This document shows positions 1 through 64,000 of a stretch of DNA of 64,000 bases, piece after piece; positions within the stretch are counted from its first letter, which is position 1, and each line of letters opens with the position of its first letter. The translations under genes and the position numbers were made by a program. Below the pieces are notes generated by a model. That model was given only the letters and a program-made list of their open reading frames with translations. It was not told the origin of the DNA and did no database searches. The stretch comes from Alteromonas sp. V450 (GTDB lineage Bacteria > Pseudomonadota > Gammaproteobacteria > Enterobacterales > Alteromonadaceae): positions 2,542,001 to 2,606,000 of the forward strand of contig NZ_MODU01000004.1 of assembly GCF_001885075.1 (NCBI RefSeq), given 5' to 3'.

Positions 1-447
1 TTCTAATTGGCTAAACGTAACCGCATTTTGTTGATACAAATCGAGCAGCCGACCCGGCGTCGCGATAAGCACATCAACCCCTTTTCGTAACTTCATCATC
101 TGCGGATTAATGCCGACGCCGCCGAATACTACCGCCGTTGAAAGCGGCAAAAACTCACTGAATGCGCGAATACTTTCTTCTACTTGTGCGGCCAGTTCTC
201 TAGTGGGTGTTAAAATTAAGGCTCTTACATTGTTCGCCGTGACCTTCTTTCCCGTCATCAACCGCTGTAAGATAGGCAAGCCAAACCCCGCAGTTTTTCC
301 GGTACCTGTTTGCGCTGCCGCCAGTACATCTTTACCCTGTAATACAATAGGAATTGCCTTTTCTTGGATTGGGGATGGCGTTGAGAAACCACGCTTTTCA
401 ATTGCTTTTAAAAGCGGTTCAGCAAGTCCTAATTGGGTAAAAGACAT
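1..447 (-). CDS. DEAD-box ATP-dependent RNA helicase, RhlE-like (N-terminal part, cut by window edge)
   Basis: The N-terminal 149 residues of a DEAD-box RNA helicase are present; the rest lies beyond the left edge. Visible in order are a Q motif ([14 protein letters not shown], then [10 protein letters not shown]), the Walker A motif [10 protein letters not shown], motif Ia PTRELA and motif Ib TPGR. The reading frame is open to base 1, before the DEAD box itself. Proteins of this family unwind or remodel RNA duplexes using ATP in ribosome assembly and mRNA decay. The order and wording of the motifs resemble RhlE more than DeaD or SrmB, but without the helicase C domain and tail the subgroup is uncertain. 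The ATG at 447 begins [13 protein letters not shown]. Confidence 0.85.
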
Positions 448-746
448 TTATTAACTCTCTCTTTACAAATATTATCGGTGGTAACACCCGTTAAGGCATA
501 TTCTGACGAAGTTGTACAAATCGCGGTGGGGCTGAGATTACTGAGGAAATCTAAGGGAAAACGCCATAGCTAAATTGCGCGCGGAGTCTACCATTAAAAG
601 CGCGCGCCCACCAGCACAATAAATAGCCAGCAACCGGTTTAAACCGTACTTTTAAATTAAACGCTACGGAAACTTATAACTGTAAATGCAAGGGGCACCA
701 ACAGGGTGTAGTTAAATCAAAAAACGTAGAAAGAAAGCGTGTTTGC
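448..746. other. gene-free stretch between helicase and GGDEF-EAL gene
   Basis: No convincing gene lies here. It serves as the 5' flank of the leftward helicase gene and the 3' flank of the leftward GGDEF-EAL gene. The only structure I see is a perfect 12-base palindrome, CGGTTTAAACCG, at 635-646. It could be an operator for the helicase promoter, but nothing identifies a binding protein. Confidence 0.4.
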
Positions 747-3149
747 TTAATCGCCAATACTAGAAAGCGATGTCGCGGCATGGTGTGTTTGTAAATACTC
801 CATCAACTCCACTAAGCTTAACGGTTTGGTAAAAAAGAAGCCTTGCATTGCTTTTGCGCCAATGCTTTTTGCAAAAGCAACTTGTTCCTCGCTCTCTAGC
901 CCTTCTAATGTACATGGCATGCCAAGTCGATTACACAGCCACACCACATTTTCTATAATCAACGCCCGGCGTTTTTCACCCTTTGTTTTCAGTGGGAAGG
1001 CGGGCAGAAGTGAGCGGTCAATTTTAATCGCATCGTAAGCATCATCAGCGAGTTCTGAGATGCACGAAAAGCCAGTACCAAAATCATCTATAGATATTGT
1101 TACCCCTAAACGTTTAATGGCATTGAGTACATCCCTGGCTTTCTCGCTTTGTAGCGTTGACTCGGTTATTTCGACAACAATCCGACTCGGTGCAATATCG
1201 TGAAACAAAAATCGTTCAGCAAATAATTCCGTAACACCAGGGTTTTGCAGCTGTACCGCAGACATGTTGAGGTTAAATCGCACATCATTAAACCCCCATT
1301 CAGTCAATTTTTTTAGCGCAAAACACACTTCATCTAGCATTAACAAACCAATATCATGAATATGCTTAGTACGCTCAGCTATGGGTATAAATTTATCTGG
1401 GCTAATAGCCCCATGGCTAGGAATGTGCCAACGCGCGAGCGCTTCTATGGCAGCTATCTCGCCATTTGCGCTAATAATGGGCTGAAAATGGGCCAATATT
1501 TGCTTACTTTTAATCGCTCCCTTAAGGGCTTGCTGAATAAACAAACGATATTCTATGTTTTTTGACAAACTATCATTGAAAACAACAACGTTACTTTTGC
1601 CGCCTTGCTTTGCTGAAAACATTGCAATATCAGCATGTTTCAGTAGGTCGGTTGCCGTCATCGTTTCAGTAGAAGTGGCGACGCCTATGCTTGCCGTAAT
1701 TTGAAAAGCGCCAGACGAGGTAGTGAACTCTCGTTTAAACGATTGCGACAACCTTGCTGTCATTTTATTAAGAAGCTTCTCACTCGACGTATTGGTGACG
1801 ATAACAAATTCGTCACCACCGAAGCGAATAACGCTGTCGTCTTCCCTTACCGCTGCTTTGAAACGACTAGCGCAAGAACGGAGAATCTCATCTCCTACTT
1901 CGTGCCCATGGGTATCATTGATCAACTTAAATTCATCAATATCAATGAAAATAATAGAGCAAGGCTCGCAAGATTCACTGAAGTTTTCTACAACGTTGTT
2001 TAGATAGTTACGATTCCCGGCACCGGTAAGCGCATCAGTAAACGCTAAGTATTTTAACTGGCTCTCTGAAGACTTAAGCTCGGTGACATCGGTGAGAATA
2101 GCAACAAAATTCGCTTCCTGGCTATCGTTGAGGAACGATGTAATAGACATTACCAAATGGTATCTTCGGCCATTACTTACAATCGTAAGGTCAGTTCTCA
2201 TTCCGTCAATAAGGTAATCGGGCCTCGGGTCATACTTCCTTTCCTTCGGAAACACATTATTTATCGACTTATTAAGAAGCAGCTCAGGTGTGGCACCAAG
2301 CATTTTACACAGCGATGCGTTTACTTTAGAAATGATGCCCTTTTCATCACAAACTAACACGCCTTCTTGAATTTCACTGACAATCTTATCTGCAATACCA
2401 AGGCTGGACTGCGCATGTTGCAAAACCGAAATATCTTGTATTGCGCCAATTTGAATACAGTCATCGCTCAAAATAACGTCGGATAACACTACTTGATACC
2501 ATTGCGGCGCTTGCCCTTGCGCTTTTATCTGTAATGTCGTTACGTAATTAGATTTTTGTTTTAGTGCATTAGATAACTCAGCCCGCTTTTCAATTGGAAA
2601 TAAAGAAAGAAAACTGTCTATAGACATCTGCTGAGGGAAATCGAATAAGTTCTCTACACTTTTAATCACAATAGAATGAGATAGCGGGTCGACCTCTAAG
2701 ATACCAAGTTTGGCCATTTTTGATGCCATTTCAAAACGCTTATTCGATGAGGCGAGCTCATATTCTATGCGTTTCCTCTCTAGAGCAACTTGTATCGTTG
2801 TGGTTAGCGATAAGCTTCCGTAGGGTTTAACTAAATAACCATACGGTGATACTTCCAATGCATTTGCTATCGTTGAATCATCGCAATAGGATGTAGTGAA
2901 CACAATCGGTATTTGATATTCCTTAGCCACTAGTCTTGCAAGGTCAATTCCAGATTCAGCTGCTCCCAAATTGATATCCATAAGGATAAGGCTTGGTACC
3001 TCCTGCTTAAGCAAGCTGAAGAGTTGTTTTGAACTAGACGCAACACCAATCACTTGCATGCCCGCACTTTTAAGATTCTTCTGAATATTGAGTGATTCAA
3101 TAAGACTATCTTCAACAATGATTATTTTGGGTACGGGCTGCGTTTGCAT
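747..3149 (-). CDS. response regulator with PAS, GGDEF and EAL domains
   Basis: This 800-residue protein couples a receiver to both c-di-GMP synthesis and breakdown domains. The receiver occupies about 8-125, with phospho-acceptor Asp58 in LILMDINLG and Lys in LVKPYG. A PAS-like region follows at about 250-360. The GGDEF domain has an intact RFGGDEF motif near residue 444, with an RxxD inhibitory site (REDD) five residues before it. The EAL domain has EALARW near 568 and DDFGTGFS. Both catalytic signatures look intact, so it may be bifunctional. It is the second gene of an operon, starting 3 bases after the phytochrome kinase stop. Its ribosome-binding site (GAGGTG) lies in the end of that gene. 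The kinase is therefore its likely phosphodonor, giving a light-to-c-di-GMP route by inference. Confidence 0.9.
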   Translation of the reverse strand: MQTQPVPKIIIVEDSLIESLNIQKNLKSAGMQVIGVASSSKQLFSLLKQEVPSLILMDINLGAAESGIDLARLVAKEYQIPIVFTTSYCDDSTIANALEVSPYGYLVKPYGSLSLTTTIQVALERKRIEYELASSNKRFEMASKMAKLGILEVDPLSHSIVIKSVENLFDFPQQMSIDSFLSLFPIEKRAELSNALKQKSNYVTTLQIKAQGQAPQWYQVVLSDVILSDDCIQIGAIQDISVLQHAQSSLGIADKIVSEIQEGVLVCDEKGIISKVNASLCKMLGATPELLLNKSINNVFPKERKYDPRPDYLIDGMRTDLTIVSNGRRYHLVMSITSFLNDSQEANFVAILTDVTELKSSESQLKYLAFTDALTGAGNRNYLNNVVENFSESCEPCSIIFIDIDEFKLINDTHGHEVGDEILRSCASRFKAAVREDDSVIRFGGDEFVIVTNTSSEKLLNKMTARLSQSFKREFTTSSGAFQITASIGVATSTETMTATDLLKHADIAMFSAKQGGKSNVVVFNDSLSKNIEYRLFIQQALKGAIKSKQILAHFQPIISANGEIAAIEALARWHIPSHGAISPDKFIPIAERTKHIHDIGLLMLDEVCFALKKLTEWGFNDVRFNLNMSAVQLQNPGVTELFAERFLFHDIAPSRIVVEITESTLQSEKARDVLNAIKRLGVTISIDDFGTGFSCISELADDAYDAIKIDRSLLPAFPLKTKGEKRRALIIENVVWLCNRLGMPCTLEGLESEEQVAFAKSIGAKAMQGFFFTKPLSLVELMEYLQTHHAATSLSSIGD

Positions 3150-3152
3150 GTG

Positions 3153-5717
3153 CTACACCTCAAATCCAAAAGATTGAATTGTCGTCTTTAAAAGTTCAGT
3201 GTCGACAGGTTTAGTCAGTACAGACACATGACCAAGTTCTTCCGGCAGCTCTATCGCAGCCCCGTACCCGGTAATAAAGACAAAAGGAATACCTTGCTTT
3301 TGAATTTCCAAGCCCAGTTGGAACGTATTTTCATGACCTAAGTGGACATCTAAAAACATCATTGAAGGTTTGTGTTTTGCCAAAGCGGCCCTTGCAGAGG
3401 CGATGTTTCCAAATATTTCGGTCTTATTAAAGCCAATTTGGTTAAGGTGCTTTTTTAAGTCTAAGGAAATAAGAAGATTATCTTCTACAATAAACGCGCT
3501 CGAGAGCAATTTAGGTTCATGCACTTTAATGTTATGGGCGTTGGCTTCCGTTTTTGCCTCTTTCTCAACGTCACTGTTTTCAAATTCAAGCTCTACGTAT
3601 TTTTTAGGAATAAAAAACTTAGCAGTCAAACCTGTTACCTTACTTTGCAGCTCCACCTTGCCTTTAAGTTCATGAGGTATAACCGATTTTATAACGGTCA
3701 TTCCAAAACTCTCTTCTCCTAAACCTTCTAAAGGCGGCCCACCCAATTCCTCCCAGTAAATAGTACACCCCGTAGTTTCGTCAAAATCCCAAGTGATCGA
3801 TACTCTGCCATCATTACTCGTCGCGCTAAGTGCGCCATATTTAGCCGCATTGGTGATCATTTCGTGAAACACCAACACAATAGGCGTTATCGCGTAAGGC
3901 GTAAGTTTGATATCGGGGCCTTTAATCGTAAATGCTGACTCATTTACCATGTATGCTTTTAACTCGTTAAGCAGCAAATCATTAAACCGAATACTGTCGT
4001 ATGAAGCATGAGTGAGTTGATCATGTCCTAGTGCCAGAGCAGATATTCGCGAAGAAAGCGAAGAAACAAATTCGTCAATATTTTTCTTGTACAGAGATGT
4101 TTGACCTATTATCGCACTGACCAAATTAAGGATATTTCTTACCCGATGATTAAGTTCGCCAATCAATAGCTCAAGGCGTTTTTTTGCCTCTCTTTGAAGT
4201 AGTTCTTTCTCGTGGAGGTGGCGAATGGTTAGCTCCATCACACCAAGTCGAATCGATTTTGCTCTCTCAAGATCTAAGGTCGTCCAAGGCGTAGATTTGG
4301 CGTCATTACTTTCAATCCACTTTTCAAAACTTCTGCGAGGAGTGAGTATGTCTCTACCCTGACTTTTCTCTACTCGTTTGCTCGGGTTTCCTGCCCACAC
4401 GACTTGCTCTACCACTGAGTTTCTGAAAAGAAAAATATAATCCATAGGCTGGCTTGAAATCTTTAACGCTAATACACCTGCGACCTTCCCGTCAGACAAG
4501 CTTGGATCCGCGGCAGCCAAGTTATCAAATTGATAGATTTCTTCAGGCGGCAACTCCTTTAAAATTGACGTTAGGCGCGCTATTTTTTGCTCACTCAACG
4601 CGTCGCCGTTCTTAGTGTACTCATCACCGAAAATACATCCCACGCCATCAATATCAATTAAGCGCTTCAACAGCTGCAATTGTTCAACTATGGCATTGGA
4701 AAGCGAAGAACCTAAAGACAAATTACTTAACACTCTTGCAAAGGTACTGTTCGCTTCTTCACTTACTCTTATCCGCTCATTCACCAGCCGTCTCGACAGC
4801 TCTAGTGAAAACATTTCGGCGAATAGCTCTAGCTGAGCGACTAATCGCCCCGGAATGACTTTCGCATCATTGTGGTGGCACGCGATAAGCCCCCATAGTT
4901 GCCCGTTCACAATTAGCGATATGGACATTGATGCAGCAACACCCATATTCTTTAAATATTGAATATGGACCTCTGAAACAGCTCTTAAGCGTGAGAATGA
5001 GAGATCAATGGATGTTGTTGCATCATTATTTTTATCTACGATTAAATGGTTTTTTCCACTTACGTCAGAAATATTTCTTACAAGGTTTTTTTTATAAAGC
5101 TCGCGTGCTTGGCGCGGAATATCTGAAGCGGGGTAACGCAACCCTAGAAAAGGCGGCATATCGCTTGACATTGACTCAGCAACGACTTCACCGGCACCAT
5201 CACTCAAAAATTGATACAGCATTACCCTATCAAACCCTGTCGCCGTTCTGACGCTTTCAACGGCCCCAGTGTAAAGTTCATCCATTTCTGAGAATATTGC
5301 TATTTGACTCATAAGTGCAGTCATAACACCATCAAATTTACCTCGGCCTACAACACGCTCAAATTCCAGCACGAGTTGCTCAGCGCTCTGGTGAATACAA
5401 AGGTCGAACTTATCCTCAGAAAAAGGCAGCGATAGCCCATTGAGGTATGTCGCTTTACCAAGGATCATTGCTTGGCTCTGTGCGCCACGGATAGCGTGAA
5501 CCTGCTCTTTATCTAGCCAATGCCAGAAGGTACTGCCGATTAGTTGACTTATTGAGCTATCAAGAAACTCCCCTATGTTTTCAGACACATGGCTGACAAC
5601 ACCTTCCCTGTCTAAGACAATCATAAACCCGTGATCTTGTACTTTACCTAGAAGATGGATGGGCTCTTTGTCACATTGAGTTACTAATGATGTTAACTCT
5701 ATAGAATCGCTATGCAT
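3153..5717 (-). CDS. bacteriophytochrome hybrid histidine kinase (HWE type) with C-terminal receiver
   Basis: This 854-residue protein is a red/far-red photoreceptor kinase. The N-terminal PAS domain carries Cys15 in TQCDKEPIHLLG, the position where bacterial phytochromes attach biliverdin. The GAF domain (about 135-300) has the PASDIP motif and the chromophore-contacting His region GLIACHHND; a PHY domain follows to about 500. The kinase is of the HWE/HisKA_2 class: phospho-acceptor His near 523 in GELNHRVRNIL, then FHEMITNAAKYGA and the WEE motif. A receiver domain ends the protein, with Asp near 790 in MMFLDVHLG. It heads an operon with the GGDEF-EAL regulator. No heme oxygenase (bphO) gene lies in the window, so biliverdin must come from elsewhere. 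Light sensing is inferred from the motifs. Confidence 0.92.
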   Translation of the reverse strand: MHSDSIELTSLVTQCDKEPIHLLGKVQDHGFMIVLDREGVVSHVSENIGEFLDSSISQLIGSTFWHWLDKEQVHAIRGAQSQAMILGKATYLNGLSLPFSEDKFDLCIHQSAEQLVLEFERVVGRGKFDGVMTALMSQIAIFSEMDELYTGAVESVRTATGFDRVMLYQFLSDGAGEVVAESMSSDMPPFLGLRYPASDIPRQARELYKKNLVRNISDVSGKNHLIVDKNNDATTSIDLSFSRLRAVSEVHIQYLKNMGVAASMSISLIVNGQLWGLIACHHNDAKVIPGRLVAQLELFAEMFSLELSRRLVNERIRVSEEANSTFARVLSNLSLGSSLSNAIVEQLQLLKRLIDIDGVGCIFGDEYTKNGDALSEQKIARLTSILKELPPEEIYQFDNLAAADPSLSDGKVAGVLALKISSQPMDYIFLFRNSVVEQVVWAGNPSKRVEKSQGRDILTPRRSFEKWIESNDAKSTPWTTLDLERAKSIRLGVMELTIRHLHEKELLQREAKKRLELLIGELNHRVRNILNLVSAIIGQTSLYKKNIDEFVSSLSSRISALALGHDQLTHASYDSIRFNDLLLNELKAYMVNESAFTIKGPDIKLTPYAITPIVLVFHEMITNAAKYGALSATSNDGRVSITWDFDETTGCTIYWEELGGPPLEGLGEESFGMTVIKSVIPHELKGKVELQSKVTGLTAKFFIPKKYVELEFENSDVEKEAKTEANAHNIKVHEPKLLSSAFIVEDNLLISLDLKKHLNQIGFNKTEIFGNIASARAALAKHKPSMMFLDVHLGHENTFQLGLEIQKQGIPFVFITGYGAAIELPEELGHVSVLTKPVDTELLKTTIQSFGFEV

Positions 5718-5935
5718 GTGAATAAACCACTATGAAAGTAGGAAATGTATGAAAGTAAGGGCGCTTAATTTAATGCGCTTTCGACACTATTGGCATCTTA
5801 ATGCAAGTTACTTTCAGTTTGTTAAGCATGTATAAACTATGTATGTAGATAATGTATAGTCTATTGGCGTTCAAAAAAACACCTATTATGCGTTTTTTAT
5901 AATATTAGTCTGTAAATTGTCGAGACATAGAAACT

Positions 5936-5961
5936 AAAAAGCCGACTATGTAATAGTCGGC
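5936..5961 (-). terminator. intrinsic terminator after KDPG aldolase gene
   Basis: A perfect 9-bp stem, GCCGACTAT/ATAGTCGGC (5941-5949 and 5953-5961), has a 3-base loop. On the minus strand it is followed by five T residues. It lies 30 bases after the eda stop and should end the leftward alginate operon before the phytochrome promoter. Confidence 0.85.
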
Positions 5962-5990
5962 CAATTAATACTCTCAGCGAGTAGCATTGA

Positions 5991-6608
5991 CTACCGTAAC
6001 GCGTCCTTGCATGCTGTAGTGATGTTTTGCCAATGCTTGTCTGCCACCCATTGAGGCTTTGAGATCCACGTTCCACCTGCTGCAAATACGTTTGGAAGCG
6101 ACGTATACTCGTTGAAGTTAGCTTGCGACACACCGCCTGTTGGGCAAAAAGAGGTGTCTTTGAACAACCCAGCAACGGCTTTCAAAAAAGCCGTTCCACC
6201 TGATAAAGACGCTGGAAACAACTTCATTTCGCGATATCCGTGTTCACGTGCCAAAATAATTTCGGCAACGTTCGACACTCCAGGTAAAACGGGTAGGTTC
6301 GTGTTTCCCAACATAGCAAGCAATCGCTCAGTGACGGCTGGTGTAACGATAAAATCGGCCCCCGCATCGACAGCAGCATCAAGTGAAACTTGATCAATAA
6401 CAGTTCCTGCGCACACTGTCATATTAGGAAGCGCAGACTTAATAGCTGCTATTGCATGTGCAGATCTTTCAGATCTGAGAACAACTTCTACTGTATTTAG
6501 ACCTGCATCACTCATGGCGAGAGCTATTGACACACCATCTTCTTCATTTTCAACTTGTATTATGGGCAGCAGTTTTTGGCCATCCATTAGTTCTGAGATT
6601 TTTTTCAT
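5991..6608 (-). CDS. eda: 2-keto-3-deoxy-6-phosphogluconate (KDPG) aldolase
   Basis: This 205-residue class I aldolase splits KDPG into pyruvate and glyceraldehyde-3-phosphate, the last Entner-Doudoroff step, in the cytoplasm. The Schiff-base lysine sits in MKLFPAS. The substrate-binding CPTGGV motif and the glutamate in NTVEVVLRS also match the family, and the length is typical. It is the third gene of the leftward operon after the PL6 lyase and KDG kinase, 20 bases behind kdgK. The ATG at 6608 is preceded by AAGAGA. In this setting it finishes catabolism of alginate-derived 2-keto-3-deoxygluconate. A second copy serving glucose may exist elsewhere in the genome. Confidence 0.93.
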   Translation of the reverse strand: MKKISELMDGQKLLPIIQVENEEDGVSIALAMSDAGLNTVEVVLRSERSAHAIAAIKSALPNMTVCAGTVIDQVSLDAAVDAGADFIVTPAVTERLLAMLGNTNLPVLPGVSNVAEIILAREHGYREMKLFPASLSGGTAFLKAVAGLFKDTSFCPTGGVSQANFNEYTSLPNVFAAGGTWISKPQWVADKHWQNITTACKDALR

Positions 6609-6628
6609 TTTTGTCTCTTGAATATTTA

Positions 6629-7555
6629 TTACAACGATTGTCTGACAAATAATCTATAAGTATTCGCGTCTACAATTGCACCTGGGTGTTGAATTACAAA
6701 ACCAGCACATTTTGACGCTTTAATAACACTCTCGTAAGCATTATTACTTTTTAAATAGGCGCCTAAAAAAACACCGTTAAACGCATCTCCTGCCGATGTC
6801 GTATCTACCACATTACTCACTGGAGTAAGCGTCACTTGTGAAGTATTCCCTTGTTCATCTACAAGTGTTACCGCTTCACTACCATTCTTAATTACAAGCT
6901 GTTTAAATTTAAAAGGAGCGAGAAACCTAACTACTTCCTGTACTGTGCTAAAACCATAAAGAAAATTAAAATCTTCCACGCCAGGAAGGGTAATATCTGC
7001 TAGGTCAAACGCCCTTTCGTAAATAGCAAGTACATCGTCTCGCCCCTTCCATAAGGCCGGCCTATGGTTAATATCAAAAACGATAGTCGCTCCTGACTCT
7101 TTCAATCTATTAACCAGTGAAAAGAACTCATTTAGCTCATATTGATGCAGCACAGCCAATGTTATGCCTGAGAACAGAATGGCATCCAGGTCTTCCAATG
7201 AAGAAATGTCGTCGGGCTTCAGCAATGACATAAAACATTTAGCTGCAGAATCGTTCCGCCAGTATGTAAAAGAACGTTCTCCCTGATCATCCGTGTATAT
7301 TCTGTAAAGGCCTAGATGCTTTTCGGGGTGGGTAAACAAGAAACGCGCGTCGATTGATTCAGACCGAGTAAACGCCACCATTTCTTGGGAAAGCACGTCT
7401 GCCCCAACGGCACTGATAAAATAACTTTCAAACTCAGGAAACGTTCTCTTTAAATAAACCGCGGAATTAAATGTATCACCCGCAAACCCTTCGCTTAAAA
7501 CACCGTCCACCTTCTTCAGTTCGGCCATACATTCACCGATAAAACCAATTCTCAT
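6629..7555 (-). CDS. kdgK: 2-keto-3-deoxygluconate kinase, PfkB family
   Basis: This 308-residue PfkB-family sugar kinase starts with GECMAEL, the usual beginning of KdgK proteins. It carries the PfkB signature DTTSAGDAFNG near the C-terminus, with the catalytic Asp in SAGDAF. The length matches the family (about 310). It would phosphorylate 2-keto-3-deoxygluconate to KDPG, the substrate of the aldolase encoded directly downstream. The lyase upstream yields unsaturated uronates that become KDG after reduction; the reductase is not in this window. Other PfkB substrates cannot be excluded from sequence alone, but the operon strongly favours KDG. Confidence 0.9.
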   Translation of the reverse strand: MRIGFIGECMAELKKVDGVLSEGFAGDTFNSAVYLKRTFPEFESYFISAVGADVLSQEMVAFTRSESIDARFLFTHPEKHLGLYRIYTDDQGERSFTYWRNDSAAKCFMSLLKPDDISSLEDLDAILFSGITLAVLHQYELNEFFSLVNRLKESGATIVFDINHRPALWKGRDDVLAIYERAFDLADITLPGVEDFNFLYGFSTVQEVVRFLAPFKFKQLVIKNGSEAVTLVDEQGNTSQVTLTPVSNVVDTTSAGDAFNGVFLGAYLKSNNAYESVIKASKCAGFVIQHPGAIVDANTYRLFVRQSL

Positions 7556-7603
7556 ATTCGTCTCGCTTTAATACATACAAATTCAGATAAAAGAGAGTAG
7601 TCA

Positions 7604-9823
7604 CTACTGACAGCCACATTCAGCTCCTTGAGATAGGAAATCGATAACTTTAGGGTCTGGTGTATTTTCAAAAAGATTTTTAACGATAGATGTCTTTGGT
7701 TCGCCCACAGTATGCTCAATCACAACCTTGGCACTGCTCTTAATATCGTTACTTTTTAAAAGCGCCTGTTGAACACCATGAAGAAAAATACTCGCTTTAC
7801 TCTTATTGCGCTTTCCAAGCCCAACCCTCTCAAGTTGGTTTTTGAAAAATGTGACTTTAGGCCCGAATGTGCTTTCGTCTGTACCGCCTCGATATATTAG
7901 CGCTAATGCTCCGTCAACCTGCTCGATATGATTATTGGAAAAGTTGAGTACTTCCACATTGTAGATACCGAGGTCGTCTCTTTCCTTGTCAAATAGGAGT
8001 ATGTTTCCAGTAATATTCGAAAACTCGCTATTTTCAATATTAACCGATGTCGCAAAGCTTCGTGCTCCTGCGGCAAAGAAGTGATAGCTGTGGTTAATAT
8101 TTAGATTCAACACCGACACGTTACGCATGTCGAAACGATAATTAGTCATCATTCCCCATTTCTGTGTTCTCAAGAGAGTATTTCCGGCAGCATCAGGCGC
8201 GTCTTCACCAGACAAGGACAGAAACGCCAGTTTAAGATTGCCATTATCAATAATTTCGAACAGTGCCGTGCGCTGCGGCAATAAAACAACGTTTTCTTGA
8301 CTCACACCTTTAATTGACAATGTTTTGTCGATCACTACTGTTTTCTCTTCGCTGTAATTGCCTTTTTGTAATATCAACGTATCGCCGTCACTTGCTTTAG
8401 CTACCGCATTAAAAAGCGTGTTTACGCCAGGCTCGACAACTATCTCTCTGCCAGAATCAAAAGGGACTTCGTATTGCTTTTTCGCGTACCAAGATGGGCC
8501 AACATCATCTCTACTTAGTGTCACAATGTCGGGAGAAGCCCCAACTTTTCCCACCTCTTGGTCTTCCGATAGCGTTTGCCCAATATTGCTGATCTTTGAG
8601 AAACCCTCTTGAACAGTACTTTCGACACTATAGTTTGCAACATTGTCAGCAAACTTAATTCCTTTTATGTCATCGAAGAAACTCATGGTTATTGGCGCAT
8701 TTTGTGAAAGTAAAAGATTATTTGTGAACTTGCTATTTATAGGTGGGGCCGAACGTTCTTCATCAGCGCCGGCAGCGAACTGAATATGCTCAACATCGAT
8801 AAAAGTATTGTGGTGAATATTGGCACCATCTACTTGATGGTAACGATTTTGCGGCGAATTAGGCACGCCGTTCATTACAGTAAAACCACTTCCAAACCGG
8901 TAACCTGTGAGGGATTTAAATAAGTTGTTTGCTACCTCTTGGTTTGCATTTATAACTCGTACTCCCCCCGTATTGTGTACGCCATTACCTAAAAATACGT
9001 TGTTTGTTACCACGTTGTTGTTACCGTGGCGAAGCGTTAACGTTCCTCTAGATTCGATAAATGTATTGCCATGGATGATATTGCCGCCTGATTTAACACT
9101 GATTATTTCTACCTCGCCGTTACAACGCTCAAAAACATTGTTTTCAACATGTGTAAAAGAGTTCTCGAGCGAATAATGGCTTGTACCTATTCTCAGCGTT
9201 TCACCACCGTTAGAGCCAAGTTCGGGTCGATAGCCGAAATAATTGTGATCAATGAGGTGATGGTTTTCTATACTGCTTTTTGAATTTAAGCGAACTGCCA
9301 ATGTGACGCCACGATTTCGTTTACCCGCTAAATAGGAATGGTCTAATCGATTGTGTTTTCCGTAAAGCGCGACCCAATAATCGTTTTCAAATTTGTCTGG
9401 CTTCGAATAATCTTCAATAACAACTTCCGTTACGCGGGAGTGGTTAGCAATTTCATTTTTATTTATGCGATAGCTTATTACAGCGCCAGAGGGCGAATAG
9501 CCATCTTTGAAAATTAACCCAGATACGACAAGGTGTGCACCGCCCAACGATAAGCTTGATTGCCCTGTTAACAGTACTTTACCTTTTTCCTCGGCACGTA
9601 AAACAATCGGTTTTCCTTCACTGCCTTTTGCACTAAAAATAATTTCAAAGTCTTTATACACGCCGTTTTTCAGCACTATTTCGTCGCCCGGTTCAACCGT
9701 TGCCAGCGCTTTTTCTAACGATGCTTTACTGTCGATGAAGAAGTCTTCTGCCTTGACGAGCGCGCTACACAATAAAAAAATAGCCCCAACAAGTAATCTG
9801 AACTCTATCACACGAACCCTCAT
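7604..9823 (-). CDS. polysaccharide lyase family 6 alginate lyase, exported
   Basis: This 739-residue protein has a Sec signal peptide (hydrophobic LLVGAIFLLCSALV, likely cleavage after VKA) followed by right-handed beta-helix repeats. The PL6 catalytic region is visible: a lysine in EIISVKSGGN and an arginine in GTLTLRHGNNN, with the preceding NGGETLRIG. PL6 contains alginate lyases and chondroitinase B; the length corresponds to the two-helix type. It would cleave alginate by beta-elimination outside the cytoplasm. ATG at 9823 has GGAG seven bases upstream. It is first in the operon with kdgK (48-base gap) and eda, which argues for alginate rather than chondroitin as substrate. No PL7, PL17 or TonB-dependent transporter is in the window. 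Confidence 0.88.
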   Translation of the reverse strand: MRVRVIEFRLLVGAIFLLCSALVKAEDFFIDSKASLEKALATVEPGDEIVLKNGVYKDFEIIFSAKGSEGKPIVLRAEEKGKVLLTGQSSLSLGGAHLVVSGLIFKDGYSPSGAVISYRINKNEIANHSRVTEVVIEDYSKPDKFENDYWVALYGKHNRLDHSYLAGKRNRGVTLAVRLNSKSSIENHHLIDHNYFGYRPELGSNGGETLRIGTSHYSLENSFTHVENNVFERCNGEVEIISVKSGGNIIHGNTFIESRGTLTLRHGNNNVVTNNVFLGNGVHNTGGVRVINANQEVANNLFKSLTGYRFGSGFTVMNGVPNSPQNRYHQVDGANIHHNTFIDVEHIQFAAGADEERSAPPINSKFTNNLLLSQNAPITMSFFDDIKGIKFADNVANYSVESTVQEGFSKISNIGQTLSEDQEVGKVGASPDIVTLSRDDVGPSWYAKKQYEVPFDSGREIVVEPGVNTLFNAVAKASDGDTLILQKGNYSEEKTVVIDKTLSIKGVSQENVVLLPQRTALFEIIDNGNLKLAFLSLSGEDAPDAAGNTLLRTQKWGMMTNYRFDMRNVSVLNLNINHSYHFFAAGARSFATSVNIENSEFSNITGNILLFDKERDDLGIYNVEVLNFSNNHIEQVDGALALIYRGGTDESTFGPKVTFFKNQLERVGLGKRNKSKASIFLHGVQQALLKSNDIKSSAKVVIEHTVGEPKTSIVKNLFENTPDPKVIDFLSQGAECGCQ

Positions 9824-10150
9824 TCACTTCTCCATTACACCTGTAAACAAACGCGAAGTTTTGCCGTTTACGTCCACAAACTTTGCAAATTAGCAACTAT
9901 GCTGTTATTAATTTGTTACCGACCATTGAAATCTAACCAATAGTAAGACCAAAAACAACCTATTTATTTTACCAAATATAATAAATAGGTATTACCAGTG
10001 GTTATTTTGGCGTGAGAATGCGATAAAAAAGCGCTGTGCGACAATGGCTTTGCGCTTAAAATAAGTTCGATATACAATCGTAAGATAAAAAGATATGACC
10101 AATTCCGTTTTCAGCATCGGCATTTAAACAGGCAAACAAGGGCAGTATTT
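9824..10150. promoter_or_regulatory. divergent promoter region with candidate GntR/FadR-type operator
   Basis: This 327-base spacer separates the leftward PL6 operon from the rightward GntR-type regulator. It holds two overlapping perfect palindromes: GGTATTACC at 9988-9996 and ACCAGTGGT at 9994-10002. A further TACC lies at 9970-9973. GGTnnnACC fits the GT-N3-AC core common to operators of the FadR subfamily. The regulator next door is the obvious candidate to bind it. This is inference from position and symmetry. Confidence 0.5.
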
Positions 10151-10882
10151 ATGAAGACTCGTCGTCTTTTCTGGGGCATAGTTGAAAAGTTAGAAGCACT
10201 TATCGACCAAGGTATCTATCCGGAAGGAAGCCGCCTACCCGCCGAGCGCGAACTCGCAGAGACCTACAACGTAAGTCGACCGACCATCAGAGAAGCCATA
10301 ATAGCACTAGAGGTAAGAGAGCGCGTAGAGGTCAAAACCGGCTCAGGCGTTTACGTATTGCGCCAAAAAAAATCCGTCAATCCTGCACAACCTATTAGCG
10401 CATTCGAACTCACTCAAGCAAGAGCGTTAATCGAAGGAGAGGCCGCAGCGCTTGCGGCAGCGACAATTTCAGATGAAGAGCTCGACGCATTAAAACAAAC
10501 GCTAGAAGCAATGCAAACACCAAGTAAGGCTGACGAGGCTGACCAACGGTTTCATCAAATTATTTCCCAAGCCACGAGAAATAACGCAATATTAATTTCA
10601 GTTGAGAACTTGTGGAATTTGCGCCGGACAGTACCGCAAGTTATCGCCGCTTACAGTGACGTTTGCTCTCAAGGCGATGAACAACGATTACGAGAACACA
10701 CGCTTATTTATGACGCCATTGCAAACAAGGACTCTGCGGGAGCACGTCGTGCCATGCATCAACATTTCAACCGCCTTATCAACGCCCTTTTTGATGCAAG
10801 CGAGGCAAAGGCTCTGGAAGAAATAAAGCGCAAAACCGACGAAACGCGCGGCTTATACTCAATAACACACCTACGTCAGTAG
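10151..10882 (+). CDS. GntR-family (FadR subfamily, FCD domain) transcriptional regulator
   Basis: This 243-residue regulator has an N-terminal winged helix-turn-helix (about 5-75) with the GntR signature: GSRLPAERELAETYNVSRPT, then IREAIIALE. The C-terminal FCD ligand domain (about 90-230) has a metal/ligand-type histidine in RFHQII and later HTLIYDAI and MHQHF. FadR-subfamily proteins usually sense sugar acids or organic acids. It is divergent from the PL6-kdgK-eda operon, so local repression relieved by KDG or a related uronate is likely, though the ligand is not visible in sequence. A strong hairpin terminator follows the gene. Confidence 0.9.
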   Translation: MKTRRLFWGIVEKLEALIDQGIYPEGSRLPAERELAETYNVSRPTIREAIIALEVRERVEVKTGSGVYVLRQKKSVNPAQPISAFELTQARALIEGEAAALAAATISDEELDALKQTLEAMQTPSKADEADQRFHQIISQATRNNAILISVENLWNLRRTVPQVIAAYSDVCSQGDEQRLREHTLIYDAIANKDSAGARRAMHQHFNRLINALFDASEAKALEEIKRKTDETRGLYSITHLRQ

Positions 10883-10905
10883 TCGATTTTTTATCCCACT
10901 AAAAA

Positions 10906-10933
10906 AAACAGGCTTCTTGAAAGAAGCCTGTTT
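10906..10933 (+). terminator. intrinsic terminator after GntR-type regulator
   Basis: A 13-bp perfect stem, AAACAGGCTTCTT/AAGAAGCCTGTTT, has a two-base loop. It begins 23 bases after the stop codon. A run of A residues precedes it, so it could work in both directions. Confidence 0.85.
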
Positions 10934-11515
10934 GCTTTGCGTAGGGTACTCTTTGAGTAACTGTTTTTATTCTATGCTTCAATGTGTGGGCACACCGTTT
11001 AACGTTTCAATTAGACTGTTCAGATGCTAAACAAAACGAATCGCAGGTACACCCAACACGGTCGATAAGCCTGTCAACTCTGCTTAAGTAAGCAGCAGAA
11101 AACGTCTTAATACTACAACCTGGCCTTACACAATGTCAACCAATTAAACTTACCAATTTTTACGTGTAACGATATTTACTCATTCATACGACAAATTTTT
11201 TGATTCTAAAATTCACAATAACATACTGCTTTTAGAAACAAGGCAATTTTAAAAATAAGAATAAAATCAATTAAATCAATAATATAAATTCAGATCGAGT
11301 ATTAATCTCTATTACTACTTATCCAAGCATCAAAAAATATTTCTTTCTGAGATGGCTATTTTGGTTTTACCAATATCAAAATATAGAAATCAAGTAACAG
11401 TGCCATTAGAAATTGCTTTACGAAGTTTGTTATAAAAGATACAAAGCGCTCAGCTTTAACAATACTGTTTTTAGTATCTACGCTATACCTGCGTAATTAA
11501 ATTAGTGAATAAAAC
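10934..11515. other. long A+T-rich gene-free stretch upstream of MscS gene
   Basis: About 580 bases contain no convincing ORF or RNA gene. A hairpin CTGCTTA-AG-TAAGCAG lies at 11080-11095. From about 11140 to 11480 the sequence is strongly A+T rich, which would suit a promoter region for the channel gene at 11516. I see nothing else that can be named. Confidence 0.4.
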
Positions 11516-12838
11516 ATGAATGTTGATCATTTAAACAACCAGTTTCAAGAAAAGTTAGCGCTTATTAAAGCATCGGTAATATCAGATAGTTTCGTTATAC
11601 AACTGATAACCATTGCAACCATTTATTGCATTGCTTTTATTCTTTCGAGACAAGTGAAAAAACCATTTAAGTTCACTCGAGAGAAACCCCAGCAAGGTGC
11701 TCACACACTACATGGTTTTTTATATAATCTGGGAGAAGCGCTTTTTCCTTTGATTACAATCAGCATGTTAAAGCTCACCACTGTACTTGGTGCACAGTTT
11801 CAATTTGACGCTTGGTTACTAGAAATTGCGGTAGTTGTTGCTTTAATGCTGTTTGTAAACTCTCTCATTCTCGGGTTTGTTGAAAACAAGACAATAGCAT
11901 CTTGTATGCGGTGGATTGGCTTACCTATTCTCTTTCTCCACTTAATTGACTTTCTTCCGCTTATCACGACTTCACTGGAATCGATAGCGATATCGGTAGG
12001 CAATGTTGAGATCTCTGCCTATGGCGTAACAAGAGTCATTCTATTTGGTGGTTTGTTATTTTGGCTGGGCAGAAGCTCTAATGCTATCGGACAAGACATT
12101 ATTAGAAACCATAAGTCACTCGATGTATCAACAAAAGAGGTGTTCGCAAAGCTGTTTGAAGTTGCACTTTTCTGTGTAGTATTCCTTTTGCTATTAAACG
12201 TAATGGGTATCAACCTTACAGCACTCGCTGTATTTGGCGGTGCAGTAGGTGTAGGCTTGGGTTTAGGCTTACAGTCAATAGCTTCAAATTTTATTTCAGG
12301 CATTATCATTTTACTCGACAAATCTTTAACGGTGGGAGACTTCGTCGAACTAGAAGACGGACAAAAAGGCATCGTGAGAGAGTTTAAAATGCGATATGCC
12401 GTTTTGGAGACTTACGACGGTAAAGATATCTTGGTACCCAACGAAAAATTCATTAGCTCATTGCTGGTAAATTGGACGCATAAGGACCCCAAACAGCGCT
12501 ACAGAATCGATTTTTCAGTAGCTTACAAAACTGATATTCGCGCCATGGTTGAAATAGTAAAAGAGGCAGTTTCCCAGCACCCTCAAGTCATTAGCGGTGA
12601 GGGAGTACCGTTTGAAGAATTGCCGGACTGCGAGATCGATAGCTTTGGGGACTCTGGTGTTAACATGTTTGTCGAGTTTTGGATGGAAGGCGTAGACGAT
12701 GGAAAGAATCGAGTGGGTGGAGACCTATTATTAACCGTGTTTGAAACACTTCGTGAACACAATATTGAAATCCCCTTCCCTCAAAGAGAGGTGCGTGTAC
12801 TCAATGACGGAATTTCTGTAAGAAACACGACGCCCTAA
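11516..12838 (+). CDS. mechanosensitive ion channel of the MscS family
   Basis: This 440-residue inner-membrane protein has several N-terminal hydrophobic segments (about 25-45, 70-110, 120-160 and 170-190). The pore-lining MscS helix follows, with its Gly/Ala pattern GGAVGVGLGLGLQSIASNF. The beta domain comes next (LDKSLTVGDFVEL, ILVPNEKFISS) and then the cytoplasmic vestibule up to the C-terminus (EIPFPQREV). Such channels open under membrane tension to release solutes on osmotic downshock. It is longer than E. coli MscS (286 residues) because of extra N-terminal transmembrane helices. It stands alone between A+T-rich DNA and a convergent small gene. Confidence 0.9.
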   Translation: MNVDHLNNQFQEKLALIKASVISDSFVIQLITIATIYCIAFILSRQVKKPFKFTREKPQQGAHTLHGFLYNLGEALFPLITISMLKLTTVLGAQFQFDAWLLEIAVVVALMLFVNSLILGFVENKTIASCMRWIGLPILFLHLIDFLPLITTSLESIAISVGNVEISAYGVTRVILFGGLLFWLGRSSNAIGQDIIRNHKSLDVSTKEVFAKLFEVALFCVVFLLLLNVMGINLTALAVFGGAVGVGLGLGLQSIASNFISGIIILLDKSLTVGDFVELEDGQKGIVREFKMRYAVLETYDGKDILVPNEKFISSLLVNWTHKDPKQRYRIDFSVAYKTDIRAMVEIVKEAVSQHPQVISGEGVPFEELPDCEIDSFGDSGVNMFVEFWMEGVDDGKNRVGGDLLLTVFETLREHNIEIPFPQREVRVLNDGISVRNTTP

Positions 12839-12896
12839 CAACTTTTCACTATTAAGTGCTTGTAAACACATGTGCAAGCACTCACTTTTCGCAAGG

Positions 12897-13382
12897 CTAA
12901 AATCGAGCGCGAAGGGTGTCCCATTGCCACTGAGGGCAGTCAAGTGCTAATGCGCTCAGAAACTTTTGGTAGTCCCGATACCCCATCGCGGATGCAACCG
13001 TTTTTAGCTGAGATTTTGCGCGAATGGCCTTCGTTTGAAGTAACTCTAAGCGCTTATCTGCATCACTTTCAAAATTGTCGTCAATAATTAATTTTGCTTT
13101 GTTCGATGCCTGCCATGCTGTTGTCACAAAGCCGAGTAATTTAATGTAAACCTTAACCATTCCCTTTTTTTCAAACACGCCCTCAAATGATGAACCCTGA
13201 AGCATAGTCTTAAAGCTTGCTTCAGTTTCATGTTCAATAAGCGCATTAAAACCATTTAACGATGTTAAAAAATCGCGAAGTAGCAGCAAATGTTTATCAT
13301 CTTGCAAATCATTGTGAGCTAGCGACAGTATATCATCGCTAAGTATTTCCAAATTGATAAGAGCACGCTGCGTTGAAGCCAT
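12897..13382 (-). CDS. hypothetical protein, 161 residues
   Basis: I do not recognise this protein. It is soluble, without signal peptide or membrane segments, and looks mostly helical. Its C-terminus (DCPQWQWDTLRARF) is rich in aromatic residues. The start is uncertain: an ATG at 13382 gives MASTQRALINLEI, and a TTG at 13397 would add five residues. Neither has a clear ribosome-binding site; I prefer the ATG. It lies downstream of katG but behind a strong terminator, so it probably has its own promoter. It converges on the mscS-type gene. Confidence 0.6.
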   Translation of the reverse strand: MASTQRALINLEILSDDILSLAHNDLQDDKHLLLLRDFLTSLNGFNALIEHETEASFKTMLQGSSFEGVFEKKGMVKVYIKLLGFVTTAWQASNKAKLIIDDNFESDADKRLELLQTKAIRAKSQLKTVASAMGYRDYQKFLSALALDCPQWQWDTLRARF

Positions 13383-13450
13383 AATGTTTGTCGACAATAA
13401 CGTTAGAGTAAACTCGAAGTCTACCTAAACAAGAACAGTTTTTCGATGAC

Positions 13451-13490
13451 ATAAAAAACGAGGGCAAAAAGCCCTCGTTTTATGTTTTTA
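13451..13490 (-). terminator. intrinsic terminator after katG (probably bidirectional)
   Basis: The stem CGAGGGC/GCCCTCG (13461-13467 and 13473-13479) is extended by A/T pairs and has a five-A loop. On the minus strand it is followed by six T residues. It lies 23 bases after the katG stop. Confidence 0.88.
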
Positions 13491-13512
13491 GTCTAGCGAC
13501 TTAATCTAGCAT

Positions 13513-15813
13513 TTACTTTGCTAACTGAGCGTTTAGATCATGTCGTAAATCAAATCGATCAAGCGTCATAACTTTTGTCCATGCATCAACAAAGTCTTGG
13601 ACAAAGCGCGCCTTAGCATTATCGTAAGCGTATACCTCTGCTATTGCGCGTAACTCGCTATTTGACCCGAAGACTAAATCTACCGGTGTCCCCGTGTATA
13701 TCACTTCATTTGTCTTGCGGTTAACGCCTTCGTATATAGCAGGGTTATCAGTTTTACGCCACTTGGTCCCCATGTCTAAAAGGTTAACAAAAAAGTCATT
13801 ACTTAATGCGTTAGTGTCATCAGTAAACACACCATGTTTCACGCCATCAACGTTAGCACCAAGTGAACGCATACCTCCTAAAAGAGCAGTCATCTCTGGT
13901 ACTGTAAGATTAAGTTGGTCAGCTTTATCTACCAACATATCAGTAGGAGAGCGATAGCTCTTGTCAGGGTTGTAATAGTTCCTAAATGCGTCAGCTGTTG
14001 GCTCTAACAAAGAAAACGAGTTCACGTCCGTTTGCTCTTGTGTGGCATCTGTGCGCCCTACAACTACAGGTACATCAATGTTTACACCAGCATTAGACGC
14101 CGCTTTCTCAATAGCCGCAGCGCCACCGATAACAATTAAGTCTGCGAGTGATACTTTCTTTTTCGAGAACATGCGCGAATTGTAATCTTCTTGGAGCGCT
14201 TTAAGTTTGGTGACGACTGTCTGCACTGTTTCTGGTTCGTTTACATCCCAACTCATTTGAGGCTCTAGGGCGATACGAGCGCCGTTTGCACCGCCGCGCA
14301 AATCTGATGCTCTAAAACTAGACGCAGCTGCCCATGCTGTCTTAACCAATTGTTGCAACGTTAAACCAGTATCAAGGATGTCTTTTTTAAGTTTCGCTAC
14401 GTCTTTGCTAGAGATATGCTTGTAGTCCGCCTTAGGAACCGGATCTTGCCAAATAAAGCTTTCCTCTGGAACATCAGCCCCTAAGTAACGAGCTTTGGGT
14501 CCCATGTCTCTGTGAGTTAACTTAAACCACGCTTTCGCAAATGCAGTTTGATACTCTTTGGGGTCTGCCAAAAAGCGTTCTGCAATTTTGCGGTACTCAG
14601 GATCGTACTTAAGCGCTAAATCTGCAGTTGTCATTACTGGAGGATTCTTCTTACCCTCAATATGGGCATCAGGTACGGATTTGTGCAGTGATTCATCTGT
14701 AGGGATCCATTGTATAGCACCTGCAGGACTGCGTGTCTGTTTCCACTCAAAACCAAGTAAGTTTTGAAGATATAAGCTGGTCCATTTCGTAGGAAGCTGC
14801 GTCCAAGCCCCTTCAAGACCACTGGTTACTGTGTCTTCCGCATTGCCTTTGCCGCAATTGTTCTTCCAACCTAAACCTTGCTCTTCCAAGCCTGCACCAC
14901 CTGGCTCTGCTTCCAGACAATCAGACGGTTTATGCGCGCCATGCATTTTGCCAAACGTGTGGCCACCTGCGATAAGGGCTACGGTTTCTTCATCATTCAT
15001 TGCCATGCGACCAAACGCTGTACGAATGTTCTTTGCTGAACCTACTGGGTCAGGTACCCCTTTAGGGCCTTCAGGATTAACATAGATTAACCCCATATGC
15101 GTTGCGCCAAGCGGTCGCTGCAATTTTCCGTCTCGTTCTTCGCGATCGCTCGCTAGCATTTCTACTTCTGGACCCCAATAAACCATATCAGGCTCCCAAT
15201 CGTCAGTACGACCACCAGCAAATCCGTAAGTATCAAACCCCATATTTTCCATACCTACGGTTCCCGCAAGTATCATTAAGTCGCCCCACGATAAACTCTC
15301 ACCATATTTTTGCTTAATTGGCCAAAGTAAACGCCGCGCTTTGTCGAGATTTCCATTATCAGGCCAGCTATTTAGGGGGTCAAAACGCATTTGACCGCCA
15401 TCACCACCGCCGCGCCCATCAAGTGTGCGATACGTGCCAGCGCTGTGCCATGAAAGTCGAATAAAGAAAGGTCCGTAGTTACCAAAATCTGCTGGCCACC
15501 AATCTTGAGACGTAGTAAGTAGCGTGTTGATGTCTTGCTTTACTTGCGCTAGGTCGAGCTTTGAAAACGCGTCTGCATAGCTGAAATCCTCACCTAACGG
15601 ATTAGAGCGTTTGTCATGGTCGCGCAATGGTGAAAGATCAAGCTGATCTGGCCACCAAAACTGGTTGCTTTTAGCTTGAAATGCTTTGCTCATACCGGTG
15701 CCCTTTGCACCCGCAGGCTTTGATATTTGATCGTTAGCCCAAGCGCCAGAAGTGCTCAGCGCAACAGCAATAACAGCAGACAATGTGGTTTTTCTCAACC
15801 CGTTCTTAATCAT
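13513..15813 (-). CDS. katG: catalase-peroxidase with Sec signal peptide
   Basis: This 766-residue heme enzyme removes hydrogen peroxide by catalase and peroxidase activity. The N-terminal domain has the distal-site [11 protein letters not shown] (Arg, Trp, His). It also has the Tyr (LIYVNPEGP) and Met (RMAMNDEET) that complete the Trp-Tyr-Met adduct needed for catalase activity, and the proximal His in [11 protein letters not shown]. The degenerate second domain follows from about 440. The start [20 protein letters not shown] followed by TSGAWA is a Sec signal peptide, so this is a periplasmic form like E. coli O157 KatP rather than the usual cytoplasmic KatG. It is monocistronic with a terminator behind it and a possible OxyR-type site upstream. 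Confidence 0.95.
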
Positions 15814-16297
15814 GATCGTATCCTGTTCTATCAGCTAAATGTGTAGAAAACGTCCACCTGACGCCTTTTAACACTTTGTTTACTTAATACTGCTTTAAGA
15901 AGATAGTCAGAGTCGGTCAAGATTTACAGCCAATAAAATGAATTCAAGCGATAGAATTTTTCTATTGACCTGAATTGATTTTCAAGTTTTTCGATTACGG
16001 CGACTGAAAGGTTCAAACCATCTTCATTACAAGTGTGACACTCTGCAGCTCTTTCACGGGGGCTGAAAATATTGCATGAAGCCATTCACCAAATTTGGTT
16101 TAGCGCCAACATTTTGTTTAAAATTCAAACACTTCTCATTAAAGAATGAAAGTCTTTCACGCTTTTCCTCACGATTCTGAAATATCTACCATGGCATAAC
16201 ATTTGTTAGAAATAAGTCGGACACTTCGCACAACTTTGGCTAGCATGCGAGTAGTAAGTCCACGCAATATCAAAGGAAACGTTAAAAGGACGGACTA
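15814..16297. promoter_or_regulatory. divergent promoter region of katG and outer-membrane protein
   Basis: This 484-base spacer separates the leftward katG from the rightward barrel gene. At 15951-15965 lies the inverted repeat ATAGAA-TTT-TTCTAT, which reads ATAG-N7-CTAT, the half-site pattern of OxyR. A second half-site at the expected spacing is not clear. The position, about 140 bases upstream of katG, fits peroxide control of that gene. AAGGA lies at 16286-16290, just before the rightward ATG at 16298. Regulation is inferred. Confidence 0.45.
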
Positions 16298-16894
16298 ATG
16301 AAAAACACATTCAAAGCTATTACCGGTTTATCAGCAATTGCCGCAATATTTTCAATGGCCAGCATCAGTGCACATGCACAGACAAACACAATTGATGCAC
16401 AAGATAGTGGCTTCTACATTGGCGGTAACTACGGCTATCTCAAGGTAGAAGGTGAAGACGATTTCGATGATGACAAGGACGTTTGGCAGGGTGTCGCCGG
16501 CTATAAATTTAATGAGTGGATTGCTATTGAAGGTAGCTACATTGACTTTGGTGATTACGGTAATGAAATCGCTGGAGCCGAGACCGATGGATACACAGCC
16601 GCTATAAAAGGCATGCTTCCTCTGACAGAACGCTTTTCTCTATACGCCAAGGCAGGTCAACTATGGTCAGAAACAGACTATAGAATCGCAGGTATATCAA
16701 CAAATGACGACGATGAGAGTTTATTTGTCGGCGCTGGCTTAAGTTACGCGTTAACCAGCAATTTTCTATTGAATGCAGAATACACTGTGTATGACACTGA
16801 GCTGGACGCAGATGAAGCGTTTAACGATATCGACGACACCAACTTTGAAACTGACTTAAAGCAAGCGAGTATTGGCGTCGAATATAGATTTTAA
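16298..16894 (+). CDS. outer-membrane beta-barrel protein, OmpA/OmpW-like porin fold
   Basis: This 198-residue protein has a Sec signal peptide ending SAHAQ and then alternating amphipathic strands typical of an eight-stranded barrel: GFYIGGNYGYLKVEG, then AGYKFNEWIAIEGSYIDF and later LNAEYTVYDTE. It ends in the C-terminal signature IGVEYRF with a terminal Phe, which the BAM complex recognises. Loops are rich in Asp and Glu. It lacks the OmpA peptidoglycan-binding domain. The function is not evident; small barrels of this type are often annotated as porin family or OmpA-like proteins. Confidence 0.85.
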   Translation: MKNTFKAITGLSAIAAIFSMASISAHAQTNTIDAQDSGFYIGGNYGYLKVEGEDDFDDDKDVWQGVAGYKFNEWIAIEGSYIDFGDYGNEIAGAETDGYTAAIKGMLPLTERFSLYAKAGQLWSETDYRIAGISTNDDDESLFVGAGLSYALTSNFLLNAEYTVYDTELDADEAFNDIDDTNFETDLKQASIGVEYRF

Positions 16895-16917
16895 AACTCG
16901 CTAACGTCAACACATTA

Positions 16918-16964
16918 CGGCGTTAAGTGCCCCTCTTACCAGCAAAAAAAGGGGCACTATGCCG
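16918..16964. terminator. large hairpin between convergent genes, possible bidirectional terminator
   Basis: The inverted repeat AGTGCCCCT (16926-16934) / AGGGGCACT (16950-16958) has an outer CGGC/GCCG pair. It sits between the stop of the barrel gene and the stop of the chemoreceptor gene. There is no clear T-tract after either stem; a poly-A run lies in the loop. Confidence 0.4.
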
Positions 16965-16967
16965 TGG

Positions 16968-18710
16968 CTATCCGTCGATACGTTGGATGAGCTGTGCTAA
17001 TTCTTCAATCTTCGCAACAGTCGTTTTCACCAAATTATCTATTTCATTTGAAGACGACTGCGAGTTCCCCGCTAGCGTCCTCACCTCGTCAGCGACCACT
17101 GCAAACCCTCTCCCCATCTCACCGGCTCGGGCAGCTTCAATTGCAGCATTAAGTGCAAGTAGATTAGTTTGTTCGGAAATTGAATTAATTGTACCGACAA
17201 TCGTGCTAATGGTTTGACTCGTTGTTAGTAGTTCCTGCATGGCCCCTTGAGTGTCGTTCACGGCTTGCTTTCTGGACGATATATTTACTGCGAAAAATAC
17301 AAAACGAGTAATTTGGCCATTGAAGTTTTTCAAGGCACTTATTCTTGCATCGAACGCTAAATAATTATCTTCTACATTAAATTCCAGTATTTTTGAAACG
17401 AAGCCTGAAGACTCAAGCTTTGATTTATCTTCTGGCGTTAACCTATTCATTACTTCTAAAGCAAATGCCGGAGTGTCCATTACTCCCTTCAATGTATCCC
17501 GCAGCAATTTATTCGCCTCGATTACCTTACCAGTAGGCTCAATCTCTAAAAGAACCAACGCGCTGCCTATTGCTTTAAGTTTATTAGTAAAATCTAACGC
17601 CATCTGTTTAACGCGAGTAATGTCAGCTTGAACGGCAATAAAATTCACCAATTCCCCCTCTTTGAAAACAGGGTTAATTGAAAGAGACGTCCAGTACGGT
17701 GTGCCTTCTTTTCGATAGTTGAGAATTTCATCGTAGAAAGCTTCACGATTTTTTAGCTTTTGACGGATCACATCTACGGTACGTGGATCGGTTTCTTCAC
17801 CTTGTAAAAAGGAGCCTGGCTTTTTACCTTTTACTTCATCTAGCTCCCAACCGGTCAGTCTAAAGAAACCGTTATTGACATATTCGATTAGCCCATTTGC
17901 ATCTGAAATAATTACTGCATTATCTGTTTCGTTGGCAACTAACGACAGCATACGCTGCACCTCTCTTTGCTCAACTTCTTCTGTTACATCTTTGATGAAC
18001 GCAGTATAAAGGGTCCTGTCAGCCAGCCTCACTTTTGACAGCGATAGCCGCCCCCATAAACTCTTTCCGTCTTTGCGTTCCACCTTCACTTCTCGGCTAG
18101 TACCAACAATTTTATCCTGACCCGTTTCTCTGTTTGCATTCACATAGTTATCGTGATTTGCTTGGATCTCTTGAGGGACTAACATTTTCACATTTTGGCC
18201 AAGCACTTCGTTGCGTTCGTAGCCCCACAGTTTTTCTGCTGACGCATTAAATAGTGTTACATTGTTATTTTCGTCTATGCACACAACCGCATCGAGCGCT
18301 TGTTCCAGCGTTTGCTCTACAATTTCACGAGATTCACGCTCTTCGGTAACGTCTCTGACAAACGCAGTATAGTGTTTTTTGCCGCCCACAATGACTTGTG
18401 ATAAAGCGAGCTGTACCCAAATACGCTCGCCAGCCTTTGTTTCTAATTCAACTTCACGCGCACTACCAACAATTTTGTTGATGTTGGTCGCGCGATGAGT
18501 GTTCACATAGCTATCGTGATTAGCCTGATGCTCATGGGGTACAAGCATTTTGATGTTTTTTCCCAATACCTCCTGTGGTGTATAGCCCCATAGTTTTTGT
18601 GCAGCATTGTTATAAAACGTCACGTTGTTATTTTCATCGATGGTAACAACGGCCAATATTGATTGTGCGAGTGCCTGCTCTGCTGCATTTTCTTTGGAAA
18701 AAAACTTCAT
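16968..18710 (-). CDS. soluble methyl-accepting chemotaxis-type receptor with three to four PAS domains
   Basis: This 580-residue protein has no membrane segments. Two tandem PAS domains near the start are close duplicates: both contain [23 protein letters not shown] or VKMLVP, QANHD and YTAFV or YTAFI. A third PAS (about 255-365) has a LOV-like [10 protein letters not shown] segment but lacks the photoactive cysteine. A fourth, weaker PAS follows. The C-terminus is a short MCP signalling tip with [20 protein letters not shown] and [15 protein letters not shown]; the long coiled coils and HAMP of classical receptors are missing. It should signal to CheA/CheW from the cytoplasm, perhaps in redox or energy taxis. 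I chose the ATG at 18710 (G-rich ribosome-binding site) over a TTG nine codons upstream. Confidence 0.87.
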
Positions 18711-18793
18711 CGCGCCCCCCCAGATGGATATAGTCAAAAGTCTATATAGATGACAATCAAAGATTTTTCCAGCAGTGAAACAGAAATACGCTG

Positions 18794-18822
18794 CGCCGTG
18801 AAAAACTTACACGGCGTTTTAT
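18794..18822 (+). terminator. orphan terminator-like hairpin in the leader of the phospholipase D gene
   Basis: CGCCGTG (18794-18800) and CACGGCG (18810-18816) form a 7-bp stem with a nine-base loop, followed by TTTTAT on the plus strand. No plus-strand gene ends before it. It could attenuate the downstream gene at 18958, or end a short untranslated RNA. Confidence 0.45.
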
Positions 18823-18957
18823 ACTGCGGTTACTGCCCCAACAATAAAAGTAAAAAAAACCACTAAGTTTCAGAATGATAGCTAAATTAAAACACCACGA
18901 AGAAAGGTATAAAACCTGCATTAGACACAAGAGTTCGTAAAAAATCAGGTGGATAAA

Positions 18958-21156
18958 ATGCAATCAACAAAACATATTTTTCAACCAGGAGAAAATTGTT
19001 GGGTCGAAAACAAAGCGCGCTTCGCGACGCCATTGATTGATTGCGGTAATTATTATAAAGCGCTTCACAACGCTATTAAAAAAGCTAAACACAGTATTTT
19101 TATTGTTGGTTGGGATATTGACAGCCGCATACGTCTATTACGTGGCGAGGATGAAAAAAACAGCGAAGCTCCTAGCGTTATAAGCGATCTTCTGAAATGG
19201 AAGGCAAACCAAGAGCCTGACATACAAATTTATCTTTTACGCTGGGATTCATCACTTGCTTTTTTTGCACAACGGGAAATGTGGGCTAAGGAAGTCTGGG
19301 AAGAGAAAACACCTGATAATGTTAAGACGGAGCTCGACGACACTATTCCTATGGGAGGAAGTCAACATCAAAAAATTGTGGTTATTGATGATGAAGTTGT
19401 CTTCTCTGGGGGTATGGATGTTTCGACAAACCGCTGGGATACGAGAGACCACCCAGTAGTATCGAAAGAGCGCAACGGGCCTGATGGAGAGTACGGGCCT
19501 TTACATGACGTTCAAATGGTGTCTAGCGGCCCCGTTGTCAATGACTTTGCAAAGTTGGTTCGATGGCGTTGGCAGCGTGTTGCAAACAGTACACCTATTG
19601 ATATAAGGAGTAGTGCACAAACAGGAGAAGATGCGCCACTGCCAAAGTCGTGGCCTGATGAATATCCACCTCTTTTTGAAAATGTGCCTTGCGCATTGGC
19701 GCGAACTATACCCTTTATGGATGAAGTTGAACCCGCACAAGAAGTTCGTCACATGTTGCTTGACTTGATCAGTGAGGCAGAGTCCCTGATCTATATCGAG
19801 AATCAGTTTACAACACGCCAAGAGGTTGCAGAAGCGCTAAACAAACAGCTCAAGGCCAAGCCTAATTTATCAGTAATTATCGTCAGTTCTTATGAGCCAA
19901 AAGGTAAATTTGAATGCGAAGCATTTTGGGCCAGCCGTATCGAATTCAAAGCTATTCTAGAAAAAGACATCGACCCTAAAAGGGTAAGGTTAACCTACTC
20001 ATCTATTGAAGATATGCAGGGTAGGAAAGCATACAAACGTATCCACTCAAAAGTAATGACAATCGATGATAAATATCTGGTTATTGGTTCATCCAATATT
20101 AGTAATCGTTCAATGACCCTTGATACTGAGATTGATACCGTGTTGTTTGGAAACAACAGTGAAAACCAGGCCCGTATTGCACAGGTGAGAAACGATCTCC
20201 TCGCTGAACACACCGGAAGAGCTTTGGACGACATGCCAGCTCTTTTAGATACTCGTTACCCTGTTAAATCGTTGATGCAAAATCAAATTGCTCATGGTTA
20301 TGTACTAACAGAGGTACGTGATGAAGTCTTCACAGAACATTCAGTTAACAATCTTTTTAGAAGCCTCTCCGATCCTGAAGAACCACTATTATCCGTTCCA
20401 ACTCTGGATGGCGCTGCGCTTCCGGCGCGAAACCCACGTCGCAGAAGTGTGATGATTCTATTGGGGTTGACGATTATCGCGATTCTAGGTGGATTAATGT
20501 TCTGGGCAAGCCAGTCTATATCTTGGTTGAGTTCAGACAGTATCAATGCATTTTTGGAGAAGAGTCGCGGTACTTACTTTGCACTTCCAACTGTACTGCT
20601 CGTTTACGTGGTTGGCGGTGTTTTGTTTTTCCCTGTAACGGTATTGTCCCTAGCAGTGGCCGCTATATTCGGTCCTATATGGGGCCCGATTTATGGAATA
20701 ATGGGCGCATTGCTGAGCTCTGCCATTCTATTTGGAATAGGCAAACTTTCAGGTAACGCCGGACTCAGGAAAGTAGGAGGTCCCAAGGTCGCCGCAGTAG
20801 ATAACAAACTAAAGAAAAGTGGCATTGTTGGAGTTGCAGCAATACGCATGTTGCCCGTGGCTCCGTTCAGCTTGGTCAACTTGGTAGCAGGAATATCATC
20901 TATTGGATTAATTCAATTTTTAATAGGTACGTTTCTTGGAATGTTTCCCCCTATGATTGCAAAAGGCTTGGTGGGAGACTCTATTGCTCAAATTTGGCAG
21001 AATCCATCACCGGAAACCATTGGTTATTTAGCTGCTGGCATCGTTTTATGGGGCTTAATGATTTTCGGTTCTCAGAAGTTTGCAAGATGGTATCAAGAAC
21101 AGAAATCTCAGCGAAGTACCGACGAAAAAACGGAGGCTGAAAAGTGTGCCGCGTAA
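18958..21156 (+). CDS. phospholipase D family protein fused to a VTT/DedA-type membrane domain
   Basis: The 732-residue protein has two HKD motifs: HQKIVVIDD near 137 followed by SGGMD, and HSKVMTIDDKYLVIGSSN near 363. Together they form one phosphatidyltransferase or phospholipase D active site. The C-terminal third (about 500-715) is membranous and matches the VTT (SNARE-associated/DedA) type, with FPVTVLSLAVAAIFGPIWG and MLPVAPFSLVNLVAG. This architecture is known for cardiolipin-synthase-like and phospholipid-scramblase-type proteins. I start at the ATG at 18958 because AGGTGG lies seven bases upstream; the GTG at 18949 is part of that ribosome-binding site. It overlaps the EEP gene, which recalls the E. 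coli clsB-ybhP pairing. Substrate is not determined. Confidence 0.88.
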   Translation: MQSTKHIFQPGENCWVENKARFATPLIDCGNYYKALHNAIKKAKHSIFIVGWDIDSRIRLLRGEDEKNSEAPSVISDLLKWKANQEPDIQIYLLRWDSSLAFFAQREMWAKEVWEEKTPDNVKTELDDTIPMGGSQHQKIVVIDDEVVFSGGMDVSTNRWDTRDHPVVSKERNGPDGEYGPLHDVQMVSSGPVVNDFAKLVRWRWQRVANSTPIDIRSSAQTGEDAPLPKSWPDEYPPLFENVPCALARTIPFMDEVEPAQEVRHMLLDLISEAESLIYIENQFTTRQEVAEALNKQLKAKPNLSVIIVSSYEPKGKFECEAFWASRIEFKAILEKDIDPKRVRLTYSSIEDMQGRKAYKRIHSKVMTIDDKYLVIGSSNISNRSMTLDTEIDTVLFGNNSENQARIAQVRNDLLAEHTGRALDDMPALLDTRYPVKSLMQNQIAHGYVLTEVRDEVFTEHSVNNLFRSLSDPEEPLLSVPTLDGAALPARNPRRRSVMILLGLTIIAILGGLMFWASQSISWLSSDSINAFLEKSRGTYFALPTVLLVYVVGGVLFFPVTVLSLAVAAIFGPIWGPIYGIMGALLSSAILFGIGKLSGNAGLRKVGGPKVAAVDNKLKKSGIVGVAAIRMLPVAPFSLVNLVAGISSIGLIQFLIGTFLGMFPPMIAKGLVGDSIAQIWQNPSPETIGYLAAGIVLWGLMIFGSQKFARWYQEQKSQRSTDEKTEAEKCAA

Positions 21157-21848
21157 TAACGTATAATATCCATAGTGGCGTAGGCCGTGATAATAGACAA
21201 GATTACAAGCGTATTGGGCAATTTTTGGCTGCGAGTGGTGCTGATATCGTATTGCTTCAAGAAATGGATACGAGACCGAGCCATAGAGATACAGCCAAGG
21301 ATATCAATGACATTTGCGCAGACAATGTTTTTCGCTTGGTCCCTTCTCCAGCTATTAGGGAGGCCCATGGATGGTATGGCAATGCGATACTGACGCGCTT
21401 TGACATTAGAGCTCAAGAAACGCTTGATGTAAGTCAGGCTAATCGTCAGCCAAGGAACGTTCAGATTGTAGAACTCCAAACTGAAAAGGGCCCGTTCTGT
21501 GTGGTTAACACACACAAGGGATTGAAAAAATACGAACGTCATGCTCAAGTTTCCATGATCCATGAGTATTTGTCGAACCGATTAAGCAAAACGAAAATGC
21601 CACTTTTACTTGCGGGCGACTTCAACGAATGGCAATTTTTCTCTCGTGCTTTTAGTGCGCTGAATCGCCTGCTTGTTCAGCATAAAGTTGGCCCAACTTT
21701 TCCTAGTCAATTTCCTGTGTTTTCATTAGACCGAATGTGGACAACGAGCGATATCCACGTAAAAAAGTGTAAGAAAATAAAGAATGGGCAGACAAAAAAA
21801 TATTCTGATCACTTGCCAATAATGGCAGATCTCATTTTGCCCGAGTAG
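21144..21848 (+). CDS. endonuclease/exonuclease/phosphatase (EEP) family hydrolase
   Basis: The 234-residue protein has the EEP metal-dependent phosphoesterase motifs in order: ITYNIHSGVG (Asn), LLQEMD (metal Glu), NTHKG, LAGDFNEW (Asp-x-Asn) and YSDHLPI (Ser-Asp-His). It has no signal peptide. It starts at a GTG, with GGAGG seven bases upstream, inside the end of the phospholipase D gene (13-base overlap), so translation is probably coupled. In E. coli, YbhP of the same family is encoded next to cardiolipin synthase B; the pairing here suggests a role in phospholipid head-group or phosphoester hydrolysis. A nuclease role cannot be excluded. Confidence 0.87.
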   Translation: MCRVITYNIHSGVGRDNRQDYKRIGQFLAASGADIVLLQEMDTRPSHRDTAKDINDICADNVFRLVPSPAIREAHGWYGNAILTRFDIRAQETLDVSQANRQPRNVQIVELQTEKGPFCVVNTHKGLKKYERHAQVSMIHEYLSNRLSKTKMPLLLAGDFNEWQFFSRAFSALNRLLVQHKVGPTFPSQFPVFSLDRMWTTSDIHVKKCKKIKNGQTKKYSDHLPIMADLILPE

Positions 21849-22195
21849 CGGGCAAAAAGTACGTTTTCATTTTCGATAAACGTTTGGACCTTACCTTCTT
21901 GTATTTAAAGGCCTATGTATGGATTGTCACAGCTATACTTAGCGCGTTAAACACATCAACGCATTTCAATGTCCGAAAAGCACATCAATGGTTAACGCAT
22001 TTCCTTAAACTAAAATCTAATAAGCACAAAAGTCACTTTTGTCATACACTAATTTTTAGCGCGCTATTACACGTTTAGACGAATTACTAAGGTAAAAAGC
22101 GTAATAAATTTGCAGCAGATTGTTGCAGTAACGTCAAAGTTGCACATACTTTATGAAAAGGCGAAATTATTAACCGCCTTGCTAGGAGGCTGTAC
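21849..22195. other. gene-free stretch upstream of receiver-CheC-kinase operon
   Basis: About 347 bases without a convincing gene. A hairpin TTTTGCCCG/CGGGCAAAA (21835-21857) overlaps the EEP stop but has no T-tract after it. The ribosome-binding site GGAGG lies just before the ATG at 22196. The rest is A+T rich and probably holds the operon promoter. Confidence 0.4.
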
Positions 22196-22561
22196 ATGTC
22201 AATTTCTGTTTTGGTTGCAGATGATTCTAAACTATCTCGACGAAGCGTAATTCGTTCACTTCCTCAAGATTTAGAATACGAAATAACTGAAGCTACCAAT
22301 GGCCAAGAAGCCATTAATGCGCTAGCAGAAAGTTCATTTGGGCTAGTGTTATTAGATTTAACAATGCCAGAGGTGGACGGAGTTGGAGTATTAGAATACC
22401 TTCACGAGAGATCAGACAGCCCAAACGTTATTGTCATCAGTGCTGACTTTCAGCCTGAAAAACAAAAGATTGTCATGTCATTAGGTGCCAAGCGGTTTCT
22501 GCGTAAGCCATTAGACAAAGAAGAGTTGGCAATGGTGTTGTTTGAATTGGGGTATCTATGA
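22196..22561 (+). CDS. single-domain response regulator (CheY-like)
   Basis: This 121-residue protein is a bare receiver domain. The acidic pair is in VADDSK, the phospho-acceptor is Asp54 in LLDLTMPEVDG, the switch Ser is in VISAD, and the conserved Lys is in RKPLD. It has no output domain, so it acts by protein contact. Its stop overlaps the start of the CheC-type gene (ATGA), and a histidine kinase follows. The three genes form a tight signalling unit in which the kinase phosphorylates this receiver and the CheC-like protein dephosphorylates it; that wiring is inference from gene order. Confidence 0.92.
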   Translation: MSISVLVADDSKLSRRSVIRSLPQDLEYEITEATNGQEAINALAESSFGLVLLDLTMPEVDGVGVLEYLHERSDSPNVIVISADFQPEKQKIVMSLGAKRFLRKPLDKEELAMVLFELGYL

Positions 22562-23142
22562 GTATTGTATTACCGTTAGATGAAGAGCAAAGAGACGCGC
22601 TTCAGGAACTCTTGAATATATCGATGGGCCAAGCAGCAAACTCTTTGGCCCAACTTATTGAAACAAAGATCGATATTTCTATCCCTAAAATCTCAGCTGT
22701 TACACCCACACAGCTATACAGTTTACTGTTCGAAACTGAAGACGCTTTCTACACTCGTCAGTCTTTTCTTGGCGATGTGCACGGCGAGGTAATGTCGGTA
22801 CTTTCGCGTTCTGGACTAAAGGAAGTGGCGACATTGATGGATTATGACGAGCCATTGTCCAACGAAGATATCCAAGAAATCATTCTGGAGCTATGCAATA
22901 TATTAGCAGGAGCTTGTTTAGCGGGTTTGTCTGAACAACTAGAACTTACAACAAACTTGAACATGCCTACGCTTTTTCAGCCTGATAAATCGAACTTTGA
23001 CGAATTAAAATGGCAACACAGTCTTGTAATGGAAGTTCAGTTTGTCATTGCTATATCGTCGTTCAGCATGCGTGTCGTGTTTTGTTTAGATGATGAATCG
23101 TTAGCGCGAATGAAAGACACTTTGGATGAGCTACTCGCATAA
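22558..23142 (+). CDS. CheC/CheX-type receiver phosphatase
   Basis: The 194-residue protein shows the paired CheC phosphatase signatures. The first is ELLNISMGQAANSLAQL, near residue 17, and the second is EIILELCNILAGACLAGLSE, near 107. Each contains the conserved Glu and Asn that attack the receiver's phospho-aspartate in the CheC/CheX/FliY family. It has no CheD partner nearby, unlike Bacillus CheC. Start and stop both overlap the neighbouring genes (4 bases and 1 base), which indicates coupled translation. Its substrate is probably the CheY-like protein encoded upstream. Confidence 0.85.
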   Translation: MSIVLPLDEEQRDALQELLNISMGQAANSLAQLIETKIDISIPKISAVTPTQLYSLLFETEDAFYTRQSFLGDVHGEVMSVLSRSGLKEVATLMDYDEPLSNEDIQEIILELCNILAGACLAGLSEQLELTTNLNMPTLFQPDKSNFDELKWQHSLVMEVQFVIAISSFSMRVVFCLDDESLARMKDTLDELLA

Positions 23143-24452
23143 TGTTTGAACAACTGGTAGGTAAATTACCTGTCGGAATTGGAATTGTGGATGAGTCGTT
23201 TAACGTAGTTTATCTGAACGACTTTTTTCTAGATAGGCTTCCTCATGAGTTACGTGACTCCTTCAAAGGAGAGCCTGTTACTACGTTATTTCAGGGACAA
23301 GGTAAATTTCTTAAGCGCAGGCTAAAGTCGGTGTTCGTTCTACAACATCCGAGTTTCAGCTATTGGGAACAGCGCCCTCATATTTTTCCCTTTAAAAGTT
23401 CGCGCCCTATCACTGGTGAAGAAACCCAAATGTATCAAAATATGGAAATTCTTCCAATCAAGGATAAGGAAACTGGACAGAAGTTAGCATGCATATTTCT
23501 TCAAGATGTCACCGCACAAGCGAGTTACTTCAGAGCCCAACAAAAACTATCCGAGGCATTGAAGAAAGAGCACGAAGCTCAAAAAAAACTCATCCGTAAA
23601 TTAGACACAGCACAAAGCCAGTTGATTCAAGCTGAAAAAATGGCGTCCACAGGGCAACTAGCAGCTGGAATTGCTCACGAAATAAACAATCCAATTGGTT
23701 TTGTTAACGCAAACCTCAATACGCTAGGTCAGTATGCGAATCATCTAATCTCAATATGCAATGGCGTACAAGATAATATAGAGGCATTTAGTGAAGAACT
23801 TAGAGAACAAATAGACGCCCTTTTTCAAGCAAATCACTACGAGCTTCTTAAAGAAGACATTACAGAGTTAATCGACGAATCAACTGACGGCCTAACGAGA
23901 GTGAAAGACATCGTCGAAAATCTTAAGAACTTTTCTTTAGAAACCAGCGAGGGCGTGCAAATTGTAGATATCTGCACAGTGTGTAAACAACTGATCACTC
24001 TTATTTCAGCGCAATACACTACCCCTAATTACAAACTTGAATGTGATTTTGAAAAAGTTGAAGTAATGGGAAATCCTGGCCCGCTAAAACAAGCATTAAT
24101 GAATGTGATGATTAATGCTGCACAGGCTATAAATAATCAAGGTTTTGTGAAGTTAAGCGTGTTGGATAAGGGAGCATCTGTCTCCATCAAAATTCTTGAT
24201 TCAGGGTGTGGTATACCGGCAAAGCATTTACAACGTATATTCGAACCTTTTTTTACCACTAAACCTGAGGGGCAAGGCCAAGGGCTAGGTCTTTCTGTGG
24301 CTTACACCGCTATAGAGCAACACCAGGGTAAAATATCAATTAGCAGTAAAGAAGGAAAAGGGACCGTTGTAGAAATAACTATTCCTAAACAGCCAACTAA
24401 CGCGGCCTTGTCTGACGAAGAGAGTGAAAAGGAAGATTCTCAAGTAATCTAA
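23142..24452 (+). CDS. PAS-containing sensor histidine kinase
   Basis: The 436-residue kinase has no membrane segments. An N-terminal PAS-like sensor (about 5-130) begins MFEQLVGKLPVGIGIVDESF. A short coiled coil follows (about 130-165). The H-box has the phospho-acceptor His near 179 in AAGIAHEINNPIGFV. The ATPase domain has the N-box ALMNVMINAAQAI, the G1 box LDSGCGIPA, the F-box EPFFTTKP and the G2 box GQGLGLSVAY. It is of the NtrB-like HEINNP class. It shares one base with the preceding stop (TAATG). It is the only kinase in this three-gene unit and probably phosphorylates the receiver at 22196. The signal it senses in the cytoplasm is unknown. Confidence 0.9.
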   Translation: MFEQLVGKLPVGIGIVDESFNVVYLNDFFLDRLPHELRDSFKGEPVTTLFQGQGKFLKRRLKSVFVLQHPSFSYWEQRPHIFPFKSSRPITGEETQMYQNMEILPIKDKETGQKLACIFLQDVTAQASYFRAQQKLSEALKKEHEAQKKLIRKLDTAQSQLIQAEKMASTGQLAAGIAHEINNPIGFVNANLNTLGQYANHLISICNGVQDNIEAFSEELREQIDALFQANHYELLKEDITELIDESTDGLTRVKDIVENLKNFSLETSEGVQIVDICTVCKQLITLISAQYTTPNYKLECDFEKVEVMGNPGPLKQALMNVMINAAQAINNQGFVKLSVLDKGASVSIKILDSGCGIPAKHLQRIFEPFFTTKPEGQGQGLGLSVAYTAIEQHQGKISISSKEGKGTVVEITIPKQPTNAALSDEESEKEDSQVI

Positions 24453-24513
24453 AACGCAAATAGCTGATGAAAAGGCAACAAACTGTTTATTGGCTTGATG
24501 AATTCTATCTGCG

Positions 24514-25545
24514 CTAGCAAGCCAGCTTCTTTTCTTCACAGGCTTTAAATGTATATACACCCTTGCTGTTTAACGTCCGCGAAATAGCTCCTTCATTAAG
24601 CAAGTAATTCAGGTGAGACAAACACTCTGCTACTGCAAAGACCATGTTTCGGCTCGAGAGCTTGCGCTTAAACATAACCGGTAATAGTTCTACGACCGTT
24701 TGAGGTTGCTCGCACGCATTTAACAGCGCCTTAAGGTGCTCGTGATGATGAGCAATAAGCGAATCCACTCGCTCATGTAGGCCGATAAAGGGGAGCTTGT
24801 GGGCCGGTAACACAGTCGTATCTTTCGGCAAGCTTTTGAATTGCGGCAACGTGCTAAGGTAGTCACCTAAAGTATTAGCATCAGGCTCTGTTGAGTAAGC
24901 GCCAATGTTAGGCGTGATAATCGGCAAAATATGATCGCCTGAAATGAGAATATTTTTTTGTGCACTATAAAGGCACGCGTGCTCGGGAGAGTGGCCACGC
25001 CCAATGATGACTTGCCATTCGTTACCGCCAAGCGGCAGTGTCATACCATGTTTTAGACGGGTGTAGCTAATGGGGAGTGGTGAAACGACGCTGCTGTAGC
25101 CATTGCCCTCGCCAGAAGTAAGCGTTGCGACCATGGAGTTGTCTAAACCTGCTCGCTGGTAATATTGCACATCCCGCTCGTTCGTTGCGCCATTTCTTCC
25201 AGCTGCAAACGCTCGAGCAGTAAAATACTCAGTCTGAGACATATAAAAGGGAACGTTATGCGCGTCGGCTATCCAACCCGCTAACCCCACATGATCAGGA
25301 TGTAAGTGCGTAACAACAACACCAACTATTGGCCCGTCTAATTGCTTGAATATACGCTCCCACAAAGCTTTAGTGGTGGACGTACCTATGCCAGTATCAA
25401 TGACTATCCAGCCGCCCTCAGCGCGCAGAAGATACAAATTAATATGGTCAAGTTCAAACGGAAGCGGCATTGTTAGCCAAAGTACACCATCAGCCACTTC
25501 TATTAGCTCGCCCGGCTCTACCTGTTTATCGAACAGATATTCCAT
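24514..25545 (-). CDS. MBL-fold metallo-hydrolase
   Basis: The 343-residue protein has the metallo-beta-lactamase fold motif HxHxDH as THLHPDHVGLAGW near residue 79. Further metal ligands are a His in GRGHSPEHACL and an Asp in ISGDHILP. It starts MEYLFDKQVEPGEL and has no signal peptide, so it acts in the cytoplasm. The C-terminal extension (about 265-343) is probably a small winged-helix-like domain of the kind found in LACTB2-like hydrolases. Substrate is unknown; thioesters or other hydrolysable bonds are possible. It is convergent with the histidine kinase gene and stands alone. Confidence 0.85.
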   Translation of the reverse strand: MEYLFDKQVEPGELIEVADGVLWLTMPLPFELDHINLYLLRAEGGWIVIDTGIGTSTTKALWERIFKQLDGPIVGVVVTHLHPDHVGLAGWIADAHNVPFYMSQTEYFTARAFAAGRNGATNERDVQYYQRAGLDNSMVATLTSGEGNGYSSVVSPLPISYTRLKHGMTLPLGGNEWQVIIGRGHSPEHACLYSAQKNILISGDHILPIITPNIGAYSTEPDANTLGDYLSTLPQFKSLPKDTTVLPAHKLPFIGLHERVDSLIAHHHEHLKALLNACEQPQTVVELLPVMFKRKLSSRNMVFAVAECLSHLNYLLNEGAISRTLNSKGVYTFKACEEKKLAC

Positions 25546-25849
25546 ATCGCCCTCACCTTTTCTATCGTGTACAGCGTAACTTACACAAAAAACTTTACGA
25601 TTTCGTTTTAACTCGCGCTGCTTACAAAAACAAACATATCTGTCGAATAGAGATCTATAGGAGTCGGTGATAACAAACGTTATACTAAGCCCACTGCCCT
25701 TTCTTGTGCACTGTGTTAGCGCTTTTTTATTGCGCCTTTGTGCCTGCAGTTCAGTAGATAAGTAAATAATGCGAGTTTATAAAACGTACACGCCCATAAG
25801 GCTATTTAAAGAAATTAACGTCAACAAAGCCGGTTAGTAAATCAGATTC
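25546..25849. other. divergent promoter region of MBL hydrolase and polB
   Basis: This 304-base spacer holds the promoters of two divergent genes. I looked for a LexA box (CTGT-N8-ACAG), because E. coli polB is SOS controlled, and did not find one. No other structure stands out. Confidence 0.4.
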
Positions 25850-28219
25850 ATGTCAGCCTCAACAATACAACAAGGGTTCATACTCAACAAAAGTACGTTT
25901 ACCCGGCGAGGCAAGGTGTATGTTGAGCTATGGGTAAAGACGCCTAGTAGCACCGCTAAGTTAATTTCTTCACCCCAATACCCCACATGCTTTGTATCTG
26001 TTGAGCACACAAATGATTTGCGCAATATCGCCGAGCGTATTTCAGCAAAGATCAGTATTTCAGATGACGGGTTTCACACGCTGGAACAAGTTCCTGTTGC
26101 GACGGTAAAAACCGCAACCGAATCACATATGCATCAGCTCCGCCAGCATGCGCAGGAATGCAGTATTGTATTGTACGAAGCCGATATTCGCGTTGCCGAT
26201 CGCTACTTAATGGAGCGCTTTGTGTATGGCGCGGTGGAATTTTTGGCCCCGCAAGATTTCAACGATACGTCACAGACCGTTATAGAAAATGCGCAAATCA
26301 GACCATGTCAATTCAGAACCACATTTACATCACTTAGCATAGACATTGAATGCAATGAGAATGAAGAGCTCTTTAGCATTGCGTTAGCCGGTGAAGGACT
26401 CAACGTTGTGCTGCTTCTATGCCCGCCACGTTTTGTCGGGCAAACATTGCAAGGACAAGAAGCCAGCGCGTACGAGCTTATTACCGTTGGATCAGAAAAA
26501 GCACTGCTTGAAGCATTTTTTTCATATGTTACATCTTACGACCCAGATATCCTTTTAGGCTGGAATGTTAAACAGTTCGATATGGCGGTACTTGAACGCC
26601 GCGCTAGGGCTAACTCGCTAAAGTATGCTATCGGCCGCCATGGCCGAGAGGCTTCTGTAAGACAATGGGAAGATCAAACCCTCGTTGATGTGCCAGGACG
26701 ATGCGTTATTGATGGTATCGAAGCACTAAAAACAATGACTTATCAATTCGAGTCGTTCTCGCTCGATCACGTTTCTGAAGAACTGCTTGGCGAAAATAAG
26801 CTTATTCAGGCTGCCGACAAGCTTGAAGCGATAAAGCGTCTTTATCATAGCGACCCTGTTGCACTAGCTAACTATAACTTTAAAGACACGGAGCTGGTCA
26901 ATCGCATTCAGGATAAAACCCAATTTATCGATTTTCTGGCGCTGCGCAGTATTCTTACCGGCCTAGATATGAGTCGCCCCGGCGGCTCAGTGGCCGCGTT
27001 TTTAAATGTGTACTTGCCTAAGCTTCACCGCAAATCTTATGTCGCGGGAGTAAGACCTGAAAATGGAGGCTTGGCTAGTCCGGGTGGTTATGTCATGCGT
27101 TCGCAACCAGGTTTATATAAGGACGTTTTAGTCCTTGATTTTAAGAGCCTTTACCCTTCAATTATCCGCACATTTAAAATCGACCCGTTGGGACTTGCAG
27201 AAGGGCTTAAATCTCCAGACACGGCGATAGAAGGTTTTAAAGGCGCAGTATTTAGCCGCGAATCTCATTTTCTACCTTCCATCATTGAAAACCTATGGCT
27301 TCAGCGCGACGAAGCCAAAAAACAGAAAGACGCACCGCGCTCTCAGGCCATCAAAATATTAATGAACTCCTTCTATGGTGTGCTTGGTAGTGGCGGCTGT
27401 CCCTTCTACGATCCTCGCCTGGCTAGTTCTATTACTCTGCGGGGTCACGAGATCATGCAAACCACTGCGGGTTGGATTGAAGAACTGGGCTATACGGTTA
27501 TTTACGGTGATACCGACTCAACATTTGTTCATGTAGAAGGGAATGATGCACTGGGTTCGCCGTCCGAAACCGGACTTGAGCTAGCTAGCATTATTAATCG
27601 AAAGTGGACTGAGTTACTAAAAAATGAATTCGACATTGAATGCCACTTAGAAATTGAGTTTGAATCTCACTTTTCTACGTTTTTTATGCCAACGATCCGA
27701 GGTTCTTCTGAAGGCAGTAAAAAACGTTACGCAGGAATGAAGGGCGGTGAACTTGTCTTTAAAGGCTTAGAGAATGTCCGCTCTGATTGGACGGTACTTG
27801 CTAAAACCTTCCAGTACGAGCTGTACAAAAAAGTGTTCACCGGACAGCCTGTCGAAGACTACATAAATAGCACCATAGCCGCGATAAAAACCGGCGAAAT
27901 GGACCACGCTTTAGTTTATAAAAAGCGGCTTCGAAAGCCTTTATCGTCGTATACAAAGTCGCTGCCTCCTCACGTAAAGGCTGCGCGATTAGCGGACGAG
28001 TACTATAAAGAACAGGGGTTGCCACTTCGCTATCAGTTTAATACTACCATTGCCTATGTCATCACAGTACAGGGCCCTCAAACCGTAGAAACCGCCACGG
28101 CCCCCCTTCAATATGACCACTATATTGAAAAGCAAATCCAGCCCATTGCCGATAGTATCTTGCCTCTTATCGGCCTTAATTTTGAGACAATAGCGAACGA
28201 TCAACTCTCGCTGTTTTAA
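25850..28219 (+). CDS. polB: DNA polymerase II (family B)
   Basis: This 789-residue family B polymerase is close in length to E. coli Pol II (783). The proofreading exonuclease motifs are present: SIDIECN (Exo I, near 163), YDPDILLGWNVKQFD (Exo II) and YNFKDTELV (Exo III). The polymerase motifs follow: DFKSLYPSIIRTF (motif A, near 430), KILMNSFYGVLG (motif B) and YGDTDSTF (motif C, near 552, with both catalytic aspartates). It copies DNA during repair and restart and at some lesions. It is monocistronic, divergent from the MBL gene. I see no LexA box upstream, so SOS control is not supported here. Confidence 0.96.
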   Translation: MSASTIQQGFILNKSTFTRRGKVYVELWVKTPSSTAKLISSPQYPTCFVSVEHTNDLRNIAERISAKISISDDGFHTLEQVPVATVKTATESHMHQLRQHAQECSIVLYEADIRVADRYLMERFVYGAVEFLAPQDFNDTSQTVIENAQIRPCQFRTTFTSLSIDIECNENEELFSIALAGEGLNVVLLLCPPRFVGQTLQGQEASAYELITVGSEKALLEAFFSYVTSYDPDILLGWNVKQFDMAVLERRARANSLKYAIGRHGREASVRQWEDQTLVDVPGRCVIDGIEALKTMTYQFESFSLDHVSEELLGENKLIQAADKLEAIKRLYHSDPVALANYNFKDTELVNRIQDKTQFIDFLALRSILTGLDMSRPGGSVAAFLNVYLPKLHRKSYVAGVRPENGGLASPGGYVMRSQPGLYKDVLVLDFKSLYPSIIRTFKIDPLGLAEGLKSPDTAIEGFKGAVFSRESHFLPSIIENLWLQRDEAKKQKDAPRSQAIKILMNSFYGVLGSGGCPFYDPRLASSITLRGHEIMQTTAGWIEELGYTVIYGDTDSTFVHVEGNDALGSPSETGLELASIINRKWTELLKNEFDIECHLEIEFESHFSTFFMPTIRGSSEGSKKRYAGMKGGELVFKGLENVRSDWTVLAKTFQYELYKKVFTGQPVEDYINSTIAAIKTGEMDHALVYKKRLRKPLSSYTKSLPPHVKAARLADEYYKEQGLPLRYQFNTTIAYVITVQGPQTVETATAPLQYDHYIEKQIQPIADSILPLIGLNFETIANDQLSLF

Positions 28220-28519
28220 TTTCTTTAATGGGGTTCTATCTATATCTGAGATCAGCTTAAGTTTGACGTATGAAGATCTTGCAAACACTGCGACAATTTA
28301 ACCTAGCAATAACATTGATTTTGTTACCTAAGCTTTTAATTAATTGAAAATTCAATTGGTTATGCATTGGCACATTCAATGAATAACAAACTATGAAAGT
28401 CATTAGCGGTGTTAGGTTGCGACTTACATTCAACCGGCACCTATATTGAGATCTGTAGACCTAGTGGTACGGGCAATTGAGCGCCCGAGTTCACTGTAAA
28501 AGCCAGAAGGAATTTGATT
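28220..28519. other. gene-free stretch between polB and EF-hand gene
   Basis: About 300 bases with no gene. The ribosome-binding site AGAAGGA (28506-28512) precedes the ATG at 28520. No terminator with a clear hairpin and T-tract follows polB. Confidence 0.35.
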
Positions 28520-29098
28520 ATGAAGATCACAAAACTAAGTATGATTACCAGTGCTGTTATTGCTGCAACACTATCTGCTTCAGTAGTAGCAGGCCACCAC
28601 GAAGAGAAGATTTCGATGGGATTTAACGCTATGGATAAAGATGGAAACGGCTATATTGTCGGTTCTGAGTCTTCTGGCGTTATCGACAGTGAACTTCGTG
28701 CAAAAATGGATACTGACGGCGACAGCATGATTAGCCGTGTTGAATTCAACAAGTTTGTTGATGAAAAACCTTCGATGTTTAGCGACGACATTATCACCCA
28801 GGTGAAAACGGAAGGCACTAATGACGCTTTACTATCCGAAAAGGGCAATCCTGAATTATTCTCTGAAACAGACGGTGAAATGATATCAGAGAAGAACAAG
28901 GAGCTTCGCACTGAGATGTCAGCAACTGCCGATAACAAGTTTACTAAAATTGATATAGACAGTGACGGTAAACTTACAGCCGAGGAGTTAAAGGTTGCGC
29001 ATGTTGAAGGGGATTTTGAGATGATGGATGAAGATGGCGATTCTTACGTTACCCGTATGGAATATCGAGCTTACTTTGAAGAAATTGAGTCTGAATAA
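28520..29098 (+). CDS. exported EF-hand calcium-binding protein
   Basis: The 192-residue protein has a Sec signal peptide (MKITKLSMITSAVIAATLSA, cleavage near SVVAG). It has four canonical 12-residue EF-hand loops: DKDGNGYIVGSE (39-50), DTDGDSMISRVE (64-75), DIDSDGKLTAEE (145-156) and DEDGDSYVTRME (170-181). All keep Asp at position 1 and Glu at 12, so all four should bind calcium. It is very acidic and presumably periplasmic, as a calcium buffer or sensor; no enzyme domain is present. I chose the ATG at 28520 with AGAAGGA upstream over a TTG two codons earlier. A strong terminator follows. Confidence 0.88.
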   Translation: MKITKLSMITSAVIAATLSASVVAGHHEEKISMGFNAMDKDGNGYIVGSESSGVIDSELRAKMDTDGDSMISRVEFNKFVDEKPSMFSDDIITQVKTEGTNDALLSEKGNPELFSETDGEMISEKNKELRTEMSATADNKFTKIDIDSDGKLTAEELKVAHVEGDFEMMDEDGDSYVTRMEYRAYFEEIESE

Positions 29099-29131
29099 AC
29101 TCTCCCCCCTCGTTAGGTAAAAATTTTTAGG

Positions 29132-29160
29132 AAGCCTCCTTCGTCGGAGGCTTTTTTGTT
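29132..29160 (+). terminator. intrinsic terminator after EF-hand gene
   Basis: Stem AAGCCTCC/GGAGGCTT (29132-29139 and 29146-29153) with a six-base loop, followed by a T-tract and TGTTTCTTT. It lies 33 bases after the stop codon. Confidence 0.92.
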
Positions 29161-29465
29161 TCTTTGAATCGAGACAATTGTCTTTAGACATCAGATATAT
29201 TGTCACTTTAAGCTATTACTCTCCTTTCGGCGTGTAAGATGAGTCACATAAATTCATCGTCGAATAACGCCATATAAGACTAACATCTTGTCGACAAAAC
29301 CCAATTGCAACAATATTGTTAATAAAGCTTGAATTATTTGTTTTATTCGTTGCGTATTCAGTATTTACAACAGCGGTTGCCATTAGATATTTGGAACACA
29401 AAGTCGAAACAGCCAACTTTATTATTTAATTATAAATCAGATGCATATGTATATGGAGGCAAGAT
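29161..29465. other. gene-free stretch upstream of acyl-CoA synthetase
   Basis: About 305 A+T-rich bases. A perfect 12-base palindrome, AACAATATTGTT, lies at 29309-29320 and could be an operator for the fatty-acid gene downstream. The ribosome-binding site GGAGG lies at 29455-29459. I see no gene. Confidence 0.4.
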
Positions 29466-31205
29466 ATGATGGGATCAAAACTTAAACCAAACTCACTACT
29501 CCCTCTTCAAAAAAGTGAGTTTACTGGCTCTGATGACGCTGAGCTGACGTCGCTCACTATCGGGCAGTATTTCAAAAATGTTGTCGACAATTATGGCGAT
29601 AACCCTGCGATTATTGTAAAACATCAAGACGTTAGCTGGACCTATCAGCAGTATTGGTATGAAGTAGAACGTGTTGCTTGCGGCTTAATTGCAAACGGTG
29701 TAGTACCCGGAGACCGAGTAGGTATATGGTCTCCAAACAATATCGAATGGTCAATCGTACAGATGGCCACTGCGCGGATTGGGGCGATCATGGTATGCCT
29801 GAACCCCGCTTATCGTCCTGATGAATTAGCGTTTGCCATTAATAACGTTGCCGTAAAATACTTAGTCATGGCACAGTCATTCAAGCAGTCAAATTACGTC
29901 GCCATGTTGAAAGAGCTTGCGCCAGAAATAGACAGCCAAGATAAGGAAACACCCAGGCATCCCCTAACGCTTGCTAAGCTGCCTTCACTTAAATATGTAT
30001 ACACTATTGGCGATAAGCCTGTAGAAGGATTACAGGCTTTTTCTGCATTGCAGATAGAACCAACACAAGCGCTTAAATCTCAGTTGGAGGCCGTTGAATC
30101 GAACCTTAGCGCGGATCATAACATCAATATTCAGTTTACCTCTGGCACGACGGGAAACCCGAAAGGCGCAACGTTAACGCACCGAAACATTCTAAATAAC
30201 GGTTTGTTAGTGTCACAAGCAATGAGGTTCACACACGAAGACAAACTTTGTATTCCCGTACCGCTTTACCATTGCTTTGGAATGGTATTAGGAAACTTAG
30301 TTTGCTTAGCATCGGGGGCATGCGCCGTATTCCCCGGGGAGTCATTCGACCCTGAGACAACACTCCGTACAGTAGAAGAAGAAAAGTGTACGGGATTACA
30401 TGGCGTACCCACCATGTTTATTGCCGAGTTGGAACTTCCCAACTTTAAGAGCTTTGATCTATCGACACTAAGAACCGGCGTTATGGCGGGTAGCACCTGT
30501 CCAGAGGAACTCATGCGAAAGGTTCATAGTGAATTTCATATGACAGAAGTCGTCATAGGTTATGGTCAGACAGAGTGTAGCCCTATCAATCATATTACTG
30601 ACATTGACTCGCCATTTGAAAAGCAGGTCAAAACAGTAGGACGCGCTATGCCCCATACAGAGGTGAAGATCATAGATCCCCAAGGTAATACTGTACCTAT
30701 TGGAGAACCTGGCGAAATCTGCGCGAGAGGCTACTGTGTAATGAAAGGTTATTGGGGTGATGAGGTTAAGACGAAAGCCACCATAGACAATGAAGGTTGG
30801 CTCCATTCTGGCGATCTCGGAGAAATGGATGAAGAAGGCTACGTCACAATAGTTGGTAGAATAAAGGACATGATTATTCGCGGCGGCGAGAACATTTATC
30901 CACGAGAAATTGAAGAAGTCTTGTATCAACATGAGGATGTGTCAGACGCCGCTGTCTTTGGTATTCCTGACAACAAATATGGCGAGCAAGTCTGCCTATG
31001 GATTAAGGCAAAGGAAAATCGACATATAGACGAAGACCAGATACGCGACTACCTGAAATCCAAACTAGCCTACTTTAAAGTACCCAAATACATCAGCGTA
31101 GTGAAAGAGTACCCCATGACAGTAACAGGGAAGCTTCAGAAGTTTAAAATGCGCGAATACATGATAGAAACACTGAAGAAGCAAGCCCTACAAACCGAAG
31201 CATAA
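29466..31205 (+). CDS. acyl-CoA synthetase, AMP-binding family
   Basis: The 579-residue enzyme activates a carboxylic acid with ATP to acyl-AMP and then acyl-CoA. The P-loop-like motif FTSGTTGNPKGATLTH lies near 223. Later motifs are YGQTECSP (A5), GWLHSGDLGEMDEEGYV (A7), GRIKDMIIRGGENIYPREIE (A8) and the catalytic Lys in VTGKLQKFKMRE (A10). The closest groups by these motifs are medium- or long-chain fatty-acyl-CoA ligases of the FadD/AcsF type. Substrate length cannot be read from sequence. Two consecutive ATG codons begin the gene; GGAGG is seven bases before the first. It is monocistronic and is followed by the convergent tRNA transcript and its terminator. Confidence 0.9.
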   Translation: MMGSKLKPNSLLPLQKSEFTGSDDAELTSLTIGQYFKNVVDNYGDNPAIIVKHQDVSWTYQQYWYEVERVACGLIANGVVPGDRVGIWSPNNIEWSIVQMATARIGAIMVCLNPAYRPDELAFAINNVAVKYLVMAQSFKQSNYVAMLKELAPEIDSQDKETPRHPLTLAKLPSLKYVYTIGDKPVEGLQAFSALQIEPTQALKSQLEAVESNLSADHNINIQFTSGTTGNPKGATLTHRNILNNGLLVSQAMRFTHEDKLCIPVPLYHCFGMVLGNLVCLASGACAVFPGESFDPETTLRTVEEEKCTGLHGVPTMFIAELELPNFKSFDLSTLRTGVMAGSTCPEELMRKVHSEFHMTEVVIGYGQTECSPINHITDIDSPFEKQVKTVGRAMPHTEVKIIDPQGNTVPIGEPGEICARGYCVMKGYWGDEVKTKATIDNEGWLHSGDLGEMDEEGYVTIVGRIKDMIIRGGENIYPREIEEVLYQHEDVSDAAVFGIPDNKYGEQVCLWIKAKENRHIDEDQIRDYLKSKLAYFKVPKYISVVKEYPMTVTGKLQKFKMREYMIETLKKQALQTEA

Positions 31206-31231
31206 CCCCATTATTTCTGTTTTCCAAACGC

Positions 31232-31260
31232 AAAAAACCCGCCGTAAGGCGGGTTCTTCT
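31232..31260 (-). terminator. terminator of the rRNA/tRNA-like transcript (also usable by the acyl-CoA synthetase gene)
   Basis: Stem AACCCGCC/GGCGGGTT with a GTAA loop (stem centre 31238-31253). On the minus strand it is followed by six T residues; on the plus strand by TTCTTCTT. It stands just beyond the 5S-like remnant, as is usual at the end of rRNA operons. Confidence 0.85.
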
Positions 31261-31266
31261 TAATGG

Positions 31267-31372
31267 GACCTGGCAGTGTCATACTCTCACATGAGGAAGC
31301 CCCACACTATCCCTGCGCCGGTCACCGGTCGGCGAAAATAAGTTTCCACTCTAGCCTTTGACTACCGCCAAC
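31267..31372 (-). pseudogene. decayed 5S rRNA gene
   Basis: On the minus strand the last 45 or so bases (31269-31313) read like the 3' part of a gammaproteobacterial 5S rRNA: GATAGTGTGGGGCTTCC followed by CATGTGAGAGTATGACA and CTGCCAGG. The 5' part has diverged. A weak helix I partner (TTGGCGG near 31365-31371) can still be drawn, but the middle no longer matches the conserved 5S core, and the total is about 105 bases instead of about 118. I read it as a 5S relic, probably not incorporated into ribosomes. Confidence 0.65.
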
Positions 31373-31457
31373 TTTAGCGAGTAGAAAAACCGTCAGGAAG
31401 GTCCCCTTCCGGTTAAGCGGCTTTTTCACGACCACTTGCGAAGCAAGTGCAGGTGAA

Positions 31458-31534
<77 letters not shown>

Positions 31535-31580
31535 TCAGTTTACTGTACTTAAACGTTGTTCAAGCTCAGATTCAAGTAGA

Positions 31581-31625
31581 TGGTGGAGCTAAGCAGGATC
31601 GAACTGCTGACTTACATCGTTTATT
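31581..31625 (-). pseudogene. 3' fragment of a tRNA-Ala gene
   Basis: The minus strand reads a T-arm AGCAG-TTCGATC-CTGCT followed by TAGCTCCACCA, which matches the 3' end of tRNA-Ala(UGC), including an encoded CCA. The 5' half is absent: upstream there is a short ACATCG/CGATGT hairpin, and no GGGGCTA-type acceptor strand at tRNA distance. I read it as a truncated relic. A highly aberrant tRNA is less likely. Confidence 0.65.
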
Positions 31626-31730
31626 TTCGATGTCAACCATGTTTTTAAACTTTTTATTTGATTTAAAACTTGGTTTCGCACTTGTTACTAAGTTGGCTTT
31701 GTTTCTCTCGAAGCCCCCTCAGAACGTGGA

Positions 31731-31762
31731 GCGCATTATAGATACCTCTTGTGAAAGATCAA
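31731..31762 (-). promoter_or_regulatory. ribosomal-type (rrn P1-like) promoter
   Basis: On the minus strand, TTGATC (31757-31762) and TATAAT (31735-31740) are 16 bases apart and are followed directly by the discriminator GCGC (31731-31734). This combination is typical of stringently controlled rRNA promoters. An A-rich tract lies just upstream (31763-31790), as in UP elements. It points at the tRNA-Ala relic, tRNA-Ile and 5S relic. Confidence 0.75.
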
Positions 31763-31946
31763 CACTTAAATTGGTTTTTTTTGCTTTTTAAGCCACTTTT
31801 GGTGTTAACCGCTCATTTCTACATCATTTCAAGCTACTCAATCCATCTTTAGACTAGTTTTTTCACATTTTATTGTTCAATTTGTTACAAATGAGTAAAC
31901 TATGAGCAGCCTCCAACACCATAATAAACAATAGAAAGGTAGGTAT
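31763..31946. other. spacer between rRNA-type promoter and RRM gene
   Basis: A short divergent spacer with A+T-rich DNA. It holds the upstream part of the leftward rRNA-type promoter and presumably the promoter for the rightward RRM gene. AGAAAGGTAGG lies just before the ATG at 31947. Confidence 0.35.
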
Positions 31947-32411
31947 ATGAAAGTAGGCTTTATTCAATGCGCTGTTATTAGCGCTATTTTTGCAATTGCA
32001 GGTTACTTGTTATTTTCTTATGCTAGTTTAAACGTCCATGTCCCACTGACCGTCTCAGCTGCTCTGCTGATAAGCGGTATCGTTACTCCTATGCTAGCGT
32101 CTCTTATTCAAAGTCCATCTTCCTCAGATGCCAGAGCACATTCTAATGACGGATCAGTAGAAACGTTATATGTGGGTAATTTGCCTTACAGAGCAAACGA
32201 GAACGCAGTAAAGGAATACTTCAGTAGCTTTATTGAAGTACAGTCGGTTCGCTTAATGAAGGATCGTAAAACGGGAAAAAGAAAAGGATACGGTTTTATC
32301 GAAGTTGTAACTAACGATTTAAACAGTGTTATCGACAAAACTAACGATTCAATCTTCCAAGAACGTACACTAAAAGTTCGTCCTGCAAAGGACAAAGTCG
32401 AACACGCATGA
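31947..32411 (+). CDS. membrane-anchored RNA-binding protein with one RRM domain
   Basis: The 154-residue protein has two hydrophobic helices at the N-terminus (about 5-25 and 33-57), a short Ser-rich linker, and one RNA recognition motif (about 72-148). RNP2 is LYVGNL and RNP1 is RKGYGFIEV; the aromatic residues used for RNA stacking are present. RRM proteins in bacteria are usually small and soluble, so tethering to the membrane is unusual. A role in localising or regulating RNA at the membrane is possible but not shown. A good terminator follows at 32438. Confidence 0.85.
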   Translation: MKVGFIQCAVISAIFAIAGYLLFSYASLNVHVPLTVSAALLISGIVTPMLASLIQSPSSSDARAHSNDGSVETLYVGNLPYRANENAVKEYFSSFIEVQSVRLMKDRKTGKRKGYGFIEVVTNDLNSVIDKTNDSIFQERTLKVRPAKDKVEHA

Positions 32412-32437
32412 TTTTGTGACCGGGGTTTATAGGCTAT

Positions 32438-32474
32438 AAAAAAGCCCGGTTAGCTATCGCTACCGGGCTTTTAT
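32438..32474 (+). terminator. bidirectional intrinsic terminator between RRM and DUF5610-like genes
   Basis: The stem AAAAGCCCGGTTAGC / GCTACCGGGCTTTT has one bulged T and a TATC loop. A-runs and T-runs flank it on both strands, so it can serve both convergent genes. Confidence 0.88.
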
Positions 32475-32490
32475 ATTAATCGATAGTTAG

Positions 32491-33804
32491 TTACTCACTT
32501 TTCACATCAGGTTGAGGAAGTCCATTAAGTAACGTTTGATTAAAAGCGTGAAACCTATTTATAGCAGATACAAGATCTGGCACCTGTACATCTTTCATCT
32601 CACTGATCAAACCACCTATTAGCGTATTGTAATCTTCGTTACTAGATAGTTTACTCTCAGCATTAGCAAAGGTATCCATCATCTTTTCAAGATATTGCGC
32701 AACAGGGCTGACTACATTTCCATACTGAGCATTATCACTTTTGTCTTCGTTATAATGCTGAATGTTCTCATATGTCTTTAGCACTTCGGTCTGCGTTGTT
32801 CTGTTTAACTGTAACGCGTAGCCAACCAGCTCTTTGTCGTCAAAGCCTAAACTTAATGCTTCTTCAAACGCTTTGTCGATATCACCGTTATAGAAAGTGT
32901 CAGCGAGATCCTGTACTTGACCAACCAAATCAGCTATCGACTCTAACTCATCCTCATCAAGTTCGCCTTTTAAAGAAAAACTAATACCGCTTCGCTCGTA
33001 GAACTGAAGTGAAGTTTGTTGTTGGTATGACGCTGAAAAATTGTTTTCACCTTGCTCATTACTACCGCCTGATTGCTCCTGAGATGCCTGAGTCTGGAAG
33101 TTAAGTTGTTGCGACGCTTGGAACGATCTAAAACTCTCAAAACTAAAGGTCACCTCATCACCATCTTTGGTTCGGATCAGTAAACTACCGCTTCTCTCAT
33201 CCGATGCAGCAACAGCATTTAATGATGAAAGTGTGACTCCATTAGGTTGCTGGCGACCAAATATATCGGTTTCTAGATCATTTATTCCCGTATCAATGAG
33301 ATCGCGGCTTTTTACCATTCCTTGTTCAATCTCTTCATTCATGAAACCTGCAAGATCTTTTTCAGCCATTGCAAAACCGCGACTTACACCTTCTCTCGCT
33401 TGGCTAAATAAACCATTTAGCTTTTCTTCGCTGGCACCACCGTTTGCAGCCCCTCTAATAACGCCACCTACGAATTTAAGTACGTTTCTGGCGACTTTTT
33501 CAAAGTCGAACAAGCTGCTTGACTTCTTTTCAATATCTTTATCTTTCGTTTCTTGCGGCTTTTGGCCACCTATTTCTAGTGCTTGGTTAAGACTACTACT
33601 TACCACACGTACGCCGATGCTAGTTTGGCTGCTTGAAACAGATACTGATGCCGCTTGTTGTTTGGAAAACTCAGCAGCTTGCTGCAATCCATCTTGCTGC
33701 AATTGCTTTTTCAATGCTTCATTCGGGTGGACAGATGCCTTTTGATCTGCTTTTTGATCAACCTTTTGATCGCCCATGAAAGCCTTAATTTGACCCACGT
33801 TCAT
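32491..33804 (-). CDS. hypothetical protein, DUF5610-like
   Basis: This 437-residue protein has no signal peptide or membrane segment. The N-terminus contains a short Asp-Gln-Lys repeat (DQKVDQKADQK, about 12-22) and is low in complexity to about 90. A conserved-looking segment from about 105 to 190 (EKLNGLFSQAREGVSRGFAMAEKDL) resembles the DUF5610 family of marine gammaproteobacteria, as far as I can recall. The rest is rich in Gln, Ser and acidic residues. No catalytic motif is visible. It is monocistronic and convergent with the RRM gene. The family assignment is tentative and the function unknown. Confidence 0.7.
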   Translation of the reverse strand: MNVGQIKAFMGDQKVDQKADQKASVHPNEALKKQLQQDGLQQAAEFSKQQAASVSVSSSQTSIGVRVVSSSLNQALEIGGQKPQETKDKDIEKKSSSLFDFEKVARNVLKFVGGVIRGAANGGASEEKLNGLFSQAREGVSRGFAMAEKDLAGFMNEEIEQGMVKSRDLIDTGINDLETDIFGRQQPNGVTLSSLNAVAASDERSGSLLIRTKDGDEVTFSFESFRSFQASQQLNFQTQASQEQSGGSNEQGENNFSASYQQQTSLQFYERSGISFSLKGELDEDELESIADLVGQVQDLADTFYNGDIDKAFEEALSLGFDDKELVGYALQLNRTTQTEVLKTYENIQHYNEDKSDNAQYGNVVSPVAQYLEKMMDTFANAESKLSSNEDYNTLIGGLISEMKDVQVPDLVSAINRFHAFNQTLLNGLPQPDVKSE

Positions 33805-33996
33805 AATTTGATCCTCACTATCCTCTTTCTTATTATCGGCAAAGAATCAGTATTGTTTAATTTTAATACAGCTTTTTTACTATAAATTCTTTAATAATGC
33901 TTCCATAGTGATAGTAGTGCATAAGTAGCTAGCGCTTGTTGCAGTTATTTTTTAAGGGGCTACAATTCGCGACCTTATTCTACGATGGAGATTTTT

Positions 33997-35094
33997 ATGA
34001 CCGCGACCGAACAACAACGCTATCAAGCCCAGTTGGACGAAAAAGTAGAACGCCTTACTGCGTTACTTTCTCCGTTCAATGCGCCTAGCTTGTCCGTATT
34101 TCCATCGCAACCAACGCACTACCGTATGCGCGCAGAATTTAGAGTATGGCATGAGGGCGATGATTTATTTCACATCATGTTCAACCAGGAAACGAAAGAA
34201 AAGTATCGCGTAGATAGATTCCCTCCTGCTTGTAAAACAATAAACGATGCTATGGCTTTACTGCTTGGAGAAGTAAGACCAAATGAGCCGCTTAGAAAGA
34301 AGCTTTTTCAAATCGATTACCTTTCTGCACTATCTGGCGAACTTGTCATCAGCCTTTTATACCATCGTCAACTAGATGAAAAGTGGCAAGAGGCCGCACA
34401 AGAATTAAAGACAAAACTCGAGACTCACTTTCCAAAAGTAAACATCATCGGCCGAGCGAGAAAACAAAAGCTTATTATCGACAACGATTTTGTAATTGAG
34501 CGCTTACCCGTTAATGGCAAAGAGTTCATATTTAAGCATATAGAAAATAGCTTCACTCAGCCCAATGCCGAAGTGAACTGTAGCATGATTGAATGGGCAC
34601 TAGATTGCGTAAAGCCGCTCTCTGGCGATTTACTGGAGATGTATTGCGGTGCAGGTAACTTCTCTTTGCCGCTAGCGCTTCACTTCGATAATGTAGTGGG
34701 TACCGAAATAGCGAAGCCTTCCGTGCAAGCTGCGCAGTTTAATATCGAGCAGAATAAACTTAACAACGTAAAAATCGTTAGATTGGCTGCTGAGGAATTT
34801 ACTCAAGCTATGAAGGGTGAGCGCACGTTTAGTCGCTTAGAAGGCATTGATCTAAGTGCATATAATTTCACGACTGTATTGGTAGACCCACCAAGAGCTG
34901 GGTTGGATGAAGACTCGCTAAGAATGATTCAGGATTACGATAATATCGTGTATATCTCGTGTAATCCTGAAACCTTAGCTCAAAACCTTGAGCTTTTAAG
35001 TGAAACTCACAACGTTGCTCAATCGGCGCTATTCGATCAATTCCCGTTTACTCATCACATTGAAGCAGGTGTACTACTTACACGTAAAGCCTAG
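33997..35094 (+). CDS. trmA: tRNA (uracil-5-)-methyltransferase
   Basis: The 365-residue enzyme makes ribothymidine at position 54 of tRNAs using S-adenosylmethionine. It aligns along its whole length with E. coli TrmA (366 residues): [57 protein letters not shown] (SAM site), [18 protein letters not shown] and the nucleophilic Cys near 325 in [10 protein letters not shown] start at the ATG at 33997 because GGAG lies six bases before it; the in-frame ATG at 33985 has no ribosome-binding site and would include that GGAG. It is convergent with fabR, and the same gene pair is neighbouring in E. coli. Confidence 0.96.
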
Positions 35095-35112
35095 TTTTGG
35101 TATAAGTTAACC

Positions 35113-35136
35113 AGGCCTTTGGAGACACAAAGGCCT
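35113..35136. terminator. hairpin between convergent trmA and fabR
   Basis: Perfect 9-bp stem AGGCCTTTG/CAAAGGCCT with a six-base loop, 18 bases after the trmA stop. It lacks a following T-tract, so its strength as a terminator is doubtful. Confidence 0.45.
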
Positions 35137-35214
35137 ATGGGGCTGCATAATATAGGGCGAGTATTTAATCGCGCGCGCAATTTGCGCCTCAAGTCTTTAA
35201 AGCCGACGATTCTA

Positions 35215-35817
35215 TTAAGAGATTTTTTGCGTTGCGCCTAATTGAACAAAGCGGAGTTGCGCTTTTACTTTCTCCCCAATTTCTCGGCGAAGTTTATCGT
35301 CTGCTTCAAGCGCCTCAGCTCCAGCACTAAATACGAGTCTTACCATGGCATCAGCTTGAAGCTGCGCGCACGTGTATTCCACACTCTGCTGCTCAATAAT
35401 GTAGTCGGTCAACTCGTCGATAAAATGTTGAATTTCTCTAAATACCGCCAGTCGATAAGCCGACGACGTACCAGTGTGCTCGCGGAGCAAAAGGCGAAAT
35501 ACGTTTGTGTTAGCCGCGATGAACTCCATAAAGGTTTCAACAGAAGTATGGATTACGCCCCCCCCAGAGGCGATGCGTCGCCTTGCTTGGCGCATTAGCT
35601 GACGCAACGCTAAACCAGCTTCATCCACCAGCGTTAAACCCAATTCGTCCATATCTTTGAAGTGCCTATAGAAAGATGTTGGTGCAATACCAGCCTCTCG
35701 AGCAACCTCGCGTAAGCTAATTGCCGATAAACTGCGGTTTTCGTCTAACAATGAAAACGCAGCATGAATAATATTTTGACGGGTTTTTAATTTCTGTTCT
35801 TGTCGACTCACATTCAC
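35215..35817 (-). CDS. fabR: TetR-family repressor of unsaturated fatty acid synthesis
   Basis: The 200-residue TetR-type regulator has a helix-turn-helix in [22 protein letters not shown] (about 38-58, in pieces [11 protein letters not shown] and SFYRHF). The whole sequence resembles E. coli Fab[44 protein letters not shown] and [12 protein letters not shown]. FabR represses fabA/fabB in response to the balance of saturated and unsaturated acyl chains. Here it is divergent from a fatty-acid desaturase gene, and the spacer between them has a TTACA-CA-TGTAA repeat. That suggests it controls the desaturase, as DesT does in Pseudomonas. Confidence 0.92.
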
Positions 35818-36047
35818 ACCATAGGTTGATTGGCTCTTAACAGCCTGACGATTTCTAGCCCAAAGAGTTTAAGCTCTTACGTCATATTTATAGCCATCAA
35901 CGCAATCGAACTTCCTACATCAAAGACTAGCATACATAGTTTATCGCAACACACATCAGTGGGGAAAGAGAAACAGAATCATCTCTTTTATAAACAAATA
36001 GTAAGCAGAAAAAGCCACAATTAACGAGCGCTTTAACGTAACTCTTC

Positions 36048-36071
36048 TATAATTAAACTTTACACATGTAA
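36048..36071 (+). promoter_or_regulatory. candidate promoter and FabR-type operator before the desaturase gene
   Basis: TATAAT at 36048-36053 is followed seven bases later by the inverted repeat TTACA-CA-TGTAA (36060-36071). A repeat just downstream of the -10 box is a good place for a repressor. The core resembles the TACA/TGTA symmetry of FabR/DesT sites. No convincing -35 box was found at 16-18 bases. The rest of the 335-base spacer (35818-36152) shows nothing else. Confidence 0.45.
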
Positions 36072-36152
36072 GCAGAACTATTCGGGGTTTTGCTTGCCTG
36101 AAGCCTCGTAAAACGATAAATTAGCGAACAGTTGTAAGCCAAGTTGTATAAA

Positions 36153-37280
36153 ATGAAAAAACCTCCTCTTATCCTTACTAATGTGCTGGTATTTATTATA
36201 TCTGGTGCAGTTGCGTTTATTGGTGTGCCGCTCTGGGTGGCATATCAAGGCATCGATTGGGCAGAAATCGGTGCAGCTATATTCTTATTTTACTTTACCG
36301 GTATGTCCATCACTGCCGGCTATCACCGCCTATGGTCTCATAAGACTTACGACGCCAATGTAGTTGTCCGCGTTGTACTTGCTATCGGTGGTGCGATGGC
36401 GCTACAAAATAGTATATTGCACTGGTCGTCAGATCATCGCATTCATCATCGTCATGTTGATGACAACGACAAAGACCCCTACTCTGCCAAGAAGGGGCTT
36501 TGGTTTGCGCATATCGGTTGGATGTTGCGTGAGTATCAAGCCAAGCGTTACGATGACTATAGCAATTGCAAAGATCTTCAAAAAGACAAAGTAGTAATGT
36601 GGCAGCACAATTATTATTTGCCCATCGTGCTGGCCGCTAACTTTGGTATCACGGGTCTGCTGGGCTATTTAAATGGTGACGTTGTAGGCATGATCTTGGT
36701 AGCCGGTGTTCTTCGCCTGGTGCTAGTGCATCACGTAACCTTCTTCATCAATTCTCTTGCTCATTTTTGGGGTAGTCAGCCATACACCGACAAGAACACA
36801 GCACGTGATAACGGTATCCTTGCTTTCTTCACCTTTGGCGAGGGCTACCACAATTACCATCACATTTTCGAGTACGACTATCGCAATGGTATTCGCTGGT
36901 ATCAGTTTGACCCTACAAAATGGCTTATTAAAAGCCTATCATTGGTGGGACTCACTACTAATCTTCGTAAGGTACCAGAAGAGCGCATCGAAAAAGCATT
37001 AGCGGCAATGCAGCTTCAAAGAGCAAGTGAAAAAGTATCGCTACTGCCTAATGCTGAAGAGATGATGCACACCATTCAAGAAGAATACGACTTGTTAATG
37101 CAGCGCATGAGTGAATACTACGCCACGAAAAAACGTGTTATGCGCGTTAAACAACGCACCCTAAAACGCAGTATCGAAGGGCTTGAGCTTGCATATAAGT
37201 ACAAAGAGTTGAAACACGCCTTTGCGGTACAGAAAGAGAAATGGACACAGCTACAGAGTTTGTCTTTCCAAATGGCGTAA
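36153..37280 (+). CDS. fatty acid desaturase (delta-9 acyl-CoA/acyl-lipid type)
   Basis: The 375-residue membrane enzyme has two pairs of hydrophobic segments and the three histidine boxes of membrane di-iron desaturases: HRLWSH (HxxxxH), HRIHHRH (HxxHH) and EGYHNYHH (HxxHH). These match stearoyl-CoA/acyl-lipid delta-9 desaturases, which insert a cis double bond into a saturated chain using oxygen. A C-terminal tail of about 90 residues is rich in Lys, Arg and Glu (KRVMRVKQRTLKRS) and may be cytoplasmic. I start at the ATG at 36153; a TTG three codons earlier also exists. It is divergent from fabR. It provides an aerobic route to unsaturated membrane lipids, useful in the cold. A strong terminator follows. 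Confidence 0.92.
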   Translation: MKKPPLILTNVLVFIISGAVAFIGVPLWVAYQGIDWAEIGAAIFLFYFTGMSITAGYHRLWSHKTYDANVVVRVVLAIGGAMALQNSILHWSSDHRIHHRHVDDNDKDPYSAKKGLWFAHIGWMLREYQAKRYDDYSNCKDLQKDKVVMWQHNYYLPIVLAANFGITGLLGYLNGDVVGMILVAGVLRLVLVHHVTFFINSLAHFWGSQPYTDKNTARDNGILAFFTFGEGYHNYHHIFEYDYRNGIRWYQFDPTKWLIKSLSLVGLTTNLRKVPEERIEKALAAMQLQRASEKVSLLPNAEEMMHTIQEEYDLLMQRMSEYYATKKRVMRVKQRTLKRSIEGLELAYKYKELKHAFAVQKEKWTQLQSLSFQMA

Positions 37281-37312
37281 AGTAACGCAATCTCTTATAC
37301 GTTTTAACGCTA

Positions 37313-37350
37313 AAAACCACATAAGTACCTGCTTATGTGGTTTTTTTTAT
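37313..37350 (+). terminator. intrinsic terminator after desaturase gene
   Basis: The perfect 11-bp stem AACCACATAAG/CTTATGTGGTT (37315-37325 and 37332-37342) has a six-base loop and an eight-T tract. It begins 33 bases after the stop. Confidence 0.93.
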
Positions 37351-37489
37351 TCTATAGTTGGAATTGTAAGGTAGGTAATACCATATATCGTATAGGGTAG
37401 TTATACTAAAACCAGCATCAATTATTTTGTATGAAGGTCAACTTTTTACGTGACGTCGAAATACAAAAGTAACAACATGGGAAAGTAAG

Positions 37490-38911
37490 ATGGCAACGAA
37501 GCAAAAAACCAAAGCCCCGTCGTATCATTACGACGCTATCGTTATTGGCACAGGTCCAGGTGGTGAAGGTGTTGCAATGCAACTTGCCAAAGCAGGTAAA
37601 AGAGTAGCGGTTGTTGAGCGCTATGAGGCCGTCGGGGGCGGTTGTACCCATTGGGGTACCATTCCATCAAAAGCGCTTCGTCACTCAGTCAGTCGTCTCA
37701 TTGAATATAACTCCTCTCCCTTGTTCGCCGATAACCACTTAAGTAAGAGCCTTACATTTTCAGACATTATGCGCCATGCTAGTGGGGTAGTTAAAAGCCA
37801 AACTCGACTTCGCTCTTCCTTCTACGACAGGAACCGCGTAACGTTATTTCACGGAGAAGCCAGTTTCGTAGATGCACATACGTTAGAGATAACCCGTAAA
37901 GATGGCTCGAAAGATATCGTCACTGCGGGTCAGATTGCGATTGCTACAGGCTCTCGACCTTATTGTCCTAATGATATCGACTTCAATCACCCTCGTATTT
38001 ATAACTCGGACACTATTTTATCTTTAAATCACGATCCTAAATCTATAATAATCTATGGTGCAGGGGTAATTGGCTCTGAATATGCCAGTATTTTCCGAGG
38101 CCTTGGCGTAAAAGTTGACCTCGTTAACATGCGTGATCGCTTGTTGTCTTTCCTTGATGACGAAATATCGGACGCATTAAGTTACCATTTGTGGAATAAC
38201 GGCGTGCTTATTCGCCATAACGAAACTTACTCTTCAGTTGAAGCTAACGATGATTCAGTAATTTTAAACCTTGAATCGGGCAAGCGCATGCGTGCAGATT
38301 GTTTGTTGTTCGCCAATGGACGTACGGGTAACACTGACACACTTAAGCTTGAAAATATTGGTTTAAAAGCCGATGGTAGAGGCCAACTTAGCGTTAATGA
38401 AAATTATCAAACGGACATAGATAACGTATTTGCTGTTGGGGATGTGATTGGCTATCCAAGCTTAGCATCAGCAGCATATAACCAGGGTCGTTTTGCCGCT
38501 GAAGCTATGCTGGGCATTAAAACGCACTCGGCATTAGTAGAAGATATTCCATCAGGCATATACACCATTCCAGAAATTAGTTCTGTAGGTAAAACTGAGC
38601 AAGAGCTGACCGCAGCAAAAGTGCCTTATGAAGTAGGAAGAGCTCAATTCAAACACTTGGCCAGAGCGCAGATTGCATCAACTCAGACAGGTAGTCTAAA
38701 AATCTTGTTCCATCGCGAAACAAAAGAAATATTAGGGATCCATTGCTTCGGTGAACGTGCCTCTGAGATTGTTCATATCGGTCAAGCGATCATGCAGCAA
38801 AAGGGCGAAGGCAATACCATAGATTACTTTGTTAACACCACGTTCAACTATCCGACCATGGCCGAGGCTTACCGTGTCGCAGCCATTAACGGGCTAAATA
38901 GGATTTTCTAA
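37490..38911 (+). CDS. sthA: soluble pyridine nucleotide transhydrogenase
   Basis: The 473-residue flavoprotein transfers reducing equivalents between NADPH and NAD+ in the cytoplasm. The FAD-binding [10 protein letters not shown] motif near the N-terminus and the sequence [17 protein letters not shown] match E. coli SthA. The usual second redox Cys of this disulfide reductase family is absent: the pattern is Cys-Thr-His-Trp, as in SthA. The NAD-binding [11 protein letters not shown] and the FAD motif [14 protein letters not shown] follow, then the dimerisation domain. It is monocistronic with a terminator behind it. Confidence 0.95.
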
Positions 38912-38921
38912 AGGATACAAA

Positions 38922-38948
38922 AAAGCCGGCGAAGTTGTCGCCGGCTTT
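38922..38948 (+). terminator. bidirectional terminator between sthA and small exported protein
   Basis: Stem AAAGCCGGCGA/TCGCCGGCTTT with the loop AGTTG, 10 bases after the sthA stop. The A and T runs make it usable from either side, so it also ends the convergent small gene. Confidence 0.9.
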
Positions 38949-38967
38949 ATATGCGTTAACTAAGAAA

Positions 38968-39273
38968 TTAGTTACGGTTCGCAGCAAGCGCGTTAAGCGA
39001 ATCTTTGTGAGCTACGATATCGATATGCATATTTTCTTGATCGAACGTCATTGTTGCAATGGCGTAGTCACCCTGACTTTCGCTTGCAATGTCGATCAGC
39101 TTTGTTTGTGCATCACGGAAACGAATGTTATTGCCGATTTTATCAGACATACATTGGTTATTCATTTCGAATGTTTTTGCATCCATGCAATCGAAAAGCT
39201 GGTTATCACCAGATTCCGCATGCGCAATACCAAAGGCTGCTGTTAGAGCTAGTGTTAGTACTACTTTACGCAT
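38968..39273 (-). CDS. small exported protein of unknown function, 101 residues
   Basis: The protein has a clear Sec signal peptide (MRKVVLTLALTAAFGIAHA). The mature part of about 82 residues has two Cys (FDCMDAKTFEMNNQC) that could form one disulfide. There is no recognisable domain. It is convergent with sthA and shares its terminator. RBS-like GGAG lies just upstream of the ATG at 39273 (reading AGGAGAAG). A periplasmic location is inferred; function is unknown. Confidence 0.7.
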   Translation of the reverse strand: MRKVVLTLALTAAFGIAHAESGDNQLFDCMDAKTFEMNNQCMSDKIGNNIRFRDAQTKLIDIASESQGDYAIATMTFDQENMHIDIVAHKDSLNALAANRN

Positions 39274-39399
39274 GTTTCTTCTCCTGTGTTACAGTCTACT
39301 ACTGTCACCATTAAACATACTGTATATACATTAGATAGTCAAACTCAGATCATACAATTGTGACAAAAGTATTACAGAGAGAAATATTTGGAGAAAAAT

Positions 39400-39966
39400 T
39401 TGAAAAGGCACAACGCATTGGTGGTTAATGCAAGGAATTGCAGGCTATGTGCCCCTTTTCTGCCACACGAACCCAACCCTATTTTTAACACTGCGCCATC
39501 AGCCAAGATACTCATAGTTGGCCAAGCTCCAGGGCTAAAAGCGCATCAAAGAGACACAGCGTTCGATGATCCTAGCGGGGATCGTCTACGCGATTGGATG
39601 TCAATCTCGAAAGAGACCTTTTATACCCCGCACTTAGTCTCAGTAATGCCGATGGCCTTTTGCTTTCCTGGGTATAAAAATGGCGCCGATGCCCCACCTA
39701 GAAAAGAGTGTGCACCTGCTTGGCACAAACAATTTCTTTCCTTTCTACAACCCAAGGTCACACTTTATGTGGGGCGCTACGCGCAACAATACTATCTTCC
39801 ACAATTTAGAACGCTAACTGAAGCTGTTCAAAAACCATCGGAGTCACATTTTGTATTGCCTCATCCATCTGGTAGAAACAATAGATGGCTGGCTAAAAAC
39901 CCTTGGTTTGAATTAGATATCCTTCCCGCCCTAAAGCGAACTATTGTTTCTGTCTTATCAGTCTAG
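39400..39966 (+). CDS. uracil-DNA glycosylase superfamily protein
   Basis: The 188-residue protein has the two UDG-superfamily signatures: GQAPGLKAHQ near the N-terminus (motif A) and LPHPSGRNNRW near the C-terminus (motif B). An N-terminal CRLC pair is present. There is no full set of four Fe-S cysteines as in family 4 enzymes, so the activity is uncertain; it could excise uracil or another base. No ATG is available. The TTG at 39400 is six bases after GGAG and I prefer it; a TTG at 39388 would add four residues. Its stop TAG overlaps the stop of the opposite gene within the palindrome CTAG. Confidence 0.8.
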   Translation: MKRHNALVVNARNCRLCAPFLPHEPNPIFNTAPSAKILIVGQAPGLKAHQRDTAFDDPSGDRLRDWMSISKETFYTPHLVSVMPMAFCFPGYKNGADAPPRKECAPAWHKQFLSFLQPKVTLYVGRYAQQYYLPQFRTLTEAVQKPSESHFVLPHPSGRNNRWLAKNPWFELDILPALKRTIVSVLSV

Positions 39967-42188
39967 TCTTGCTCTTCTAGGAAACCTAGGAGTGCATCAA
40001 ATGGCATCGGCTTCGCGTACAAATATCCCTGAGCTTCGTCGCATCCCAACTTTATCATGTAACTCGCCTGCTCTCTTTTTTCCACGCCTTCGGCAATAGT
40101 GAGTAAGCCTAGCTTATTTCCAAGAGTCACTATGGTTTCAGCAAGAACAGCACTCGCGCCCGGTTTAATATCTTTTACAAAGGAACGGTCAACCTTCAAC
40201 CTATCTAACGGTAATTGCTGCAAATAGCTCATGGAAGAAAAACCTGTACCGAAGTCATCAATAGCTATTTGCACACCAAACTCTTTTAAAGATCGCAGGG
40301 CGTCTATGACAATTTGAGGCTCGTCCATTACAACGCTTTCTGTAATTTCTAGCTCTAGCAGACTAGGATCACAATTGGCGTTTGAAAGTGCTTGTTTTAC
40401 TTTCTCAACAAATAATCTATCTCGAAACTGTGGAATTGAAATATTTACCGCAACCCGAAGGTGCCCAAACCCTTTTTCTCTTAACTGCTGTAAGCGGTGG
40501 CACGCTTCTTCTAATACCCATTGACCAATATCTACAATGAGCCCAGAATATTCAGCAAGCGGAACAAAGACAGCGGGAGAAACATAACCGCCATCGCCGT
40601 CTGGCCAGCGGAGTAATGCTTCCATCCCAACCACTTTTTCGTTAAGTAAATCTACTTGCGGTTGAAACCAAAGCTGTAGCTTTCTCGCAGCAAAATCACT
40701 GCGAAGTTTACGGATCATATCCAAACGCCACGTGGTTTGGTCCTCGATATCTTTGGCGTAATATTCAAAGTTATCTGTCAAATTCTTCTTCGCGCGGTTC
40801 AACGCGATATTAGTACGCTTTAAAATCTCAATGCCAATGTGGCGGTTATTATCGAGCTTGCAAAGCCCAAGAGTAATATTCACCGGTAACGTGTGATCTC
40901 CAACTTGAAAGGATGACTGAAAAATAGCATTTATAGCTTTAGGACAAACAAGTTCATCAGGGCCTATCAAGCCGAACACATCGGCACCTATGCGGCCTTT
41001 TCTTACACTAGCATCCAATGAAGATTGAAAGCGTTCGCTTATTGCTCGTAAGAGCTCGTTGCCCACTTCTTGGCCTAATCCATCGTTGATATCAGAGAAG
41101 TGGTTCACATCGATGAGTGCAACGGTGTAATTTTCACCCGCAAATAAATGAGGCTTATCTAGCATATTGATAAACTCGTTACGGTTAGGCAAACGTGTTA
41201 GCCAATCCCTAAATGCAGCATTTCTCAATTCATGAAACAGATTAACGTTTTCATAGCCCACAGAAATACTTGAGAGAAAAACTTCTAAGAGGTTTTTATC
41301 TAACTCGCTTATTGCATGCGTTTGGCGAACGTAAACCGCGGCTTCAAAACCAGCTCTGCTAATGAAAAGTACCGAGCAAGTTGACTCAAAAACATGCTTT
41401 TTTAGACGCAAACACCTGCTTATATTCTCTTCAATCTCACTGTTGTTTACATCGACGACCGGGAGGTTAATATATTTAGCGTACTCACCCGCTGCGCCAA
41501 GAACGTAAACCTCTTCATCATCCCTGTCTAAAAGTGACCCTGCCCTGGCACATAACAAGCCTTCAGAATCAAGCCCAATAAGTGAGCTGATCTGCGTGAC
41601 AACACCTTCACAAAATTCTTTTACTGAATGCTCTTCAAATAGGTTAGCCGAAGACGTGATTATCTTTTCTAATCCCGCACGGCTTTGACTAATCGTCATA
41701 ATCTGCTGGTAAGAGCGGAGCGAAGAAATAATGGTAGTGAGCAATTTAGCTCGGGTAAGTTCAGTTTTGGTTTTGTAGTCGTTGATGTCGTAAACTTTAA
41801 TCACCTGCTCTTCTGGAGCATAGCCAGGTTGCCCTGTCCGCAGTATTATACGAGGCTCGAATAGCTTCATATCTTCGCGGATATATTTTACAACGTCGAA
41901 TCCAGCATCATCTGTTTCCATCACTACATCAAGTAGGATAATGGCTATGCTGTTGTTAAATTCGTGGAGTTTTTCTTTTGCTTGCTTCGCAGAATAAGCA
42001 TGAATGAAATTTAATTTTCGGTCATTAACCGTCAGATCAGAGAGAGCAAGCCGCGTAACGGTATGAATTTCTTCATCGTCATCGACAATAAGTATATTCC
42101 AGTCTTTGCCCAAGAGAACCTGTTCTTCTATTGAGCCATCGTCGTCTAAAAATATTAACTCGTCGTTATCGTAATCCATTGCCGACAT
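39963..42188 (-). CDS. response regulator with DUF3369, degenerate GGDEF and EAL domains
   Basis: The 741-residue protein has a receiver (about 28-150) with acidic residues in IVDDDEEIH, phospho-acceptor in ILLDVVMET, and RTGQPG. A DUF3369-like sensor segment follows (about 160-330). Its GGDEF-like domain has GADVF in place of GGDEF and should not make c-di-GMP. The EAL domain is intact: MEALLRW, NISIPQF, ELEITESVV and IDDFGTGFSS. It is predicted to be a phosphodiesterase that hydrolyses c-di-GMP under control of an unidentified kinase. I start at the ATG at 42188, which has GAGAG upstream, rather than a TTG six codons earlier. It is convergent with the UDG-like gene. Confidence 0.9.
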   Translation of the reverse strand: MSAMDYDNDELIFLDDDGSIEEQVLLGKDWNILIVDDDEEIHTVTRLALSDLTVNDRKLNFIHAYSAKQAKEKLHEFNNSIAIILLDVVMETDDAGFDVVKYIREDMKLFEPRIILRTGQPGYAPEEQVIKVYDINDYKTKTELTRAKLLTTIISSLRSYQQIMTISQSRAGLEKIITSSANLFEEHSVKEFCEGVVTQISSLIGLDSEGLLCARAGSLLDRDDEEVYVLGAAGEYAKYINLPVVDVNNSEIEENISRCLRLKKHVFESTCSVLFISRAGFEAAVYVRQTHAISELDKNLLEVFLSSISVGYENVNLFHELRNAAFRDWLTRLPNRNEFINMLDKPHLFAGENYTVALIDVNHFSDINDGLGQEVGNELLRAISERFQSSLDASVRKGRIGADVFGLIGPDELVCPKAINAIFQSSFQVGDHTLPVNITLGLCKLDNNRHIGIEILKRTNIALNRAKKNLTDNFEYYAKDIEDQTTWRLDMIRKLRSDFAARKLQLWFQPQVDLLNEKVVGMEALLRWPDGDGGYVSPAVFVPLAEYSGLIVDIGQWVLEEACHRLQQLREKGFGHLRVAVNISIPQFRDRLFVEKVKQALSNANCDPSLLELEITESVVMDEPQIVIDALRSLKEFGVQIAIDDFGTGFSSMSYLQQLPLDRLKVDRSFVKDIKPGASAVLAETIVTLGNKLGLLTIAEGVEKREQASYMIKLGCDEAQGYLYAKPMPFDALLGFLEEQD

Positions 42189-42331
42189 TACCGCTCTCTT
42201 CCCCAAACATTCAAATCTAGAATGTGTTGCTGCTCATAATATTAAAAATACGATTACATTGATAATTAGGTTACGCAATGCAATAGTGTTTTCATGTTAC
42301 CTGCTAGTTTACATTCAATTATTAAACCAAT

Positions 42332-43237
42332 ATGAAGATTACTCCACAGCCTTTTTCTACTGAAATAAAAAACATTCAGGGCAAGGAAGTAAGCAATGAC
42401 AAACCTGTCCCTGCCCCACCAGCTAATGAAAAAATAGCGAGCAATACACAATCTAATACAAGCCAGCAACGCATGCTGTCTTGGTTCGCTCGAGTCGGGA
42501 TTAGCCCTTCTATGTTGTCTCCCGACCCTAAAAAACAAAAACATGCACTAGAACGAAGAAAACAAATTCTAGAAACGCAAAAAGCGAGCAATCTTCAAGC
42601 TGTTTTAAATATAGCACTAAATGTATCAATCAACGAACAAACTAGTGATAATCTTGACCCAGACTGGTTTTTTGCATTTAGTACTATGGCCGAAGAGATT
42701 TACAGCCCACCAATGCAAGAATTGTGGGGAAAGATTTTTGCGGTGGAAGTCGCGCGTCCAGGCAGTTTTTCTCTTCGTACTTTACAATTACTCAAAACGC
42801 TAACTCACAGAGATGCGAAAATATTTAATAAAGCAGTCAATGTGGCGAGCCGAAAAAACAGTGATACCGTTCCGCGCATATTGGTCGGTTATCACAAGCG
42901 CAAAGGCCTTTTTTCGTTTCTTAAAAAGCCCCTGCCAGAACAAGTAAATTTGGCATCCGTTGGACTCAGTTACCCTGATTTATTATCGCTGCAAGAAATG
43001 AAATTAATTTATGCAAGTGAAATCGAAAGCGGAGAGTACGCTGAAGGGCAGCAGGTTACTTGGCGATGCGTGAATGAAAATATAACACTTACTTGTAAGA
43101 CAGCGGGCGTTGCGTTGGTGTATTACAAGTTTACTCCAGTGGGCAGTGAACTTTATAAACTGGTGACTAAGTCTTCTAACGAGGCGTATCTTCAAGCGCT
43201 AAAGCAGGTCTTAGGCGAGGTATTCAACATAAGTTAA
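42332..43237 (+). CDS. TIGR03899-like family protein of unknown function
   Basis: The 301-residue soluble protein matches, as I recall it, the TIGR03899 family of Vibrio, Shewanella and relatives. Its hallmark is the central segment [15 protein letters not shown] followed by [20 protein letters not shown] and [11 protein letters not shown] (about 115-165). The N-terminus is low in complexity and probably disordered. The C-terminal half contains a [11 protein letters not shown] segment. No catalytic residues can be named. It overlaps the 3' end of cysH by 4 bases in convergent orientation. Confidence 0.72.
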
Positions 43238-43980
43238 ATACCATCACCAAACTCGTGTAATCCGCATTCGCGCTTTAATCCAAAGAAACGTGTGTCTTGT
43301 TCACTCATTCCTTCTTGTAAAGATTGGGTTGTATGCCAGTCACCAATTGAAACGTAACCTTGCTCCCACAATGGATGATAAGACAGATCGTTGTCTTTCA
43401 GGTAATAGTGGAGGTCTTTATTGCTCCAGTCGATAATCGGGTACAGCTTGAACTGCTGACCTACTTTTTGTAACACCGGTAGCTTGCCACGGGTATCAGA
43501 TTGGCTTCTGCGCAACCCAGCGAACCACGTACCGGCCTTTAAATCGCCTAAAGCGCGCTGCATAGGCTCAACTTTGTTCATCTTATTGTATTTTTCAATA
43601 CCTTCAATGCCCTGTTCCCACAGTCTACCAAAGCGCGCTTCTTGCCATGCAGAAGACAGCTCAGCACTGTACACATGTAAGTTTAAATTGAGCTTTTCAA
43701 CCAATTCATCGATAAACTTATACGTTTCCGGAAACAAATACCCTGTATCGGTAAGCACAACAGGAATATCCGGCTGTGCTTGGGTAAGCATATGCAGCAT
43801 AACTGCCGATTGCGCTCCAAAGCTCGAAGACACAATATGAGCATCAGGTAAGTTATCCAGCGCCCAAGCAACCCGCTCTTGCGCCGTCATTTTTTCCAAC
43901 ATATCGTTGATATCAGCAAGGGCGTCCTTGCTGATATCAAGCGTAAGTGTCTGCTGCTTTTCTGCTGTATTATTCGTCAT
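43234..43980 (-). CDS. cysH: phosphoadenosine phosphosulfate (PAPS) reductase
   Basis: The 248-residue enzyme reduces PAPS to sulfite and PAP using thioredoxin. The nucleotide-binding [14 protein letters not shown] loop, the central [14 protein letters not shown] and the C-terminal redox motif [12 protein letters not shown] are all present. The absence of a CC pair elsewhere places it in the Fe-S-free PAPS-specific type of E. coli. It is the third gene of cysJIH, overlapping cysI by 11 bases. No cysG, cysD, cysN or cysC gene lies in the window. Confidence 0.95.
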
Positions 43981-45691
43981 AGAAATCCCGTGCGGAGTCT
44001 ACTACTGGTTTTACAACACCAGCGCGAACAACATAATCACCAAACGCTTCACCAGCTTCACGTTCTTTGGCCCATTGACCAAGCAACGTGTCTAATTCAG
44101 CCATGATTTCCTGTTCGCTAATGTTTTCTCGATACATACGTGGAATACGCGTACCTTCTCGGTTTCCGCCTAGGTGCAAGTTGTACTTGCCTGGGCCCTT
44201 ACCTACTAAGCCAATTTCAGATAACATGGCGCGACCACAGCCATTCGGACAGCCAGTTACGCGGAAGATAACACTGTCGTCTTCCAGCCCGTGCTTGGCA
44301 AGCAAGCCTTCTAGTTCAGTAACAGCATCTGGCAGGTAACGTTCAGCTTCAGCCATCGCTAGCGGACAAGTTGGTAGTGCAACACAGGCCATTGAATCTA
44401 AGCGCTGGTTAGATACACTTGGCGCGATAAGACCATGCTCACGAGCCAAAGCTTCTATTTTGTCTTTGTCCTGTGGTGGAACACCAGCAATAATCAAGTT
44501 CTGGTTTGCGGTTAAACGGAAATCCCCTTTGTGGATCTTCGCAATTTCTGCACAGCCTGTTTTCAGCGTTTTGCCTGGATAGTCTAATATACGGCCGTTT
44601 TCGATAAACACGGTAAGGTGGTATTTTCCGTCAATGCCTTCAACCCAGCCAAAGCGGTCACCACGGTCGGTAAACTCATAAGGGCGGCTTTCCTGGAAAG
44701 TTACGCCTGCGCGCTTTTCAACTTCAGCTTTAAAATTGTCTACCCCTACACGCTCTAGGGTATATTTTGTCTTCGCATTTTTACGATTAACACGGTTACC
44801 CCAGTCACGCTGGGTTGTTACCACCGCAGCAGCTACGTCTAGCGTATTTTCAAGCGGAATAAATCCGAAGTCAGAGGCTTTACGCGGGTACGTGCTCTTG
44901 TCGCCGTGAGTCATAGCAAGACCACCACCAACAAGTACGTTAAAGCCAACTAGCTGTCCATTTTCAGCAATCGCAACAAAGTTGAGATCGTTCGCGTGAA
45001 CATCTACATCGTTTTGCGGAGGAATAACCACCGTCGTTTTAAACTTACGCGGTAAATAGTTATCACCCAAAATAGGCTCTACAGGCTTTTCAGTCGTTTC
45101 GACTTTTTCACCGTCTAGCCAAATTTCAGCATACGCGCGAGTCTTAGGAAGTAAGTGTTCACTTATCTTTTTCGCCCATTCAAACGCTTGAAGGTGAAGC
45201 TCAGACTCAACAGGATTAGAGGTACACAGAACATTTCGGTTTACGTCCCCTGCTGTCGCGATAGAGTCGATACCGGCTTTGTTCAGCATTTGGTGCATAG
45301 ATTTAATTTTAGGCTTTAACACACCGTGAAATTGAAACGTTTGACGGGTAGTTAAGCGAATGCTGCCGTACATAGTGTGGTCAGCGGCAAACTTATCTAT
45401 AGCTAGCCATTGGTCTGGCGTGATAACGCCGCCCGGTAAACGTGCGCGCAACATCACATTGTGAAGTGGCTCTAGTTTCTGCTTTGCTCGCTCAGCACGA
45501 ATATCACGGTCGTCTTGTTGGTACATACCGTGGAAACGAATAAGCTGGAAGTTATCAGCCGTGAAGCCACCGGTAAGATCATCTTTAAGATCGGTAGTGA
45601 TGGTACCGCGCAAATTATTACTTTCACGCTTTAGGCGCTCGTTGTCAGCCAGTTTGCCCTCAACGATAAATGGTGATTTTTCGTTACTCAT
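43970..45691 (-). CDS. cysI: sulfite reductase (NADPH) hemoprotein beta-component
   Basis: The 573-residue subunit reduces sulfite to sulfide with siroheme and a 4Fe-4S cluster. The cluster cysteines are visible in [11 protein letters not shown] and [12 protein letters not shown]. The siroheme-binding Arg/Lys region is in [13 protein letters not shown] and in [13 protein letters not shown]. The length matches E. coli CysI (570). It shares one base with cysJ and 11 with cysH, so the three genes are translated together in the cytoplasm. It receives electrons from CysJ. Confidence 0.97.
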
Positions 45692-47514
45692 TAATAGACA
45701 TCCTTCTGATAACGTTTCGCTTTTCGTAACTCTACTACATAGGCTTTTGCATCGGCTTCAGACTTTCCGCCGTGCTCTTGCACAATACTAATAAGGGCGT
45801 TTTCAACATCTTTCGCCATGTGCATTGCATCGCCACACACATAGAAGTGTGCGCCCTGCTCTAGCCATTCGTACACCTCTTTACCGTTTTCTAGTAAACG
45901 GTGCTGAACATATACTTTTTCTTCTTGGTCACGAGAGAATGCCAGCGTGATTTTGTCTAGCAGGCCATCTTTAACGTAGCCTTGCCATTCCACTTGGTAT
46001 AGAAAATCTTGCGTGAAGTGAGGGTTGCCAAAGAATAGCCAGTTTTTGCCTTCTGCGCCTTGCACGTCACGCTCTTGCATAAACGATCTAAACGGTGCAA
46101 TACCCGTACCCGGGCCAACCATGATCACCGGCGTATTGGGGTCGGCTGGCAAACGGAAGTTATCGTTACTTTCTACGAATACTTCTACGTCGCCATTTTC
46201 TTCTAAATATTCACACAAAAAGCCAGATGCACCGCCTTGATGACGATGCCCAAACGCTTCATAGTCAACGTGGGCTACGGTTAGATGTACTTCTTCTTCC
46301 ACCTCGGCTTGACTTGATGCTATCGAGTACAAACGAGGGGTGAGAGGACGCAATGCGTCTACAAGTTGTTGTTCAGACAACTTACCCGGATGGTCACGCA
46401 CGATATCGATGATTTGGCGCTCAGCCATGTAGGTTCGCAGCTGTGCTTTGTCTTCCATCAAGGCAGCCAATGATTCAGAACCTGTCGCCGCCTGATACGA
46501 CTTGATAAAATTAGGGTAGCTAAGCGTTAACTCAAGCTTAGACGTTAACGCTTCGGTTAACGGCATAGTCGCATCACCAACCGATACGTTGGCATTGCCG
46601 TCGAGTGATAAAATGCTGATAAGCTCAGAAACTAACGATGCTGCGTTTTTAAACCACACGCCCAACGCATCGCCAGGCTGATAGGTAATACCGCTATCTT
46701 CAAGGCTAATCTCGATATGGCGAATATCTTTAACTGAATCACGGCCAGTGATCTTTTGAGCATCAATTAAGGTCGCTTTAAACGGCGCCTTTTTGGTGTA
46801 AGTTTGCGCTGCTACACCCTGCACTGCCGCGCCAGTTTGCGCCGCTACGGCAGTCTGTGGAGCTGCACTAAAATCGTCTTTTAACGAATCGATAAGCTTG
46901 TTCAGCCATGCCTCAGCTTCTGCTTCGTAATCAACGTCACAGTCAAGACGCTCCACGATAGCTTTACCGCCTAGCTTACCTAAACGCTCATCAAAATCTT
47001 TACCCGTTTGGCAGAAAAACTCATAGCTGCTGTCACCTAAACCTAAAACAGCGTATTTGGTGCTAGCAAGCTTAGGTGCTTTTTTACCTGCCAAGAATTC
47101 GTGAAGCTCAATGGCATCATCAGGTGCATCGCCTTCACCGTGAGTACTTACAAATACCGCAACGTGTGTTTCTGCTTTCAAGTTACGCGGCTTGTAATCT
47201 GCCATGCTAACAAGCTTACTATTGAAGCCTGCTTCTTCTGCTTTAGCCTGGCACTGCGCAGCCACACCTTTTGCATTACCCGTTTGCGAGCCATATAAAA
47301 TTGTTAGTGTTGGCGCGTCACCCGCTACTGCCGGAGCACTCTGTAACGCTGGGGCAATAGAACCGCCTTGTGCAGCAGCCATGCCCGCAGCATAACCACT
47401 TACCCAAGTAAGTTGATCACGATTTAACCCTGCAATGGCCTGCGTAATTGCATTCCACTGCTGTTCGTTTAATACCGCGCCTGGCGCTGAGTTCGAATTA
47501 GAATCTTGTGACAT
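45691..47514 (-). CDS. cysJ: sulfite reductase (NADPH) flavoprotein alpha-component
   Basis: The 607-residue flavoprotein carries electrons from NADPH through FAD and FMN to CysI. The FMN-binding flavodoxin part (about 70-205) has [12 protein letters not shown] and [12 protein letters not shown]. The FAD part has RLYSIASSQ, and the NADPH-binding FNR part has [14 protein letters not shown] and [14 protein letters not shown], ending in DVY. It is the first gene of the cysJIH operon. The spacer upstream (47515-47656) shows no obvious CysB site that I can identify. Length and motifs match E. coli CysJ (599). Confidence 0.97.
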
Positions 47515-47655
47515 AGTCTTTTAGCCTTTTATCAATGGCGCTAAGGCTAACGGCTTTCTGCAAGAAGAGAAAAGAATAAATGAAACTTTTTTATTACTGA
47601 AAGTGCTAATGACTGTGTGAATAGGTAATAACACCTCCACGTGTTACCGTTGAGC

Positions 47656-47694
47656 AATAAAAAAGGCGTGAGCCGCATAAGCAGTCACGCCTTT
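47656..47694 (-). terminator. intrinsic terminator after TIGR04219-like outer-membrane gene
   Basis: The stem AAAGGCGTGA/TCACGCCTTT (47662-47671 and 47685-47694) has a 13-base loop. On the minus strand six T residues follow. It sits 20 bases beyond the stop of the barrel gene and upstream of cysJ. Confidence 0.85.
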
Positions 47695-47713
47695 AAAAAT
47701 CCGCTGTTAGCAC

Positions 47714-48469
47714 TTAAAAGTGAAGCTCTAATCCAGCAAATACGCCATCAAATTCCATATCAGCGTAAACATCGTCGAGGTCTTCAATATCAACCGTTAC
47801 GTTTCTGTAACCTACTTGAAGCGTCATATCGATAGCCAAACTCTCAATAAACGAGTATTGAACCGCTGCTTGATAGTCACTGAGCTCGTGATCATCAAAT
47901 GACAGGTAGCTACCTTCAAAATACGCAGATAACCCTGTAAATGGCAGGCCCAACTGCACTTTTGAATACGCCATTGGCACAATGCCCGAAAACTCAGCAG
48001 AACCACTCGTGTCGCTAGCTGCATCGACAACAAACAGCTCACCATCAATATGTTTTGCGTTTATTCCAAGGTCAAAACTTACTAAATCGTTATCAAACAA
48101 CTCGTAATACAAGATGAAATCAGTGGAATTGATTTCAACGTCTGTATTGACTCTGCTTTGCGCCGTGTAGAGTCTATTGTCGAAGGTAAAGTTGCTATCA
48201 AGTACCGTTGAACCAGAATTTTCAAGCGTACTATAGTTAAGCTTTACATTGGGTAAAAAAGGAACTGGATGTTCGAAGGCTATATATACCGCGGTATTTG
48301 AATCGTCATCAAAATTAAACTCTGCAGTATTTTCGCTATCTGCGAAGCCACCCGAAGTGTCAGTCTGCCAGACCTGGGCACCAACGTACACGCCGGCGAT
48401 GGTGTCTGCATGTGACGCCCCTGAAAACAATGCCCATCCCAAAGCAGCAGCTATAAGACCCTTTTTCAT
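47714..48469 (-). CDS. outer-membrane beta-barrel protein, TIGR04219-like
   Basis: The 251-residue protein has a Sec signal peptide (ending GASHA) and then strands of a beta-barrel, beginning GVYVGAQVWQTDTSGGF, and finishing in FAGLELHF with the C-terminal Phe. The N-terminal segment matches, as I recall, the TIGR04219 barrel family. It has no known cargo or enzyme motif. It lies 3 bases after the DUF2333-like gene, so the two are probably co-transcribed. Confidence 0.8.
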   Translation of the reverse strand: MKKGLIAAALGWALFSGASHADTIAGVYVGAQVWQTDTSGGFADSENTAEFNFDDDSNTAVYIAFEHPVPFLPNVKLNYSTLENSGSTVLDSNFTFDNRLYTAQSRVNTDVEINSTDFILYYELFDNDLVSFDLGINAKHIDGELFVVDAASDTSGSAEFSGIVPMAYSKVQLGLPFTGLSAYFEGSYLSFDDHELSDYQAAVQYSFIESLAIDMTLQVGYRNVTVDIEDLDDVYADMEFDGVFAGLELHF

Positions 48470-48472
48470 TAA

Positions 48473-49465
48473 TTATCCTTGATTGAGAAGTTCTGAAAGT
48501 TCAATTAAAGCAGCGTTTGCTCTAGAAATATAGTTTGCCATGACTAGCGAGTGATTTGCCATCATGCCAAAGCCACTTCCATTTAGTATCATTGGGCTAT
48601 ATACCGTCTGCTGAGTCGCTTCAAGCTCTCGAATTATCTGCTGTAAGCTCACCAATGCATTTTTATCTTTTAACACGTCATAAAACTCAATCTCTGCCGC
48701 TTTTAGGAAGTGCAAAAGCGCCCACGTTGCACCTCGCGCCTCGTAAAAATTATCATCTAACTTCCACCAGCTTGTTTGTATAACACGCTGCGACGACACA
48801 GGAGTAGATTGCTTAGCGTTGGCATCACCTGCTAAGTCTGTGTTTAGTCTTGCCGAACCCACGCTGGCGCTTAAACGCTGTGAATAACTTCCTAACCTTT
48901 TTTCAACCTGTTTAAGATATTCACGAAGATTGTCGGCTCTGGTATAAAATTGACTGTCGGCGTTACGCGTATTGGCCAATTCATCTCTATATTTTTTTAG
49001 GAGTTCAATGCCCTCAGCATAGCTTGACTCTGAAGACGGTAATGCCCAGGTTTTGTGATCCATGTTAAACTTCGGGTGGGCTTTGGTAAGGTAAGGATTC
49101 TCAATAGACTGAGATTGAGAACGACTGAAGTCTTTGCGCATAGAAAGCGCCAGATCTCGAACCATTTCGAGCGCACCAAACTCCCACGAAGGCATGTTAT
49201 CTAAAAATATCCCTGGGGGCGTAATGTCATTAGATAAGTAGCCACCCGGTTTCTCGAGTAGAGTCTCAGAAACATCGATCATGGTACTCGTAAGCGTATA
49301 TCCAGCAATGTTCGTAGGGTTTTCTACTGAAGAGTTTTGCTCTAGTCGCTTATGTATATCGAATGTGTCAGGTGACAAACTCCAATACCATCCAATTAAC
49401 CAAAAAAGAACAATAAAAACTACGGCGGCAATCGCTATCCGTTTTGAGTTAATTGACTGTCTCAT
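48473..49465 (-). CDS. DUF2333-like membrane-anchored protein
   Basis: The 330-residue protein has one N-terminal transmembrane anchor (IAIAAVVFIVLFWLIGWYWS) and a large domain presumably in the periplasm. The remainder resembles the DUF2333 family: GGYLSNDITPPGIFLDNMPS, WEFGALEMVRDLALSMR and SWWKLDDNFYEARGATWALL. Function is not known. I start at the ATG at 49465; a TTG at 49495 lies inside a strong hairpin and is unlikely. It is directly followed by the TIGR04219-like barrel gene, so the pair may work together in the envelope. Confidence 0.8.
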   Translation of the reverse strand: MRQSINSKRIAIAAVVFIVLFWLIGWYWSLSPDTFDIHKRLEQNSSVENPTNIAGYTLTSTMIDVSETLLEKPGGYLSNDITPPGIFLDNMPSWEFGALEMVRDLALSMRKDFSRSQSQSIENPYLTKAHPKFNMDHKTWALPSSESSYAEGIELLKKYRDELANTRNADSQFYTRADNLREYLKQVEKRLGSYSQRLSASVGSARLNTDLAGDANAKQSTPVSSQRVIQTSWWKLDDNFYEARGATWALLHFLKAAEIEFYDVLKDKNALVSLQQIIRELEATQQTVYSPMILNGSGFGMMANHSLVMANYISRANAALIELSELLNQG

Positions 49466-49491
49466 ATTAACACCAACCTTCCTTTTAAATG

Positions 49492-49521
49492 ACAAATAGC
49501 TGACTCCAGTCAGCTATTTGT
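49492..49521 (-). terminator. 14-bp inverted repeat, probable terminator after the psp genes
   Basis: ACAAATAGCTGACT/AGTCAGCTATTTGT is a perfect 14-bp stem with a CC loop. It lies about 100 bases beyond the end of the psp operon and 27 bases before the DUF2333-like start. The T-tract on the minus strand is short. Confidence 0.55.
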
Positions 49522-49618
49522 AAAATGTTTTACTTCAAAAATGCGAAACCTTTATGACGGTTGCCTATATATGAGCATTTTTTCCTATCCGAACACAACT
49601 TAAATTCGCTTATGTTTG

Positions 49619-49981
49619 TCATAAAGTATGATGCATGTTCTGCTCATTTTGTTGCTTGTAGGCTACAGAATTGCGTTTTTTCAATGCATATAGAACAACG
49701 GCTATAACAATCACAGGCCAAAATGCACCGATCCCTACGGCCAGTAAAGCGATAAATCCCGCACCGAATGCTAAGAAAAGGGTTCCTACAACGCTCAAAG
49801 CTACGACAAACCCCACAATGACCAAGAGAACCGCAACAATTGACAATACAGCCATAGTTTCAATAGGGCCAAGTGAATGGTCCGACAATATAAGATTGAT
49901 ACCAAACCAACTATCTACCAAACTACCCAATCCATTCACCAAAACGATAGCAATAACGACAGCCAGCAGAAAGTTCTTCAT
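49619..49981 (-). CDS. membrane protein linked to pspC, 120 residues
   Basis: The protein has three hydrophobic segments: an N-terminal one beginning KNFLLAVVIAIVLV, a middle one and a C-terminal one (FWPVIVIAVVLYAL), with the short tail YKQQNEQNMHHTL. I do not recognise a named family; it is not PspB, PspD or PspG by sequence. I start at the ATG at 49981, which shares one base with the pspC stop (TAATG). A longer ORF reading through pspC in another frame is an artefact. It is third in the operon pspA-pspC-this gene, so a role in membrane stress is likely by association. Confidence 0.7.
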   Translation of the reverse strand: MKNFLLAVVIAIVLVNGLGSLVDSWFGINLILSDHSLGPIETMAVLSIVAVLLVIVGFVVALSVVGTLFLAFGAGFIALLAVGIGAFWPVIVIAVVLYALKKRNSVAYKQQNEQNMHHTL

Positions 49982-50181
49982 TACACTAACCTCGGCAATA
50001 ATATTACCGCTGCAATATAAGCCAAAAGCGTTATGGGCGTTGCAACAAATAGGCTTACAATGGCGACGGCTCTCACCCATACCGCGTCCACGTCGAAATA
50101 TCGTGCAAGACCGGCGCATACTCCAGAGATCATTCCAGATTCTAAATCTCTATAAATACGTTTTTGTGTTGGCATTTTCAT
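49981..50181 (-). CDS. pspC: PspC-domain envelope-stress protein
   Basis: This 66-residue protein is a single PspC domain: MISGVCAGLARYFDVDAVWVR followed by one or two hydrophobic segments (AIVSLFVATPITLLAYIAAV). PspC sits in the inner membrane and, in enterobacteria, helps sense envelope damage and recruit PspA. It is shorter than E. coli PspC (119) because the C-terminal toxin-like part is missing. It is 51 bases downstream of pspA, and its stop overlaps the start of the next membrane-protein gene. Confidence 0.88.
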   Translation of the reverse strand: MKMPTQKRIYRDLESGMISGVCAGLARYFDVDAVWVRAVAIVSLFVATPITLLAYIAAVILLPRLV

Positions 50182-50232
50182 AATTATCTCCGCTATTCCA
50201 CGCTATACTTTTTCGATGAAGGGTAAGGCAGC

Positions 50233-50901
50233 TTATGCCACCTTTTGTTTTTTTAACTCGGCAAGTTCTTTTTCAATTGCTTCATCAGCTTGCATTGCCT
50301 CAAACTCTGCCTCCAGAGACACGGCATCACTCGTTCTTGTAATATCATAAGCGTCCACTTGGGCCTCAAGGTGGTCAATTCGTTGCTCATAATTTTCAAA
50401 GCGTGCCATTGCGTCATCAATCTTACTTTCGTGATTAGCTTGCTTCACTTTCAGGCGCGTGTGTGCAGCATTTTTTCTTTGCACCAGCGTTTTCTGCTTT
50501 GCTTTAGCTTCTGCTAGCTTACTGTTCAACCGCCCGGTATCACCTTGAATTTTTTCAATAGTTTCAGAAAGGTGTGCTTGCTGGTCCTCCAAAGACGCTA
50601 ACTTCGCTACATACTTCTGTTTTTCTATCAGCGCTGCCTTAGCCAACGTTTCCTTGTCGTTATTCATGGCTATTTGCGCTTTTTGTTGCCATCCTTCTAC
50701 TTCTTTAGCCGTCGAATCAATATGGCGTGCTAATGTTTTTTGTTGAGCGATGTAGCGCGCTGCATCAGTCCTCACTTCAACCAGTGTTTCTTCCATTTCC
50801 TGAATGATTAATCGAATGATTTTTTCAGGATCTTCAGCTTTATCTAGCATTGCATTAATATTTGCCTGAACAATATCGTTAATTCGTGAAAACATACCCA
50901 T
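50233..50901 (-). CDS. pspA: phage-shock protein A (membrane-stabilising ESCRT-III-like protein)
   Basis: The 222-residue protein is almost entirely coiled coil and follows E. coli PspA (222 residues): MGMFSRINDIVQANINAM, KAEDPEKIIRLIIQEMEETL, AALIEKQKYVAKL and a C-terminal AMARFENYEQRIDHLEAQVD. PspA binds stressed membranes and stabilises them. The ATG at 50901 is seven bases after GGAG; the GTG just before it is less likely. It heads an operon with pspC and a third membrane protein. No pspF or pspB lies in the window, and I did not find a sigma-54 promoter upstream. Confidence 0.95.
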   Translation of the reverse strand: MGMFSRINDIVQANINAMLDKAEDPEKIIRLIIQEMEETLVEVRTDAARYIAQQKTLARHIDSTAKEVEGWQQKAQIAMNNDKETLAKAALIEKQKYVAKLASLEDQQAHLSETIEKIQGDTGRLNSKLAEAKAKQKTLVQRKNAAHTRLKVKQANHESKIDDAMARFENYEQRIDHLEAQVDAYDITRTSDAVSLEAEFEAMQADEAIEKELAELKKQKVA

Positions 50902-51271
50902 CACTTTTCTCCATAAGTAGTAAGATGTGGCGGCTCAGGTTTAGCTATTCAAAGTGTGATTACGCTAAGCTGCCGTTATTTCTGCACGTTGTGTTTCATT
51001 AGGGTTTTACCTTAACAAGATTAATTCAATCTATATGCCAACAATGTAAAGCATTGTTTTAACTGAACTTATTATTATTTTTACCTAAGTGTTATAGTTT
51101 TAGGAAAATACGAAAAACAATAATTTAGTCAGTTTGACTACGCACTTTGTCTTTTTGACCAACTCGGTTTATTTGTATCTTTACTGCACTAACACAAACT
51201 GAGTTGAACCCAATGACGTACAAAAAAAGCGCCCTAAGGCGCTTCATTAATACAGCTGAAATAAATGTGTG
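50902..51271. other. gene-free stretch upstream of pspA
   Basis: About 370 bases without a convincing gene. A short inverted repeat TAGTCA-GTT-TGACTA lies at 51126-51140; a related TTTAGTC-AATTA-GACTAAA lies at 51726-51744 behind dusA. A terminator for the next leftward gene ends at 51222-51244. I looked for a GG-N10-GC sigma-54 promoter for pspA and found none. Confidence 0.4.
51222..51244 (-). terminator. intrinsic terminator after small exported protein gene
   Basis: Stem AAGCGCC/GGCGCTT with a CTAA loop (51227-51244). Seven T residues in a row follow on the minus strand. It lies 28 bases beyond the stop. Confidence 0.9.
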
Positions 51272-51559
51272 CTATTCAACACTTTCGTTTTGGTCTTCAT
51301 CGGCTTGTTCTGACGCCCGCACGAGTTCCGTTACGCTGACTTTACCCGAAGACTTCACTTCATCTGCTGAAAGCTCAAAATGATAAGAAGTACTTGCGAC
51401 GGCTTGATAGACATCCGCTTGCAATTCCTGTGTCGTCACCGCTACCGCGTTTGAAACCATGTTGGTAAGTAATGACTGAAGCACTGACTCTTGCGCATTT
51501 GCTACGCCGCTTGTCATGCTTGCTGTAAGTAAAGTTGCTGCAATAATAGAAGTTTTCAT
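51272..51559 (-). CDS. small exported protein of unknown function, 95 residues
   Basis: A Sec signal peptide (MKTSIIAATLLTASMTSGVANA) leads to a mature protein of about 73 residues rich in Val, Ala, Ser and acidic residues (tail EQADEDQNESVE). It has no Cys and no recognisable domain. It is monocistronic, with GGGAC before the start and a terminator behind. Probably periplasmic; function unknown. Confidence 0.68.
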   Translation of the reverse strand: MKTSIIAATLLTASMTSGVANAQESVLQSLLTNMVSNAVAVTTQELQADVYQAVASTSYHFELSADEVKSSGKVSVTELVRASEQADEDQNESVE

Positions 51560-51760
51560 AATGTCCCTCGAATGTAGTCAGTGCAACCACACGTTGTCGT
51601 TGCGATACTTATGAAATAGCGAGAGACGTGCCAACTACAATAAATTTCGTAAGCACATGATTTATATAGAATAAAAAAAGGCTTGATGAAAACCAAACCT
51701 TTATCGAAATGTATAAATATTAAACTTTAGTCAATTAGACTAAATTATTAGTACTTTTGA

Positions 51761-52816
51761 CTACTTCTCAACTTCATTGCTTTTTTGAAATTGGCTTACC
51801 TCGCGCTGCGCACTTTCTACCGCGTCGAGTGCGTTTAAAAGCAAATTAGGATCCGGATTTTTTCCCGTACCATTCTGACTCAAATACCTTCGCCAAATTC
51901 GGCCACCCGCTTGCCCTTGATAGAGTCCTAAAATATGGCGTGCTGCGTGCCAAGGCTTAAAATATGGATCATCTTGTCGCTCTATATATTGTTGCATTTG
52001 AATCACAATTTCGCGGCGCGAAAGGCTCTGTGCATTGGAATCTCCAAATACGTCCTTATCTACGCAAGACATGATGTATGGATTAGCATAGACCTCTCTG
52101 CCTACCATTACGCCGTCAACATATTGCAACTGACGTTGTGTATCTGCCAGCGTTTTTATCCCGCCATTAATGCTTATTGATAACTCAGGGCGCGCCTGCT
52201 TCAACTTGTGGACCCGGGGATAATTCAAAGGTGGTATTTCACGATTTTCTTTCGGGCTTAGTCCCTGTAGCCAGGCTTTTCTGGCATGAACAATAAAAGT
52301 ATCACACCCCGCATCTGCAACTATATCGATGAAGCGAGCAAAGTCCTCATCTTCGTCCATATCGTCAATCCCAATTCGGCACTTCACGGTGACAGGAATA
52401 TCTACCGAAGCCTGCATGGCTTTAACGCAACGTGCTACCACTTCTGGCTGTGCCATCAAACATGCACCAAAGCTGCCGTTCTTAACCCTATCACTGGGGC
52501 AACCTACGTTAATGTTCACTTCATCATAACCGCGTGCTTGAGATAACTCTGCACACTTTGCCATGTCAGTAGGATCACTCCCACCCAGCTGAACCGCTAC
52601 AGGGTGTTCCTCTTGGTTAAAACCTAAATAGTCACCTTTACCATATATAATCGCGCCGGTCGTCACCATTTCCGTATAGAGAAGCGTATGCTTAGACATT
52701 AATCGCAAAAAATAACGACAGTGCCTGTCTGTCCAATCCAGCATTGGTGCCACCGAGAAGCGCCTGTCGATAGCGGGCTTAACAGAACTCTCATTTAAAA
52801 CTTTAATATCAGGCAC
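51761..52816 (-). CDS. dusA: tRNA-dihydrouridine(20/20a) synthase
   Basis: The 351-residue FMN enzyme reduces uridines 20 and 20a in the tRNA D-loop. The N-terminal SVAPMLDWTDRHCRYF, VAVQLGGSDP, EVNINVGCPSDRV and the catalytic Cys near 119 in GSFGACLM are all DusA hallmarks, as is SINGGIKT. The length is typical. The 5' end of dusA is a known attachment site for integrative elements, and here a fragment resembling an integrase N-terminus lies 140 bases upstream in divergent orientation. The dusA reading frame itself looks intact. Confidence 0.95.
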   Translation of the reverse strand: MPDIKVLNESSVKPAIDRRFSVAPMLDWTDRHCRYFLRLMSKHTLLYTEMVTTGAIIYGKGDYLGFNQEEHPVAVQLGGSDPTDMAKCAELSQARGYDEVNINVGCPSDRVKNGSFGACLMAQPEVVARCVKAMQASVDIPVTVKCRIGIDDMDEDEDFARFIDIVADAGCDTFIVHARKAWLQGLSPKENREIPPLNYPRVHKLKQARPELSISINGGIKTLADTQRQLQYVDGVMVGREVYANPYIMSCVDKDVFGDSNAQSLSRREIVIQMQQYIERQDDPYFKPWHAARHILGLYQGQAGGRIWRRYLSQNGTGKNPDPNLLLNALDAVESAQREVSQFQKSNEVEK

Positions 52817-52955
52817 TTACAGCATTCCTCAAAATAATCACTAATGCCAAAAGCATTATACTTTTCACGGTTTTTAGTCCCCATTAAGGGAACGCGGTGC
52901 CCAAATGGTGGAACATTTCCCGCTTTGGCGCACCCTCTACAATGGGTTAGATAAG

Positions 52956-53039
52956 ATGGCTAATATTAACATAACTAAGGGGACGAGAAAAAATGGAGTT
53001 TCCTATACTGCAAGAGGTAGACAGAGATTAGACCGATAG
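52956..53039 (+). pseudogene. probable integrase N-terminal fragment next to dusA
   Basis: A short ORF of 27 residues runs ATG to TAG and encodes MANINITKGTRKNGVSYTAR followed by GRQRLDR. The beginning resembles the N-terminal arm-binding segment of tyrosine integrases that start MA-x-I-x-x-R-x-R-K-N/D-G-x-x-SYTARVR. It is upstream of and divergent from dusA, the usual place of integrases of dusA-inserted elements. The similarity ends at the SYTAR motif, so it looks like a truncated relic. It is short, so chance resemblance remains possible. Confidence 0.5.
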
Positions 53040-53044
53040 TACAC

Positions 53045-53368
53045 CTATACTCTCTCAACGCCGTCATCGAACGTAGCTTTATACAATGCTTCTTCTCTGT
53101 CGTTATAAATATAATAGATATCTGAAAAAGAAGTTGGTGTTCCATTCGCTATAGAAGCTTTTTCTCTTAAAAATGCTATTGCCAGCTCTAGTTGTTCAAA
53201 TTCAGCAATAAAATAATCGTTATGATCATATTGATCATACCCCAATACTCGATACTTTCCTGATGTTGCTTTCCTTGTATACCGGTCGATCACATCGGCA
53301 TTGCTTTCCTTATTAGGAATCAATTTTTCCTCATACGTTGAAACACAAAGCCAACAATTCTCATGCAT
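53045..53368 (-). CDS. hypothetical protein, 107 residues
   Basis: I do not recognise this protein. It starts MHENCWLCVSTYEEK, has two Cys near the N-terminus and is rich in Tyr, Asp and Glu, without membrane segments or a signal peptide. The middle (RVLGYDQYDHNDYFIAEF) and the later helix (LELAIAFLREKASI) suggest a small alpha/beta fold. It is the last gene leftward from the HExxH enzyme, 148 bases downstream of it, and abuts the integrase-like fragment. It may be an accessory or immunity gene of the peptide locus; this is inference from position only. Confidence 0.6.
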   Translation of the reverse strand: MHENCWLCVSTYEEKLIPNKESNADVIDRYTRKATSGKYRVLGYDQYDHNDYFIAEFEQLELAIAFLREKASIANGTPTSFSDIYYIYNDREEALYKATFDDGVERV

Positions 53369-53516
53369 TTTATGTTACTAACAACTATATATTTGATAAA
53401 AAACGTAGTTAACAGAAGATGGATTGATAGGTGAAAAATTTTTTTGGTAAATACTTTGCAGTCGCCCTACCTAGACTAATACATAGAGAATTTTGGCTGA
53501 AGCACTAATTGCGTTT

Positions 53517-54506
53517 TTAATTTTCTAAAAACGGCTTCATGTAGTCATGGCAACGCTTCATTACTTCAGCGCCAATCGTCGACAGTTCACCCTGTTCCTT
53601 TATGATCTGATAACCATGCTTGTAAGCCTCAATATTATCTTTACACGCTTGGTTCGCATAGCGGCGACTTGCTTGATCTAATTTTGGATAAGCCAATAAC
53701 AGCTGCATTGCGAGAAACATGCGAGCAGTTACAAATGTTGCATGATAGATGCCCTCCATGGGCCGCGGATCCGGCCTCAATGGGGAGCTGTAAGCCGCTT
53801 GTTCATCGTTAAGCGTTAACCTACCTTCAGACGCGTAACCGAATAAGAGCATGTGTGCCGATTCATGTGCCAACACTTCTATAATTTGTGCTTGTGTCTC
53901 GTATGATTTGACACTAATAAAGAGGCCCCCCCACATCATATACGAAGATCCTCCCTCAAACTCCACGTCTGTTCCTTCGACGGATTCAACCAGAATAATT
54001 TGCGAAACTAACGAGTAAAATTCATTGGATAATTCGGGCATTACCTTTTCCATGGTAAGCAATACATCTTTAAGGCGCTGCTCAAAATGCACACTGGTTT
54101 CAACGTCAGGCGTTTTGATCAAAAACGCAGTGCCATCTTCAATATTCATGAGAGAGGACAGCCGCTCGCCTTCTCCCATAAAACAAGGAGCTTCTAGGGT
54201 GACAATTTGGGGCATGTCTAATGCTATGGGACGCTGCCTCCCTAAAAGGGCAAACAGGTCTTCAGTTTTTTCTTCGGATTGCCCAGTTAATGCAAATACT
54301 AGGTAAGTATATAGTGCGAAGGTTAACGCAGAGAATTTCTGCCCAGATTTAAGCGCCTCAATAAGTGTTTGAATGCTTTTTTCGTGCTCTCCCATCTCAT
54401 TGGAAGTTTGCGTATAAATGTATTGCAAGCTTGTTGCTAGATTCCCTCTCATAATGCGGTCTAGCGAATCGCCGCGCTGAGAACAAGGCAAAAAACTACA
54501 ATCCAT
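53517..54506 (-). CDS. HExxH-type peptide-modification enzyme (TIGR04267-like)
   Basis: The 329-residue soluble protein has HESAH (His214, His218) inside EVLAHESAHMLLFGY. About 30 residues later comes YSSPLRPDPRPMEGIYHATF. An HExxH followed by a W/P-R-x-DPRP-x-x-G motif is the hallmark of the TIGR04267 group of RiPP-associated proteins, which I recall are now thought to be alpha-ketoglutarate/iron peptide beta-hydroxylases rather than proteases. It lies directly downstream of the small precursor-like gene, behind a terminator. I prefer the ATG at 54506; the TTG at 54524 lies in the T-tract of that terminator. Its likely substrate is the 43-residue peptide encoded upstream; that is inference. 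Confidence 0.8.
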   Translation of the reverse strand: MDCSFLPCSQRGDSLDRIMRGNLATSLQYIYTQTSNEMGEHEKSIQTLIEALKSGQKFSALTFALYTYLVFALTGQSEEKTEDLFALLGRQRPIALDMPQIVTLEAPCFMGEGERLSSLMNIEDGTAFLIKTPDVETSVHFEQRLKDVLLTMEKVMPELSNEFYSLVSQIILVESVEGTDVEFEGGSSYMMWGGLFISVKSYETQAQIIEVLAHESAHMLLFGYASEGRLTLNDEQAAYSSPLRPDPRPMEGIYHATFVTARMFLAMQLLLAYPKLDQASRRYANQACKDNIEAYKHGYQIIKEQGELSTIGAEVMKRCHDYMKPFLEN

Positions 54507-54522
54507 ATCGGCACCCAAAAAC

Positions 54523-54545
54523 AAAAAAGCAACCGAATGGTTGCC
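54523..54545 (-). terminator. intrinsic terminator between precursor peptide and HExxH gene
   Basis: Stem GCAACC/GGTTGC (54529-54534 and 54539-54544) with a four-base loop. On the minus strand TTTTTTGTTTTT follows. It lies 29 bases after the peptide stop. Partial read-through would give more precursor than enzyme, as is common in RiPP operons. Confidence 0.85.
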
Positions 54546-54573
54546 TTTGATAAGAACAAGAAAAAAACAATAA

Positions 54574-54705
54574 TTATTGTGGTTTAACTAACTTGATCCC
54601 CAGCTTAGGAGAAGCAGCTGTAGACACTTTTACTTGTTTTTTGTCTGATGACAAGTTGAAGCCATACAATTTAGATACATCCAATTTAACAACGTTCTTT
54701 TTCAT
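54574..54705 (-). CDS. putative RiPP precursor peptide, 43 residues
   Basis: This small gene encodes a 43-residue peptide. It begins MKKNVVKLDVSKLYGFNLSS, continues DKKQVKV and ends STAASPKLGIKLVKPQ. The ATG at 54705 is well supported by AGAGGG seven bases upstream. The first half (leader-like) is Lys/Leu rich and predicted helical; the last 16 residues (core-like) are Ser/Thr/Ala/Pro/Lys rich and lack Cys, Asp and Glu. It sits between the ATP-grasp gene (47-base gap) and the HExxH gene, with its own terminator. Size, position, start signal and terminator all suit a RiPP precursor. The residues modified are not known. Confidence 0.75.
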   Translation of the reverse strand: MKKNVVKLDVSKLYGFNLSSDKKQVKVSTAASPKLGIKLVKPQ

Positions 54706-54752
54706 AATTCCCTCTTTACTTGCGTTTTTGATAATGAATGCTTTACACCTTA

Positions 54753-56561
54753 TTAAGCTTCAATAGGATTATCACTTACAAAAGTGTCCGTCAATAATTT
54801 TATAGCCGTTTTTGTCGTCGCGTTTAGGTCATTTAGCATGTCAATGTTGTGATTAATCACGCGAACCTGTTTTACTCTTTTAAACGGAATACCTGTCTCT
54901 AAGAAGTCGGCCGTTTGAATAACCACAATCATGGCTTCTACGTCTGTATTAGCAAAGAGTGCTGTACAATGCTCATGTAAAGTCTTCGCGGTGCTACGAT
55001 ATTGCTCGCCCTTTTCATCCAAGATACACGAATGGTTCGTAAGGAATACGCGGCTCAATTTTCTTGTCTCTTCATGAAATTTAATGGCTTGCTGCCATGC
55101 TTGATCATCACCAATAAAAACGTAAATCGGTAATTGGGAATCTATTAGGCCCAAAGAATCTAGGTACTTATAGTGATAATCATTGGCGTAAGGCATAGCC
55201 ACATTACCAAGGTGTTGAGAAAAGTTAACTTCGTTTATCTTGGCTCCATTTTCATACCAAGGTACGGTAATATCTTTCGTTAAAAGATCAATGCCCACCG
55301 AATGGAGTCTGCATAATTTACGAACTCGTTGAGCTAGTCTAATATTCTCGGGGTGAATAGATTGAGTGAAACTTTCTATGACGCCTCCATCGGCAATACT
55401 CTGGATAGCTCGCAAAGGAACACGCTCCCCCTCTTTGGGGATACTGTCCATTTCAAAACCCGCCAAACGAATATATTTCAAGGCTTCACTATCCTTCGGG
55501 AAAGGTCTCAATCTCAACCAAGGAGCTTTGGCGCTTTCAGTCTTGTTTGCTAAATCAATGAGTTCGGATATGGTGAGTGTTCCGTCACCTTCTATTGATT
55601 TGGGCATTCGTTTGCTTACCAGCAACAGTTCATCACCGGCAAGCGCTACGCGGTGAACAAAACCTTCTAGATGCTCTTCAATAAGAATATTGTTAGAAAA
55701 AGTTTTAGCCTTAACATATGCGTCAACCAGTGACTGTTTATCAGTAATATTTGTAGTCACCCCCTCGCTTCGCTCCCTGTCTGCAGGCTTTATGACGACT
55801 GGAAAACCGATAATATTCGCCTTCGTGAGAAGGTCTGCCTCACTATTAACAATTAAATGTTTGGGTACTGGCAAATGGGCCGAGCTCAAAAGTTTTGATG
55901 TTTGTAGTTTGTTCCTGGTTAATATAGAACCTAAAGCGGAATCTTGTTCTACAGCAGAACTTTGCACTAACGTTGCATGTCTTCCCCACCCCAACTGATA
56001 GGTTTTTTGAGCAACACACTGAAAAGGAACATCCTGAATATAGGCTTTATGCAATATTGGAATGTTTGAGTCGGCACTACCGTATATTTTTTTTACAGGC
56101 TTAAGCAGATTATCGTGAACGGCGTCTAGTAATTTTGCAAGTTGCTGTTCGTTTTGAAACATTATTAAGTGCAAAATGTTGGCGGCAACAGTATAAAACT
56201 GGTTGCGAACCTCTGAAGCCACAAATGGCAAATCTGGAATAAGACAACAACAAACAATTTTTTCTGGATCCTTTTTACGTTTTTCCACCTCGAATTTAAG
56301 TAACTTACCAGAGTCGAAAACCGGCAGACCAGCAGATCTGTGAAGCGCACTTGCCAACGTTAAAAATCGCTCGACCAAGGCTTCGTGAAAAGGGCTTGTA
56401 GCGTTCAATTCAAACGTGTCAGTCACACCGAATTTTTTAACCAGCGTATTATCCAGACCAGCTACATCCACTTTGCTATTACATATTATGGTAAATTCAG
56501 CCTCTACCACTGGTTGTTTTAGACTCGGCACATATCCTTTATTTAAATAGCGTGTAGACAT
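54753..56561 (-). CDS. cyanophycin-synthetase-like ATP-grasp ligase with degenerate Mur-ligase domain
   Basis: The 602-residue protein follows the architecture of cyanophycin synthetase (CphA). An N-terminal domain (about 1-180) precedes QLGWGRHATLVQSSAVEQ and an ATP-grasp core: GFPVVIKPADRERSEGVT (about 250-268), ILIEEHLEGFVHRVALAG, KSIEGDGTLTISELI, then NIRLAQRVRKL, GIDLLTKDI and INEVNFSQHLG (near 440). In CphA a Mur-ligase half follows. Here about 120 residues remain and the P-loop is missing, although segments such as TDVEAMIVVIQTADFLETGI still match. CphA's ATP-grasp half adds Asp to a peptide C-terminus. This protein may therefore ligate an amino acid to, or crosslink, the adjacent peptide; the actual reaction is unknown. 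Confidence 0.82.
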   Translation of the reverse strand: MSTRYLNKGYVPSLKQPVVEAEFTIICNSKVDVAGLDNTLVKKFGVTDTFELNATSPFHEALVERFLTLASALHRSAGLPVFDSGKLLKFEVEKRKKDPEKIVCCCLIPDLPFVASEVRNQFYTVAANILHLIMFQNEQQLAKLLDAVHDNLLKPVKKIYGSADSNIPILHKAYIQDVPFQCVAQKTYQLGWGRHATLVQSSAVEQDSALGSILTRNKLQTSKLLSSAHLPVPKHLIVNSEADLLTKANIIGFPVVIKPADRERSEGVTTNITDKQSLVDAYVKAKTFSNNILIEEHLEGFVHRVALAGDELLLVSKRMPKSIEGDGTLTISELIDLANKTESAKAPWLRLRPFPKDSEALKYIRLAGFEMDSIPKEGERVPLRAIQSIADGGVIESFTQSIHPENIRLAQRVRKLCRLHSVGIDLLTKDITVPWYENGAKINEVNFSQHLGNVAMPYANDYHYKYLDSLGLIDSQLPIYVFIGDDQAWQQAIKFHEETRKLSRVFLTNHSCILDEKGEQYRSTAKTLHEHCTALFANTDVEAMIVVIQTADFLETGIPFKRVKQVRVINHNIDMLNDLNATTKTAIKLLTDTFVSDNPIEA

Positions 56562-56805
56562 AATCCAGTATCCTTTGGTCCGCAGATAATCCGCTCAATG
56601 ATTAACTTTTCCATTCACCAAGTCTTCTAATACAATGGAAAACTTGTTAGCGCAAGTTCTTACAACCATCTGAAAAAAATGAATATTTCATTTTCAATAA
56701 AATAGAAAACTTTACACTTAAAGCGTATTTCAAAGTCGATGAATTATCGCTATTGTATTACAAGCGAGTCTTGATAAAGCAAACGGTACCTTCCGGAGAA
56801 ACGTT
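56562..56805. promoter_or_regulatory. divergent promoter region between peptide locus and GTPase operon
   Basis: A 244-base spacer with two inverted repeats: AACTTG-N6-CAAGTT at 56641-56658, and AAAATGAA-TAT-TTCATTTT at 56676-56694. Either could be an operator. GGAG is present just before the ATG at 56806. No regulator gene is adjacent. Confidence 0.4.
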
Positions 56806-57357
56806 ATGGCGAATAAAAAGCCAAAGGAACAGCACGAAGAAAATAACGATAGTTCAGCCCAAGAAACACAAGCAACGGATGAATTATCACAATTAAAAGA
56901 GATTTTGTTCGGTCAATCTAACCGTTCTTTTCGCGCAGATTTGGCCGCACTCGAAGCCAAGGTTAACGAAAATTTTTCATCGCTAAATGCCCACTTAGAT
57001 AATCAGTTTAGCGATATAAGAAAGATGATTGACCAGCAAATTAATGCACTTTCCGAGCAACTTGCTAGGGCCAACGACAGTCACAGTAATGTACAAGAGC
57101 AGCTGCAACACACCACGGATAAGCTACAAAGTGAGTTAGAAATTGCCGAAACTACGGCCAAAAATGACAACGATTCGCTAGAAGCTCATGTAGTAAAAGA
57201 ATTGGAGTCTCTCGACAATTTATTTAGCAAGCGACATCAAGAGTTGTTAGAAAAACTTCAACAGGTTACCAGTGAGCTTTCAGAAAGTAAGACCGACAGA
57301 AAAACATTGGCAAACTTACTTTCAACCATGGCTACAAATCTTGCTACCGACCATTAA
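56806..57357 (+). CDS. coiled-coil protein, first gene of the small-GTPase operon
   Basis: The 183-residue protein is soluble. A disordered acidic N-terminus (1-25) precedes the motif LKEILFGQ (30-37), which is shared with the next protein (VRKLLIGQ, 18-25). From about 40 to 165 it is a predicted coiled coil with heptad-like Leu/Ala and many Gln, Glu and Asp. No enzyme motif is visible. It is followed 3 bases later by the OmpA-like gene, so the two are co-translated. The shared motif suggests a common partner for both proteins, such as the GTPase; this is inference. Confidence 0.8.
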   Translation: MANKKPKEQHEENNDSSAQETQATDELSQLKEILFGQSNRSFRADLAALEAKVNENFSSLNAHLDNQFSDIRKMIDQQINALSEQLARANDSHSNVQEQLQHTTDKLQSELEIAETTAKNDNDSLEAHVVKELESLDNLFSKRHQELLEKLQQVTSELSESKTDRKTLANLLSTMATNLATDH

Positions 57358-57360
57358 TCG

Positions 57361-59124
57361 ATGACTGATAAGGTGCCGCCGTCTGAGTCCTCGGACAACT
57401 CTCTGGATAAAGTCAGAAAGTTGCTCATTGGGCAAGACGACAAATTCATTCAAGAGAAGCTTCAGCATAATGCGAAGGGCTTAGTGAGTAATGTTGTATC
57501 TGAAGCATTGTTTGAACGAGAATCTAAAGACGGTTCGGTCAACAAAGTGCTGGTTCCGCTCGTGGAAAGATCCTTGCATCGCTCTATCGAGGCCAATAGC
57601 GAAAAGATTGTTGGCACGCTATACCCATTGGTGGGTGCACTCGTAAGGAAGGCAGTATCTTCATTTCTTGTAGAGTTTGTTGAGCGTACCAACGCACTTA
57701 TTGAAAATAGTTTTAGCCCCAAAAGTGTGTCGTGGCGCTTCAAGGCGTGGCAGTCTGGCGTCAGTTATTCTGAATATGTTGCGTCTCAAATTTATCAATA
57801 CCAAGTCCAGCAAATACTCGTTATTCACCGAGAAACAGGCACCCTGCTTCACAGCATCTCGTCAGACCCCGAAAAAGAGAAAGATGCCGACCTCATTTCT
57901 TCTATGCTTGTGGCCATCAATGACTTTGTGGCGGATGCGTTTGGCGTTACTAGCAACGAATCAGAGAACGAACTTGGTGAGATAAAAACCGACGACTTTA
58001 CGCTCTTAATTAAAATAGGGCCCCAAGCACTTTTAGTAGCAGCAGTTACTGGTAGTATTCCTCCAGAGGTACGAGGAACACTTCAAAAGGCACTGGAAGA
58101 GTTCCATCAGTTTTATCAGCAACCTTTAGTGAATTACGATGGTGACAATGCCCCGTTTGAAGGGTGTGAAACAATTCTTTCTGACTGCTTGGTTAGTGAA
58201 AGAAAAGAAGGCGAAGGCAAAAGGTCGAAAAGAATTGTAGGTACAGTCGTGTTGGTAGCTATTTTTGCCTCGCTACTGATATTGTCTTTTATGCGTGTGT
58301 CACTCAGTATCTTAAAAAGTGACTTGCATGAGCTTACCCCACCTCCGGGGGTGATTGTTACCGACGTCTTTATCTCTAATGGTCGCGTGCATGCTAAGGT
58401 ACTGCGCGATCCCGTCGCCACGAATATAGAACAGTGGCTAGTCGAAAATGAAATAAATGTAGACAAAGTCACTGTCGATGAAGAGCCTTTTGTCTCCCTC
58501 AACCCAAGCTTGGTTGAGCAAAAGCTAGAGAAACTGATCAACAATTATCCACTGAGCGAATCTGAAAGTGTAACAATGGATAAAGGGGAAAATCGTAGTT
58601 ACCTCATTTCCGGAACCGTCTTTACACCTTCGGCAATAAACCTCGATCAACAGATAAATGCCATCCCCGGTATTGAAGCGCTTATCGTAGATACTAGCTT
58701 ACTTAGTGTAAAAGCGGCCTACGAAATTAACGATTCTGTGTTTCAAAAAGCAACGTTAAACCGGCTCGTTAATAAAGTTTCTTCGCAAAATGTACTTTTT
58801 GCTACTAACCAAGAAGCCCTTTCTGAAGTACAGTTAGCAACATTAGAAGAGCTGGCTAGTGACATAAAGCAATTACTAAAGCTAGCTGACAGCACCAATA
58901 CCATTGTAAATATTGTTGTAATGGGTGCTAGTGATAATTCAGGCTCTAGTGCACGTAATCGCACGTTGAGCCAAAAACGAGCAGAGAATGTTGTGAACTC
59001 ATTAATTTCACTCGGTGTTGAAAGTGATATTCTTATACCCATCAGCTTAGGAGAGCTGCCGTTGCGTAATGCATCAATGGGGCGTTTAGTAATGTTAAAC
59101 GTGTTAATATCTAGTGAGCAATAG
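57361..59124 (+). CDS. single-pass membrane protein with periplasmic OmpA-like peptidoglycan-binding domain
   Basis: The 587-residue protein has no signal peptide. Residues 1-285 are probably cytoplasmic and include VRKLLIGQ (18-25) and a long domain (about 30-285) that I do not recognise, with LLIKIGPQALLVAAVTGSIP. One transmembrane helix lies at about 291-313 (VGTVVLVAIFASLLILSF). After it, BON-like repeats (about 325-470) lead to an OmpA-like domain (about 475-585). That domain has the peptidoglycan-binding pattern: MGASDNSGSSARNRTLSQKR, then AENVVNSLISLGV. The topology predicts a link from the cytoplasm to the cell wall. It is the second gene of the operon with a Rab-like GTPase. Confidence 0.85.
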   Translation: MTDKVPPSESSDNSLDKVRKLLIGQDDKFIQEKLQHNAKGLVSNVVSEALFERESKDGSVNKVLVPLVERSLHRSIEANSEKIVGTLYPLVGALVRKAVSSFLVEFVERTNALIENSFSPKSVSWRFKAWQSGVSYSEYVASQIYQYQVQQILVIHRETGTLLHSISSDPEKEKDADLISSMLVAINDFVADAFGVTSNESENELGEIKTDDFTLLIKIGPQALLVAAVTGSIPPEVRGTLQKALEEFHQFYQQPLVNYDGDNAPFEGCETILSDCLVSERKEGEGKRSKRIVGTVVLVAIFASLLILSFMRVSLSILKSDLHELTPPPGVIVTDVFISNGRVHAKVLRDPVATNIEQWLVENEINVDKVTVDEEPFVSLNPSLVEQKLEKLINNYPLSESESVTMDKGENRSYLISGTVFTPSAINLDQQINAIPGIEALIVDTSLLSVKAAYEINDSVFQKATLNRLVNKVSSQNVLFATNQEALSEVQLATLEELASDIKQLLKLADSTNTIVNIVVMGASDNSGSSARNRTLSQKRAENVVNSLISLGVESDILIPISLGELPLRNASMGRLVMLNVLISSEQ

Positions 59125-59139
59125 TAAGGAAGCTATGCT

Positions 59140-59625
59140 GTGATACAGAAAAAAGTTTGTATTTTGGGCCCCACTGGTGTTGGCAAAACAAGTCTGGTCA
59201 AGCAATTCGTAGAAGGTATTTTTTCTGAAAAGTACCAAACGACAATTGGCGTAAAAATCGACAAAAAGCAAGTTAATAAAGACGGGCGAGGCGTTCAGCT
59301 TCTACTTTGGGACTTGGAGGGAATTGACAGATACTGTGGTTTTAATCCTCGCTATCTACGCGGAGCGAGCGCTTATATCATTGTTGTCGACCAAACTCGC
59401 TCTCAATCATTACTTGAAGGGATGGAAATATTAGAGCTTGCTCAAACCCATTATCCCGATATACCGGCATTTTTTGTTGTAAATAAAATAGATCTCCCCT
59501 CAAGCTGGCATTGGGGCGAAGACGAACTCAGTTCATACGCCAAAAAATTCTCATCCGTCATAAAAACAAGCGCCAAAACTGGTGAAAATGTGGAAACCTT
59601 ATTTAGCGATATCGCCTTTAGATAG
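59140..59625 (+). CDS. Ras/Rab-like small GTPase
   Basis: The 161-residue protein has all small-GTPase motifs: P-loop GPTGVGKTS (10-18), switch I YQTTIGV with Thr35, switch II WDLEGID (57-63), NKID (base specificity) and TSAKTGEN (G5). In Ras the switch II is DTAGQE; here the catalytic Gln61 position is Ile62, and Ala59 is Glu60. Intrinsic GTP hydrolysis should therefore be slow or need a partner. It has no prenylation tail or membrane segment. The start is a GTG with AAGGA nine bases upstream. It lies between the OmpA-like gene and the EAL gene, 14 bases before the latter, so its partners are probably these proteins. Prokaryotic Rab-like GTPases are a minor, little-studied group. Confidence 0.88.
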   Translation: MIQKKVCILGPTGVGKTSLVKQFVEGIFSEKYQTTIGVKIDKKQVNKDGRGVQLLLWDLEGIDRYCGFNPRYLRGASAYIIVVDQTRSQSLLEGMEILELAQTHYPDIPAFFVVNKIDLPSSWHWGEDELSSYAKKFSSVIKTSAKTGENVETLFSDIAFR

Positions 59626-59639
59626 GAAAGGAGACGGAA

Positions 59640-61769
59640 ATGGACATCCACTTACTCAATGCACTTGGTATCACGAGCTGTGCAATTTTTAAAATTGATG
59701 CGAGTCACGAGCTCGAATGCCTCACCCCTGACATATCATGGTTGAAAGTCGTAGCTTCGATAGACAAAAACAAAAACCTTCAAAAGCACAACGTTCACTC
59801 TGAATTTCTTGTGGACTTTTTTATCGATGCCGAGGAAGTGTGGAAAGGCGATGCATCTTTTACCCTTTCATCTGGATTCTGGTCAGAGCAACGTGAAACA
59901 CAAACTTTCAGATTTGAGGCGCTAGCGATTAACAGCGGAAACGACACCCGCTACTTAGTGATAAAAAATGTAGAAACACAGTTCAACGAAAAGCAACAAA
60001 CACTTCAGGTTGCACGGGAACTCCTGCTAAGCCACCACGAAATAGTAAGCCAACACGAATACATCAGGCATAAATTGTCGCATGTATTACGCAAGAACAC
60101 GCGACTGCAAACTCTGGTTCCACCAATTCAACACGCCATTCATAATTTAGAAACCGGCGTTGTAATTCTAGACGACCGTGACAACCTCGTTCTAGATAAT
60201 CAAGCATCTCAACGCTTGCTTCTGTGCAATCGTATTACGCCGAGCTCTACTCGCGTTAAGGCGTTGCTCAGCGACATTGGCGTCTCATCCGCATTCCTGC
60301 CTTCATTAGTCTCGAAAAATACACCTTGGCAGGGTGAACTTTATTGGCAACCTTGCGATGACCATGGTGTATGGCTTCAAGTGACCATTCACCCAGTATT
60401 ACAAGACGATAAATTAACCCATTGGGTTTATTTGCTAACTGATATCACCCATATTCACACCAAAGAAGAGCACATTATCTCAACGAGTGGGTTGGACTCA
60501 TTAACCAAAATATCTAATCGAAATTCATTTACAAATACAGTTAGAAAATTTGTTAAAGAGGATGCTGCCTTTCACTTATTCATTATTGATATTTGTGAAT
60601 TTAAGAAAATAAATGAAATGTTGAGCTACCAATCGGGCGATGAAATTCTGCGGTCATTTGCTTATCGACTTCAAACATTTGTAGGTAACGCTGGATTTGT
60701 AGCGCGCATTGGAAGTAATGAATTTGCACTTATCAAACGAATAGATTCATTTAAAACGCAGACCTGTGAGCAATTCACAGCACAACTGATTCAGAAGCTT
60801 ACGCGAACCTACACCGTACTGAGTGGCAGTGAAGCTAACCTTGGTATAAATATAGGGCTCGCACAATACCCCGGCGACAGCTCAACAGTAGAAGTGCTGC
60901 TAAAGAATACAGATATTGCGCTGCAAGCGGCTAAATATGAAGGCAAGAACATCTTTCTCGCTTACACCGCAGAACTGTATGAAAAGTTTAAGTCCTTTAA
61001 TCAATTAGAGGCACAATTGAAAAAGGCAATTGACGACAACGCGCTACAACTATTTTTGCAGCCAATTATCGACTTAAATACCGGCGAGATCGTAAAATGT
61101 GAGGCCCTTTCTCGCTGGGTTACTGCCGACGGTGAATTTATCTCTCCGGACGTGTTTATTCCTCTAGCAGAAAAAAGCGAGCTAATTTTTAGGTTTGGGG
61201 AATGGCTTGTTGCACAGGCATGTGCGTCGATAGAACAGCTTAAGGCTGCGGGTATTGATATACGCCTGGCGATTAACATTTCTGGTAGACAAGTGTGCGA
61301 TCTCACTTTGCTTCACCAAATAAAAAATGCACTTGAAGAATATAACTTGTCAGCAGCTAACCTATCGATAGAACTAACCGAAAGTGTTTTTATTGAAAGT
61401 TTAGAAACTGTTTCTATTCTGTTGGATGAGCTCAGAAATATGGGAGTGACGGTATCAATCGACGACTTTGGTACAGGGTTTAGTTCGCTCGTCTATCTAA
61501 AGAAACTTCCCATTGATGAGTTAAAAATCGACCGTTCATTTGTTAGTGAACTAGAACAAAACAGCGATGACAAAGCCATTATTCAAGCGATAATAAATTT
61601 GGCCAAAAACCTGAACATAAAAATTATCGCAGAAGGCATAGAAACCGACAGCCAACATCAATTTTTACAAGATAACGAATGTAGTTTTGGACAGGGCTAT
61701 CTTTACCATCGCCCTGTCGCTGTGTCCGAATTTATAGCTTTTGCGAAGCGAGCAATCGACTCAAATTAA
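59640..61769 (+). CDS. c-di-GMP phosphodiesterase: PAS, degenerate GGDEF and EAL domains
   Basis: The 709-residue soluble protein has an N-terminal unassigned sensor (1-130), a coiled coil (about 120-155) and a PAS domain (about 160-275). The GGDEF-like domain reads RIGSNEFAL instead of GGDEF, so it should not synthesise c-di-GMP. The EAL domain is intact: CEALSRW, NISGRQV, ELTESVFIESL, IDDFGTGFSS and IAEGIE. It is predicted to hydrolyse c-di-GMP. The gene is 14 bases after the small GTPase and GGAAAGGAG precedes it. As the last gene of the operon it is the likely effector of the GTPase. Its 3' end overlaps the S-formylglutathione hydrolase gene by 9 bases. Confidence 0.9.
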   Translation: MDIHLLNALGITSCAIFKIDASHELECLTPDISWLKVVASIDKNKNLQKHNVHSEFLVDFFIDAEEVWKGDASFTLSSGFWSEQRETQTFRFEALAINSGNDTRYLVIKNVETQFNEKQQTLQVARELLLSHHEIVSQHEYIRHKLSHVLRKNTRLQTLVPPIQHAIHNLETGVVILDDRDNLVLDNQASQRLLLCNRITPSSTRVKALLSDIGVSSAFLPSLVSKNTPWQGELYWQPCDDHGVWLQVTIHPVLQDDKLTHWVYLLTDITHIHTKEEHIISTSGLDSLTKISNRNSFTNTVRKFVKEDAAFHLFIIDICEFKKINEMLSYQSGDEILRSFAYRLQTFVGNAGFVARIGSNEFALIKRIDSFKTQTCEQFTAQLIQKLTRTYTVLSGSEANLGINIGLAQYPGDSSTVEVLLKNTDIALQAAKYEGKNIFLAYTAELYEKFKSFNQLEAQLKKAIDDNALQLFLQPIIDLNTGEIVKCEALSRWVTADGEFISPDVFIPLAEKSELIFRFGEWLVAQACASIEQLKAAGIDIRLAINISGRQVCDLTLLHQIKNALEEYNLSAANLSIELTESVFIESLETVSILLDELRNMGVTVSIDDFGTGFSSLVYLKKLPIDELKIDRSFVSELEQNSDDKAIIQAIINLAKNLNIKIIAEGIETDSQHQFLQDNECSFGQGYLYHRPVAVSEFIAFAKRAIDSN

Positions 61770-62603
61770 GCCCATATGACCTGCGTGAAACTCTAAGTGC
61801 TCTTCGATAAATGAGGCAATAAAGTAGTAGCTGTGGTCGTAGCCCTCATGCATATTCAGCGTGAGCTGCGTGTCAGATTGCTGAGCAGCGTGAACTAACG
61901 TTTGCGGCATCAAATGCTCATGCAAAAACTCGTCCTTTGTCCCCTGTTCAACTAACATGGGAATATAGTGAGTTTCATTCGCTAACAACGTTGATGCGTC
62001 ATATTTCTCCCATGATGATTTATCGTTACCCAAGTACTGTGAAAATGCTTTTTGTCCCCACGGACAGTTAGAAGGGTTAGAAATTGGGCTGAACGCAGAC
62101 ACCGAAACATATTTATTTTGGTTGCTCATACCTATAACCAAAGCACCATGCCCTCCCATAGAATGTCCGCTTATCGCTTTTTCCTTGGTAACAGGAAACG
62201 CTTCTTCTATAAGAGATGGTAGCTCTTCCGTGATGTAACTGTACATTTGATAATTCTTATCCCAAGGCGGCTGTGTTGCATCAACATAAAAACCTGCCCC
62301 TAAACCAAAGTCATACGCGTTGTTTTCATCGTCGGGAACACCTTCTCCCCGTGGTGATGTGTCAGGTGCGACGATAGCCATACCCAGTTCAGCAGCAAGC
62401 TTCATTGCCCCTGCTTTTTGCATAAAATTTTGGTCGGTACACGTTAAACCAGACAGCCAATATAGCACCGGCACGGGTTTGTCCGCAGACGCAAATGGAG
62501 GTAGAAAAATAGCGAATGTCATGTCGCACTGGGTCGTTTTGGCTTTATGCGTGTATCGAAGGTGTTTACCTCCAAACGCTTTGTTTTCGCCAATAAGTTC
62601 CAT
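61761..62603 (-). CDS. fghA: S-formylglutathione hydrolase
   Basis: The 280-residue alpha/beta-hydrolase splits S-formylglutathione to formate and glutathione, in formaldehyde detoxification. The nucleophilic Ser is in ISGHSMGGHGAL, and the oxyanion/Trp region LYWLSGLTCTDQNF and DTSPRGEGVPDDE with a family-typical C-terminus (MHEGYDHSYYFIASF, with the catalytic His) match FghA/FrmB/YeiG and human esterase D. The partner glutathione-dependent formaldehyde dehydrogenase is not in the window. It is convergent with the EAL gene (9-base overlap). Confidence 0.95.
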   Translation of the reverse strand: MELIGENKAFGGKHLRYTHKAKTTQCDMTFAIFLPPFASADKPVPVLYWLSGLTCTDQNFMQKAGAMKLAAELGMAIVAPDTSPRGEGVPDDENNAYDFGLGAGFYVDATQPPWDKNYQMYSYITEELPSLIEEAFPVTKEKAISGHSMGGHGALVIGMSNQNKYVSVSAFSPISNPSNCPWGQKAFSQYLGNDKSSWEKYDASTLLANETHYIPMLVEQGTKDEFLHEHLMPQTLVHAAQQSDTQLTLNMHEGYDHSYYFIASFIEEHLEFHAGHMGLI

Positions 62604-62715
62604 TTCGACTCCTTAATTAAAAAAATACAACCTTTATTAAACAATCAGTAAAGGCTCTATCGGATTTTAGATCAAGTTCGTTTACACTAAGTGCCTAATT
62701 TTTGAGGTAAGTATA

Positions 62716-63630
62716 ATGATAAAAGCACTGCTACATAATATTGTAGGCACCATATCGGTTATAGTTTATTTTCTGAACACCGTTTTATGGTCAACGCCTA
62801 TTTTCATTTTAGCCATTTTTAAATTGATTCCTGTTGCAATATGGCGCCGTTTTATATCATATCTTTTAGATGCTTGTGCTACTGCCTGGATAGGCGTCAA
62901 CAACCTCAATCAACGAATCAGCGGCCGCACCAATTGGCAAGTAAATGGTTTGGACAAACTTACCCGCGATGATTGGTATTTAGTCATTGCTAACCATCAG
63001 TCATGGGTTGATATTCTGGTACTTCAACGCGTATTTAATCGAAAAATCCCATTTTTAAAGTTCTTCTTAAAAAAAGAGCTTATCTATGTCCCTATTTTGG
63101 GTTTGGCATGGTGGGCTCTGGACTTTCCATTTATGCGCCGTTATTCAAAGTCTTTTCTCGCAAAGCACCCTCACCTTAAAGGTAAGGACATGGAGACCAC
63201 GCGTAAAGCCTGTGAAAAGTTTAGAAATAAACCGGTTAGCATTATGAATTTCGTAGAAGGTACAAGGTTCACCAAGAGTAAACATGAAAAGCAAGATTCT
63301 CCTTTTACTCATTTGCTTAAACCGAAAGCGGGCGGTGTCGCGTTCGTGCTTTCAGCAATGGGAGATAACTTACATAAGCTAATAGATGTCACTATTGACT
63401 ATCCACAAGGAGTGCCTTCGTTTTGGGACTTCGTGTGTGGGAAAGTACGCAATATTCGTGTGAATATTAGCGTTACGCCAATAAAGGAAATTATTGAAAA
63501 TGGTATTTTCAATGACAACTATTTTGACGACCCACAAGTCCGTGTGCGTTTTCAAAACTGGCTAAACGATCGTTGGCAAAATAAAGATGCCCTTCTTGAC
63601 TCTCTTAACGCAACACAGAAACCATTATGA
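62716..63630 (+). CDS. acyltransferase of the PlsC family (YihG-like)
   Basis: The 304-residue protein has an N-terminal membrane segment (about 10-40), the NHQSWVDIL motif (HxxxxD, near 93) and VEGTRFT (EGTR, near 180). These are the catalytic and glycerol-phosphate-binding motifs of 1-acyl-glycerol-3-phosphate acyltransferases. The overall pattern (LKFFLKKELIYVPILGLAWW) is closer to YihG, an alternative lysophosphatidate acyltransferase, than to PlsC. It would make phosphatidic acid at the inner membrane. Its stop overlaps the start of a second acyltransferase gene (ATGA), so the two are co-translated. Confidence 0.9.
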   Translation: MIKALLHNIVGTISVIVYFLNTVLWSTPIFILAIFKLIPVAIWRRFISYLLDACATAWIGVNNLNQRISGRTNWQVNGLDKLTRDDWYLVIANHQSWVDILVLQRVFNRKIPFLKFFLKKELIYVPILGLAWWALDFPFMRRYSKSFLAKHPHLKGKDMETTRKACEKFRNKPVSIMNFVEGTRFTKSKHEKQDSPFTHLLKPKAGGVAFVLSAMGDNLHKLIDVTIDYPQGVPSFWDFVCGKVRNIRVNISVTPIKEIIENGIFNDNYFDDPQVRVRFQNWLNDRWQNKDALLDSLNATQKPL

Positions 63631-64000
63631 TCCGTGCAGTACTCGCTCCTATTATTTTTGTTATTCACACAACGCTTCAAATTCTCAACCTTGCATTTTG
63701 GGGTGGCCTTATTATTATTTTGGGCTTAGTAAAGCTTCTGCTCCCTAACGGCAAAGTGAAAAAAGCCTGGAATAGCGTGATGCACGGCTTGATGTTTAGC
63801 TTTGGCCGGATCAGCGTTCTACTTATACGCTTATTTAATAATGTTGAAATAAGCTACAATGTTCACGGTAACCTCGCAAAGGATGCGTGGTACCTAATCA
63901 TCTCAAATCACCTTAGCTATCTTGATATTATCCTTCTCATTGAGTTTGCTACGTACCGTATACCCGCACCTAAGTTCTTCTTGAAAAAAGAGTTAATTTG
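63627..64000 (+). CDS. second PlsC/YihG-type acyltransferase (cut by window edge)
   Basis: The first 124 residues of a second acyltransferase are present before the window ends. It begins MIRAVLAPIIFVIH and has a membrane helix, then the catalytic SNHLSYLDII (HxxxxD) and PKFFLKKELI, which parallel the protein encoded directly upstream. It is probably a tandem duplicate with a different acyl preference. The start overlaps the previous stop by four bases. Confidence 0.85.
   Translation, partial: MIRAVLAPIIFVIHTTLQILNLAFWGGLIIILGLVKLLLPNGKVKKAWNSVMHGLMFSFGRISVLLIRLFNNVEISYNVHGNLAKDAWYLIISNHLSYLDIILLIEFATYRIPAPKFFLKKELI

Follow-up and report, generated by a model that had tools for sequence, protein, structure and literature searches.

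The aKG-HExxH enzymes (TIGR04267/IPR026337; ChlH, BpmH, PflC/PosC and PesO) have been reported as hydroxylases of RiPP precursors (PMC12636437, PMC13060819); in the reports considered here, they act on His, Asp, Phe, Gln and Pro but not on Lys. Their genes adjoin a short precursor gene, and their partners in the BGCs of those reports are radical SAM, MNIO, nitroreductase or Asn-synthetase-like proteins. Corallotide (graspetide group 15; CorA/CorB/CorC) has five repeated motifs in which a Lys-Asp isopeptide bond is combined with delta-hydroxylation of Lys, and the enzymes are a TIGR04187 synthetase and a PF13640 oxygenase (PMC13097080). The ATP-grasp ligase PGM1 is reported to attach a non-ribosomal amino acid to a peptide of ribosomal origin (PMC8939145). 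In the std cluster for a homocitrulline RiPP, which comprises a NodU-like carbamoyltransferase, an MNIO and a different precursor, the Lys side chain is carbamoylated first and then hydroxylated by an iron enzyme.

Here we analyzed a 64,000-nucleotide stretch of Alteromonas sp. V450 DNA (the window), which contains a compact cassette. On the minus strand, the order is a CphA-like ATP-grasp ligase (602 a.a., 54753..56561), a 43-a.a. peptide (54574..54705), an intrinsic terminator and an aKG-HExxH enzyme (329 a.a. from its ATG, 53517..54506), accompanied by a 107-a.a. ORF (53045-53368) and dusA (51761-52816; Pfam Dus, 294 bits). All of these ORFs were found where an earlier note on this DNA had placed them. 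The terminator that the note had seen behind the peptide gene is also present (54525..54548, minus strand; 10-pair stem followed by a T-run; 40-nt fold, −12.4 kcal/mol), and it is probably an attenuator between the precursor and hydroxylase genes. A similar hairpin and T-run occupy the equivalent place in the gap of the closest relative, L002. The overall terminator scan yielded 5 sites, as compared with 3.2 (sd 1.8) in shuffled sequences, so that the count by itself is no proof, and the promoter matches, 11 versus 10.5 expected, were about as many as chance would give and were not used as evidence. The 107-a.a. protein, which the note had listed after the HExxH protein, has no relative in the related loci L002-L005 (best E 0.87) and matches no family above cut-off; its membership is thus unsupported, and we excluded it from the cassette. 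No exporter or leader peptidase was found among the neighbors tested for families. The base composition of the cassette (G+C 0.414) is ordinary, since 24 of 122 three-kb windows are equally low, and an argument from it for a horizontal origin was dropped. A broken dusA-island integrase adjoining dusA was suspected by recognition and received no support from Pfam.

The HExxH protein scored 75 bits against TIGR04267, above the cut-off of 40, in line with its previous assignment, and the cut-off was also exceeded by all nine relatives tested (of 24). The ORF as listed starts at a TTG (54524). Aligned to ChlH, the sequence has the HExxH motif, the distal His and the SPxRxDxRP motif; H214, E215, H218, S241, R244, D246, R248 and H255 are invariant in 10 rows, and P242 and P247 show one departure each. 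The AlphaFold2 model (pLDDT 92.6) has a predicted ChlH fold, as Foldseek matched it to the ChlH chains of 8s5f with E values of 2.6e-11 to 6.3e-11, TM (query) of 0.65-0.70 and rmsd of 4.8-8.7. The enzyme therefore shares with the described aKG-HExxH hydroxylases the family score, the predicted fold, the HExxH and SPxRxDxRP...GxxHA motifs and an adjoining short precursor gene. The cassette and its relatives differ from the reported systems in their partner enzymes, which are ATP-grasp or AMP-binding ligases, and in their leader and core.

The peptide gene is preceded by a Shine-Dalgarno-like AGAGGGA (read by eye) and encodes the leader MKKNVVKLDVSKLYGF. Peptides at the equivalent place in L002 and L003 are 57% and 38% identical to it, respectively. 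In the search of its own genome with the precursor profile, which includes the window peptide as a row, this peptide was the only good match (E 4.6e-11); the next best (E 0.059) was not convincing as a second precursor. Among 25 HExxH loci, a short ORF just 5' of the enzyme gene carries the leader of the window peptide or a close variant of it (D-x-x-K-L-L/Y-G-F) in 20 and a weaker version in 3, and none was found in 2. A strict form of the motif, written after the peptides had been seen, matched 21 of the 101 short same-strand ORFs upstream of the HExxH gene, in 17 of the 25 loci, whereas it matched just 2 of the 3440 remaining short ORFs, and one of these two is itself a fifth precursor of the same locus. 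The modifying enzymes are thus accompanied by a short precursor gene whose leader is conserved, an arrangement that recurs in homologous loci, and the identification of the peptide as a substrate of the cassette enzymes is well supported. Could the genes be unrelated dusA neighbors with a chance short ORF between them? The slot next to dusA does vary between genus mates, as such an explanation would expect, but the leader statistics already contradict it, as do L002 and L003, which carry all three genes in identical order, and we consider it extremely improbable.

The ligase consists of an N-terminal region, an ATP-grasp region and a short C-terminal region. It matched the NCBIfam cyanophycin synthetase family with 205 bits over residues 165-446 and the PDB CphA structure 7lgn with an E value of 1.1e-38, and its best family matches were CphA, NAGGN and GshF. 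Homology to CphA1/CphA2 covers the N-terminal and ATP-grasp regions, with the ATP-grasp end motif INEVN at position 442, whereas GxxGK[TS], the Mur-ligase P-loop, and HxxEH are both missing. We therefore rejected its assignment as a cyanophycin synthetase, for which the cut-off is 877 bits. No graspetide-synthetase family (such as TIGR04187 or TIGR04184) appeared among the 25 NCBIfam matches listed, of 41, for the window ligase, and none was matched by four small ATP-grasps from relatives. The structure model of the window ligase, built from three sequences, was unusable (pLDDT 50.5), and we draw no conclusions from it.

The hydroxylase has a neighbor predicted to activate carboxylates in 23 of the 25 loci (CphA-like in 5, small ATP-grasp-like in 14, AMP-binding in 4), eight of which (window, L002, L003, L004, L005, L014, L015 and L016) are rows of the profiles and match by construction. 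The AMP-binding ligases stand in for the ATP-grasp in one clade, and one of them is fused to carrier and thioesterase domains. No ligase was found in the stretches read for L061 and L042. The two checks proposed for the earlier idea of a RiPP-like locus thus did not refute it: the peptide is kept in homologous loci, and the HExxH gene is adjoined by an ATP-grasp or ATP-grasp-like gene in 19 of the 25, by one for an AMP-binding ligase in four others and by no ligase gene in two. The CphA-like ligase is only one of three interchangeable types, so that the family is defined by the leader, the K-x-G core described below and the HExxH enzyme. No described class with this combination, of which the note had known none, appeared among the papers listed by the literature searches, and the cassette is apparently an undescribed kind of peptide pathway.

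Within the genus, the HExxH enzyme was found in 1 of 59 genomes, that of the window itself, and related units with the shared peptide signature occur in other, distantly related bacteria. In a set of 295 genomes, 11 had the HExxH enzyme, 11 the small ATP-grasp and 7 both (hypergeometric 3e-9), although one of the seven, G689, had supplied a row to both profiles. Four of 72,556 plasmid records matched, with 22-28% identity. The viral contigs scanned with the HExxH alignment contained 17 pattern stretches and no relative, and spread of the cassette by viruses was rejected. Both ATP-grasp families have members without an HExxH enzyme or recognizable peptide, namely CphA-like ligases of this subfamily in G307 (496 bits) and G392 (450 bits) and 5 of 13 small ATP-grasp places, and one CphA-like member has a PF13640 2OG oxygenase as its neighbor but no recognizable peptide. 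Such members would suit a ligase that makes a small molecule and leaves the peptide alone, with the HExxH enzyme as the sole peptide modifier. We regard this as improbable, because one kind of peptide and enzyme is accompanied by three alternating ligase types, which points to a shared task and would otherwise be hard to explain.

The core following the leader is marked by a recurring K-x-G. In 19 cores, 52 K-x-G were counted versus 16.1 (sd 3.4) expected, and none of 2000 shuffles reached 52; K-G, K-x-x-G, K-x-x-x-G and R-x-G were not enriched. This set omits L041 and L065a, for which the search pattern had itself contained K-x-G, and also L042, L065b, L039 and four extra L060 precursors, which are weak, second in their locus or near-copies; a 28-row version gave 67 versus 21.1 expected. 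The motif is present in 5 of 5 cores beside CphA-like ligases, 16 of 17 beside small ATP-grasp-like proteins and 4 of 4 beside AMP-binding ligases, two of these four having been found using K-x-G in the search pattern. The window core has one K-x-G (KLG), with six Lys after the leader, and the exact motif is absent from the L016 and L042 cores.

These cores bear on what the ligase may join. A graspetide-like enzyme would form an intramolecular isopeptide or ester crosslink from a core Lys, hydroxylated by the HExxH enzyme, to an Asp/Glu side chain or the C-terminal carboxylate. Corallotide (PMC13097080) resembles this in having an ATP-grasp and a 2OG/Fe oxygenase that act on Lys in repeated motifs, and some of the present cores are also repetitive (L013, L063); the oxygenase that hydroxylates Lys in corallotide is of a different kind. 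However, 3 of 28 cores (L004, L012 and L016) lack Asp and Glu. The window core has a single Asp, near the leader, and could by itself still suit a graspetide. A leader Asp or the C-terminus could still be the partner, but the L012 leader also lacks Asp. Together with the missing graspetide-synthetase matches and the replacement of the ATP-grasp by AMP-binding ligases in one clade, this makes a crosslink unlikely; the synthetase families and the acid-free cores likewise argue against membership of the family as a whole in the graspetides.

Addition at an end of the peptide was also considered. The CphA G domain, to which the window ligase is homologous, adds Asp to the main chain (PMC9262961), and a ligase acting like this domain or RimK would activate the C-terminal carboxylate of the peptide and append one or more amino acids, with the HExxH enzyme hydroxylating the core. 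The listed cores share no C-terminal ending, whereas the internal K-x-G recurs, and we judge this possibility to be rather doubtful. PGM1 joins at the peptide N-terminus. A pheganomycin-type ligase would add a small amino acid to the new core N-terminus after leader removal, leaving the Lys side chains alone. Like the window ligase, PGM1 is an ATP-grasp enzyme, and it couples a small acid of non-ribosomal origin to a ribosomal peptide, but its partner enzymes and peptide differ, and the repeated internal K-x-G would be left unexplained; such a reaction seems very unlikely.

The data are consistent with a family of RiPPs whose core lysines would be the target of a hydroxylase and of an interchangeable ligase. 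In the account we favor, at a little under even confidence, the 43-a.a. peptide would be produced in excess, its gene preceding the terminator, and it would be recognized via its leader K-L-D-x-S-K-L-Y-G-F. The HExxH enzyme, as an Fe(II)/alpha-ketoglutarate oxygenase, would hydroxylate the core at or beside the K-x-G lysines, and the ATP-grasp enzyme would activate a carboxylic acid (an amino acid or other small acid) and couple it to the (hydroxy)lysines, a step that in relatives may be performed by a small ATP-grasp-like protein or an AMP-binding ligase. That both enzymes act on the peptide is very probable and hydroxylation is probable, while attachment to lysine is plausible at less than even confidence. 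Gene content, leader, K-x-G core, linkage, enzyme families and the predicted hydroxylase fold are direct results of the analysis, whereas action of the enzymes on the peptide and the lysine chemistry are inferred. Several observations stand against the account: Lys is not among the residues hydroxylated by HExxH enzymes in the reports considered, ligases of both ATP-grasp families also occur apart from HExxH enzymes and peptides, exact K-x-G is single in the window and missing from two cores, two loci lack a ligase in the stretch read, and neither an exporter nor a leader peptidase turned up among the tested neighbors.

We tentatively propose a new RiPP class, characterized by the leader D-x-x-K-L-L/Y-G-F and the core (K-x-G-x)n. 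In this class, hydroxylation may fall on Lys or on residues flanking it, and the Lys may then be acylated or aminoacylated by a carboxylate-activating enzyme of one of the three kinds, which would imply convergent ligase recruitment and a comb-like peptide with decorated side chains. The family adds compact clusters, often consisting of just a precursor, a hydroxylase and a ligase, and since the precursor can be read from the sequence, co-expression could be used to test the chemistry. Three ligase types alternating beside a single kind of leader and core also amount to a natural experiment on what component of a RiPP system determines the product. If the lysines are indeed coupled to a carboxylic acid, ATP-grasp and AMP-binding enzymes would carry out a leader-guided acylation of lysine, to which the nearest reports in the literature searched are PGM1, which joins an acid to a peptide, and the homocitrulline pathway.

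The three genes of the cassette lie on the minus strand in the transcription order described in the earlier note: a 602-residue ATP-grasp protein (54753-56561), the 43-residue precursor peptide (54574-54705), a terminator hairpin (54548-54525) and, last, a 329-residue HExxH protein (53517-54506). The HExxH protein scored 75 bits (cut-off 40) for TIGR04267, the aKG-HExxH-type peptide beta-hydroxylases, and its predicted structure, an AlphaFold2 model built from five sequences (pLDDT 92.6), matched the HExxH domain of ChlB (8s5f; E 2.6e-11, TM 0.65-0.70, rmsd 4.8-8.7). Homology of the ATP-grasp protein to cyanophycin synthetase covers the N-terminal and ATP-grasp regions (205 bits, cut-off 877), and PDB 7lgn matches the protein at E 1.1e-38; a motif search of it revealed neither the Mur-ligase P-loop nor the HxxEH site. 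The 107-residue ORF on the 3' side, previously listed as following the HExxH gene, was left out of the cassette because it had no family above cut-off and no relative in L002-L005, four of the loci from other genomes described below.

Shine-Dalgarno-like stretches were seen by eye before the peptide (AGAGGGA) and the ligase (AAAGGA), and no clear one on the 5' side of the HExxH gene. A hairpin between the precursor and hydroxylase genes is present in the window and in L002. Among eight precursor-HExxH gaps examined from the 25 loci compared below, seven contained a 40-nt fold of -9.7 kcal/mol or lower, four of them with a T-run too, as counted without a shuffle control. High expression of the precursor and low expression of the enzymes are usual for RiPPs, and the gene order and hairpin fit such a pattern.

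The cassette occupies a variable slot, since in three of the four genus mates read at dusA (G100, G129 and G068) other cargo lies between dusA and the coiled-coil/OmpA genes; for the fourth, G024, the stretch read showed dusA alone. The cassette has an ordinary base composition. Islands are known to target the 5' end of dusA (PMC4482086). Next to dusA, a short ORF beginning MANINITKGTRKNGVSYTAR (52905-53039, plus strand) is shared with a genus mate (L043 8186-8404, minus strand) and by eye resembles the truncated beginning of a dusA-island integrase; a Pfam search lent no support to the integrase reading.

We compared 25 separate HExxH loci, including that of the window, read as 6 to 15 kb stretches. 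The HExxH proteins of four named relatives from genome_contigs, a Neptuniibacter MAG (L002), the Solemya velum gill symbiont (L003), Devosia aurantiaca (L004) and Thalassovita mediterranea (L005) share 53%, 39%, 36% and 31% identity, respectively, with that of the window. In L002 and L003 the three genes recur in unchanged order, with the peptides MSKDIKLDPSKLYGFNLTKEKEAIRVSSAASAKIGVPKKVSKPATK and MNDSKSINLDLSKLYGYKIVEEEVKEKCIASKIGGGGKVPPAPATILPAKIGLGKIGVKTM. Directly 5' of the HExxH gene, 20 of the 25 loci have a peptide whose leader (D-x-x-K-L-L/Y-G-F) is identical or closely similar (window, L002-L005, L012-L014, L016, L038-L040, L057-L064), and three have a weaker candidate (L041, L042 and L065; that of L041 lies elsewhere in the stretch, not directly 5' of the HExxH gene). 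None was found in L015, where the contig stops 147 bases upstream of the HExxH gene, or in L066. To this extent, the conservation of the peptide ORF on which the earlier note had staked its reading was borne out. A strict leader motif, composed after the peptides had been seen, matched 21 of 101 same-strand ORFs upstream of the HExxH gene (17 of 25 loci) versus 2 of the 3440 remaining short ORFs, and one of these two is the fifth precursor in the tandem array of five in L060. Eight loci escape the strict motif (L014, L015, L016, L041, L042, L058, L065 and L066); for six of them a peptide was supplied by looser patterns or by inspection, and this evidence is weaker.

Within the genus, the HExxH protein was found in the window's own genome alone among 59, and within the family in one of 147, both with a single-protein query (E 0.001). 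With an alignment query (E 1e-15), the counts were 5 of 368 genomes for the class, 7 of 398 for the phylum and 11 of 295 for the family of G689, the genome of L005; all sets except the genus are samples, and the sets overlap in part.

The cores, which follow the leader, are enriched in K-x-G, with 52 occurrences in 19 cores versus 16.1 (sd 3.4) in shuffles, whereas K-G (7 versus 16.5), K-x-x-G (20 versus 15.8) and R-x-G (3 versus 4.6) are not; this set holds one core per locus and leaves out rows picked with K-x-G in view. K-x-G is present in 26 of 28 precursors, being absent from L016 and L042. At the 67 K-x-G sites of the 28-row set, Ile or Val is commonest after the Lys (30 sites) and another Lys is commonest four residues after it (38 sites). 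The L013 core repeats GAKIGKAP three times and the L063 core LLG(D/A)KTGSKVTSP twice; in the window core K-x-G occurs just once.

The ligase is exchangeable. When scored beside the HExxH gene, with at most precursor genes intervening, it is CphA-like in 5 of 25 loci (window, L002, L003, L013, L064), an ATP-grasp-like protein of ~320 residues in 14 (L004, L005, L012, L014-L016, L038, L039, L057-L060, L062, L063) and an AMP-binding ligase in four (L040, L041, L065, L066); no ligase was found there in the stretches read of L042 and L061. The linkage of HExxH and ATP-grasp genes on which the earlier note depended was not refuted, an ATP-grasp or ATP-grasp-like gene adjoining the HExxH gene in 19 of the 25 loci. 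The CphA-like profile was built from the window, L002 and L003, and the small ATP-grasp profile from L004, L005 and L014-L016, so that these match by construction. The two members of the small family that were searched matched no Pfam family; it is tentatively called ATP-grasp-like because D-Ala-D-Ala ligase was weakly matched in a profile search (E 0.00024) and an end motif, YEINTNP, was recognised by eye. Mapped onto a tree of all 25 HExxH proteins, the four states of the ligase require 5 changes (minimum 3; shuffle mean 10.4); any order of exchange read from this tree would be provisional, as it has several long branches and weak support for 10 of its 22 inner branches.

Several loci show further variation. 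In L013 (4592-6414, minus strand), the CphA-like ligase beside the GAKIGKAP-repeat precursor reads as two adjacent pieces and is possibly decayed. A second CphA-related ATP-grasp of 722 aa, scoring 150 bits with the profile, is encoded in L002 (11965-14133, plus strand), ~4 kb downstream of the HExxH gene. L060 (7250-11618) has five precursors in tandem, a single HExxH enzyme and a pair of small ATP-grasp-like proteins. The AMP-binding domain of L040 is part of a fusion with carrier and thioesterase domains, forming with the HExxH enzyme and a precursor with two LGRLFSKRG repeats a mixed RiPP/NRPS-like unit (4767-8506). Beside the small ATP-grasp of L014 (3589-4882), two proteins score above cut-off for the TIGR04282 / TIGR04283 arsenosugar-type glycosyltransferase families. 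L015 (148-3130) holds HExxH, small ATP-grasp and glycosyltransferase-like proteins, the last with a C-terminus that by eye resembles a PqqD domain, which suggests glycosylation in some clusters.

Both ATP-grasp families also do other work, since members occur without an HExxH gene or recognisable peptide. Among the 295 genomes of the G689 family, HExxH occurs in 11, small ATP-grasp in 11 and both in 7 (hypergeometric 3e-9). At five of 13 small ATP-grasp places (G999:C2, G1111, G1126, G949, G944), the region read contained neither an HExxH gene nor a peptide with the leader motif. Methyltransferase-like proteins adjoin some HExxH-free small ATP-grasps (of two tested, one was above and one below the Pfam cut-off). 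In L117-L121, loci of this HExxH-free kind, the neighbourhood includes methyltransferase-like genes and others that by eye resemble glycosyltransferase or tricarboxylate-transporter genes, and the ligases probably belong to another pathway. The CphA-like profile matched 26 of 312 genomes of the class at 1e-30 (32 places), 18 of the places lying in open frames of at least 760 residues, the size that ordinary cyanophycin synthetases would have. Good matches in G307 (496 bits) and G392 (450 bits) had no HExxH match in a class-wide search that included both genomes. The G392 ligase adjoins an ornithine-cyclodeaminase-like protein; that of G307 adjoins a PF13640 2OG-Fe(II) oxygenase (49 bits), and no recognisable peptide was found in its surroundings. 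This CphA-like/PF13640 locus (L097 5613-8267) has the same ligase subfamily and no HExxH enzyme; another type of oxygenase may serve a similar chemistry there.

Both the RiPP logic and the hydroxylase family are already known. As far as we found, the leader, the core and the ligase pairing are undescribed: full-text literature searches, with subscription journals mostly outside them, gave no recognisable description (title, abstract or passages) of the HExxH, ligase and leader/core combination. The terms HExxH, cyanophycin and CphA do not occur in the available parts of the graspetide survey PMC8939145, whose ref. 23 is an older survey of ATP-grasp enzymes; they report two zincin-superfamily peptidases, possibly of the HExxH kind, beside branch 2 ATP-grasp enzymes. 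Judging from the accessible text of each source, the nearest chemistry includes corallotide (PMC13097080), PGM1 (PMC8939145) and the homocitrulline pathway (PMC13174530).

Members of the HExxH family are reported to hydroxylate RiPP precursors, ChlH on His and Asp, PflC on Gln and PesO on Pro (excerpts of PMC12636437, PMC13060819), and the enzyme of the cassette would likewise hydroxylate its peptide. A ligase that crosslinks within the peptide is less likely because the cores of L004, L012 and L016 lack Asp and Glu, leaving a leader Asp or the C-terminus as a possible partner. Extension of the C-terminus, an activity of the CphA G domain in the available text of PMC9262961, is also less likely because the C-terminal ends compared share no pattern, and joining to an N-terminus as by PGM1 (PMC8939145, in part) is possible. 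We favour the joining of a separate acid to the core: since three carboxylate-activating kinds of ligase alternate beside one kind of peptide and hydroxylase, and the residue that stays constant in the core is Lys, we infer that the ligase would activate an acid and couple it to the core (hydroxy)lysine.
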